Positions 1-45,753 of a stretch of DNA of 45,753 bases are shown here, one piece after another. The stretch's first letter is position 1. The number at the start of each line of letters is the position of its first letter. Below the pieces are notes generated by a model. That model was given only the letters and a program-made list of their open reading frames with translations, ran no database searches and had not been told where the DNA came from. Position numbers and translations under genes: made by a program. This DNA comes from Acidimicrobiia bacterium (GTDB lineage: Bacteria > Actinomycetota > Acidimicrobiia > Spongiisociales > UBA5794): NCBI GenBank assembly GCA_030066265.1, contig JASJCF010000004.1:1-45753 (forward strand), given 5' to 3'.

Positions 1-106
1 CGAACGGTCTTTCGAGACCGACGTGCGCAATGGATCCTCGAGACCCGGGAGCCGTGCGCACTCCCCTCGGTGGGTGCTCGGCTCCGGCTCGTGCCATCAT
101 CGTGAC

Positions 107-934
107 ATGCCGGGCCGTCTCGTCATGTGCGCCACCCCGATCGGGAACCTCGGAGATGTCAGCTCTCGGTTGGCCGACACCTTGCGAGAAGCCGATGTCG
201 TCTTCGCCGAGGACACGCGACGCACAGCGACCTTGCTGGCCGACGTCGGAGCGGACACGCCCATGCGCAGTTTCTTTGCCGGCAATGAGCGGCGCCGGCT
301 CGCAGAGCTGAGTGATCTGCTCACGTCGGGAGCCGTGGTTGCTCTCGTGTCGGACGCAGGCATGCCCGGGGTGAGCGACCCCGGTGCCGCCGCCGTGCGG
401 CTCGCGGCCTCGGTGGGCGCAGAGGTGACGGTGATCCCCGGGCCGAGCGCTGTCTCGGCTGCCATTGCCGTGTCGGGTTTCGACGGCGATCGGTTCGTGT
501 TCGAGGGATTCCTCCCCCGCAAGGGTGTAGATCGCAGTGAGGCCCTCCAGCGGATTGCGAGTGAACTGCGGACGACCGTGATCTTCGCTGCGCCGTCACG
601 CGTCGAGACGGATCTCGCCGACCTCGCAGAGCCGTGTGGCCCGGACCGGGCCGTGGTGGTGGCGCGGGAGCTGACCAAGGTGCACGAGGAGGTGTGGCGA
701 GGCACCATCGCCGATGCGGCAACGACCTTCAGCGACGAGCGGGCGCGTGGAGAGTTCGTCGTGGTGATCGAGGGGGCTCCCCCGAAGGTTCCGGACATGG
801 GTCGCGCCGTCGAGGCGGCCGCCGCGTTGATCGCCAACGGTGTTTCGACGTCCGACGCCGTGCGCGAAGCAGCCTCCGAGCACGGCGTCAGCCGCCGTGA
901 GTTGTACCAGCGGGTGGTGACTGGACGTCCCTAG
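107..934 (+). CDS. rsmI: 16S rRNA (cytidine(1402)-2'-O)-methyltransferase RsmI
   Basis: MPGRLVMCATPIGNLGDVSSRLADTLREADVVFAEDTRRTATLL... is a typical RsmI N-terminus (tetrapyrrole-methylase fold); ATG at 107 preferred over the upstream start in the ORF track. Confidence 0.95.
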   Translation: MPGRLVMCATPIGNLGDVSSRLADTLREADVVFAEDTRRTATLLADVGADTPMRSFFAGNERRRLAELSDLLTSGAVVALVSDAGMPGVSDPGAAAVRLAASVGAEVTVIPGPSAVSAAIAVSGFDGDRFVFEGFLPRKGVDRSEALQRIASELRTTVIFAAPSRVETDLADLAEPCGPDRAVVVARELTKVHEEVWRGTIADAATTFSDERARGEFVVVIEGAPPKVPDMGRAVEAAAALIANGVSTSDAVREAASEHGVSRRELYQRVVTGRP

Positions 935-1158
935 ATCGTTGCGATCCGCGTCCGGCACTCGAGGCAGAGGCCTCGACCCTGGAAGCTCTCGACGCCGTCA
1001 TCGCTTCCGCAGAAAACGCATGACGCCTCGAGCTTGCGGAGAACGATCCCACCGTTCTCCACCGTGATTGCCAACTCGTCCCCCTCATGGATGTTGAACA
1101 GGCGGCGGGTCTCCGCCGGAACGACGACCCTCCCAAGGTCGTCGATCTTCCTGACCAT
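931..1158 (-). CDS. AbrB/SpoVT-type transition-state regulator with C-terminal zinc-ribbon-like CxxC...CxxC tail
   Basis: MVRKIDDLGRVVVPAETRRLFNIHEGDELAITVENGGIVLRKLEASCVFCGSDDGVESFQGRGLCLECRTRIATI; SpoVT/AbrB swapped-hairpin motif (RKIDxLGRVVVPxExRR). Confidence 0.85.
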   Translation of the reverse strand: MVRKIDDLGRVVVPAETRRLFNIHEGDELAITVENGGIVLRKLEASCVFCGSDDGVESFQGRGLCLECRTRIATI

Positions 1159-1287
1159 GAGCGTGTCCAAGGATGTGCCTCCGTTCAGGGCTTCGATTCT
1201 GGCCTCGGGATGGTAGCTCCAGGTGCTGGAAACGACTCGACACGGCGTCGGAGAGGGACGATCCGGTGGTGCCGGTACCATCGGCTC

Positions 1288-2946
1288 ATGACCGATGATT
1301 CCCCTCGGAAAGTGCTCGTCGCCGTCGCCTGGCCCTACGCACAGGGACCCCTGCATCTCGGGCACCTGGCGGGGGCGAATCTGCCCGCAGACATCTACGC
1401 CCGATTCCGGCGGTCGATCGGCGATGACGTGATCATGGTCTCCGGATCCGATGTGCACGGCACACCGATCACCGTCAAGGCCGATGAGCTCGGAGTGGCG
1501 CCCGAAGCGGTCGCAGCCAAGTACCACGACGAGTTCGTCGAGGCATGGGATGCCCTCGACATCCAATGGGATCTCTACACGACCACCGGCACCGAGATCC
1601 ACACCCGCGTCGCCCAGGAGTTCTTCCTCACGCTGCTCGAGAACGGCTACCTGTACCCGAAATCCACGTTGCAGTTCTACGACGAGCAGGAGGGCCGGTT
1701 CCTGCCGGACCGCTACGTCGAGGGTACGTGCCCACACTGTGGCTACCACGAGGCACGCGGAGACCAGTGTGACAACTGCGGGCGCACCCTCGACCCGACC
1801 GACCTCGTCAACCCGTTGTCCAAGTTCTCACGGACACCGCCGGTGCTGCGCGAAACGGAGCACTACTACTGGCGGCTCTCCGAGTTCGAGGAACCTCTGC
1901 TCGAGTGGCTCGAGTCGCGCGAGGGGTGGCGGCCGCACGTCCAGAACTTCGCCATCGGGATGGTGAGGGACGGTCTCCAGGACCGCTCGTTCACCCGCGA
2001 TCTGGATTGGGGGATCCCCCTGCCGGTCGACGACCTCGGTCCCGGCAAGTCGATCTACGTCTGGTGGGAGGCCGTGATGGGATACCTGTCGGCACCCCAG
2101 GAGTGGGCCGAGCGGCGGGGAACCCCCGACGCATGGCGCGCATGGTGGGAGAACCCCGATGCCGAGTCGTACTACTTCCTCGGCAAGGACAACGTGCCGT
2201 TCCATGCGATCTACTGGCCGGCGCTGATCATGGGACACGGTGGGCTGAACTTGCCGACGGACGTGCCGGCGAATCAGTTTCTGACGTTCGGTGGCGCCAA
2301 GGCATCCAAGTCGCGTGGCGTGGGGAGGCCGCTCAGCTGGTATCTCGACCACTTCGACACCGACGGGCTGCGGTACGCGATCGCACAGTCGCTTCCGGAG
2401 ACGAGCGACGCGGACCTGTCGGACGACGAAGTCGTCCGAGCCATCAATGAGGAGCTCGTGGCCACGTGGGGGAACCTGGTCAACCGGGTCGTGTCGATGA
2501 CCGGCCGCTATTTCGACGGCGTCATCCCCGAACCCGGCGATCTGGGACCTTCGGATGAACGAGCCCTGGACGGCAGGATGGCCATGCTCGACGACGTCCG
2601 TTCCGAGCTCATGGCCGTTCGCCTGAGGTCGGCGATCGCCCGAGCGATGCAAGGGGCGCAAGAGACCAACGCCTACCTCAACGAGATGGAGCCGTGGAAG
2701 ACGGCCAAGACGGACCGCGAGCGGACGGCGACGACCTTGTGGGTCGCACTGCAGTCCGTCGCCGCAACGGCGGTCGCGTTGGCTCCCTACCTCCCGGGCT
2801 CCTCGCGCAAGGTGCTCGAGGCGCTCGGCGTCGACGTTCCGGAGGATGGCCCGACATGGCAGGTCCCCGACCTGCAGAGCGGCACGACGCTGGGAGCCCT
2901 CGGCCCGCTGTTCGCCAAGGTCGAGATCGATCTGGACGAAGAGTGA
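1288..2946 (+). CDS. metG: Methionyl-tRNA synthetase
   Basis: PYAQGPLHLGHLAGANLPADIYARFRR (HIGH-like motif), zinc knuckle CPHCGYHEARGDQCDNCG, and KASKSRG (KMSKS-like). Confidence 0.97.
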   Translation: MTDDSPRKVLVAVAWPYAQGPLHLGHLAGANLPADIYARFRRSIGDDVIMVSGSDVHGTPITVKADELGVAPEAVAAKYHDEFVEAWDALDIQWDLYTTTGTEIHTRVAQEFFLTLLENGYLYPKSTLQFYDEQEGRFLPDRYVEGTCPHCGYHEARGDQCDNCGRTLDPTDLVNPLSKFSRTPPVLRETEHYYWRLSEFEEPLLEWLESREGWRPHVQNFAIGMVRDGLQDRSFTRDLDWGIPLPVDDLGPGKSIYVWWEAVMGYLSAPQEWAERRGTPDAWRAWWENPDAESYYFLGKDNVPFHAIYWPALIMGHGGLNLPTDVPANQFLTFGGAKASKSRGVGRPLSWYLDHFDTDGLRYAIAQSLPETSDADLSDDEVVRAINEELVATWGNLVNRVVSMTGRYFDGVIPEPGDLGPSDERALDGRMAMLDDVRSELMAVRLRSAIARAMQGAQETNAYLNEMEPWKTAKTDRERTATTLWVALQSVAATAVALAPYLPGSSRKVLEALGVDVPEDGPTWQVPDLQSGTTLGALGPLFAKVEIDLDEE

Positions 2947-3713
2947 CCCAGCCGCGCTGGATCGACACCCACGGGCACCTGTTCCTGCTCGAGGACGATG
3001 CTGGTGCGGTGATCGATCGGGCGGTGACGGCAGGAGTGGACTGGATCGTCTGCCCCGGGATCGACGTACCGACGTCGCAACATGCCAGGACCATCGCCGA
3101 GGCCCATCCCCACCGGGTGTCGTGGACGGCGGGCCTCCATCCGCACGAGGCCGGCCAATGGGGCGAGGTCGCAGATGCGATCGAGTCGCTTGCCGTCGAA
3201 TCCGCAGGCGTCGGCGAGTGCGGCCTCGATTGGTACCGCGAGCTGGCTCCTCGCAGCGATCAGGTCGAAGCCTTCCGTGCTCAGCTCGATCTGGCTGCCG
3301 AACTCGACAAGCCCATCGTGATCCATTGTCGAGATGCGTTCGCAGACGTTCACGAGCTCGTCGAGGCCGCGGGATTGGGGTACCGGGCCATCATGCATTG
3401 CTGGACGGGCGGGCCTCGCTGGACGAAACGGTTCGACGATCTCGGCGTGACGTTCTCCTTCGCCGGCCCATTGACCTACCCGACGGCCGACACCCTGCGA
3501 CGGGCGGCCGCCGTGGCGCCGCCGGATCGCACGATGGTGGAGACCGACGCCCCGTACCTCACGCCCGAGTCTCGGCGCCCCGGCGCGAACGAGCCTGCAT
3601 TCGTGACGGAGACCGGGGCGGCGTTGGCCGACGTGTGGGGTCTCGGCGTCGATGAGGTCGCCGCTCGAACGAGTGCACATGCCCGCCGAGTGTTCGCCAT
3701 CCCCGATGGCTGA
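2943..3713 (+). CDS. tatD: TatD family hydrolase
   Basis: IDTHGHLFLLEDD...GLHPHEA...GECGLDWYR...IVIHCRDAF...VETDAPYLTPE; GTG start overlaps the metG stop (GTGA). Confidence 0.93.
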   Translation: MTQPRWIDTHGHLFLLEDDAGAVIDRAVTAGVDWIVCPGIDVPTSQHARTIAEAHPHRVSWTAGLHPHEAGQWGEVADAIESLAVESAGVGECGLDWYRELAPRSDQVEAFRAQLDLAAELDKPIVIHCRDAFADVHELVEAAGLGYRAIMHCWTGGPRWTKRFDDLGVTFSFAGPLTYPTADTLRRAAAVAPPDRTMVETDAPYLTPESRRPGANEPAFVTETGAALADVWGLGVDEVAARTSAHARRVFAIPDG

Positions 3714-4524
3714 TCGAGCCCAGCATCGCGGGGAGATCCGCGCGCTCCTCGCGCGGCACGGGCACCGTCCGAACCAGACCTTCGGGCAGAACTTCCTCGC
3801 CGAGCCGACGATCATCGACCGCATCGTGGATCTGGCCGATGTCGCTGAGCGCAAGGTCGTCGAGGTGGGAGCGGGGACCGGCTCGCTCACGGCTCGCCTC
3901 GCCGCCACGGCGGACGAGGTCGTCAGCTACGAGCTTGATCGCCACCTCATCCCCCTGCTCGAGGAGTCACTCACCGGTCTCGATGTGGACATCCGGATCG
4001 CCGATGCCACCTCCGTCGATTGGTGCCGTGAGCTCGACGGGGAGGGATGGGTCCTCGTTGCGAACCTGCCGTACAACGTCGGGACGGGCATCGTCCTCGA
4101 CGCATTGCGAGGTGCCCCCTGCATCGATCGGTTCGTGGTGATGCTCCAGCGCGAGGTCGCCGATCGATTCCTCTCCGGTCCTGGGTCCAAGATCTACGGC
4201 GTGCCGTCGGTGATCGTGCATCTCCACGCCCGGGGACGAGTCGCGCTCTCGGTCCCGCCTGGCGCCTTCGAGCCTCCGCCCGCCGTCGAGTCTGCCGTGG
4301 TGGTGTTGGATCGTGTCGAGCCTTCCCCCTCGGCCGAGGCTGCGATCGAGATCGCCGAGCAGGCCTTCGGACAGCGGAGGAAGATGGTGCGAAGGTCGCT
4401 TGCACCTCGGTACGAAGACGCGGTGGTCGTGCTGACCGCTGCCGGCGTCGACCCGACGAAGCGTGCGGAGGATCTGGCGCCCGACGACTACCTTGCCATC
4501 GCGGCACAGGAGCGCACACGATGA
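3706..4524 (+). CDS. rsmA: 16S rRNA (adenine(1518)-N6/adenine(1519)-N6)-dimethyltransferase RsmA/KsgA
   Basis: GHRPNQTFGQNFLAEPTIIDRIVDLADV...VEVGAGTGSLTARLA...VANLPYNVGTGIV...MLQREVADR. Confidence 0.96.
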   Translation: MADRAQHRGEIRALLARHGHRPNQTFGQNFLAEPTIIDRIVDLADVAERKVVEVGAGTGSLTARLAATADEVVSYELDRHLIPLLEESLTGLDVDIRIADATSVDWCRELDGEGWVLVANLPYNVGTGIVLDALRGAPCIDRFVVMLQREVADRFLSGPGSKIYGVPSVIVHLHARGRVALSVPPGAFEPPPAVESAVVVLDRVEPSPSAEAAIEIAEQAFGQRRKMVRRSLAPRYEDAVVVLTAAGVDPTKRAEDLAPDDYLAIAAQERTR

Positions 4525-5369
4525 AGGCACTGGCCTACGCGAAGGTGAATCTGGCACTGGTCGTGTTCCCGCCGATGGCCGACGGCTACCACCCGATCCG
4601 AGGAATCTCGCAGTCGGTGTCCCTTGCCGACGACATCGAGATCGTGCCGTCGCACGATGACACCGTGACCGTGTCCAACGACGAGGCACCGGCCGATGAG
4701 ACGAACCTGGCATGGAAGGCCTTTGCAGCGGCCCGCCGGACAGCTCGGGTGATGCAGCCAGCCGAGCTCAGGATCACCAAGCGAATCCCAGCTGGCGCCG
4801 GACTGGGCGGCGGCTCGGCCGACGCGGCAGCTTCTCTCGGCCTCGCAGCGGCGCGGTTTGGGATCGATGACGATCAGACGAGCGGCATCGCCGAATCGAT
4901 CGGCGCCGATGTGCCATTCAGCCTCGTCGGCGGCACCTGCAGGGTCGAGGGAAAGGGTGAGCGCCTCGTTCCCCTCGATGCGTTGGCCGGCTTCTCGCTG
5001 GCGGTCGTGGTCCCGCCGTTCTCGATGGCGACTCCGGAGGTGTACCGATCCTGGGACGACCTCGGTGGTCCGAGTGGGCCCGAGATCCCCGAGGGTGACC
5101 TTCCGCCCCAGCTCCGAGGTGGCCCGCCACTGCGCAACGACCTGTATCCCGCCGCCCTCGCCCTCGACGAGCGCATCGGCGACTGGCGACGCGACCTCGC
5201 AACACGATTCGGGACGACGGTGGCGATGACGGGGTCAGGTTCGGCGTTCTTCGCATTCTTCTCCACGCGCGACGAAGCCGAAGGCGCAGCAGCCAGTGTC
5301 GACATCCCGAACCGGACGAGTGAAGCAGTGGATCCCACGGCGGTCGGATGGGAGCCGATCGATGCCTGA
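4521..5369 (+). CDS. ispE: 4-(cytidine 5'-diphospho)-2-C-methyl-D-erythritol kinase
   Basis: AYAKVNLALVVFPPMADGYHPIRGISQSVSL...KRIPAGAGLGGGSADAAASL...MTGSGSAFFAFF; ATGA overlap with rsmA. Confidence 0.96.
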   Translation: MKALAYAKVNLALVVFPPMADGYHPIRGISQSVSLADDIEIVPSHDDTVTVSNDEAPADETNLAWKAFAAARRTARVMQPAELRITKRIPAGAGLGGGSADAAASLGLAAARFGIDDDQTSGIAESIGADVPFSLVGGTCRVEGKGERLVPLDALAGFSLAVVVPPFSMATPEVYRSWDDLGGPSGPEIPEGDLPPQLRGGPPLRNDLYPAALALDERIGDWRRDLATRFGTTVAMTGSGSAFFAFFSTRDEAEGAAASVDIPNRTSEAVDPTAVGWEPIDA

Positions 5370-5425
5370 CGCCCTCTCGGGATCCAGCAGCACCGTCCTA
5401 CACTCGCGCGCCGCACGACCCGCAG

Positions 5426-5497
5426 TGGGGGGTGGTGTAATTGGCAGCACAGGTGGTTTTGGTCCATCAAGAACGGGTTCGAGTCCTGTCCCCCCAG
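5426..5497 (+). tRNA. tRNA-Gln (anticodon TTG)
   Basis: TGGGGGG/CCCCCCA acceptor stem, GGTGG-TTTTGGT-CCATC anticodon arm, GGTTCGAGTCC T-arm; no encoded CCA. Confidence 0.95.
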
Positions 5498-5522
5498 CCC
5501 GCGAAGCGAGAGTGGTGAGCGC

Positions 5523-6902
5523 ATGACGATGGCAGCTGTCGTCCTGGCGGCAGGCAAGGGAACCCGGATGAAGTCGGAGCGGGCGAAGGTCCTCCATGAG
5601 CTGGCCGGCCGTTCCCTCCTCGAGTGGACCCTGGCCGCCGTGGAACCGTTGGCACCGGATGAGACCGTCATCGTGGTGGGTCACGAAGCCGATCGGGTGA
5701 GAGAGACCTGCCCCGAGGGGACATCGGCGGCGGTACAGGAGCCCCAGAACGGGACGGGCCATGCCGTACAGGTGGGGCTCGACGCAATGCCATCGACGCC
5801 CGACAGCGTGCTCGTGATCCCGGCGGACATGCCCCTCATCGCAACGTCGACGCTCATGTCACTGATCGATCGACATCGCGAGAGCGGCGCCGTGGCGTCC
5901 GTGCTCACCGTGGAGCTCGAGGACCCGGCCGGGTACGGCCGCATCGTCCGCGACGGCGAGCGGGTCACCGCGATCGTGGAGCATCGTGACGCAACGGACG
6001 AGCAGAGGCGGATCAGCGAGGTGAACACGTCGGTGTACGTCTTCGACGGGCAGAAGCTCGATGATGCCCTGGGCAAGATCACCCCGGACAACGATCAGGG
6101 TGAGTACTACCTGACCGACGTGATTCGGGTGTTCACCGCCGAAGGGCTGATGGTGAGCGCCGTGGCGACCGACGCCGTCGAAGGCATCGGCATCAACTCC
6201 CAGGCCCAACTCGCCGATGTGGCGGCCATCGTCCGTGAGCGCGTCAATCGCTCACTCATGGAATCCGGCGTCTGGATGGCGGATCCCAGTCGCGTGTACG
6301 TCGATGCCAGCGTCGAAGTCGCTCCCGGAGCCAAGCTTCACCCCGACACCTACCTCCGGGGCGCGACGACCATCGGTGAGGGTGCGGAGATCGGACCTGG
6401 CGTGGATCTGCGGGACACCGTGGTCGATCGGGAGGCCACCGTGCGGAACACCGTTGCCGTGTCTGCATCGGTGGGTGCCGGCGCCATCGTCGGCCCCTTC
6501 ACCCACCTCCGACCGGGTTCCGAGATCGGCCCGTCCGCCAAGGTGGGAGCCTTCGTCGAGGTGAAGGGATCGACGATCGGCGAGGGGTCCAAGATCCCGC
6601 ATCTCAGCTACGTCGGCGACACCACCGTCGGTACCCGTTCCAACATCGGAGCCGGCACCATCACGGTCAACTATGACGGGTACAAGAAGCACCGCACCGT
6701 GATCGGAGACAACGTCAGGATCGGGGCAGACACCATGCTCGTCGCTCCCATCGTGGTCGGGGACGACGCCTTCACCGGCGCCGGAAGCGTCATCACGGAC
6801 GACGTTCCCAGCGGCGCACTTGCGGTCGAGCGATCTGCGCAGAAGAATGTAGATGGGTACGCCGACCGACGTCGGAGACGCGCAGAAGGGGATGCGAAGT
6901 GA
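5523..6902 (+). CDS. glmU: Bifunctional UDP-N-acetylglucosamine pyrophosphorylase / glucosamine-1-phosphate N-acetyltransferase
   Basis: AAVVLAAGKGTRMKSERAKVLHELAGRSLLEW... plus C-terminal left-handed beta-helix (LSYVGDTTVGTRSNIGAGTITVNYDGYKKHRTVIGDN). Confidence 0.97.
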   Translation: MTMAAVVLAAGKGTRMKSERAKVLHELAGRSLLEWTLAAVEPLAPDETVIVVGHEADRVRETCPEGTSAAVQEPQNGTGHAVQVGLDAMPSTPDSVLVIPADMPLIATSTLMSLIDRHRESGAVASVLTVELEDPAGYGRIVRDGERVTAIVEHRDATDEQRRISEVNTSVYVFDGQKLDDALGKITPDNDQGEYYLTDVIRVFTAEGLMVSAVATDAVEGIGINSQAQLADVAAIVRERVNRSLMESGVWMADPSRVYVDASVEVAPGAKLHPDTYLRGATTIGEGAEIGPGVDLRDTVVDREATVRNTVAVSASVGAGAIVGPFTHLRPGSEIGPSAKVGAFVEVKGSTIGEGSKIPHLSYVGDTTVGTRSNIGAGTITVNYDGYKKHRTVIGDNVRIGADTMLVAPIVVGDDAFTGAGSVITDDVPSGALAVERSAQKNVDGYADRRRRRAEGDAK

Positions 6903-7873
6903 TGGAGCGGCCCGGGCTGAAACGCCTCATGCTGTTCTCCGGCACGGCGAATCGCGAGCTCGCCGAGGAGGTCGGGAAGCTCCTCGATGTCGAACTCGGC
7001 GGTGTCGAGATCTCGCAGTTCGCCAACACCGAGACGTACGTCCGGTTCACCGAGTCCGTGCGCGGCTCGGACTGCTTCGTCATCCAGAGCCACAGCGACC
7101 CCGTGAACGAGCACATCATGGAACAGCTCATCATGATCGATGCGCTCAAGCGGGCATCGGCGAAGCGGATCACCGCCGTGATGCCTTTCTACGGCTATGC
7201 ACGACAGGACAAGAAGGGCAGGCCGCGAGAGCCGATCACCGCACGGATGATCGGCGATCTGTTCATGGTTGCTGGGGCCGACCGCATCGCTGCCGTCGAT
7301 CTCCACACCGGCCAGGTCCAGGGGTTCATCGACAAGCCCTTCGATTCGTTGACGGCCCTGCCCATCTTCGAGGAATACCTGTCCCACAAGATCGCAGGCC
7401 CGATCACGTTCGTGTCTCCCGACTCGGGAGGCGTCAAGCGCGCAACTCGCTTCGCCACGCATCTCAATGGTGAGGTGGCCTTCGTGTACAAGCGTCGCAG
7501 GACCGACGTCCGCAACGTGGTGGAAGCATCCGAGGTCGTTGGCGACGTCGAGGGCCGCCACTGCGTGATCGTCGACGACATCGTCGACACCGCCGGCACC
7601 GCCGTCGCGTCGGCCGATCTCATCATGGATCGAGGGGCCCTGTCGGTGTCCCTGGTCGCGACACACGGCGTCCTGTCGGGACCGGCAGTCGAGCGCCTCC
7701 GGTCGTCGCCGTTCGATGAGATCGTCATCACCAACACCCTGCCGATTCGGCCCGATGCCCAGGCGCTTCAGAACCTCACCGTGCTCTCCGTCGCGCCACT
7801 CGTCGCCGGCACCATCGAGGCGATCTTCAACGATCAGTCGGTGTCCGAGATCTTCAAGGGTGAGAACACCTGA
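6902..7873 (+). CDS. prs: Ribose-phosphate pyrophosphokinase
   Basis: LMLFSGTANRELAEEVGKLLDVELGGVEISQFANTETYVRF...FYGYARQDKKGRPREPITARM...CVIVDDIVDTAGT. Confidence 0.97.
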   Translation: MERPGLKRLMLFSGTANRELAEEVGKLLDVELGGVEISQFANTETYVRFTESVRGSDCFVIQSHSDPVNEHIMEQLIMIDALKRASAKRITAVMPFYGYARQDKKGRPREPITARMIGDLFMVAGADRIAAVDLHTGQVQGFIDKPFDSLTALPIFEEYLSHKIAGPITFVSPDSGGVKRATRFATHLNGEVAFVYKRRRTDVRNVVEASEVVGDVEGRHCVIVDDIVDTAGTAVASADLIMDRGALSVSLVATHGVLSGPAVERLRSSPFDEIVITNTLPIRPDAQALQNLTVLSVAPLVAGTIEAIFNDQSVSEIFKGENT

Positions 7874-9576
7874 GCACCGCCCGTGCCACTGCAGTCGCGG
7901 TCACACCCGAGCAGATCTCCGCGCTCGTGGCCATTGGATTCCAGAGCTTCCGTCGGAGATTCCGATCCGCAACCCAGCGAGCGCACGCTCGGTTCGAATC
8001 CCGCGATTGGCTCTCCCTCCAGCGCGACCTGCTCGAACGGCGCGATTCCTACGGCGAGGCGATCGATGAGACCCTGCGTTCGCTCCGGAGCGCCGGCTAC
8101 GACACCGACGAGCGCGACATGTGGTCGGCCGCACGCGCAATGTTCCGTTCCGAGCACGTGAACGACCCCTACCACGAGATCGCCGAGACCTTCTTCAACT
8201 CCGTCGCCCGACAACTGTTCGGCACGAAGGGGATCGATCCTCAACTCGAGTTCCTGGCTCCTGCGTCGAATGCGCCTGACGAGGATCCGGAGCGGGTCAC
8301 CAGGGTCTACGAGCACGACGGCGATCGGTTCGGACTGCTTGCTGCGCTGCTGAGGGATTGTCGATTCCAGGCGTCCTGGATCGACCTCACCGGCGGACTC
8401 GAGCGGGGCGCTCCGCGCCTTCCCGAGGGTCGAGGCACTGTGGAGGTCGTCGACGCCGTCTTCTACCGGGGAAAGGGAGCGTACGTGGTCGGCCGGTTCA
8501 TCACCGAGGAGGCGATGACCCCGTTTGCGCTTGCGATCCGCCATGGCCGTGCCGGCCTCCGCCTGGCTGCCGTGCTCGTGGGTGAGGAGGACCTGGCGAT
8601 CCTCTTCTCGTACACCCGATCGGCGTTCCTCGTGGCCGCGGATGAGCCCTCGTCCCTCGTTGCCTTCCTGGGGGAACTCCTGCCGTCTCGCAAGATCTCG
8701 GAGATCTACTCGGCGATCGGATTGCGCAAACAGGCCAAGACCGAGGGCTACCGAGAGCTCATGGCCTACCTCGCACGAGCGGATGATCGATTCGAGCGAG
8801 CCCCCGGTGTGCCCGGGCTCGTGATGATCGTGTTCGCCCTCCCCGGGTTCGACGTGGTGTTCAAGGTCATTCGCGACCGATTCCCCCCGCAGAAGCAGGT
8901 GACGCCGGATCAGGTCGCCGAGCGCTACCGCATCGTCTCCCGTCACGATCGTGCGGGCCGACTGGTGGAAGCACAGCGGTTCGTCGACTTGCGCCTGCCC
9001 GTCGGCTCGTTCGACCCGGACTTGCTCGCCGAGCTCGAGGCCGATGCCAGTCGCACGGTCACGGTCGACCTCGACCAGGTGACGATCGCCACGGTGTACA
9101 TGGAACGCAAGGTGGTCCCGTTGGACATCTTCGTCCGCGAAGCGGACACCGCAGACGCCACCCGGGCGATCATCGACTACGGAACGGCGATCAAGAACCT
9201 CGCCGCCTCCAACATCTTCCCCGGGGACATGCTGCTCAAGAACTTCGGCGTGACGAACCGGGGACGTGTGGTCTTCTACGACTACGACGAGATCGGGCTG
9301 ATCACGGACTACCACTTCCGGCAGTTCCCTGAATCAGACGATCCGTTCGATGACCTGGCGGACACTCCGGCATACGGCGTCGGGCCGAACGATGTGTTCC
9401 CCGAGGAGCTGCAGCGATTCCTCGGACTCCGACGTGATCTGCACGATGCCTTCCACGAGGTCCACGCCGATCTCTTCGAGCCTGACTTCTGGCAGACGAT
9501 CCAAGCGCGACTGGAGGCGGGAGAGACGATCGAGATCCTCCCGTATCGGCGTTCGCGAGACTTGGGGACGACATGA
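7870..9576 (+). CDS. aceK: Isocitrate dehydrogenase kinase/phosphatase AceK
   Basis: NIFPGDMLLKNFGVTNRGRVVFYDYDEI, VFPEELQRFLG, EVHADLFEPDFWQ match AceK C-terminal motifs; RFPPQKQ and RYRIVSRHDRAGRLVEAQRFVDL also match. The ORF track starts at GTG 7927, but the open frame with AceK-like N-terminus (EQISALVAIGFQSFRRRF) extends back to a CTG at 7870 overlapping the prs stop. Confidence 0.9.
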   Translation: MSTARATAVAVTPEQISALVAIGFQSFRRRFRSATQRAHARFESRDWLSLQRDLLERRDSYGEAIDETLRSLRSAGYDTDERDMWSAARAMFRSEHVNDPYHEIAETFFNSVARQLFGTKGIDPQLEFLAPASNAPDEDPERVTRVYEHDGDRFGLLAALLRDCRFQASWIDLTGGLERGAPRLPEGRGTVEVVDAVFYRGKGAYVVGRFITEEAMTPFALAIRHGRAGLRLAAVLVGEEDLAILFSYTRSAFLVAADEPSSLVAFLGELLPSRKISEIYSAIGLRKQAKTEGYRELMAYLARADDRFERAPGVPGLVMIVFALPGFDVVFKVIRDRFPPQKQVTPDQVAERYRIVSRHDRAGRLVEAQRFVDLRLPVGSFDPDLLAELEADASRTVTVDLDQVTIATVYMERKVVPLDIFVREADTADATRAIIDYGTAIKNLAASNIFPGDMLLKNFGVTNRGRVVFYDYDEIGLITDYHFRQFPESDDPFDDLADTPAYGVGPNDVFPEELQRFLGLRRDLHDAFHEVHADLFEPDFWQTIQARLEAGETIEILPYRRSRDLGTT

Positions 9577-9980
9577 AGACGCAGCTGCTCAGGATCGACA
9601 CCGGTCACGACCGGACCGTCGTCGATCTGACATCCCAGGTTGCGGCTTTCGTGGCGCCCCTCGGTGACGGTCTGGTCAACGTGTATGTGCCCCACGCAAC
9701 GGCGGGAATAGCCATATTCGAGACAGGGGCCGGGTCCGATGTGGATGTGCTGACGTCGATCGAACGCCTGCTCCCATCCGACGATGCCCTCTACCGGCAT
9801 CGTCACGGGTCCCCCGGCCACGGCGCCGACCATGTGCTGCCGGCATGGATCGCCCCGAGCATCATGATCCCGGTCGATGCGGGCAGGCTCGCCCTCGGCA
9901 CGTGGCAGTCGATCGTCCTGGTCGACCCGAATCGGGACAATGCCTCCCGAAGCGTGCGGCTGAGCTTCGTGTCGGGTTGA
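9573..9980 (+). CDS. YjbQ/UPF0047 family protein
   Basis: LVNVYVPHATAGIAIFETGAGSDVDVLTSIERLLP...RHRHGSPGHGADHVLPAWIAPSIMIPVDAGRLALGTWQSIVLVD; YjbQ His/Glu pattern; ATGA overlap with aceK. Confidence 0.9.
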   Translation: MKTQLLRIDTGHDRTVVDLTSQVAAFVAPLGDGLVNVYVPHATAGIAIFETGAGSDVDVLTSIERLLPSDDALYRHRHGSPGHGADHVLPAWIAPSIMIPVDAGRLALGTWQSIVLVDPNRDNASRSVRLSFVSG

Positions 9981-10027
9981 GACTCACTGCGGGCTTCCAG
10001 CCTCTGTCATCTGCGTGCGCTTCTCGG

Positions 10028-10065
10028 TACACTCCTGGGCTGACTTCACCGTTCTTCCCAGGAGT
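10028..10065 (+). promoter_or_regulatory. rplY upstream control region: -10-like TACACT (10028-10033) plus perfect 9-bp inverted repeat ACTCCTGGG (10031-10039) / CCCAGGAGT (10057-10065) covering the AGGAG Shine-Dalgarno
   Basis: Read directly from the sequence tacACTCCTGGGctgacttcaccgttcttCCCAGGAGTtacccgacATG. Confidence 0.55.
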
Positions 10066-10073
10066 TACCCGAC

Positions 10074-10748
10074 ATGCAGCAGGAACACCTGCCAGCCACC
10101 CAGCGCGTGACATCGGGCAGCCGAGCCTCGAATCGTCTGCGGCGTGAAGGCCGCGTGCCGGCGGTCGTGTACGGCAGCGGCGTCGGCACCACCGCTGTAC
10201 ACGTTTCATCTCGCGATCTGTTCACGGTCCTCCACACCGAGGCGGGGCTGAACGCGATCATCGAGCTCGACATCGAGGGAGGCGACAAGGTGCTCACCGT
10301 CGCCAGGGAAGTCCAGCGCCACCCGGTGAAGGGGACCATCGACCACCTCGACTTCATCGAGGTCCGGATGGACACCGAGATCGAAGCCGAGGTTGGCGTC
10401 GAATACCTCGGAACGCCGATCGGAGTCCGCGACGACGGCGCCATCGTCGAGACGATCGAGGCCAGCGTGACCATCACGGCGCTTCCGACGGCGATCCCGT
10501 CGTCGATCCAGGTGTCCATCGAGGATCTTGCGCTCGGGGATACCCTCAAGATCGCCGACCTGCCCGAGATCGACGGTGTCACCTACCTCGGTGCCATCGA
10601 TCAGCCGCTGCTCACCGTGGTTGCGCCGGCAGCCGAGGTCGAGCCGGTCGTCGACGAGCTCCTCGAAGGCCTCGAGGAAGGCGAGATCGTCGAAGGTGAT
10701 GAGGCCGCTCCCGAAGCCGAGGAGTCAACGGCCGAGGACGACGGCTGA
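10074..10748 (+). CDS. rplY: 50S ribosomal protein L25/general stress protein Ctc
   Basis: GSRASNRLRREGRVPAVVYGSG...VQRHPVKGTIDHLDFIEV with acidic C-terminal tail, typical CTC-type L25. Confidence 0.95.
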   Translation: MQQEHLPATQRVTSGSRASNRLRREGRVPAVVYGSGVGTTAVHVSSRDLFTVLHTEAGLNAIIELDIEGGDKVLTVAREVQRHPVKGTIDHLDFIEVRMDTEIEAEVGVEYLGTPIGVRDDGAIVETIEASVTITALPTAIPSSIQVSIEDLALGDTLKIADLPEIDGVTYLGAIDQPLLTVVAPAAEVEPVVDELLEGLEEGEIVEGDEAAPEAEESTAEDDG

Positions 10749-11338
10749 TCGAGCCGCTCCCCACAGCCCTGGCCGTCGGGCTCCGGAACCCGGAGTCGCG
10801 ATACGACGGCACGAGACACAACATCGGGGCCGTCGCCGTGGAGCGATTCCTCACTGAGCACGAGCTCACGGTTCGACGTGCTCGGCAGGGCATCCGGGCC
10901 GAGATCGCCGAGCTCAACCTCGAGGGCAATCGAGCCGTCATCGCGCTTCCCACAACGTCGATGAATCACTCCGGCCAGTCGGTTGCCCCACTGGTGCGGT
11001 ACTACGGTGTCGAGGGGGATCGGCTCTTGGTGGTGCACGACGACATCGATGTCCCGTTCGCGAAGCTCAAGGTGCAGTGGTCCCGGGGACACGGCGGCAA
11101 CAACGGCGTTCGCTCGACGATCGGCTCACTCAAGACCAACGACTTCTGGCGATTGAAGATCGGGGTTGGTCGACCTCCTGGCCGAACCGATCCCGCAGAC
11201 TTCGTCTTGAGCCGGTTCGCCGCCCGCGAACGGGATCAGGCCGAGGCAGCGGTGTACCGTGCGGCGGACGTGGTCGATCGTTTCATCCGATTCGGAGGCG
11301 AGGACGCACGGCAGTATGCCGGAGAGCTGAACGACTGA
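10745..11338 (+). CDS. pth: Peptidyl-tRNA hydrolase
   Basis: ALAVGLRNPESRYDGTRHNIG (VGLGNPG and catalytic TRHN motif), LPTTSMNHSGQSV, HDDIDVP, GHGGNNGVRS. The ORF-track start GTG 10838 would exclude the catalytic His; upstream frame is open only to CTG 10745 / ATC 10748 / CTG 10769. Confidence 0.92.
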   Translation: MIEPLPTALAVGLRNPESRYDGTRHNIGAVAVERFLTEHELTVRRARQGIRAEIAELNLEGNRAVIALPTTSMNHSGQSVAPLVRYYGVEGDRLLVVHDDIDVPFAKLKVQWSRGHGGNNGVRSTIGSLKTNDFWRLKIGVGRPPGRTDPADFVLSRFAARERDQAEAAVYRAADVVDRFIRFGGEDARQYAGELND

Positions 11339-11367
11339 CCTGCCGATCCGACTCGAGGGAGGGGTGC

Positions 11368-12852
11368 ATGCCGCAATACGTGGGAGCCATCGATCAGGGG
11401 ACGACGAGTTCCCGTTTCGTGGTGGTCGACGAGGAAGGCAGTTTCGTCGCCCTCGCCCAGATGGAACACGAGCAGGTCCTTCCCCAGCCCGGCTGGGTCG
11501 AACACCGTCCCGAAGAGATCTGGGAGAACACCCAGACCGTGATCCGTCGGGCGCTCGAGCAAGCCGACCTCAGACCGAGCGATCTGGCCGGCGTCGGGAT
11601 CACGAACCAGCGGGAAACGGCGATCATCTGGGACAAAGAGACGGGGCAGGCCGTTGCCAATGCCATCGTGTGGCAGGACACCAGGACAGCCGATATCGCC
11701 AAAGGGCTCATCGATCGTCACGGTGCGGACTTCTTCCGCCAGCGAACCGGCCTTCCGCCGTCCACGTACTTCTCGGGTCCGAAGGTCCGGTGGCTCCTCG
11801 ACCGACGTCCCGACCTGGACCAGCGCGCTCGCAACGGCGAACTGGCTTTCGGCACGGTGGACTCGTGGCTCGCGCACCGTCTCACCGGCCGACACGTGAC
11901 CGACGTCACCAACGCGTCGCGCACGATGCTCATGGATCTCGAAGCGCTGACGTGGGACAGCGAGCTGTGCGAGGCAATCGGCGTGCCCGAGTCCATGCTC
12001 CCGGCAATCGTGCCGTCGATCGGTGAGATCGCCCCCTGCGGTGGTGTCCTCGATGGGACGGCCCTGACCACCATCTTGGGCGACCAGCACGCAGCCATGG
12101 TCGGGCAGGCCGCCTTCGACGTCGGCGGAACGAAGGTCACGTACGGCACCGGGGCGTTCCTGGTGTCGAACACGGGGACCGACATCGTCCACTCGACCGC
12201 CGGCCTGCTGTCGACGGTCGGCTATCAGATCGCAGGCGACCCTGCGGTCTATGCCCTCGAGGGATCCGTCGCCGTTGCCGGGTCTTCGGTGCAATGGCTG
12301 CGGGACAACATCGGGCTCATCTCCCAGGCGGCTGAGGTCGAAGCGCTGGCGGGCTCCGTGCCGGACAACGGCGACGTCTACTTCGTGCCTGCGTTCTCCG
12401 GCCTCTTCGCTCCCTACTGGCGAGATGACGCTCGAGGGTTGTTCGCGGGGCTGACGCGCTTCACGGACAAGGGGCACCTCGCACGAGCCGTGCTCGAAGC
12501 GACCGCCTTCCAGACGCGCGACGTCCTCGCCGCCATGGAGCACGACACGGGTCGTCGGCTCGATGAGGTCAAGGTGGACGGCGGCATGGTGGCCAACGCC
12601 CTGCTGATGGCGTTCCAAGCTGACATCCTGGAGATGGATGTCGTGGTTCCGAGGGTGGTCGAGACGACCGTCCTCGGCGCAGCGTTCGGGGCCGGCCTGT
12701 CCACCGGCGTCTGGTCGTCGACCGCCGACGTTGTCGCCCATTGGCGTGAGGCCGCCCGGTTCACGCCGTCGATGGGTGAGGCCGAACGCGCCCGTCTGCT
12801 CGCGGGCTGGGAGAAGGCCGTGCAGCGCTCGATGGGCTGGATCGAGAGCTGA
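11368..12852 (+). CDS. glpK: Glycerol kinase
   Basis: MPQYVGAIDQGTTSSRFVVVDEEG...QPGWVEHRPEEIW...GITNQRETAIIWDKETG...FVPAFSGLFAPYWRDDARG; GGAGGGG Shine-Dalgarno. Confidence 0.97.
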   Translation: MPQYVGAIDQGTTSSRFVVVDEEGSFVALAQMEHEQVLPQPGWVEHRPEEIWENTQTVIRRALEQADLRPSDLAGVGITNQRETAIIWDKETGQAVANAIVWQDTRTADIAKGLIDRHGADFFRQRTGLPPSTYFSGPKVRWLLDRRPDLDQRARNGELAFGTVDSWLAHRLTGRHVTDVTNASRTMLMDLEALTWDSELCEAIGVPESMLPAIVPSIGEIAPCGGVLDGTALTTILGDQHAAMVGQAAFDVGGTKVTYGTGAFLVSNTGTDIVHSTAGLLSTVGYQIAGDPAVYALEGSVAVAGSSVQWLRDNIGLISQAAEVEALAGSVPDNGDVYFVPAFSGLFAPYWRDDARGLFAGLTRFTDKGHLARAVLEATAFQTRDVLAAMEHDTGRRLDEVKVDGGMVANALLMAFQADILEMDVVVPRVVETTVLGAAFGAGLSTGVWSSTADVVAHWREAARFTPSMGEAERARLLAGWEKAVQRSMGWIES

Positions 12853-12900
12853 TCGACGGCCGATGTCGCAGACCACACGGTCCCGATAGGCTCGCTCACG

Positions 12901-13452
12901 ATGTCGATTCCGAACCTGCTCGCCATCTCACGGCTCATCCTGACGCTCGTTGTCATGGCGATGATCCTTGCTTCACCGGGCAACCGAGCGATGGCTGTCG
13001 CCGCGGCGGTGGTGTTCGTGATTGCAGCGTTGACGGACTTCGCAGATGGCTACCTGGCACGACGGTGGCGAATCACCACGACGCTCGGGGCCTTCCTCGA
13101 CACCGTTGCGGACAAGATCCTCGTTGCCGGCGCGCTGTTCGCCCTCGTGGAGATCGGCACCACGTCGAGCTGGGTCGCCTTCATCATCGTGGGCCGAGAG
13201 ATCGCAATCATGGGGCTCCGATCGGTAGCGGCTCTGGACGCCGGCACCGTGCCGCCATCCATCTGGGGGAAGTGGAAGGCGACCATTCAGTTCGTTGCGA
13301 TCACGTTTGCGATCCTCAAACTCGACGTCGTCATCGGCCCGTTCCGGCTCGATCAGTGGCTCATGGGCGCTGCCGTCGTCGTGACGGTCGTGTCCGCCGG
13401 TGATTACTTCTCCCGGTTCCGCTCGGTGTTCACCAGGAGCCGGGATGGCTGA
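12901..13452 (+). CDS. pgsA: CDP-diacylglycerol--glycerol-3-phosphate 3-phosphatidyltransferase
   Basis: SIPNLLAISRLILT...DFADGYLARRWRITTTLGAFLDTVADKIL: CDP-alcohol phosphatidyltransferase signature. Confidence 0.93.
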   Translation: MSIPNLLAISRLILTLVVMAMILASPGNRAMAVAAAVVFVIAALTDFADGYLARRWRITTTLGAFLDTVADKILVAGALFALVEIGTTSSWVAFIIVGREIAIMGLRSVAALDAGTVPPSIWGKWKATIQFVAITFAILKLDVVIGPFRLDQWLMGAAVVVTVVSAGDYFSRFRSVFTRSRDG

Positions 13453-14422
13453 CGTCGCGCTCACCGGGGGGAGCGGACTGGTGGGCGGCGACCTGATCAC
13501 GCACCTCGTTGCGCGAGGCGACTCCGTGCGAGCCCTCGTCCGCAGCGATGCCGCGGCGCGAGTCGTCGAGGAGCGAGGAGCGGAATCCGTTCAGGCAGAT
13601 CTGTTCGACCACGACGCCATTCGTGATGCCGCATGGGGTGCCGACATCCTCTTCCACGTCGCCGGTGTGAACGAGACATGTCCGAAGGATCCCGACTGGA
13701 TGGACCGTGTGAACGTCGATGCCACCCGGAGCGTCGTGCGCGCAGCGGGCGACGCAGGCGTCGGGCGGGTGGTGTACACATCCTCGGGAGCGGCGATCGG
13801 TGAGCAGGAGGGCATCATCGGGAAGGAGACGATCACCCACAGTGGCGAGTATGTCTCCCGGTATGCGCGCTCCAAGCACCTCGGTGAGCTGGCGGCGCTC
13901 GAGGAAGGCGCAGCGAGCAGCGTCGATGTCGTCGTCGTCAACCCATCCTCTGTGCAGGGGCCGGGCCGGGCGACGGGATCGGCTCGCATCCTGCTCTATG
14001 CGTTGAAGGCCAAGCGCCCGGTGCTCTTCGACACCACCATTTCCATCGTCGATGTCCGTGACTGCAGTCGTGGGCACATGGCGGCCGCCGAGCGGGGGCG
14101 ATCGGGGCAGCGGTACCTGCTCTCCGGTGCCTCGCTCAAGGTCTCCGAGGCTGTGGCGATGGCAGCGGATCTCCTCGGCCGCACGATCAAGCCGAGATGG
14201 TTGCCGGAGGGGGCCGTGAGGGCGCTCGGCTCACCGTCAGCGGCCTTGGGGTCACTCTTCGGGGCCGACGTCTGCCCGGACCTCGTCCGCACGTTGCTCC
14301 ACGGCCATCGGTTCGATGGCAGTCTGGCCGAGCGCGAACTCGGGATTCACTACACACCGGCGGCCGAGACGTTTGCGGACACCATTGCCTGGTTCCGAGC
14401 TGAGGGGCTCATCGCTTCGTGA
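13445..14422 (+). CDS. NAD(P)-dependent epimerase/dehydratase (extended SDR)
   Basis: VALTGGSGLVGGDLITHLVARGDSVRALVRS...VVYTSSGAAIGE...YARSKHLGE. Confidence 0.9.
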   Translation: MADVALTGGSGLVGGDLITHLVARGDSVRALVRSDAAARVVEERGAESVQADLFDHDAIRDAAWGADILFHVAGVNETCPKDPDWMDRVNVDATRSVVRAAGDAGVGRVVYTSSGAAIGEQEGIIGKETITHSGEYVSRYARSKHLGELAALEEGAASSVDVVVVNPSSVQGPGRATGSARILLYALKAKRPVLFDTTISIVDVRDCSRGHMAAAERGRSGQRYLLSGASLKVSEAVAMAADLLGRTIKPRWLPEGAVRALGSPSAALGSLFGADVCPDLVRTLLHGHRFDGSLAERELGIHYTPAAETFADTIAWFRAEGLIAS

Positions 14423-17400
14423 GCGCACCGTTGCACGCCCTCGTCGATCAGTGGCCCAAGGGTCTCGATCTGCCTGCTCCTGGCCGCATCGTGATCCCAC
14501 CGCCGTTGCGGGCATACGTCTTGGCGACGATGGCGGTCACGCTCGATGCCCCGATCCTGGGCATCGTCTCGGGCGAGCGGGAAGCCGAGGATCTCGCGGA
14601 CGACACTGCCCTGTTCCTCGACGACACCATCCAGCTCCCCGCGTGGGAGACGCTGCCGTTCGAGCACGTCTCGCCCAATGTGGTGACGATGGCGAATCGA
14701 GTGGTTGCCCGACATCGGCTCTCCGGTGCCGGTCCCGCCGTCGTGGTCGGCTCGGTTCGGTCGGTCACCCAGCGGGTCTCGCCGACCTCGGTGGAGCCCC
14801 TCCTGCTGCTGGAGGGCGACTCGGCAGGGTTCGATGAGCTCGTCGCATCGTTGTCGGACCTCGGATACGTGCGCACTGAACGCGTCGAAGGCAGGGGCGA
14901 GATGGCTGTTCGCGGTGGCATCATCGATGTCTTCCCCCCGCACGAGGATGAACCCGTGCGGCTCGACTTCTGGGGTGATGATCTCGAGTCGATCAGGCCC
15001 TTCAACCCCGCATCGCAGCGGTCCTCCGAGCCCATTGCCTCGATCCGGCTGTATCCGGCCAAGGAGGTGCTGCTCGGCGAGGACATCCGCCGTCGCGCCG
15101 GCGAGCTCAGGGCGGACGCACCGTGGGCATCGGACACATGGGATCGGATCGCCGAGGGAATCAGCTTCCAAGGCCTCGAATCGTGGTTGCCGTGGCTTGC
15201 CCCGCCGCGCACGATCCTCGATGAGTTCTCGGGCATCGTGGTGGTGTTCGACGTCGCACGATGTCTCGACCGGGCAGGCGACCTCATCGACGAGGAGTAC
15301 GACCTTGCCGAGGCACTGTCGGACACCTGGGGCTCGGGATCGCCGACCGCCGGTGAGCACCCACCCTTGTACCTCCCTCTCGACCTCGATGGCGGCTCCG
15401 AGCGGCTGGTGGAGGCACCGCCTCAGCCGGGTGGGCCTGCCGATGATGGATACGAAGTCCGTGGTTTCGACGCCGTTCCCGGCGATGCGGCATCGGTTGC
15501 CGAGGCGATCGTGCGGTGGCGGGATCGCAAGACGGAGATCGTGGTGGCGATGGATGGCCGTGCGGCGGCGGATCGGGTCGCCACCGTCCTCACCGAGCAC
15601 GGAGCCGATCTGCCCGTCCTGGAGTCCCTCGACCGGGCCATGACAGCCGTCACCCCGATCGGCATCCACAGCGGGTTCATCTTCCCCGTCGCCGGATTCG
15701 GTGTCATCGGCGAGCGGGAAGTCGCAGGGCGCCGTCGTGCCCATCGCACCGCCCGGGGCGGGACGAGGAAACCGGTCGCCGATGCCTATCGCGACCTCAA
15801 CCCCGGCGACTTCGTGGTGCACCACCACCATGGGATCGGCCGGTTCGCCGGCTTGGTCCACCGGGATCTGGCGGGTGTCGAGCGTGACTACCTCCTCGTC
15901 GAGTACGCAGGTGACGACAAGCTGTACGTTCCAACCGATCAACTCGCAGCGGTCGCCCGATACACGGGCGGGGAATCACCGAGGCTGTCGCGGATGGGCG
16001 GCACCGACTGGGGCCAAACCCGCAGCAGAGTGCGTCGGGAGATCGCCGTCGTGGCCGACCAGGTCGTCGAGCTCCATCGGAGGCGCTCGGCCGCCACGGG
16101 CCACGCCTTCCCGACGGACACCCCGTGGCAGAGCGAGTTCGAGTCCGCCTTCCCCTACGAGGAGACCCCTGATCAGATCACAGCGATCGCCGACGTCAAG
16201 AACGACATGGAGGCTGAGGTGCCGATGGATCGCCTCATCTTCGGCGACGTCGGCTTCGGGAAGACCGAGGTGGCGATTCGCGCGATGTTCAAGGCGGTCC
16301 AGGACGGCAAGCAAGCCGTGATGCTCGTGCCCACGACGCTGCTCGCCCAGCAACACTTCGCCACCTTCGAAGAGCGCTTCGCGCCGTATCCGGTGCGCGT
16401 CGAGATGCTGTCCCGATTCCTGACCCAGAAGCAGCAGCGTGCCGTGGTCGATGGGCTCGCGGACGGATCGGTGGACATCGTCATCGGCACGCACCGGCTT
16501 CTGTCCGAGGACCTCTCCTATCACGCGCTCGGCCTCGTGGTCATCGACGAGGAGCAACGCTTCGGAGTGGCCGCAAAGGACAAGCTGCGCGAGCTGCGCA
16601 CGAGCGTCGATGTCCTGACGCTCACAGCGACGCCCATCCCCCGGACGCTCGAAATGGCTCTCACCGGCATTCGAGACGTCTCGAACATCAGAACGGCGCC
16701 CCAGGATCGACATCCGATCCTCACCTATGTCGGTCCTTATGACGAGAAGGCGGTTGCCGCTGCGATTCGACGCGAGATGCTCCGGGAAGGGCAGGTGTAC
16801 GTCGTGCACAATCGAGTGCAGTCCATCGACCATGCCGTGGCCAGGCTCACGGAGCTCGTGCCGGACGCCCGGTTCGGTGTGGCTCACGGGCAGATGAGTG
16901 AGGGTCAGCTCGAGCAAGTGATGTTCGACTTCTGGAACGGCGAGTACGACGTGCTCGTTGCAACCACGATCATCGAATCCGGGCTCGACGTGCCGCAGGT
17001 CAACACGCTCATCGTGGAGCGCGCCGATCGGCTCGGGCTCGCCCAGCTCTATCAGCTCCGGGGACGCGTGGGACGTTCGAGCCAGCGTGCGTACGCCTAC
17101 CTGTTCCATCCCCCCGAGGAACGGATATCGGAGACGGCATATCGCAGGCTCGGCGCCATTGGAGAGTTCTCGGATCTCGGCAGTGGATTCGAGTTGGCCA
17201 TGCGCGATCTCGAGATCCGCGGAGCCGGGTCGATCCTGTCCGAGACCCAGTCGGGTCACATCGCTGCGGTGGGGTTCGATCTGTACACCGAGCTCGTTGC
17301 CGATGCCGTGCTCGAGCTCAAGGGAGAGGCACCGCAGGACGAGCCCGAGGCCACGCTGCGGCTCGACCTCCTGCAAGACGCGCATCTGCCGGCCGACTAC

Positions 17401-17787
17401 GTCGAGGGAGGTGAAGCGCGACTGGAGGCCTATCGGCGGCTCGCCGCCGCTGACGATCATCGAGGCATCGACGACGTGGTGGAGGAGTGGGAGGATCGCT
17501 ACGGGCCACTCCCTCCCACAGCGCAGGCGTTGATCGATCTCGCCAGGTTGCGGGTCGATGCGCTTCGGCTTGGAATCGAGGAGATCGTCCAGAATCGGAG
17601 GGAGGTCAAGGTGAGTCCCGTGACGCTGCGCACGTCGGAGGAGGTTCGGTTGCAGCGACTCGTGCCGGACGCTGTGCTGCGGGGATCGGTGCTGTACCTC
17701 CCCCCGCCGGACGGTGATCCCGCCAAGGCCATATCGCACTTCCTCCGTACACTGTGGCGCAGTCCCGAGGAGGCTGCCGTCACGTGA
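14419..17787 (+). CDS. mfd: Transcription-repair coupling factor
   Basis: 1122-aa Mfd: RID-like [17 protein letters not shown], helicase [51 protein letters not shown] overlap with upstream gene. Confidence 0.97.
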
Positions 17788-18728
17788 ATCGACGCTTCTT
17801 GATCACCGCGCTGGTGGCTGCCGGCGCCCTCGCCCTATCAGCATGCGCAACGAACGACGTAGCGGCGACCGTGAACGACGGCGAGATCACCAACGAGGAG
17901 GTGGTGGCGCTTCGGACGGACCCGGTCGGTGACGTCGTGGACGGCGAGGTGTTCCGCAACGACCTCACGACGCTGATCGTCACACAGGCAACGGTGGATG
18001 CCGCCGAGGCCGACTTCGGCATCACCGGGGTGGACACGCCCGAAGGCAGGAACGCGTACGTGGCCGAAGCCTCCGAGCCGGAGCTCGAGGTGGTGACGAG
18101 AGTCGCAGAGGAGCCGAGTCTCTCGCAAGCTGCTGTCGACGTCGTTCTGACCCAGCTCGCCGTTCGCGCCGCAGTCATCGACGAGCTCGTCAACGATCCG
18201 GTACTCCTCGAGAGCGTCTGGCAAGACCAGCAGCCATTCATCGTCGAGGTGTGCCCGCGGCACATCCTCGTTGAAACCGAGGAAGAAGCCGTTGCGGCGA
18301 AGGCCAGGATCGATGGCGGCGAGTCGTTCACCGTGGTCGCGAACGAGGTCTCGCTGGACACCTTCTCGCCCGGAGGTGTGCTGGCCTGCCCCTCCAGCCC
18401 CGCCGACTACGTCGAGCCGTTCGGCACCGTCGTCGCCACCGCTCAGATCGGTGAGCTCACCGAGCCGTTCCAGACCGAGTTCGGTTGGCACATCGTGATC
18501 GTGGACGAGCGGGCATTCCCTGCAACGTTCGAGGAGTTCGTCGCCGAGGCAGAGCGCTGGGTGCCCCAGCAGGTGGCCCTCGGTGCATGGTCGGCGTGGC
18601 GAGAAGAAGCCGTGTCCCGCGCCGAGATCGCCGTGCGGTCCCAGATCGGACGATGGTTTCCTCAAGGGGATGGCATCCTCCCGCCACCCGACTCGCCTGA
18701 CGTCGCGAACGCCTCAGCACGTCCCTGA
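17784..18728 (+). CDS. SurA/PpiC-type peptidylprolyl isomerase lipoprotein
   Basis: N-terminal lipobox (LVAAGALALSAC) and parvulin core CPRHILVETEEEAVAAKARIDGGESF...EPFQTEFGWHIVIVDER; GTGA overlap with mfd. Confidence 0.85.
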   Translation: MNRRFLITALVAAGALALSACATNDVAATVNDGEITNEEVVALRTDPVGDVVDGEVFRNDLTTLIVTQATVDAAEADFGITGVDTPEGRNAYVAEASEPELEVVTRVAEEPSLSQAAVDVVLTQLAVRAAVIDELVNDPVLLESVWQDQQPFIVEVCPRHILVETEEEAVAAKARIDGGESFTVVANEVSLDTFSPGGVLACPSSPADYVEPFGTVVATAQIGELTEPFQTEFGWHIVIVDERAFPATFEEFVAEAERWVPQQVALGAWSAWREEAVSRAEIAVRSQIGRWFPQGDGILPPPDSPDVANASARP

Positions 18729-20185
18729 TGAGCATCAGGATCGTCGGGCTCGGTCCAGCCGGACTCGATCACCTCCCGGCGCGGAATCGGGACGTTCTGC
18801 TGCGTGCAGACGCAACGGTGATCCTCCGCACGCTGTCTCATCCCGCTGCGGCCGAGATCGCAGGCTCGACGACCGTGGCCAGCTGCGATGATCTCTACGA
18901 GTCGGCTGCCGAGTTCACCGACCTCTATGCGTCGATCGTCGATCGAGTCATGGAGGCGGCTCGAGCCGGGGATGTCGTGTATGGGGTACCCGGATCGCCT
19001 CACGTCGGCGAGCAGACGACCTCGATGATCCTGGCGGCAGCGGCGGAGGAGGGCATCGATGTGGACGTCGTGGGCGCCCCCTCCTTTCTCGATCGTGCAC
19101 TCGAGGTCACCGCCATCGATCCGATCCGGGACGGATTGCAGGTCGTCGATGCGCATGCGCTGCCGGATCCGTTGCCCTTGCACCTGCCGACGCTGATCAC
19201 GCAGGTCGATTCTCCACTGCGATTGGCCGACGTCGCCGTCGAGCTCGGCCGGCTCCTCGAGCCGACGGCTGCAGTGACGATCCTCGATCGGCTGGCGGAT
19301 CCTGACGAGGTCGTGCGGACGGTCGCATTGGCGTCTCTTGCAGAGCACGCCGCAGGGCCGAGGACGACGTTGTTCGTCGAGGCGCAGCCGGTCGGGTTGT
19401 TGGGTCTCGTCGAGACGAACCGGATCCTGCGGGCGGAATGCCCGTGGGACATGCGTCAGACCCACCACAGCCTGTTGACGCATCTCATCGAAGAGGCCTA
19501 CGAGACGGCCGATGCCATCGGACGACTCCCGATGGCATCGCCGGCCGGCACTCACGACTTCGGCGCCTATGCCGAAGTGGAGGATGAGCTCGGAGACCTG
19601 CTCCTCCAGGTGCTGTTCCACGCGACGATGGCGGCCGAGGCCGGCGCGTTCGACATCGATGACGTCGCCGAGCACAACCGCAGGAAGCTCGTCCGGCGTC
19701 ATCCCCACGTGTTCGGTGACGTCGACGTCGCAGGGGCCGACGAGGTGCTCGCCAACTGGGAGCAGATCAAGCAGTCGGAGAAGAACCGTGCGAGCCTCAT
19801 GGATGACATTCCCGCCGGCATGCCGGCGGTCGGACGGGCGATGAAGGTGCAGAAGCGGGCAGCTTCGGTCGGCTTCGATTGGAGGGAGGTGGCGCCGATC
19901 TTCGATGTGGTGCGCTCTGAGATCGACGAGCTGGCCGCAGCGCACGACGATCGGGAGGCGACCACCGAGGAGCTCGGTGACATCCTGTTCGCCGTGATCA
20001 ACCTCGCACGACATCTCCGGGTCGATCCGGAGATCGCGCTGCGTGGCAGCGTCGATCGGTTCATCGATCGGTTCCGGCATGTCGAATCTGCGTTCTCCTC
20101 GCAGAACCGAGCCATCGCTGAAGCGTCGCCCGAGGAACTCGATGCGGCGTGGGAAGCGGCCAAGCGGGCAACCCGCGCGGAGTAG
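18728..20185 (+). CDS. mazG: Nucleoside triphosphate pyrophosphohydrolase MazG with N-terminal tetrapyrrole-methylase-like domain (YabN-type fusion)
   Basis: N-term MSIRIVGLGPAGLDHLP...GDVVYGVPGSPHVGE; C-term CPWDMRQTHHSLLTHLIEEAYETADAI...EDELGDLLLQVLFHA, RRKLVRRHPHVFGD, second MazG motif LGDILFAVINLARHL. Confidence 0.93.
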   Translation: MSIRIVGLGPAGLDHLPARNRDVLLRADATVILRTLSHPAAAEIAGSTTVASCDDLYESAAEFTDLYASIVDRVMEAARAGDVVYGVPGSPHVGEQTTSMILAAAAEEGIDVDVVGAPSFLDRALEVTAIDPIRDGLQVVDAHALPDPLPLHLPTLITQVDSPLRLADVAVELGRLLEPTAAVTILDRLADPDEVVRTVALASLAEHAAGPRTTLFVEAQPVGLLGLVETNRILRAECPWDMRQTHHSLLTHLIEEAYETADAIGRLPMASPAGTHDFGAYAEVEDELGDLLLQVLFHATMAAEAGAFDIDDVAEHNRRKLVRRHPHVFGDVDVAGADEVLANWEQIKQSEKNRASLMDDIPAGMPAVGRAMKVQKRAASVGFDWREVAPIFDVVRSEIDELAAAHDDREATTEELGDILFAVINLARHLRVDPEIALRGSVDRFIDRFRHVESAFSSQNRAIAEASPEELDAAWEAAKRATRAE

Positions 20186-21964
<1,779 letters not shown>

Positions 21965-21972
<8 letters not shown>

Positions 21973-22486
21973 TCGGGCCGTCGTTGCGATCCAGATCGGG
22001 CGCCCGCCGCGTTCGGAGGTCTCCGTCGAAGCGAGGTGCCACCTCGGCCTTCCGGTCGTGATCTGGGTTCCTCCCCTGCTCGACGATGGGACACCCTTCC
22101 CGACGTCGCATTGGCTGACATGCCCGCTTGCGACCCTGCGCGTGTCGCGACTCGAGGCAGAGGGTGGTGTGAAGGCCGCCGATGCCGACATCGCCGCCGA
22201 CGAGACTCTTGCCGAGCGCTGGTCCCGAACGATGGTCCGATACCGCACGGAACGTGACGACCGAATCCCAGACGACTGGGAAGGTGCCGTTCCGGGCGGT
22301 GGCGTCGCGGGGTCCCGGTGGGGGGTCAAGTGCCTCCACGCCCAATATGCGGATACCGCAGCCGGGAACGAGAACCCGATCGGGGAGAGGGTCGCCCTCG
22401 ACGTCGAGCCGCTGGATTGTGCGCGCCCGTGCGTCATCGATGACGAGGGCGGTCCGATGCTCAATCCCGACTGGACGGAGCCGTGA
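21965..22486 (+). CDS. DUF501 domain-containing protein
   Basis: Conserved placement between ftsB-like gene and ppx; RCHLGLPVVIWVPPLLDDGTPFPTSHWLTCPLA...VKCLHAQYADTAAGNENPIGE. Confidence 0.85.
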
Positions 22487-23391
22487 TCGTTGCTGCGATC
22501 GACATCGGGAGCAACACCGTTCGCCTCCTCACAGTGACCAATGATGGAAGCGAGATTCGCCGAGAGGTCGCAATCACAGGTCTCGCCGCCGGGGTTGACG
22601 GATCCGGCGTGCTGTCGGCGGATGCCGTCGAGCGGACCGCCAACGTGCTGGCGAGTTATGCCCGAGCGATGGACGAGGACGGCGTCGAAGCCGTTGCCGC
22701 CGTCGCGACGTCGGCCTGCAGGGATGCCAGGAACGGTGAGCAGGTGATGGACCGGCTGGCGCGGGCCATGGGATTCCGGCCGGAGATCATCAGAGGCGAT
22801 GAGGAGGCGGCATTGGCCTTCTCCGGTGCGACCGCAGGGTCTGGTGGGACCTCGACCACCGTCATCGACATCGGTGGGGGCTCGACCGAGATCATCGTCG
22901 GAGGCGACGAGATCGCGTGGTCGCATTCCTACGACATCGGCTCGGTCCGGTTGACTGACCGCGTGCTCCCTGATCGTCCCGTCACCGGAGCAGAGCTACG
23001 AGCCGCACAGGACGCTACGGACCACATCCTTGCTTCGCCGAGCCCTCCGAGCGCAACCGGAACGGTGATTGGCGTTGCGGGCACCTTCACGAGCCTGTCG
23101 GCGATCGCCCTCGGACTCGATCGTTACGACCGCGATGCGGTGCATGGCTCCGTCCTGTCCAGCGACGATCTGGACCAGCTCACCGAGCGGCTCTCGCCGT
23201 TGACCGTCGCCCAGACCGCTCAGATCCCTTCACTGGATCCCAAGCGCGCTCCGGTGATCCTCGCCGGTTCGGTGATCGCATCCCGTTGTGTGCGAATGGT
23301 CGACGCAGCCGAGATCGTGATCAGCGAACACGATCTCCTCGACGGGCTCGCCGCTGCCGTGCTTGCAGGCCGGCGCTCGTCTCCGGCCTGA
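22483..23391 (+). CDS. ppx: Ppx/GppA family exopolyphosphatase
   Basis: VAAIDIGSNTVRLLTV...ATSACRDARNGEQVM...VIDIGGGSTEIIVG...GVAGTFTSLSAIAL; GTGA overlap with DUF501 gene. Confidence 0.93.
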   Translation: MIVAAIDIGSNTVRLLTVTNDGSEIRREVAITGLAAGVDGSGVLSADAVERTANVLASYARAMDEDGVEAVAAVATSACRDARNGEQVMDRLARAMGFRPEIIRGDEEAALAFSGATAGSGGTSTTVIDIGGGSTEIIVGGDEIAWSHSYDIGSVRLTDRVLPDRPVTGAELRAAQDATDHILASPSPPSATGTVIGVAGTFTSLSAIALGLDRYDRDAVHGSVLSSDDLDQLTERLSPLTVAQTAQIPSLDPKRAPVILAGSVIASRCVRMVDAAEIVISEHDLLDGLAAAVLAGRRSSPA

Positions 23392-23395
23392 GAGG

Positions 23396-25465
23396 TCAGT
23401 CGTCGTCGACCGCAGCCTCGGCCATCGTGCGCTCCACCAAGTGCGAGGGGAGCTCCTGGTAGTGATCGAGCTCGGCACTGAAGTTCCCCCATCCTTGGGT
23501 CAGCGACCGAAGGTCGATGGCATAGCGCACGATCTCGCTCGTGGGGATCTCGGCCTCGACGGTTTGTGTGCCGTCCGCATTGGCGACTGAGCCCTGCACC
23601 GATCCCCGGCGGGAAGCGATGTCGCCCATCACGTCGCCCTGATACTCGGGCGGCACCGTGATCGCCACCTTCGAAACCGGCTCGAGAACGATGGGCCCTG
23701 CGTTCGGGAACGCCTCCCTGAACCCTGCCCTGGCTGCGAGCTTGAACGCCATCTCCGACGAATCCACCGAGTGGTACTTGCCGTCGTCGACCGTGACCTC
23801 GAGGTCCACCACCGGATAGCCGTATCGGCCGCCCATGTCCATCGTCTCGACGAGCCCCTTCTCGACTGCCGGGATGAACTGGCGCGGGATGGACCCGCCT
23901 TTGATCTCGTCGACGAAGGCGAAGCCCTGACCGCGTGGGAGGGGGCGGAAGCGGAGATGGCAAACACCGAATTGGCCGTGACCACCGGATTGCTTCTTGT
24001 GCTTCCCCTCTGCCTCGGTGGGACGCGAGATGGTCTCCCGATAGGCGACGCGCACCGGTTCCTGATCGACGTGAACACCGAACTTGCGCTCCAACCGCTC
24101 GATGGCGATCGACACGTGCGTCTCGCCCATGCCCCACAGGAGAGTCTGCTTCGTCTCGTCGTTGTGCTCCACGCGGAGCGACGCGTCCTCCTCGAGGATT
24201 CGTGCGAGTGACGTGCTCAGCTTGTCGTCGTCGGCCTGCGTTCTCGCCACCAAGGCGGTTGCGAGCACGGGATCGGGTCGGTCGATCGGCTGCGCCTTCA
24301 CCGGCTTGTTCTTGGGCGCCAGAGTGTCGCCGGTGAGGGTGTCCGAGAGCTTCGCTGCCGCAACGATGTCGCCTGCCGGGGCGCCCTCGACCAGCGTGGT
24401 CTCCTTCCCGAACATCGTGGCGATCTTCGCCAGGCGCTCATCCTGGCCCGACCGCGTGTTCGTGAGGTTCGTGTCGGGCTTGATGGTTCCCGATACCACC
24501 TTCAGCAGGGAGATCTGGCCGACGTATGGGTCGGCGATGGTCTTGAAGACGAAGGCGAGCGGATCGCCCGCGGGATCACGTGGGATCTCGACCTCTTCCG
24601 TGCCCGCCGTGACGACGGCCGGCGGCCGATCGAGTGGCGACGGCCCCAGCTCGACGATGAAGTCGGCGAGCCGGTCGACGGCGATCGGCCCGGTCGCGGA
24701 GCCGCACACGACGGGAAAGACCTTGGCGTCGGCGACTCCGATCGCCATCGTGCGCTCGAGTTCCTCGACGGACGGGACCTCCCCCTCGAGATACCGCTCC
24801 AGCATGTCGTCGTCAGCGACCACGATGCCTTCGACGAGGTTGTCGTGCACTTCGTGCTCGCGATCGACCATTTCCTCGGGCATCTCGACTTCCTCGGCCT
24901 TGCCCGAGTCGTAGACATAGGCCTTGTCACGGAAGAGGTCGGCGACGCCGTGGAAGCTCGCTTCCTGACCGATCGGAAGCTCGATCGGGGCGACGCCGGC
25001 GCCGAATCGATCTCTCAGCTCCTTGAGCGTGCGGTCGAACGATGCGCGTTCCTTGTCCAACTTGTTGATGAACACCATGCGCGGAACACCGAACTCCTCT
25101 GCGATCCGCCAGGCATAGGCCGTCTGGACTTCAACGCCGTCGACGGCGCTCACCACGAAGACAGCCAGATCCGCAACGCGAAGCGCCGCGTGCAGCTCAC
25201 CTGCGAAGTCGGCGTACCCGGGCGTGTCGATGAGGTTGACCTTGTGATCCCGCCACTCGAACGGCGCCAATGCCAGGGACACGCTCATGGTCCGTGCGTG
25301 TTCCTCGGGGTCGTAGTCGGTCACCGTCGACCCCGCCTCGACCGTTCCGATCCTCCCGATCGATCCGGCCCGATACAGCAGAGCTTCTGCGAGGGTGGTC
25401 TTGCCGGCTCCGGAGTGGCCGACGATGGCGACGTTGCGGATCTTCTCAGGAGGGAAGACGTTCAC
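23396..25465 (-). CDS. Elongation factor G-like GTPase (EF-G2/FusA2-like)
   Basis: RNVAIVGHSGAGKTTLAEALL...VNLIDTPGYADFAGELHAALRVADLAVFVVSAVDGVEVQT...FINKLDKERA; divergent P-loop HSGAGKTT and switch region relative to canonical EF-G. Confidence 0.9.
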   Translation of the reverse strand: MNVFPPEKIRNVAIVGHSGAGKTTLAEALLYRAGSIGRIGTVEAGSTVTDYDPEEHARTMSVSLALAPFEWRDHKVNLIDTPGYADFAGELHAALRVADLAVFVVSAVDGVEVQTAYAWRIAEEFGVPRMVFINKLDKERASFDRTLKELRDRFGAGVAPIELPIGQEASFHGVADLFRDKAYVYDSGKAEEVEMPEEMVDREHEVHDNLVEGIVVADDDMLERYLEGEVPSVEELERTMAIGVADAKVFPVVCGSATGPIAVDRLADFIVELGPSPLDRPPAVVTAGTEEVEIPRDPAGDPLAFVFKTIADPYVGQISLLKVVSGTIKPDTNLTNTRSGQDERLAKIATMFGKETTLVEGAPAGDIVAAAKLSDTLTGDTLAPKNKPVKAQPIDRPDPVLATALVARTQADDDKLSTSLARILEEDASLRVEHNDETKQTLLWGMGETHVSIAIERLERKFGVHVDQEPVRVAYRETISRPTEAEGKHKKQSGGHGQFGVCHLRFRPLPRGQGFAFVDEIKGGSIPRQFIPAVEKGLVETMDMGGRYGYPVVDLEVTVDDGKYHSVDSSEMAFKLAARAGFREAFPNAGPIVLEPVSKVAITVPPEYQGDVMGDIASRRGSVQGSVANADGTQTVEAEIPTSEIVRYAIDLRSLTQGWGNFSAELDHYQELPSHLVERTMAEAAVDDD

Positions 25466-25557
25466 CGAGTAGCTCCTTGTTGCGATTCGTGACTGTCGGA
25501 CAAGCCTACAAACGCTGTCAGGCCTACGTTCCGTGGTCCCGAGTACCCTCGCGGAGC

Positions 25558-25639
25558 GCCCGGGTGGCGAAATCGGTAGACGCGGCGGACTTAAAATCCG
25601 CTCCCTTCGGGGGTGTGAGTTCGAATCTCACCCCGGGCA
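25558..25639 (+). tRNA. tRNA-Leu (anticodon TAA)
   Basis: GCCCGGG/CCCGGGC acceptor stem, GCGGA-CTTAAAA-TCCGC anticodon arm, long variable arm CTCCCTTCGGGGGTG, GAGTTCGAATCTC T-arm; no encoded CCA. Confidence 0.95.
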
Positions 25640-25684
25640 CGCATCTGATGTGCGCTCGCCGGCGATTCGCCTCTGCCTCCCCTG

Positions 25685-25744
25685 CCTGAGGTCGTGTCTG
25701 AAGCCCTGCCTGAAGGCATCTGGGAAGACATCGGGGAAGGCATC
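25685..25744 (+). repeat. Five degenerate 12-bp tandem units downstream of tRNA-Leu
   Basis: cctgaggtcgtg / tctgaagccctg / cctgaaggcatc / tgggaagacatc / ggggaaggcatc read in register. Confidence 0.55.
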
Positions 25745-26102
25745 ACGATGCGGGGTCAGCCGTCCCGTCCTCCAGGCCGAGGGCGCTCCTCTTCGCAGCC
25801 AGGTAGCCCTCGTCGTCGAGGTCGCCGGACTCGTGCCGCTCCTTGAGCGCCTCGAGATGGTCGACGGTTGCGTCGGTTCTCGCCACCTCGTCGTCGTACT
25901 TCTTGCCCTCGGGTTGACGAAGTGGCCGGGTGATGTAGTACGCCGCAACCCCGATGTACGGCAAGAGAATCACCACTGCCGTCCACAGCAGCCGCTTGGC
26001 CCAGCTCAGGTCCTGGCGAGCGTAGATGTCGGCGATCGCGGCCACCAGCAGCAGAAGTAGGGGGAGCGCCACTGCGGCGATGTAGATGACCGAGTCGTCC
26101 AT
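25743..26102 (-). CDS. PLDc_N-like two-helix membrane protein with C-terminal SHOCT-like motif
   Basis: MDDSVIYIAAVALPLLLLLVAAIADIYARQDLSWAKRLLWTAVVILLPYIGVAAYYITRP...LEALKERHESGDLDDEGYLAAKRSALGL. Confidence 0.75.
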   Translation of the reverse strand: MDDSVIYIAAVALPLLLLLVAAIADIYARQDLSWAKRLLWTAVVILLPYIGVAAYYITRPLRQPEGKKYDDEVARTDATVDHLEALKERHESGDLDDEGYLAAKRSALGLEDGTADPAS

Positions 26103-26203
26103 GCCGGGACATCGTAACGAGCGAGCTCGACATGTCCGAAGCTCCTTCATTTTCGGGGGTGATGTGCCGATGGATTGGGGATGTCCCGCTCGAAGCGGAT
26201 CCC

Positions 26204-27619
26204 ATGCTGATCTTCGCCATCGTCGGAAGCATGCTGCTCGTGGGTGCGGTGGTGCTGGCCGCTGTCGCCATCCGGAGGAAGCGCGCCGATGCCAGGCTCG
26301 GCTACCTCGCGCAATACGATCAGCTGACCGGTCTCATCAACCGAACGCTGTTCCACGACCGGCTCAACGGGGCGCTCACGCGCGCCCGGCGGGATGGCGG
26401 GCTGGTGACCGTGATGTTCCTCGACATCGACGGCTTCAAAGGCATCAACGATCGCTTCGGCCACGCCGTGGGTGACGAGTTGCTCCGTCAGGTGGCCGCA
26501 CGACTGGTGTCGGTTCTGCGCGAGTCCGATTCGGTGGCACGCATCGGCGGTGACGAGTTCACGGTGGTCCTCGAAGGAGGGAAGCGGGTCGAGGACGCAG
26601 GGCAAGTCGCCTCGAAGATCCTCCGCGCCATCGGAACGCCCTTTTTGGTGGGCGATCGGGAGCTCGCTGTCACGACCTCCATCGGCATTGCGGTGTACCC
26701 GGTCGATGGAAACACCGCAGAGGACCTCGTCAAGGGTGCCGACACGGCGATGTACCAGGCCAAGGCGGCAGGTCGGAACACCTATCAGTACTTCACGAGG
26801 GCGCTCCGCGACCGGACCGCCGATCGGCTCGAGCTGCTCGATGAACTGCGCGCAGCACTCGAGAGTGGCGACCAGCTTCGTGTCGAATACCAGCCGAAGG
26901 TCGACGCGCGGCGGGGCGTCGTCATCGGACTCGAGGCCTTCATTCGTTGGGACCATCCCGAGCGTGGGCTCTTGATGCCTGGCACCTTCATTCCCCTTGC
27001 GGAGGAATCCGATCTCATCGTCCCCATGAGCGAATGGTTGCTCGACGAGGCATGCCTCGACATGAGAAGGTGGCTCGACGAGGGGATGCGCCCGATGCGT
27101 GTGGCGGTGAATGCCTCGGAGCGCCTCTTCCGGGACTCCAACCTGGTCGAGTCGATCGCCGTCGCCCTGGCCGCCGCAGACCTCGATCCCCGTCACCTCG
27201 AGATCGAGGTGACCGAACGCATGATCACCCAGGAGGCAGAGCGAGCGTCCCGGGCCATCGAGCGGCTTGCCGACATGGGCGTGCGGGTCTCCATCGACGA
27301 CTTCGGGACGGGGTACTCCTCGCTCAGGCATCTCCAGAGCCTGCCGGTCAGAGCGCTCAAGATCGATGATTCGTTCGTTCGCGATGTGGATCGACGCGAC
27401 GAAGCGCGCTCCATCGCATGTGCGATCATCGCCATCGCCAAGAGCTTCTCCCTCGAGGTCATCGCCGAGGGTGTCGAGACCGCCGAGGAGCTCGAAGCCC
27501 TCAGAGACATCGGGTGCGATCGAGTGCAGGGATACCTCGTCGCCCGCCCGCTGAGGCCCCAGGACGTACTCGAGTTCGTCGATGACTACGACCGGACCCT
27601 CTCGTTTCGGCCCGACTGA
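26204..27619 (+). CDS. GGDEF-EAL dual-domain protein (diguanylate cyclase/c-di-GMP phosphodiesterase) with N-terminal TM helix
   Basis: DQLTGLINRTLFHDRL...RIGGDEFTVVLEGG; EAL side GLEAFIRWDHPERG, EVTERMI, IDDFGTGYSSL, KIDDSFV, EVIAEGVET, QGYLVARPL. An earlier ATG exists at 26132. Confidence 0.93.
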   Translation: MLIFAIVGSMLLVGAVVLAAVAIRRKRADARLGYLAQYDQLTGLINRTLFHDRLNGALTRARRDGGLVTVMFLDIDGFKGINDRFGHAVGDELLRQVAARLVSVLRESDSVARIGGDEFTVVLEGGKRVEDAGQVASKILRAIGTPFLVGDRELAVTTSIGIAVYPVDGNTAEDLVKGADTAMYQAKAAGRNTYQYFTRALRDRTADRLELLDELRAALESGDQLRVEYQPKVDARRGVVIGLEAFIRWDHPERGLLMPGTFIPLAEESDLIVPMSEWLLDEACLDMRRWLDEGMRPMRVAVNASERLFRDSNLVESIAVALAAADLDPRHLEIEVTERMITQEAERASRAIERLADMGVRVSIDDFGTGYSSLRHLQSLPVRALKIDDSFVRDVDRRDEARSIACAIIAIAKSFSLEVIAEGVETAEELEALRDIGCDRVQGYLVARPLRPQDVLEFVDDYDRTLSFRPD

Positions 27620-27723
27620 TTCGGACTCGTCCGCTGACTCGGCGGACCGGCGAACACGGGGTTGGCATAGCGAACCGGACGATTCCGGGCTCGACTGACG
27701 GCATCGAGGGGCTCATTGGACAG

Positions 27724-27760
27724 GATGGTCCTCCGGCGTGGGAGAATCCTCTGGACCATC
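27724..27760. promoter_or_regulatory. 8-bp inverted repeat GATGGTCC...GGACCATC flanking a -10-like hexamer upstream of the GNAT/acyl-CoA synthetase gene
   Basis: Arms at 27724-27731 and 27753-27760 are perfect reverse complements; AATCCT lies between them. Confidence 0.4.
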
Positions 27761-27771
27761 AGAGAGGACTC

Positions 27772-30528
27772 ATGACCACGACGATCGTGTCCGTCACCGT
27801 CGACCCCCCTCCGCCGGGCTATCCGATGGATTGGGAGCAGGACGTCATCCTGAAGGACGGGGAGACGGTTCGGATTCGCCCCATCGCACCCGACGATGCC
27901 GAAGGGTTGCAGGACCTGGTGCGTTCGATGTCGACGGAGAGCAGCTACTTCCGATTCTTCCGGGTGAAGAAGGAGCTCTCGGACGAGGAGCTCGAGGAGT
28001 TCACGCACATCGACTACGACACCCGGATGGCCCTGGTGGCCATCGTCGATGGCCGGATCGCCGGCGTGGGGCGCTACAACGCAGTCGAGGGCGACCCGAG
28101 CCGCGCCGAGGTGGCGTTTACGGTTGCAGACGGTTTGCAGGGCAAGGGCATCGGCACCATGCTGCTGTTCCGGCTGACCGCGTTCGCCCGCACGCGAGGG
28201 ATCACCGGCTTCCGCGCCTTCCTCCTTGCGGACAACCATGCGATGATGCGCGTGTTCCGGAACGCAGGCTTCATCCTCACGCGAGAGATCGACGAAGGGG
28301 TGTACACGGTCGATTTCCCCACGAAGGAATCGGATGCTGTGCTCGAGGCCGAGGGCGAGGCCGAGCGGAGGGCGACGGCAGCGAGCTTGATGCCCATCTT
28401 CTATCCCCAATCGGTGGCCGTCATCGGCGCAAGCCGGAATCGCGCCTCGATCGGTGGCCGCCTCTTCAGCAACATCATCGACGCCGACTATCGCGGGCCG
28501 GTGTATCCCGTGAACCCCAAGACCCCGTTCGTCCGCTCGATTCCCACGTACGCATCGGTCAAGGACATCCCGGTGCCGATCGATCTCGCATTCATCGTCG
28601 TGCCTGGGCCGCATGTGCTCGATGTCGTCCGAGAGTGCGCCGAGAAGGGGGTGCGTGGTCTCTGTGTCATCTCCGCTGGGTTCTCCGAGACCGGCGAGGA
28701 GGGGGCACAGGCCGAGGCCGAACTCCTCGAGGTCGTGCGCGAAGGCGGCATGCGCATGGTCGGACCGAACTGCATGGGGCTGCTCAACACCGATCAGGCG
28801 GTGAGCCTCGATGGGCAGTTCGGGCCACTCCCTGCGATCCCCGGGAACGTGGCGATGTCATCCCAATCCGGAGCGCTCGGCCTTGCGATCCTCGACTATG
28901 CGAGAGAGCTCGGGATCGGCATCTCGACCTTCGTCTCGGTCGGCAACAAGACCGATGTGTCCGGTAACGACCTCCTGCTGTTCTGGGAGGACGACCCGAA
29001 CACCGACGTGATCCTCCTCTACCTCGAGTCGTTCGGGAATCCGAGGCGCTTCGGGCGGATCGCCCGCCGCATCGGCAAACGCAAGCCCATCGTGGCGGTC
29101 AAGTCCGGCCGGACCGCAGCGGGCGCTCGTGCGGCTTCGAGCCACACCGGCTCGCTTGCCAGCCTCGACGTCGCCGTCGATGCCCTGTTCAACCAAGCCG
29201 GGGTGGTTCGGGTCGACACGCTCGAGGAGCTGTTCGATGTCACGTCGTTGCTCTCCAACCAACCGGCCCCGACTGGCCGTCGCGTGGGGCTGATCACCAA
29301 CGCCGGTGGGCCCGCGATCCTCGCCGTGGATGCCCTCGAATCTCAGGGCCTCGAAGTGCCACCGCTGTCCGAAGAGCTCCAAGCCAAGCTGCGCGAGTAC
29401 CTCCCGGCGGATGCATCCCCGACGAATCCCGTCGACATGATTGCGGCCGCAGGACCGGAGGAGTATCGGCGCACGATCGAACTCCTCATGGAGAGCGACG
29501 AGATCGACTCGCTCATCACGCTCTTCATCCCGGCATCGAACGTCGGCGTTCCCGAAACGGCGACCGCCATCAAAGAGGCGTTCGAGCAGTCACCCCACGA
29601 GAAGACCTTCCTGGCGGTCTACATGCACAGCGGCGGCGCTCCCACGGAGCTCAACAGCAAGACGGCCAAATTCCCGGTGTTCTCGTTCCCCGAGCGGGCC
29701 GCCAGGGCCCTCCGGAAGGCGGTCGTGTACTCCGAGTGGCTCGAGGAGCCGGTGGGCTCGGTCGTCGAGTTCGATGATGTCGATGCGCACGCGGCGCGCT
29801 CGATCATGGACGCCGCGTTGGAGTCGATCGATCCGGAAGGGGATTGGCTCGATCCCGATGCCGTGGATGGGCTGCTGGCCGCCTATGGGGTGCAGATCCC
29901 GAAGGCCGCCGTGGTCGAGTCGGTAGACGATGCCATTGCGTTTGCCGAGGACCTCGGCGGATCGGTGGTGCTCAAGGTGATCTCGCCATCGGCCGTGCAC
30001 AAATCCGATGTGGGCGGAGTGGCCTTGGACGTGAGCGGCGCAGAAGCCGTCAGGGCGGCGTATGAGCAGGTCACCGGCGCCGTTCCCGATCCGGAGGGTG
30101 TGCTCATCCAGGAGTTCGTGCCCGGCGGCCACGAGGTGCTCGTGGGCATGGTCGAGGATCCGAACTTCGGCCCGCTGATCGTGTTCGGTCTGGGCGGCGT
30201 CTTCGTGGAGTTGATCGGCGATGTCGCATTCCGCATCCACCCGATCACCGACGTCGATGCCAGGGAGATGATCGCCGAGGTGAAGTCGGGACGGCTCCTC
30301 GAGGGGTATCGCGGGGGAGAGCCCGGCGACATCGATGCGGTGGTGGACACGCTGCTGCGGGTCAATCAGCTCATCGAGGACATCCCGGAGATCCTCGAGA
30401 TGGATCTCAACCCGGTCAAAGTCGGCACTCCTGGAGACGGTGTGCGTATCGTGGACGCACGCATCAAGGTCAGGCCGGTCACGGGGAGCTGGATCCCATC
30501 GAGGACGGACCTGCCATCGGCGTTGTGA
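27772..30528 (+). CDS. Fused GNAT N-acetyltransferase / ADP-forming acyl(acetyl)-CoA synthetase (protein lysine acetyltransferase-like)
   Basis: N-term GNAT (IRPIAPDDAEGL...ADGLQGKGIGTMLLFRLTAFARTRGI); CoA-binding SVAVIGASRNRASIGGRLFSNI; SSHTGSLAS; C-terminal ATP-grasp VLKVISPSAVHKSDVGGVAL...LIQEFVPGGHEVLVGMVEDPNFGPLIVFGLGGVFVEL. Confidence 0.93.
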   Translation: MTTTIVSVTVDPPPPGYPMDWEQDVILKDGETVRIRPIAPDDAEGLQDLVRSMSTESSYFRFFRVKKELSDEELEEFTHIDYDTRMALVAIVDGRIAGVGRYNAVEGDPSRAEVAFTVADGLQGKGIGTMLLFRLTAFARTRGITGFRAFLLADNHAMMRVFRNAGFILTREIDEGVYTVDFPTKESDAVLEAEGEAERRATAASLMPIFYPQSVAVIGASRNRASIGGRLFSNIIDADYRGPVYPVNPKTPFVRSIPTYASVKDIPVPIDLAFIVVPGPHVLDVVRECAEKGVRGLCVISAGFSETGEEGAQAEAELLEVVREGGMRMVGPNCMGLLNTDQAVSLDGQFGPLPAIPGNVAMSSQSGALGLAILDYARELGIGISTFVSVGNKTDVSGNDLLLFWEDDPNTDVILLYLESFGNPRRFGRIARRIGKRKPIVAVKSGRTAAGARAASSHTGSLASLDVAVDALFNQAGVVRVDTLEELFDVTSLLSNQPAPTGRRVGLITNAGGPAILAVDALESQGLEVPPLSEELQAKLREYLPADASPTNPVDMIAAAGPEEYRRTIELLMESDEIDSLITLFIPASNVGVPETATAIKEAFEQSPHEKTFLAVYMHSGGAPTELNSKTAKFPVFSFPERAARALRKAVVYSEWLEEPVGSVVEFDDVDAHAARSIMDAALESIDPEGDWLDPDAVDGLLAAYGVQIPKAAVVESVDDAIAFAEDLGGSVVLKVISPSAVHKSDVGGVALDVSGAEAVRAAYEQVTGAVPDPEGVLIQEFVPGGHEVLVGMVEDPNFGPLIVFGLGGVFVELIGDVAFRIHPITDVDAREMIAEVKSGRLLEGYRGGEPGDIDAVVDTLLRVNQLIEDIPEILEMDLNPVKVGTPGDGVRIVDARIKVRPVTGSWIPSRTDLPSAL

Positions 30529-30540
30529 GGAGGTGAGTCG

Positions 30541-31158
30541 ATGCACGTGCGGGACCTCATGACCACGGACGTGGTCGCCGTCGCCCCGACGACGTCGACT
30601 CGCGATGCCGCACGCATGATGTTCCGCTATCGCATCTCCGGGCTGCCGGTGGTCGACGCCGAAGATCACGTCCTGGGAATCATCACCGAGGGTGACTTCC
30701 TCGCCATGGAACTCGAGCGTGTGGACCAGGGAGACGGCCCGAAGCTCGTCGGCGATGTGATGTCGCATTCCGTGCTCGCCGTCTCACCCGACCTCGAGGT
30801 GATGGAGGCTGCCCGCTACATGCACTCACACGGTGTGAAGCGCGTCCTCGTGATCGAAGAGGGGAAGATGGTCGGGATCCTCTCGCGTTTCGACATCGTC
30901 GCCGCCTTCACGAGACCCGACGATCTGATCGAGGACGAGATACGCGAGGACCTGATTCGGCGCGTGCTGTTCGTGGATCCCGAGACGGTCGATGTCCGGG
31001 TGTCCAACGGCGTCGTGACGCTCGTCGGCACCATCGGGACGCGCACCGAGGCTCGGCTGGTCGAGGAGCTGGCTGTTCGCCTGGACGGCGTCGTCGGAGT
31101 GGAGAATCGCCTTGGATGGCGTATCGACGACACGGGGTCCGATGCCGACGAGGCGTGA
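30541..31158 (+). CDS. CBS-pair domain protein with C-terminal BON domain
   Basis: MHVRDLMTTDVVAVAPTTSTRDAARMMFRYRISGLPVVDAEDHVLGIITEGDFL...HGVKRVLVIEEGKMVGILSRFDIV... then BON-like VDVRVSNGVVTLVGTIGTRTEARLVEELAVRLDGVVGVENRL. Confidence 0.9.
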   Translation: MHVRDLMTTDVVAVAPTTSTRDAARMMFRYRISGLPVVDAEDHVLGIITEGDFLAMELERVDQGDGPKLVGDVMSHSVLAVSPDLEVMEAARYMHSHGVKRVLVIEEGKMVGILSRFDIVAAFTRPDDLIEDEIREDLIRRVLFVDPETVDVRVSNGVVTLVGTIGTRTEARLVEELAVRLDGVVGVENRLGWRIDDTGSDADEA

Positions 31159-31951
31159 GGGACATGGGGGCCTCCCCATCGCCCTCGACGGCACGACGGA
31201 GCGCGATCCAGAGTTCCTCTACGCCCACGCAAATGGTTTCTGCAAGGAGCTGTGGCGACCGGTCGCCCATCACGTCGGCGGTTCCCGATCGTGGTGGTCC
31301 ATGGATCTGCGCGGTCACGGCGACACGGGCGGTGGGTCCTTCCCGTATGGCTGGCACGTCCTCGCACTCGACATCCTCGCGGTGCTCGGCGACACCCGCG
31401 ATGTGGTGGGTGTCGGTCACTCGATGGGGGCTGCATCGCTGGCACGAGCCGAGATCCTGGAGCCAGGGACGTTCCGTCACCTCGTCCTGATCGAGCCCAT
31501 CTTGTTCCCGCCACCGCACGGCCGTACGAACATCCCGCTCGCCGACCTCGCCCAGCATCGGCGCTCGGTGTTCCCCGATCGCGATGCGACGCATCGGAGG
31601 TTCTCCCGAGGCGGGCCGTATGCGGCATGGGATCCCTTCGTCCTCGATCTCTACGTCGACCACGCATGGGGACCCGGGCCCGAAGGGTGGGAGATCAAGT
31701 GTGGCCCCGCCGTCGAGGCCGACTACTACCGAGAGGGCAACAACGTCGATACGTGGGATCGGCTGCCAGAGATCCAAGCGCCGGTGACGCTCGTTGCGGG
31801 TTCCGAGTCGGACACTCACACCGGTGAGTATCTACATGCGCTCGAGCGCAGATTCGCTGCGGTCGATCTCGTGGTGGTGGAGGACCACGGACATCTCGTG
31901 CCGATGGAATCGCCGCGATCCATCGCCGAGATCATCGACCGAGTGGCGTGA
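31142..31951 (+). CDS. Alpha/beta hydrolase
   Basis: YAHANGFCKELWRPV...VVGVGHSMGAASLARAE (nucleophile elbow GHSMGA)...VEDHGHLVPMESP (catalytic His region). Confidence 0.88.
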   Translation: MPTRREGHGGLPIALDGTTERDPEFLYAHANGFCKELWRPVAHHVGGSRSWWSMDLRGHGDTGGGSFPYGWHVLALDILAVLGDTRDVVGVGHSMGAASLARAEILEPGTFRHLVLIEPILFPPPHGRTNIPLADLAQHRRSVFPDRDATHRRFSRGGPYAAWDPFVLDLYVDHAWGPGPEGWEIKCGPAVEADYYREGNNVDTWDRLPEIQAPVTLVAGSESDTHTGEYLHALERRFAAVDLVVVEDHGHLVPMESPRSIAEIIDRVA

Positions 31952-31956
31952 TCATG

Positions 31957-32142
31957 CGCATCGGCCGAAGCTGGATGTGCATGACCCGCTGACGAGCCCG
32001 GAGGGCTCGTCCAACGGATCGACCGAAGGTCGATGCGCAAGGTCCATGCGTAATCCGCGGACCAATCCGCAGGATTGGTCAACGCATCGGCCGAAGGCCG
32101 ATGCGCGGGCTCGTCCAACGGATCGACCGAGGGTCGATCCGC
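31957..32142. repeat. Array of short hairpin-forming palindromes (9-10 bp arms, GNR triloops)
   Basis: GACGAGCCC-gga-GGGCTCGTC (31991-32011), GGATCGACC-gaa-GGTCGATGC (32016-32036), GACCAATCC-gca-GGATTGGTC (32060-32080), GCATCGGCC-gaa-GGCCGATGC (32084-32104), GGATCGACC-gag-GGTCGATCC (32120-32140), and a degenerate copy near 31957-31980. Confidence 0.9.
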
Positions 32143-32186
32143 AGGAATACCGGGGCCGCACATCCGGTTTCCGCCTCCGGACCCTC

Positions 32187-32834
32187 ATGACGAGCAGCAT
32201 TCCCGACCGCATCCCCGACCTGATCGAGCAGCAGCGCCGAAGTCCATCCGGCATCGTCGCTTCGTTGGCGCCGAGCATCGGCTTCCTGGCCGCCAACAAC
32301 TGGTTCGGGCTGGTTGCCGGCATGGTGGCGGCGACCGTGCTCTCGGCTGCGTTGATTGCGATCCGCCGAGGTCGAGGCCAGGCGGTGGGCTGGCTCCTCC
32401 CGATCTCACTCGGGTACGTCATGGTGCGTGGCGTCGCCGGGGTGATGACCGGGTCTGAGAACGTGTTCTTCGGTTTCGGCGTCGCCACGAGCGCGGCCGT
32501 CGCCGTAGCCGTGGGCGTGTCCGCGTTCACACGACATCCGATCGCCGGATACCTGCTGCCGCTGGTCGTGCGCTATCGCCACCTCTCGATGGATCACCCG
32601 CTCTATCGCCGAGTCGCCGCACAGATCACCGTCGTATGGGCCATCGCTGAGCTGGCGTTGACGACGTGGGAGGCGTGGCATCTGAGCAACGTCACCGGCG
32701 CGCAGTTCCTGATCGATCGAACGCTCATCGGCTGGCCGGTGATGGCGGTCGTCATCTTCCTCCTCATCTTCTACGTCCGCTTCCGGCTCGACCCGCACGA
32801 GCGCCACCTGGCGTCGATGCCACAGACGGCGTAG
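32187..32834 (+). CDS. DUF3159 family integral membrane protein
   Basis: SIGFLAANNWFGLVAGMVAATVLSAALIAIRRGRGQAVGWLLPISLGYVMVRGVAGVMTGSENVFFGFG...; several TM helices. The longer ORF in the track runs through the non-coding hairpin array. Confidence 0.75.
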   Translation: MTSSIPDRIPDLIEQQRRSPSGIVASLAPSIGFLAANNWFGLVAGMVAATVLSAALIAIRRGRGQAVGWLLPISLGYVMVRGVAGVMTGSENVFFGFGVATSAAVAVAVGVSAFTRHPIAGYLLPLVVRYRHLSMDHPLYRRVAAQITVVWAIAELALTTWEAWHLSNVTGAQFLIDRTLIGWPVMAVVIFLLIFYVRFRLDPHERHLASMPQTA

Positions 32835-32863
32835 ATCCCACCCGGCTCCACGGTGCTCGGCGG

Positions 32864-32869
32864 TACCCT
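32864..32869 (+). promoter_or_regulatory. -10-like TACCCT 6 nt before the menF GTG start (candidate leaderless promoter)
   Basis: cggTACCCTcccgtcGTGaac. Confidence 0.4.
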
Positions 32870-32875
32870 CCCGTC

Positions 32876-34192
32876 GTGAACATTGTCACGTCCGATCAGG
32901 TTGCCCAGCTCGCCGATCAGCTCTCCAGCACCGGCGATCTTCGCATCGCACGGCTCGACGTCGACATCGATCCCTTCGACTTCGCTCGCACCGGGGCCGC
33001 CCTCGTGGATCGCGCCGTTGCGCTCTCGACGCCAAACGGTGACCGGCGAGTCGGATTGGGTACCGCTTGGCACACGCAGGCCTCGGGTCCCGGTCGATTC
33101 GGTGATGTCGCTCGTTCCCTCGGTGCCCTCCGGGATCGTGACGTCACGCTGTTTGCGGGCTACTCGTTCCTCGATGAGGTGAGGACCGACGGCCTGTGGC
33201 GTGACTACGCACCGGCGGAGGCCTTCTTGCCGCGCATCGGCATCGAACGCGTAGAGGGTGTCTCGCGGCTCTCGGTTGCCATTCCCCGCGGCGAGGATCC
33301 CGCACCGACACTGGACCTCCTCGCCTCGATGAAGCGCCCCGAGTGGCTCCCGGTGGTCGACTTCGGCGATCATGCCATCGAGTCGCACCCGACGGTGGCC
33401 GAGTGGGCGGGACTCGTCGAATCTGCCGTCAAGGCCATCGGCGCCGACGAGCTCGACAAGGTCGTGCTCGCCCGGTCGGTCCGGGTCGACAGCTCGGAAT
33501 CGGTCGCGATCCTCCGAGTGTTCCGGCAACTCGCCGTGTCCTACCCGCAGTGTTTCAACTTCGCCTGGAAGTCTCACAAGAGCGTCTTCATGGGGGCGAG
33601 CCCTGAGCTGCTGGCGAGCGTCCAGGACGGGGTGTTCACGTCGAATCCCCTCGCAGGTTCCGCTCCTCGAGGTGAGGGCGAAGACGAAGATGATGCCATC
33701 GGGCGGGCACTCCTCGGTTCGGTCAAGGACCAGGAGGAGCACCGGCTGGTCGTGGATGACATGCGGAACCGCCTCGGGGACGTGGTCACGGATCTCCACG
33801 TGCCCGAGCATCCCATCCTCAAGAAGATGGCGACGGTCCAACACCTGTCGACCACGCTCTCGGGCACGGTTGGGGCCGGAACCGGAGTATTGGACGTCGT
33901 CGCCGCCGTCCATCCGACGCCGGCTGTGGGCGGTGTCCCCAGGGAGGCCGCCGTCGAGTACATCGCAGCCAACGAGCGACTCGACCGAGGGTGGTATACG
34001 GGAGGTCTCGGCTGGATCACCCCGGGAGGCGACGGTGAGATCGCGATCGGCCTGCGTTGCGGGATCGTCAACGGGTCTCGGACCACCCTGTTCGCCGGCG
34101 CTGGGATCGTCGGAGACTCGGTCCCGCGAGACGAGGTCGGCGAGACCAGGCTGAAGCTCCGACCGCTACTGGATCTCGTCGCCTCGACGTAG
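32876..34192 (+). CDS. menF: Isochorismate synthase
   Basis: Chorismate-binding enzyme: DELDKVVLARSVRVDSSESVAILRVFRQL...FMGASPELLASVQDGVFTSNPLAGSAPRGEGEDED...HPTPAVGGVPREAAVEYIAANERLDRGWYTGGLGWI. Confidence 0.93.
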   Translation: MNIVTSDQVAQLADQLSSTGDLRIARLDVDIDPFDFARTGAALVDRAVALSTPNGDRRVGLGTAWHTQASGPGRFGDVARSLGALRDRDVTLFAGYSFLDEVRTDGLWRDYAPAEAFLPRIGIERVEGVSRLSVAIPRGEDPAPTLDLLASMKRPEWLPVVDFGDHAIESHPTVAEWAGLVESAVKAIGADELDKVVLARSVRVDSSESVAILRVFRQLAVSYPQCFNFAWKSHKSVFMGASPELLASVQDGVFTSNPLAGSAPRGEGEDEDDAIGRALLGSVKDQEEHRLVVDDMRNRLGDVVTDLHVPEHPILKKMATVQHLSTTLSGTVGAGTGVLDVVAAVHPTPAVGGVPREAAVEYIAANERLDRGWYTGGLGWITPGGDGEIAIGLRCGIVNGSRTTLFAGAGIVGDSVPRDEVGETRLKLRPLLDLVAST

Positions 34193-35860
34193 CGCCTCTG
34201 CCACTGCACGTCTCACAGCCTGGTGATCGTCGACCAGGTGCGAACGATCGGTCACGACCTCGATCATCTCAGGTCGGTCGATCGGTGCTGCCACCGCTGC
34301 GCGAAGGTCGGCGGGGTCCTCGATACGTTGCGAGCGCATTCCGAGAGCTTCCGAAACTGCAGCCAGGGAGAGGCCATGTGGTGTGGCCCACAATCGCTCG
34401 AAGTCGCTGCGCTGCAGGGCATCCGAGCGCGCCTGGGGCAGGAACTCGAAGATGCCGCCGCCGTCGTTGTTCACTGCCACGATCCTCATGGGAAGCTCGA
34501 GCCGGCTGGCTTCGGCAACGGCCGTTGCGTCGTGGAGGAAGGCGACGTCGCCGATGAAGAGCACGACAGGTCCTGAGGACAGAGCCACGCCGGCTGCTGT
34601 TGAGATCGTCCCGTCGATGCCGTTGACCCCTCGATTCGCCAACACGATGCGATCGTCCCGTCGGCGTCCGAACGCATCGACGTCCCGGATCGGCCGAGAG
34701 GAAGCGACAAACAGCGTCGTACCCGGTGGTGCGTGATCCGCAGTGATGCGGGCCGTCTCGGGCTCGTTCGGGAAGGACAAGCGAGCCAGGGCGGCGTCGA
34801 GGGCATCTCCGGCGATGTGGTCGATCGCCTTCCACTTCCCGAGATAGGTCTCGGGATTCTGCGGCGCCGGCTCGCTCAGGAGCACGGTTCCCGGGTCGGA
34901 CAGCACCGTCGTCGTGGCCGAGCCGAGCGGATCACGCAGCCGGCTGCGCTCGATGTGGATCTGGGGAATGCCGCCTCGTTCCATCCATTCCCACAGCGGC
35001 TTCGACGTTGGGAGGGGCCCGAGCCGGATCACGACGTCCGGAGCAAGGGCATCGAGGACGAAGCGGCTTCCCTCGTCATCCTGGGCACCGATCAGCAGGT
35101 CGGGGTGTTGGATCACGTTGGGGCCCGTGACCGTCACCTGGGGGTCGGCGAGGATGGGGGCGCCCACCGTGCGTGCGAAGCGGTCGACCGCATCGGCGAA
35201 GCCCGGCCCGTTGCGTCCGCTGGCCACGATCATGACCCGTTTCCCTGCGAGATCGGCGAACAGCCCAGAAGGCACATGGGTTGCGTGCGTTCGATCGATG
35301 GGAGCGGCGGCAGGTGGCTCTGCGACCGTCGTGGGAACCAACGGCTCATCGAAGGGAAGGTTCACGTGGACGGGGCCGGGCGCTTCGTCGGCGGCGCCCA
35401 GGGCGATGCCAGCGGCGGTTCGTCCGGCATCACGGGGATCATCGATCGTCTCACCGTCGATCGAGGTGACGACATGGGGCCCGTACAGCGCATGCTGATC
35501 CATGGTCTGAGGGGCCCCGGTGCCGCGTAGACGGAGTGGCCGGTCGCTCGTCAGGGCGATCATCGGGACGCCCGATTGATCTGCTTCGACGATGGCCGGG
35601 TAGTAGTGCGCCGCGGCGGAGCCCGACGTGCAGATGACGATCGCCGGAGTCTCGGTTGCCTTTGCCCACCCGACGGCCATGAAGCCTGCCGATCGCTCAT
35701 CGCGGACACTGGTCGTGTCGATCCTGGGCTCGGCGACTGCGGCGAGGGCCAAGGGAGTGTTGCGCGACCCGGGGGAGATGAATGCACGCGTCACACCGAC
35801 ATCTGCCATGCCGGCCAGGAGGTCACTGCAGAATCGGACGGAGTCGTCGGCGGTGCTCAC
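34166..35860 (-). CDS. menD: 2-succinyl-5-enolpyruvyl-6-hydroxy-3-cyclohexene-1-carboxylate synthase
   Basis: VTRAFISPGSRNTPLALAA...RSAGFMAVGWAKATETPAIVICTSGSAAAHYYPAIVEADQSGVPMIALTSDRP...NRGVNGIDGTISTAAGVAL...NNDGGGIFEFLPQA; GTG start at 35860. Confidence 0.95.
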   Translation of the reverse strand: MSTADDSVRFCSDLLAGMADVGVTRAFISPGSRNTPLALAAVAEPRIDTTSVRDERSAGFMAVGWAKATETPAIVICTSGSAAAHYYPAIVEADQSGVPMIALTSDRPLRLRGTGAPQTMDQHALYGPHVVTSIDGETIDDPRDAGRTAAGIALGAADEAPGPVHVNLPFDEPLVPTTVAEPPAAAPIDRTHATHVPSGLFADLAGKRVMIVASGRNGPGFADAVDRFARTVGAPILADPQVTVTGPNVIQHPDLLIGAQDDEGSRFVLDALAPDVVIRLGPLPTSKPLWEWMERGGIPQIHIERSRLRDPLGSATTTVLSDPGTVLLSEPAPQNPETYLGKWKAIDHIAGDALDAALARLSFPNEPETARITADHAPPGTTLFVASSRPIRDVDAFGRRRDDRIVLANRGVNGIDGTISTAAGVALSSGPVVLFIGDVAFLHDATAVAEASRLELPMRIVAVNNDGGGIFEFLPQARSDALQRSDFERLWATPHGLSLAAVSEALGMRSQRIEDPADLRAAVAAPIDRPEMIEVVTDRSHLVDDHQAVRRAVAEALRRGDEIQ

Positions 35861-35935
35861 GAGTGACGAGGCTACCCCGCCGTCTACGCGGCCCGTAGCA
35901 AGCCGGGACGACGACGTCCGACGGGTTGCGTTCAC

Positions 35936-36820
35936 TCAGAAGGCGATACCGAGGGCGAGGAGGAGGCCGGTGAAGAGCTGGATCTGAGCGGTTCCCTTGA
36001 GCACACCGATGAGCGGCGGACCCGCAGTCTCGGTCATCACGGTCCGGACGAGAGGGATCGTGAGCGGAGCGACGGTGAGGGCGATGATGCACATCACCGG
36101 CAACCAGCCCACGAAGACGCCGAAGAGGATGATTGCGAAGGCCCCCCAGACCGTGGCGGCGAACAACCGGCGTGCACGGTCTCGCCCCATCACCACCTCG
36201 ATCGTGCGTTTTCCCGCAACGCGGTCGGTGTCGATGTCACGGATGTTGTTCGCTTCGAGGATCGCAGCGGCCAACAATCCCATGACCACGCCGCCCGTCC
36301 AGACGGCAGAGGGGATGGAGGGCGAGAACACGTATCGCGTGCCCACGGTGGCAACCGGGCCGAAGAAGATGAACACGAACACCTCGCCGAGGCCGTAGTA
36401 GCCGTAGGGGATGGGGCCGTTGGTGTACCCCAGCGCTGCGATGATGGAAACGGCTCCGATCACGAAGATCGGCCACCCTGCGTACCAGATGAGGTAGACG
36501 CCGCCGAGGGCGGCCAGACCGAAGGCGATCGCGATCCCGCGTTTCATGTCGGATTCCGAGATCACGCCGCTCGCCACCGCTCGCTGTGGCCCGATCCTCG
36601 CTTCGGTGTCCGCACCCTTCTGGGCATCTGCGAGATCGTTGGCGAAGTTGACGCCGACTTGGATGGCGAGGGCGCTGAACATGACCACGACGAAGGGCAG
36701 GAGCGCGAAGTCGCCGTCCCTCCAGGCGCTCGCTGAACCGATGAGGACCGGGCCGATCGCAGCCGACAGCGTCGCCGGACGCGCAGCCATGATCCACGGG
36801 TTCGGTGCCGGTTCGCTCAC
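35936..36820 (-). CDS. menA: 1,4-dihydroxy-2-naphthoate polyprenyltransferase
   Basis: NPWIMAARPATLSAAIGPVLIGSA...QVGVNFANDLADAQKGADTEARIGPQRAVASG...LEANNIRDIDTDRVAGKRTIEVVMGRDRAR; GTG start at 36820. Confidence 0.94.
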   Translation of the reverse strand: MSEPAPNPWIMAARPATLSAAIGPVLIGSASAWRDGDFALLPFVVVMFSALAIQVGVNFANDLADAQKGADTEARIGPQRAVASGVISESDMKRGIAIAFGLAALGGVYLIWYAGWPIFVIGAVSIIAALGYTNGPIPYGYYGLGEVFVFIFFGPVATVGTRYVFSPSIPSAVWTGGVVMGLLAAAILEANNIRDIDTDRVAGKRTIEVVMGRDRARRLFAATVWGAFAIILFGVFVGWLPVMCIIALTVAPLTIPLVRTVMTETAGPPLIGVLKGTAQIQLFTGLLLALGIAF

Positions 36821-36824
36821 AGAC

Positions 36825-37721
36825 TCAGAAGTGCCACGGGAACTCGGAGTAGTCCTGCGGCCGCTTCTCGAGGAAGGCGTCGCGCCCTTCTTGCGCCTCC
36901 TCGGTTCCGTAGGCGAGCCGGGTCGCCTCACCGGCGAACAGCTGCTGACCGACCAGGCCGTCGTCAGGGAGGTTGAACGCATACTTGATCATCTTCTGCG
37001 CCGTCGGGCTCTTCGTGGTGATCTTCTCTGCCCACTCGAGGGCGGTCGTCTCGAGCTCATCGTGAGGCACGACCGCGTTCACCATGCCCATCTGGAACGC
37101 CTCCTCGGCGGTGTAGTCGAAGCCGAGGAAGAAGACCTCGCGAGCGCGCTTCTGGCCGACCTGGCGGGCGAGGAGCGCTGAGCCGTAGCCGCCGTCGAAA
37201 CTGGCGACGTCGGGGTCCGTCTGCTTGAAGACAGCGTGCTCGGCCGAAGCGAGGGTCAGGTCGCAGACCACGTGGAGGCTGTGTCCCCCTCCGACCGCCC
37301 AACCCGGGACGACCGCGATGACGACCTTGGGCATGAAGCGAATCAGCCGCTGGACCTCGAGGATGTGGAGCCTTCCGAGTCGCGCAGGGTCGATCGTGCC
37401 CCCGTCGCCACCTTCGTATCGATATCCGTCCTTGCCCCGGATCCGCTGGTCGCCGCCCGAGCAGAACGCCCAACCTCCGTCCTTTGGTGAGGGCCCGTTG
37501 CCGGTGAGCAAGACACATCCGACGTCCGACGACATACGGGCGTGATCGAGTGCCGAGAACAGCTCGTCCACCGTGTGCGGTCGGAAGGCATTGCGGACCT
37601 CGGGACGGTTGAAGGCGATCCGCACGGCCGCAACGTCGTTTGCGCGGTGGTAGGTGATGTCGGTGAAGTCGAAGCCTTCGACAGCGTGCCACTTCGAGGC
37701 ATCGAAGATCTCTGAAACCAC
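36825..37721 (-). CDS. menB: 1,4-dihydroxy-2-naphthoyl-CoA synthase
   Basis: ITYHRANDVAAVRIAFNRPEVRNAFRPHTVDELFSALDHAR...FCSGGDQRIRGKDGY...GWAVGGGHSLHVVCDLTLASAEHAVFKQTDPDVASFDGGYGSALLARQVGQKRAREVFFLG. Confidence 0.96.
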   Translation of the reverse strand: MVSEIFDASKWHAVEGFDFTDITYHRANDVAAVRIAFNRPEVRNAFRPHTVDELFSALDHARMSSDVGCVLLTGNGPSPKDGGWAFCSGGDQRIRGKDGYRYEGGDGGTIDPARLGRLHILEVQRLIRFMPKVVIAVVPGWAVGGGHSLHVVCDLTLASAEHAVFKQTDPDVASFDGGYGSALLARQVGQKRAREVFFLGFDYTAEEAFQMGMVNAVVPHDELETTALEWAEKITTKSPTAQKMIKYAFNLPDDGLVGQQLFAGEATRLAYGTEEAQEGRDAFLEKRPQDYSEFPWHF

Positions 37722-37832
37722 GGTCTCCTCCGCTGGCTGGCCGCAGCGGACAGGGTAGTGATGGGCGCGCCGGGGCCCACGCGCTGTGCGGCTCGGTCGC
37801 GTCGACGGTCGCCACTTCCTATCGTCCCCGAC

Positions 37833-39110
37833 ATGCACGGAACCGGCCCAGCAGACTGGATCGCCGTCGCCGCTCGCGAAGCGGGAGACCAGCCAGCGCT
37901 CATCGTGCACGACGGCGTGGTGGACTATGGGACACTCGACGCTCAGGTCGACGCGCGCGCTTCGAGCCTGCCCCAACGGGACGGCGAGATCGTCCCCGTC
38001 CGCATGGCGCTCGATGTCCCGAGCATCGTTGACTTCTTCGCTCATATGCGCGCGGGCCAATGCCCGCTCCCCGTTTCTCCAGACGGTGCCATCCCCGATG
38101 TTCGAGCCCGCAGCGATGCCGCAGTCGCCATCCGGACCTCGGGCACATCGGGCGTGCCGAAGCTGGCACCCCTGACGTTGGACAACCTCGATGCATCGAT
38201 CACCGCCTCGAAGCTCCGCTTGTCCACTTCCGCCGATGATCGGTGGCTCGCCTGCCTCCCGCTCCATCACATCGGCGGCCTCAGCGTCTTGCTGAGGACG
38301 TTTGCGACCTCCGGTGCTGCGGTGATCGCACCCTTCGACGAACAACTGCCTTCGGTGATCGCAGCGACCGCACCGACGATCGCCTCCATGGTTCCCACGA
38401 TGGTCCGCAGGCTGGTGCGTTGGGATCCCGAGGCCGCCGGCACAATCGGCCGCATCCTCGTCGGCGGCGCACGCCTCGCCCCTGACATCGCTGTCGAGGC
38501 GCACGCTGCCGGGGCGTCGCTGCTTCCGAGCTACGGGATGACCGAAGCCTCCTCGCAGGTCGCAACGGCTCGCTCGGCGGACTGGCCAGACATCGCCGGC
38601 TACGTGGGTCCCGCCCTCGATGGCTTCACCGTGTCCGTGAGCGCTCCCCTCGGCGAGGTCGGTGTGATCTCGATCGACGGGCCCGCCGTCTTCGACGGCT
38701 ACGCAGGAGAGGAACCTCGATCGGGCCCGTTCGTCACGAGCGATGTCGGACGACTCGAACGTGACGGATCCCTGATCGTCGTTGGACGACGGGACGACGT
38801 CGTCGTGTCAGGCGGGGAGAACGTGTCACTTCAGGCTGTGGAGGGCGCAATCCGCGAGATCGACGGTGTCGTCGATGTCGCCGTCGTCGGTGTGGACGAT
38901 CCCGAGTGGGGGACCGCGGTGTGCGCCATGGTCGTGGGCACTACGCAAGTCGACGCCATCTCCGAGGCCGCCACGTCGCGCCTTGCAGGGTTCGAGAGGC
39001 CGAAACGATGGGCCCTGGTGGACGCGATCCCGCTGCTCGCCAACGGCAAGCCGGACCTCGCTGCGGTTCGCACAGCATTCGATGACCCGTCCGGAGCGCC
39101 GATTGGGTGA
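37833..39110 (+). CDS. menE: o-succinylbenzoate--CoA ligase (AMP-dependent synthetase)
   Basis: AIRTSGTSGVPKLAPLTLDNLDAS...LPSYGMTEASSQVAT...VGRRDDVVVSGGENVSLQAVEGAI; location in men cluster. Confidence 0.9.
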   Translation: MHGTGPADWIAVAAREAGDQPALIVHDGVVDYGTLDAQVDARASSLPQRDGEIVPVRMALDVPSIVDFFAHMRAGQCPLPVSPDGAIPDVRARSDAAVAIRTSGTSGVPKLAPLTLDNLDASITASKLRLSTSADDRWLACLPLHHIGGLSVLLRTFATSGAAVIAPFDEQLPSVIAATAPTIASMVPTMVRRLVRWDPEAAGTIGRILVGGARLAPDIAVEAHAAGASLLPSYGMTEASSQVATARSADWPDIAGYVGPALDGFTVSVSAPLGEVGVISIDGPAVFDGYAGEEPRSGPFVTSDVGRLERDGSLIVVGRRDDVVVSGGENVSLQAVEGAIREIDGVVDVAVVGVDDPEWGTAVCAMVVGTTQVDAISEAATSRLAGFERPKRWALVDAIPLLANGKPDLAAVRTAFDDPSGAPIG

Positions 39111-39134
39111 AGACACAGATCTAGGGTGAAACGC

Positions 39135-39920
39135 ATGGACCTGGGACTGACCGGGAAGCGCGCCATCGTCGCAGCCGCCTCCGCCGGATTGGGTGCGGCC
39201 ATCGCGGAAGTGCTCGCCGCCGAGGGATGCGTCGTCGGGATCTCGTCGCGGTCAGCTGATCGCGCCGAGGCTGCGGCGGAACGGATCGCTGCAGACACGG
39301 GTGGCGACGTCCACGCAGCAGCCGTCGATGTCACCGACATCGATGCGATCTCCTCGTGGATCGACGCGGCCGCCGTCCGCATGGGTGGCCTGGACATCGT
39401 GATCCCCAACGCCGGAGGCCCCCCCGCAGCACGGTTCGACGACACGAGCCCGGACGATTGGGACAGTGCCTACGCACTGACGCTGCGCTCGGCCATGACG
39501 TTCGCCTCGGCATCTCGACCGCACCTCAGCACAGGCTCCGCTCTGTTGTTCATGACCTCGATCTCATCCCGGGAGCCAATCTCGGCGCTATCGATGTCGA
39601 CGGTGTTCCGGGGAGGCGTCGCATCGCTGGCGAAGCTGCTCGCCGACGATTGGGCCCCGGATGGCATCCGGGTCAACCACCTGATTCCGGGGCGTATCGC
39701 GACCGAGCGGGTCGCGTCGCTCGATGCATCCGCCGCCGAATCGCAGAGCATCTCCGTACACGAGGTTCGAAGGCGTAACGAGGATGCGATTCCCCTCGGC
39801 CGTTACGGTGAGCCACACGAGTACGCAGCCGCTGCTGCCTTCCTCGTGTCCCCAGCGGCGTCCTACATCACGGGCGCGACGGTGCAGGTCGATGGCGGGA
39901 CCATCCGAGCGATCACGTGA
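39135..39920 (+). CDS. SDR family oxidoreductase
   Basis: GKRAIVAAASAGLGAAIAEVLAAEGCVVGISSRS...IPNAGGPP...LLFMTSISSREP...YITGATVQVDGGTIRAIT; start at ATG 39135 preferred over GTG 39126 because TAGGGT lies 7 nt before the ATG. Confidence 0.88.
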   Translation: MDLGLTGKRAIVAAASAGLGAAIAEVLAAEGCVVGISSRSADRAEAAAERIAADTGGDVHAAAVDVTDIDAISSWIDAAAVRMGGLDIVIPNAGGPPAARFDDTSPDDWDSAYALTLRSAMTFASASRPHLSTGSALLFMTSISSREPISALSMSTVFRGGVASLAKLLADDWAPDGIRVNHLIPGRIATERVASLDASAAESQSISVHEVRRRNEDAIPLGRYGEPHEYAAAAAFLVSPAASYITGATVQVDGGTIRAIT

Positions 39921-41323
39921 CGAGTTCCGGCGCCGACACCCCAGACACTTCCAGGAACGCTCGAGGACCTTCCCTGGTCCCCCTCATCGCACCGATCGAC
40001 GGACTCTGCGCGAGGTTGCACCTCATCGACCGGGCCGATGAGACCCTCGACATGCAGTACTACGAGTGGGACGCCGACGCAGTGGGTCTGCTCGTCATGA
40101 ATCGTGTGATTGCAGCGGCCGATCGTGGTGTCCGCGTCCGTCTCCTGATCGATGACCTGAAGCTGTGGAAGTCGACGAGGCGCATCAAGTCTCTGTGCGG
40201 GCATCCCAACATCGATGTCCGTGTGTTCAATCCGTGGGCAAGCCGGTCGGGCGCTGCGGCCATCGTGTACGAGGGCCTCCGCCGCTTCGGGCGGCTCGAC
40301 CACCGGATGCACAACAAGCTGCTGCTCGTCGACGGCCGCCGCGCGGTGTTCGGGGGCAGGAACCTCGCCGAGCCGTACTTCGGGCTCAGCGACTCGTACA
40401 ACCTGATCGACTTCGACGTGCTCGCTGACGCCGAGCCGCTGACCCGGTTGACGGAGGAGTTCGAGCGCTATTGGAGAGCGGACACGGCGGTCGACGCTTC
40501 GACACTGCGAGGCCCGGCAGCCACGTCCGTCCCGGACGTGCGCTCAGGCGTGAGCGAGGACCTCGCGCACCATGCCGTGCGCCTGAGCGAGGTTCTCGCC
40601 CGTGAGGGCCCGTTTGCCGCCTCACTCGACGAACGAGTGATCCCGCTCGACCGAGACGACATCACGGTGGTCACCGATTCACCGAAAGTCGGATCGGTCA
40701 GTCCCTCGCAGGTGCACCACGCCCTCCGAGCGCTCGTCGAAGGTGCAACGCACGAGGTGGTGGCCATCACCGCCTTCTTCGATCCGACAGCCGATGACAT
40801 TGCGTGGTACGGATCAGTCGTGGACTCCGGCGTTCGTCTGCGACTCCTCACGAACTCGCTTGCGACGAACCCCGGCACGGCATCGAACGCCGGTCTCAAG
40901 AAGGTCCGGAGGTCGCTCGTGGATGTCGGTTTCGAACTGCACGAGCTCAAGCCCCATCCGGCGGCACAGTCCCACTGGGAGACACCACCGGTCTCAGGCC
41001 GATACCTGGGGATCCACGCCAAGATCTACGTCGTGGATCGTCAGCGCACGCTGATCGGATCGACGAACCTCGACCCACGGTCCAAGCACATCAACACGGA
41101 GATCGGTGTCGTCCTCTCGCACACCGGCTTCGCCGAGCAGATGGCGGCTGGCATCGAGCGCCTCATGGAACCGCAGAACGCATGGCGCGTGTCGGCGGGC
41201 GACGGGTCGGGCGTCACGTGGGAGTCCCAGGATGAGGTGCTCACCCGCCAGCCTGCGCGAGGGTTCGGACAACGTCTCACCGACGGCGTGCTCGGGCTCC
41301 TGCCGATCGATCGCTACCTCTGA
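39917..41323 (+). CDS. Phospholipase D-like / cardiolipin synthase family protein
   Basis: Two HKD motifs: HNKLLLVDGRRAVFGGRN and HAKIYVVDRQRTLIGSTNLDPRS; GTGA overlap with SDR. Confidence 0.92.
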   Translation: MTSSGADTPDTSRNARGPSLVPLIAPIDGLCARLHLIDRADETLDMQYYEWDADAVGLLVMNRVIAAADRGVRVRLLIDDLKLWKSTRRIKSLCGHPNIDVRVFNPWASRSGAAAIVYEGLRRFGRLDHRMHNKLLLVDGRRAVFGGRNLAEPYFGLSDSYNLIDFDVLADAEPLTRLTEEFERYWRADTAVDASTLRGPAATSVPDVRSGVSEDLAHHAVRLSEVLAREGPFAASLDERVIPLDRDDITVVTDSPKVGSVSPSQVHHALRALVEGATHEVVAITAFFDPTADDIAWYGSVVDSGVRLRLLTNSLATNPGTASNAGLKKVRRSLVDVGFELHELKPHPAAQSHWETPPVSGRYLGIHAKIYVVDRQRTLIGSTNLDPRSKHINTEIGVVLSHTGFAEQMAAGIERLMEPQNAWRVSAGDGSGVTWESQDEVLTRQPARGFGQRLTDGVLGLLPIDRYL

Positions 41324-41336
41324 TCCCGGCGGCCGG

Positions 41337-43283
41337 TCACGACCCCTGGGCGATGCCGAGCTTGCGCAAGAACGCTTCGGCATTCGGCTCGCGGCCGAGA
41401 AACGCACGGAGGTGGTCCCAGGCGTCGCGGGAGCTCCCGGCACCGATGACCTCGGTTCGATACCGCTTCCCGACTTCGGGAGAGAGGATCCCCTCTTCCT
41501 CGAAGACCGAGAACATGTCGTCGCCGTACACGTGTGACCACAGATAGCCGTAGTAGCCGGCGTCGTACCCACCCATGAGGTGGCCGAAGCTCGCAGCCAT
41601 GAACGTGCCCTCGTGGTGTGGCAGCAGCGAATACTCACTCGCTGCGACATCGAGTTGCTCGAGATCTGGTGTCGACCCGGCCGTGTGCATCATGAGGTCG
41701 TACTTGCCGAGATACACCTGACGCAAGGTCAGAAGGGCGATGTTCTGGTCCCGCGCCGCGACCAATCGCTCCACGAGCTCTCCGGGAATGGGCTCACCCG
41801 TTTCGTAGTGCGCTGCGAAACGCTCGAGGACCTCGGCGTTCCACATCCAGTTCTCCATGATCTGGGAAGGCGCTTCGACGAAGTCCCACTCGGTGTCGAA
41901 CCCGGCGAACCGTTGCGTGTCGACCTCCGTGAGGCACGCATGGAGCACGTGGCCGAATTCATGCCACAGCGTGAGCGCCTCGTCGTGCTTCAGGAGCGAG
42001 GGGGTGTCGCCCGTCGGCTTGGTGAAGTTGGCCGCCACAGCGGCGACCGGCAGCCGGACGGAGCCATCCGCTTCGGTTCGTCGGCTGACCACCGACCAGC
42101 AGGCCGCGTGGGTGTACTTCCCGTCCCGTGGATGGAGATCCAGGTGGAAGAATGCAATCGGATCGGCCGATGCGCGGTCATCGATGCGGTACGTCAGAAC
42201 GTCGCCGTGCCAGGTCGGATAGTCGTCGACCGTCGAGTACGTGAGGCCGAAGACCTCGCCGGTGACGTCGAGCATCCCGCCGATCACGGCCTCCAGCGGG
42301 AAGTACTCGGCGACCTCGTTCTGATCGATGCCATAGTCCAGCTTCTGCTGGAGGGTGTGGTAGTAGGCGCGGTCCCACAACTCGAGGGTTGCGCCGGGAT
42401 GGTCTTTGCGAAGGAGTTCCTCGAGCTTGGCGCGCTCGGCGAGACCGACCTCCGTCAACGAGGGGACGACCGACGCATAGAGCTCCTCGACGGCGGCAGG
42501 GTCTGCCATCTTGACCTCCATCGAGTACTCGGCCCACGTCTCGTAGCCCAGGATGTCAGCGATCTCGGAACGGATGGCGATCGCCTCCTCCAGGAGCACC
42601 CGATTCGCATCCACGGCCCTGTTCTGATACTTGTGTTGAAGGACCCTGCGCTGGTCTCTGATCGGCGCCTGCTCCATGAACGGGACGTATGCGGGATAGT
42701 CCAAGGTGACCTTCACCGTGTGTGGTGCGTCTCCCGGCTCGAGGGCTTCGACGTACGTCGGCGGGAACCCATCCAGGTCGTTGATCGCCACCTCGAGGTG
42801 GTCCTTGTGCTCGGCGATGTTGCGGGCGTATTCGACCTGGAGCTCGATCAGCCGTTGGCGCAGTTCCTGGACGCGATTGCGATCGGCCTCGGCCAGCTCG
42901 TGCCCTGCACGTCTCAGGTCACGGCACCACTCGTCCCACGAGCGTCGCTCCAGCCCGTCGAGCGAGGTGCCGTCGACGGCGTGGACGGCTTCGTAGACGT
43001 CGCGTCTGGCGACGAGATCGGTCATCCATTTCGAGAGCAGCTGCTCGGCCTCGTTTCCTGCATCCCGCACGTCCTTGTCGACATGGAAGTTGGACAAGAA
43101 CGGCCCGTATCCGTTCGCATCTTCGATCGTGCCCACAGCGGAGTCCAAGGGTGCGATCCGCTCGGCGAAGGTCGTCGAGGACGATGCCGTCGCCTCAGAG
43201 ACGAGATCCTCGGCGTCTTGGATGGCGCGGGTGGTCGCGTCTCGGATCGAAGCCGCCGTTGCGGCGGAGAGGTCGTAGATCAT
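41337..43283 (-). CDS. M3 family zinc metallopeptidase (oligopeptidase A-like)
   Basis: LTLWHEFGHVLHACLTEVDTQRFAGFDTEWDFVEAPSQIMENWMW (HExxH and downstream Glu region). Confidence 0.94.
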   Translation of the reverse strand: MIYDLSAATAASIRDATTRAIQDAEDLVSEATASSSTTFAERIAPLDSAVGTIEDANGYGPFLSNFHVDKDVRDAGNEAEQLLSKWMTDLVARRDVYEAVHAVDGTSLDGLERRSWDEWCRDLRRAGHELAEADRNRVQELRQRLIELQVEYARNIAEHKDHLEVAINDLDGFPPTYVEALEPGDAPHTVKVTLDYPAYVPFMEQAPIRDQRRVLQHKYQNRAVDANRVLLEEAIAIRSEIADILGYETWAEYSMEVKMADPAAVEELYASVVPSLTEVGLAERAKLEELLRKDHPGATLELWDRAYYHTLQQKLDYGIDQNEVAEYFPLEAVIGGMLDVTGEVFGLTYSTVDDYPTWHGDVLTYRIDDRASADPIAFFHLDLHPRDGKYTHAACWSVVSRRTEADGSVRLPVAAVAANFTKPTGDTPSLLKHDEALTLWHEFGHVLHACLTEVDTQRFAGFDTEWDFVEAPSQIMENWMWNAEVLERFAAHYETGEPIPGELVERLVAARDQNIALLTLRQVYLGKYDLMMHTAGSTPDLEQLDVAASEYSLLPHHEGTFMAASFGHLMGGYDAGYYGYLWSHVYGDDMFSVFEEEGILSPEVGKRYRTEVIGAGSSRDAWDHLRAFLGREPNAEAFLRKLGIAQGS

Positions 43284-43366
43284 GGCGGGGAGCGTACCGC
43301 CACCAAGCCGGGTCTCAGCAGGCGTACCGGCCGACGTGTGAGTGGATCGGGCGTGTGGGTACCGGT

Positions 43367-44353
43367 TCAGACGTCGAGGTCGGCCGGGCCCACGACCACG
43401 GTGACCGGCAGGTGATCCGCGCCGATGTCGGGCCCCGTCGACAGCTCCAGGGGGGTGACCGCCGGCGTCATCAGGACCACATCGATCGGGATCCCGATCC
43501 AGCCGCCGATCAGGGGGATTCCGGTCACGGGCCAGGTCGACAGATAGCCCTTCCCCTCTGTGGCATCGCGCAAGTCGGTGGATCCGAGGAGGTTCCGCAT
43601 GTCGGATGCGAATCGTGTGGCGCCGAGGTTTCCGACGACGGCCACCGGCGAGGACGATTCGTTCACGATGTCTTCGATCACCGTGAGGCGTTCTTGGAGT
43701 GCTTCTGACTTACGGCTGTCGGTTGCCAATTCGCCCCACGCAGTGACGATGTCGACCGATCCACCGTCCGACGGGACGCTCACCACGATCACCTGCTGGG
43801 CGTACTCGGGCGTCGAGACCTCTCGCACGGCGAAGTCCTGGGTCCCGAGCACCACGATGCCACTGCGATCCTCGAACTCGGGGCGGGCGAGCACCCGGTA
43901 CGGGGAGCCGTCGACCGCAAGGGGCGCCATGCGTTCGATGGTGACTCCCTGAGCGATGATGAGGTCCGCTTCCGAATCGAACAGCCACCGCAGGGTCTCG
44001 GTCTCGTCCGACGATCCGCCGTAGAGATCGACTGCCACGACCGTCGTGCCGTCTTCACCGGTTCCTGCAGGTTGTGATCCGAACCACAGAGGAGCGAGGA
44101 GGAACGCATTGACGACCACGACGACCAGGAAGACGATCGTCGACCAGCCTCTCGACGTGAGGGCGTAGACGACAGCGGCGATGAGGGCGGCCCACATGAG
44201 TTGCCACCGGAAGTTTGCGGCGAGGTCGAACCCCCACCAAGCGCCACCGAAGAATGAGGCAACGGTGGCGATGGCGGACATCACTCCCAAGCCGAGCGCC
44301 ATGATGATGACGGCGGCTCTGAGTCCTGACCCGATTCCCGTCGACGTCGTCAC
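43367..44353 (-). CDS. Membrane-anchored endonuclease/exonuclease/phosphatase-fold (YafD-like) protein, probably catalytically degenerate
   Basis: Three N-terminal TM helices followed by EEP-like domain ending IDVVLMTPAV...GADHLPVTVVV; GTG start at 44353 overlaps the upstream gene stop. Confidence 0.65.
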   Translation of the reverse strand: MTTSTGIGSGLRAAVIIMALGLGVMSAIATVASFFGGAWWGFDLAANFRWQLMWAALIAAVVYALTSRGWSTIVFLVVVVVNAFLLAPLWFGSQPAGTGEDGTTVVAVDLYGGSSDETETLRWLFDSEADLIIAQGVTIERMAPLAVDGSPYRVLARPEFEDRSGIVVLGTQDFAVREVSTPEYAQQVIVVSVPSDGGSVDIVTAWGELATDSRKSEALQERLTVIEDIVNESSSPVAVVGNLGATRFASDMRNLLGSTDLRDATEGKGYLSTWPVTGIPLIGGWIGIPIDVVLMTPAVTPLELSTGPDIGADHLPVTVVVGPADLDV

Positions 44354-45753
44354 GTACCGAAAGCGTACATGAAACCGTCTCGAGAGCCCACGTAGATCGC
44401 GCCGTTCCACACGGCCGGCGTGGACTCGACGCAGCCTCTCGTGCCGATCGGCAGCTGCCACAGTTCGACGGGTGCGAGCGGATCGGTGAGGTCATAGGCC
44501 CGCAAGCCCGGCGCCTCCGTGAAGCAGTCGACGGCGACCACGAGGGCGTCGTCGACGATGGCCGGCGACGACCACGCATTCACGCCGACGTCGTCCTCCC
44601 AGACGATGACGCCCGAATCGGTGTCGATGGCAAGCAGGTTGCCGCTGTCGGTGGGGACGAAGAGGAGACCTGCGGGGTGAAGGGCAGGAGTCGCCCACAC
44701 CCCGGTGTCCTGACCTCGCGCGGCAGGGATCTCCACGCTCCACACGATGGGTTCGAGTGAGGTCAGTGGATCACCCACCGGGACCGAGGTGTCGAGCTTG
44801 ACGAGCTGGCCCACTTCGCGCACTCGCCGTGCTGCGGTGTTGTTGTTCTTCTCGTGGTCGGCGTGGGCGACGACGTAGAGGTAGCCCTCATCGTCGATCG
44901 TGATGGTCGAGTCGATGTCGTCCCCCATCCAGAAGTCGAAGAACACCTCGGCGGTCCCGTTCTCGATGTCCGATAGATCGACGCCCACCACGCGTCCGCC
45001 ACTCGTCGCGAAGTAGGCCTTCTCGTCGAACACCGCAGTCGAGTTCTCGACTGAGTGCTGGCGTCCGAGCAGCTCGAAGAGCTCGTCGGTCCATGCCGGC
45101 ATCTGATAGACCACCTCGGGATCGACCGTCACCATGCCCTCGTCGTCGTAGCCGCGATTGAGCTTGATGGCGAACCACCAGCTGTTCTCGCCGCCGACGT
45201 AGAGCATGTCGTCGATGACCACGGGATTGGAGTCCCAGTCGTCGTTCCACATGCCCTCCACGGCTTTGGCATGGAGGGACCAGACCTCGCGCACCTCGTC
45301 GCCATCCAATGCGAGGATGCGGAAGCGAGGGTCGCGAGAACCCGCGTACAGCAGCGGGAATCCATCAGGATCGAGCGTGATGGTTCCCTTGATGATGTCG
45401 CCCATGTCGAAGCCGGATCGGAGCTGGTCCCCGGACTCTGCGTCCAGGAAGTGGATCTGCTTGTCGTAGGCCCCGAAGATCAGCTCGGTCCGGCCGTCGC
45501 TGCGCTCGTAGACCAGGGGCTGCCCGGTCCATCCGGTGCCCGACCAGGTCTTCGGCTGGTTCCCCACAGGGGAGTCGCCGGTCATCGCCCGATCCGGGTA
45601 CCTCCAGAGTCGTTCCGGAGCCGATGCGGGAACGGGGCCCGTCCCGAAAAAGGTCCGTGTGGGATTGCCGCGGAACATCGTGAGGCCGTTGACCGTGCCC
45701 CATGGCCGGAAGAGGCTGTCGGCGGTGACGATCCCGGTCGGCTGGAGAGGCTG
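44350..45753 (-). CDS. PQQ-binding-like beta-propeller repeat protein, N-terminus truncated by the window edge
   Basis: Repeats such as GAYDKQIHFLDAESGDQLRSGF, LLAIDTDSGVIVWEDDVGVNAWSSPAIVDDALVVAVDCF, WNGAIYVGSRDGFMYAFGT; frame stays open from the ATG at 45678 to the window end. Confidence 0.85.
   Translation of the reverse strand, partial: QPLQPTGIVTADSLFRPWGTVNGLTMFRGNPTRTFFGTGPVPASAPERLWRYPDRAMTGDSPVGNQPKTWSGTGWTGQPLVYERSDGRTELIFGAYDKQIHFLDAESGDQLRSGFDMGDIIKGTITLDPDGFPLLYAGSRDPRFRILALDGDEVREVWSLHAKAVEGMWNDDWDSNPVVIDDMLYVGGENSWWFAIKLNRGYDDEGMVTVDPEVVYQMPAWTDELFELLGRQHSVENSTAVFDEKAYFATSGGRVVGVDLSDIENGTAEVFFDFWMGDDIDSTITIDDEGYLYVVAHADHEKNNNTAARRVREVGQLVKLDTSVPVGDPLTSLEPIVWSVEIPAARGQDTGVWATPALHPAGLLFVPTDSGNLLAIDTDSGVIVWEDDVGVNAWSSPAIVDDALVVAVDCFTEAPGLRAYDLTDPLAPVELWQLPIGTRGCVESTPAVWNGAIYVGSRDGFMYAFGT

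Follow-up and report, generated by a model that had tools for sequence, protein, structure and literature searches.

A bipartite palindromic repeat, probably REP-like, arrayed in tandem behind a hydrolase gene and dispersed at gene 3′ ends in an uncultured Acidimicrobiia-like group

An intergenic array of hairpins in an Acidimicrobiia bacterium is probably built from tandem copies (three to four, of which two are complete) of a REP-like, non-autonomous, bipartite palindromic repeat that is dispersed at gene 3′ ends. The best reading of the element is a REP-type palindromic repeat that is new to this uncultured Acidimicrobiia-like group. It joins two different hairpins in one unit, occurs in multiple dispersed copies, is restricted to one family and its order, and has been duplicated in tandem. 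The window (the whole stretch of DNA analyzed, 45,753 nt) holds the array between an alpha/beta hydrolase gene and a DUF3159 gene, antisense to both. Such an element would add a REP-like repeat family to an uncultured actinobacterial family, and would offer a test case both for the spread of palindromic repeats without a RAYT and for stems that change sequence while remaining complementary.

The array contains triloop palindromes at 31991–32141, four with perfect arms of 9–10 bp and one with a single mismatch. A sequence-only reading had described these five together with a degenerate sixth hairpin and a shared core (NCC-GNR-GGN), and both descriptions are correct. On the minus strand, the array begins with a hairpin Ha (GGATCGACC-ctc), half of a hairpin Hb, and a complete pair (Ha GCATCGGCC-ttc, TT, Hb GACCAATCC-tgc) followed by a spacer; after the spacer come a second complete pair (Ha GCATCGACC-ttc, GTTG, Hb GACGAGCCC-tcc) and a degenerate Ha. 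Read in this direction, two same-orientation hairpins joined by TT(G) thus form one unit, a doublet, and the array consists of two full doublets, one truncated and one degenerate copy in tandem. The features are as follows:

31115–31951, plus strand: alpha/beta hydrolase gene, the upstream flank, syntenic in relatives (locus comparison).
31952–31984, minus strand: degenerate sixth hairpin, resembling Ha, with a ttc core as read on the minus strand, adjoining the hydrolase stop codon 3′ (fold and sequence).
31991–32011, minus strand: H1, the Hb of doublet 2; GACGAGCCC-gga on the plus strand, GACGAGCCC-tcc-GGGCTCGTC on the minus strand (perfect arms; held-out covariance model match).
32003–32039, plus strand: copy 1 of a 37-nt direct duplication, with copy 2 at 32107–32143 (95% identity).
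32012–32015, minus strand: linker of doublet 2, GTTG on the minus strand (sequence; held-out covariance model).
32016–32036, minus strand: H2, the Ha of doublet 2, with one arm mismatch; GGATCGACC-gaa-GGTCGATGC on the plus strand, GCATCGACC-ttc-GGTCGATCC on the minus strand (palindrome scan and held-out model).
32037–32059, minus strand: spacer between doublets, resembling by eye only the spacers of arrays elsewhere in the own genome (CGCGGATTACGC.. against GGCGGATCTTGC..).
32060–32080, minus strand: H3, the Hb of doublet 1; GACCAATCC-gca on the plus strand, GACCAATCC-tgc-GGATTGGTC on the minus strand (perfect arms; held-out model).
32081–32082, minus strand: linker of doublet 1, TT on the minus strand (sequence).
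32083–32105, minus strand: H4, the Ha of doublet 1; CGCATCGGCC-gaa on the plus strand, CGCATCGGCC-ttc-GGCCGATGCG on the minus strand (perfect arms; held-out model).
32107–32115, minus strand: half-hairpin, one arm of H1, the truncated Hb of a third doublet (sequence, duplication and held-out model).
32119–32141, minus strand: H5, the Ha of the truncated doublet; CGGATCGACC-gag on the plus strand, CGGATCGACC-ctc-GGTCGATCCG on the minus strand (perfect arms; held-out model).
32187–32834, plus strand: DUF3159 gene, the downstream flank, absent from the same place in relatives (locus comparison).

A doublet measures about 45 nt and is followed by a spacer of 12–23 nt. Both of its loops are TNC on the minus strand (GNR on the plus strand), one loop being ctc. 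The arms had been taken as unrelated to one another; they do differ, but they fall into two classes (GSATCGRCC in H2, H4 and H5; GACNANYCC in H1 and H3), H2 and H5 share GGATCGACC, and the 37-nt stretch is duplicated. Likewise, the AAC-type linker noticed earlier is real, but it is the complement of the minus-strand TT(G) that joins hairpins of the same orientation. Perfect hairpins with 9-bp arms and a 3-nt loop are expected 0.65 times in the 45.7-kb window according to a Markov-1 simulation (about 0.002 per 150 bp), whereas five were found, four of them within 150 bp, and a chance origin of these four is therefore excluded. The array region folds with −121.9 kcal/mol (z −7.9); with the parameters used, DNA folding energies are equal for both strands. 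Rfam covariance models gave no match in 31700–32400 at E up to 1, in keeping with the earlier statement that no named family was recognized, and literature searches returned no description of the doublet element. The repeat had no match among phages and a single weak one, from Nocardia, among plasmids.

The dispersal of the unit was examined with a single-hairpin model (R1), a doublet covariance model (R2) and a doublet model built without the window sequence (R3), which miss single-hairpin copies and strongly diverged doublets. Since the arms vary, R1 matches in the own genome outside the array were weak or coding, and the doublet model was needed. A three-core pattern search returned mostly coding low-complexity repeats, and in the majority of genomes its yield did not clearly exceed that of a reversed-pattern control. 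In the window, R3 gave three adjacent minus-strand matches (E 9.5e-5, 1.1e-4 and 0.0045) that are exactly the array, all other matches having E of 1 or worse. Among the R3 matches in 1 Mb sampled from the own genome, those of the window rank just below the doublets on contigs C41, C136, C22 and C126, three of these four loci having belonged to the R3 training set; together with the window array, these contigs place the unit at a minimum of five loci of the own genome. At the E-value cut used, R2 found doublets in 21 of 50 family genomes, with up to 29 matches each (G027, 29; G012 and G018, 13; G013 and G070, 9; G024, 8; own genome, 5). In a phylum control of 298 genomes at E up to 0.001, less sensitive because only 21 candidates were scored per genome, matches were confined to the own genome and to a single further genome, which belongs to the same order. 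The latter match (G043, L367 1490–1550), from another family of that order, has a TTG linker and lies directly 3′ of a TAG that resembles a gene's stop. The genomes used are mostly draft assemblies, with gene calls from the author's own script.

From 1.66 Mb of the own genome and three relatives, triloop palindromes whose perfect arms reach 9 bp or more were also collected. Sixty-three of 73 were intergenic, compared with an intergenic share of DNA of about 8–14% (author's gene caller), and GNA or TNC loops were present in 39 of the 63 but in only 3 of the 10 inside genes. Many of these palindromes are paired as doublets with a TT-type linker. The sequence-only reading had suggested a palindromic repeat family and had named the lack of similar hairpins elsewhere in the genome as the finding that would speak against it; similar hairpins were found, and many such pairs occur in the genome and the family, nearly all intergenic. 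A patch of palindromes arisen by chance, or a duplication that is only local and in decay, would agree with the 37-nt internal duplication and with one mismatched and one degenerate hairpin, but its probability is negligible given a chance value of about 1e-12 and the same architecture at many other loci. It was rejected on the doublets in the family genomes and on the recovery of the array by the held-out R3. In G066 (C232, L348 1000–1260), about five 58-nt doublet units stand in tandem, and the upstream gene's stop codon apparently lies inside the first Ha.

Copies associate directionally with tRNA 3′ ends and abut stop codons. When 105 distinct copies were placed relative to gene calls and ARAGORN tRNAs, only two lay inside genes. 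Twenty-three of the 24 copies adjoining an upstream tRNA are on its strand, and for 14 of the 24 the start lies between −5 and +2 nt relative to the end of the tRNA; the tRNAs concerned include those for Ala, Phe, Ser, Leu, Ile, Tyr, Glu and Met, among others. Among 76 copies with an upstream CDS, the distance from a same-strand stop to the copy's start is −5 to +4 nt in 12 (p about 1e-5) and 5–24 nt in none, whereas random intergenic placement puts 1.6% within 4 nt of a stop; placement p-values serve as guides only, because the loci sampled were those that matched best and the copies of one genome are related to each other. Divergent gaps are avoided (8 of 60 copies against 31% of the space) and convergent gaps favored (20 of 60 against 16%). 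Where the flanking genes are codirectional, 23 of 32 units run antisense to them, as the array does in the window. Truncated tRNA-Ala 3′ ends lie directly 5′ of some doublets, away from a full tRNA (L082/L202 on G024 C21, L086 and L088). In another family of the order (G049, L026 1501–2287), a doublet shares a stretch of 800 nt with a tRNA-Tyr and a DUF3159 gene, a second instance of DUF3159 close to the repeat.

This placement bears on a reading in which the doublets are RNA 3′-end structures selected by the host, that is, tandem terminators or exonuclease barriers in which Ha plus TT would be an intrinsic terminator lacking a long U-tract, Hb a back-up, and the arms would covary through selection on the RNA stem. 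The tight same-strand position behind tRNAs and stop codons, the depletion of divergent regions, the stable folds and the hairpins that also lie 3′ of other tRNAs in these genomes would all suit it. Ha is followed only by TT and Hb by nothing, however, so the U-tract of an intrinsic terminator is absent, and the unit is antisense both in the window and in most codirectional gaps. Near-identical doublets are dispersed within G027, G-T pairs are few, most tRNA-Ala orthologues are without a doublet, and, with the cut used, doublets are present in no more than 21 of the 50 family genomes. On this balance, the RNA reading appears rather unlikely. Actinobacteria have tandem intrinsic terminators, GC-rich hairpins in series directly 3′ of genes; the doublet shares this serial GC-rich arrangement but belongs to a dispersed repeat family, is often antisense to its neighboring gene and has no U-tract. 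At one own-genome locus (L163 on C23), a terminator-like hairpin stands behind tRNA-Thr, and the heptanucleotide CAGTTTT is repeated in tandem after it.

The exact abutment on tRNA 3′ ends in a single orientation, and the pseudo-tRNA 3′ fragments ahead of some doublets, could also point to a folded recombination or integration site, either resembling attC or serving as the attachment side for elements whose integration targets tRNA 3′ ends. This is improbable, as many copies lie away from tRNAs, gene cassettes between copies were not seen, and an unsystematic look found no linked integrase. Integron attC arrays have folded sites with gene cassettes between them and an IntI; the arrayed copies here are closely spaced with no genes between them. 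Double-hairpin elements exist in organelle genomes, and resemble the doublet in that two adjoining hairpins are dispersed as a unit in intergenic DNA; going by their description, those elements would differ in being organellar and unrelated in sequence.

Sites occupied in one genus and empty in another are consistent with a dispersing REP-like repeat. At the tRNA-Ala locus, a thiolase gene lies about 20–50 nt downstream in most family genomes inspected, including the same-genus G001, which represents the empty site. In the own genome, a tandem, partly decayed array begins at the tRNA end and the same thiolase follows, and G026 carries one doublet there; the comparison is between species, and loss in single lineages may have contributed. 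At the window locus, relatives have the order CBS-BON, hydrolase, MenF, MenD with a hydrolase–MenF gap of 30–80 nt, and no doublet was present in this gap in the relatives examined. In the own genome, the array and the DUF3159 gene (about 0.9 kb) occupy it. Among the relatives checked, DUF3159 (32187–32834) lies between hydrolase and MenF in the own genome only, and the gene was probably acquired.

Covariation in the seed alignment arises by construction, since the seeds were chosen as palindromes, and it was not used as evidence. Instead, for copies picked by the linker and Hb alone, a well-paired Ha (score at least 7) abuts the linker in 11 of 22, compared with 2.5% of controls. Within one genome, Hb is constant while the Ha arms differ yet pair perfectly; in G070, for instance, the arms CGGGATTAC, CGGGCTCG, CGTAGCGGC, CGGGCTTTC and CCTGTCGGC each have their own complement. 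Between the two tandem copies at the own tRNA-Phe locus, two base pairs of Ha have been exchanged as a whole (GGACTCCCC against GGGCTTCCC). The compensatory changes proposed earlier are thus seen at this locus and in G070, but uncompensated decay is found in other copies (own tRNA-Ala array and G066 copies) and G-T pairs are few. Internal pairs, in a sample partly selected for pairing, comprise 844 Watson-Crick, 9 G-T, 4 A-C and 4 others. Within the limits of that selection, the scarcity of G-T pairs favors matching of the arms at the DNA level over selection on RNA.

Like REP, BIME and REPIN elements, the doublet is built of 20–40 nt, short-loop palindromes that are multicopy, intergenic and 3′ of genes; its copy number is modest (5 in the own genome, up to 29 elsewhere). 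As in REPs, stems change in a complementary way between members and TAG stops lie beside copies; a GTAG-like tag is shared in part. Two REP superfamilies, GTAG and CGTC, have been described; TAG stops lie beside GTAG REPs, CGTC REPs are without a dedicated transposase, and REP dimers are usually head-to-head, while the main text of the same paper does not mention Actinobacteria and reports no REP-like family in them (PMC3733652). The doublet differs in its fixed pairing of two unlike hairpins, head to tail, across a TT(G) linker, in its TNC loops, in its hypervariable Ha and constant Hb, in its abutment on tRNA 3′ ends, in its partial tag and in lacking a RAYT. REPs of these superfamilies carry a conserved unpaired tag, GTAG or CGTC, at one end. 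In the doublet, upstream of Ha and among copies that are related within a genome, GTAG occurs at −8/−7 in 10 of 91 and GYMG at −8/−7/−4 in 41 of 91; a GTAG-like tag is absent from the window array.

A canonical REP or REPIN mobilized by a RAYT would account for short palindromes at gene ends, for GTAG or GYMG enriched just 5′ of Ha and for TAG stops beside copies, as beside GTAG REPs (PMC3733652). The RAYT-like transposase that the sequence-only reading proposed to look for was not found: Y1_Tnp (PF01797) had no match in the own genome, which is about 91% complete, and was absent from 48 of 50 family genomes (present in 2), although the same search finds that of E. coli. Most copies, the window array included, are without the tag, and the head-to-tail heterodimer stands against the usual head-to-head dimers (PMC3733652). 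With no RAYT, no constant tag and no inverted pair folding into one larger hairpin such as REPINs and BIMEs have (both doublet hairpins share one orientation), the doublet is not filed as a RAYT REP, and this alternative is highly improbable.

The preferred account is of a REP-like, non-autonomous element that would multiply as it moves, or is copied, to the ends of genes, its probable form in transit being folded single-stranded DNA; tandem duplication would follow its arrival. Both its mobility and the existence of an enzyme that moves it are inferred; a moving copy was not seen, and the search identified no transposase, Y1_Tnp being absent from the own and most family genomes. The arms may be kept matched mainly at the DNA level, one arm being copied from the other (quasi-palindrome correction), which fits the rapid change of Ha arms with almost only Watson-Crick pairs; alternatively, an enzyme that binds the hairpin might select for matched arms. 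Where transcribed, the stacked hairpins could act as a 3′-end barrier (a terminator or an exonuclease block), ending or protecting transcripts, and such a role would explain why copies behind genes are tolerated or kept; it would provide a 3′-end signal for genomes poor in U-tract terminators. A more specific proposal is an element class whose insertions fall precisely on gene 3′ ends, those of protein genes as well as those of tRNA genes, the latter in a single orientation. One hairpin would be constant and serve for recognition, the other would be rewritten at the DNA level while staying perfectly self-complementary, and an enzyme other than a RAYT would move the element. This proposal is tentative, and insertion of this kind, if true, would represent a new targeting mechanism.

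Another palindromic repeat of composite build is dispersed in the own genome. It combines TCTCCCCC(GGC)-nnn-(GCC)GGGGGAGA with two further hairpins, TGTCCGC-gaa-GCGGACA and TCTCTCCC, and lies at L110 8283–8584, L114 135–159, L116 9518–9633, L165 25–312 and L222 4074–4298 and 7244–7382, frequently at contig ends.
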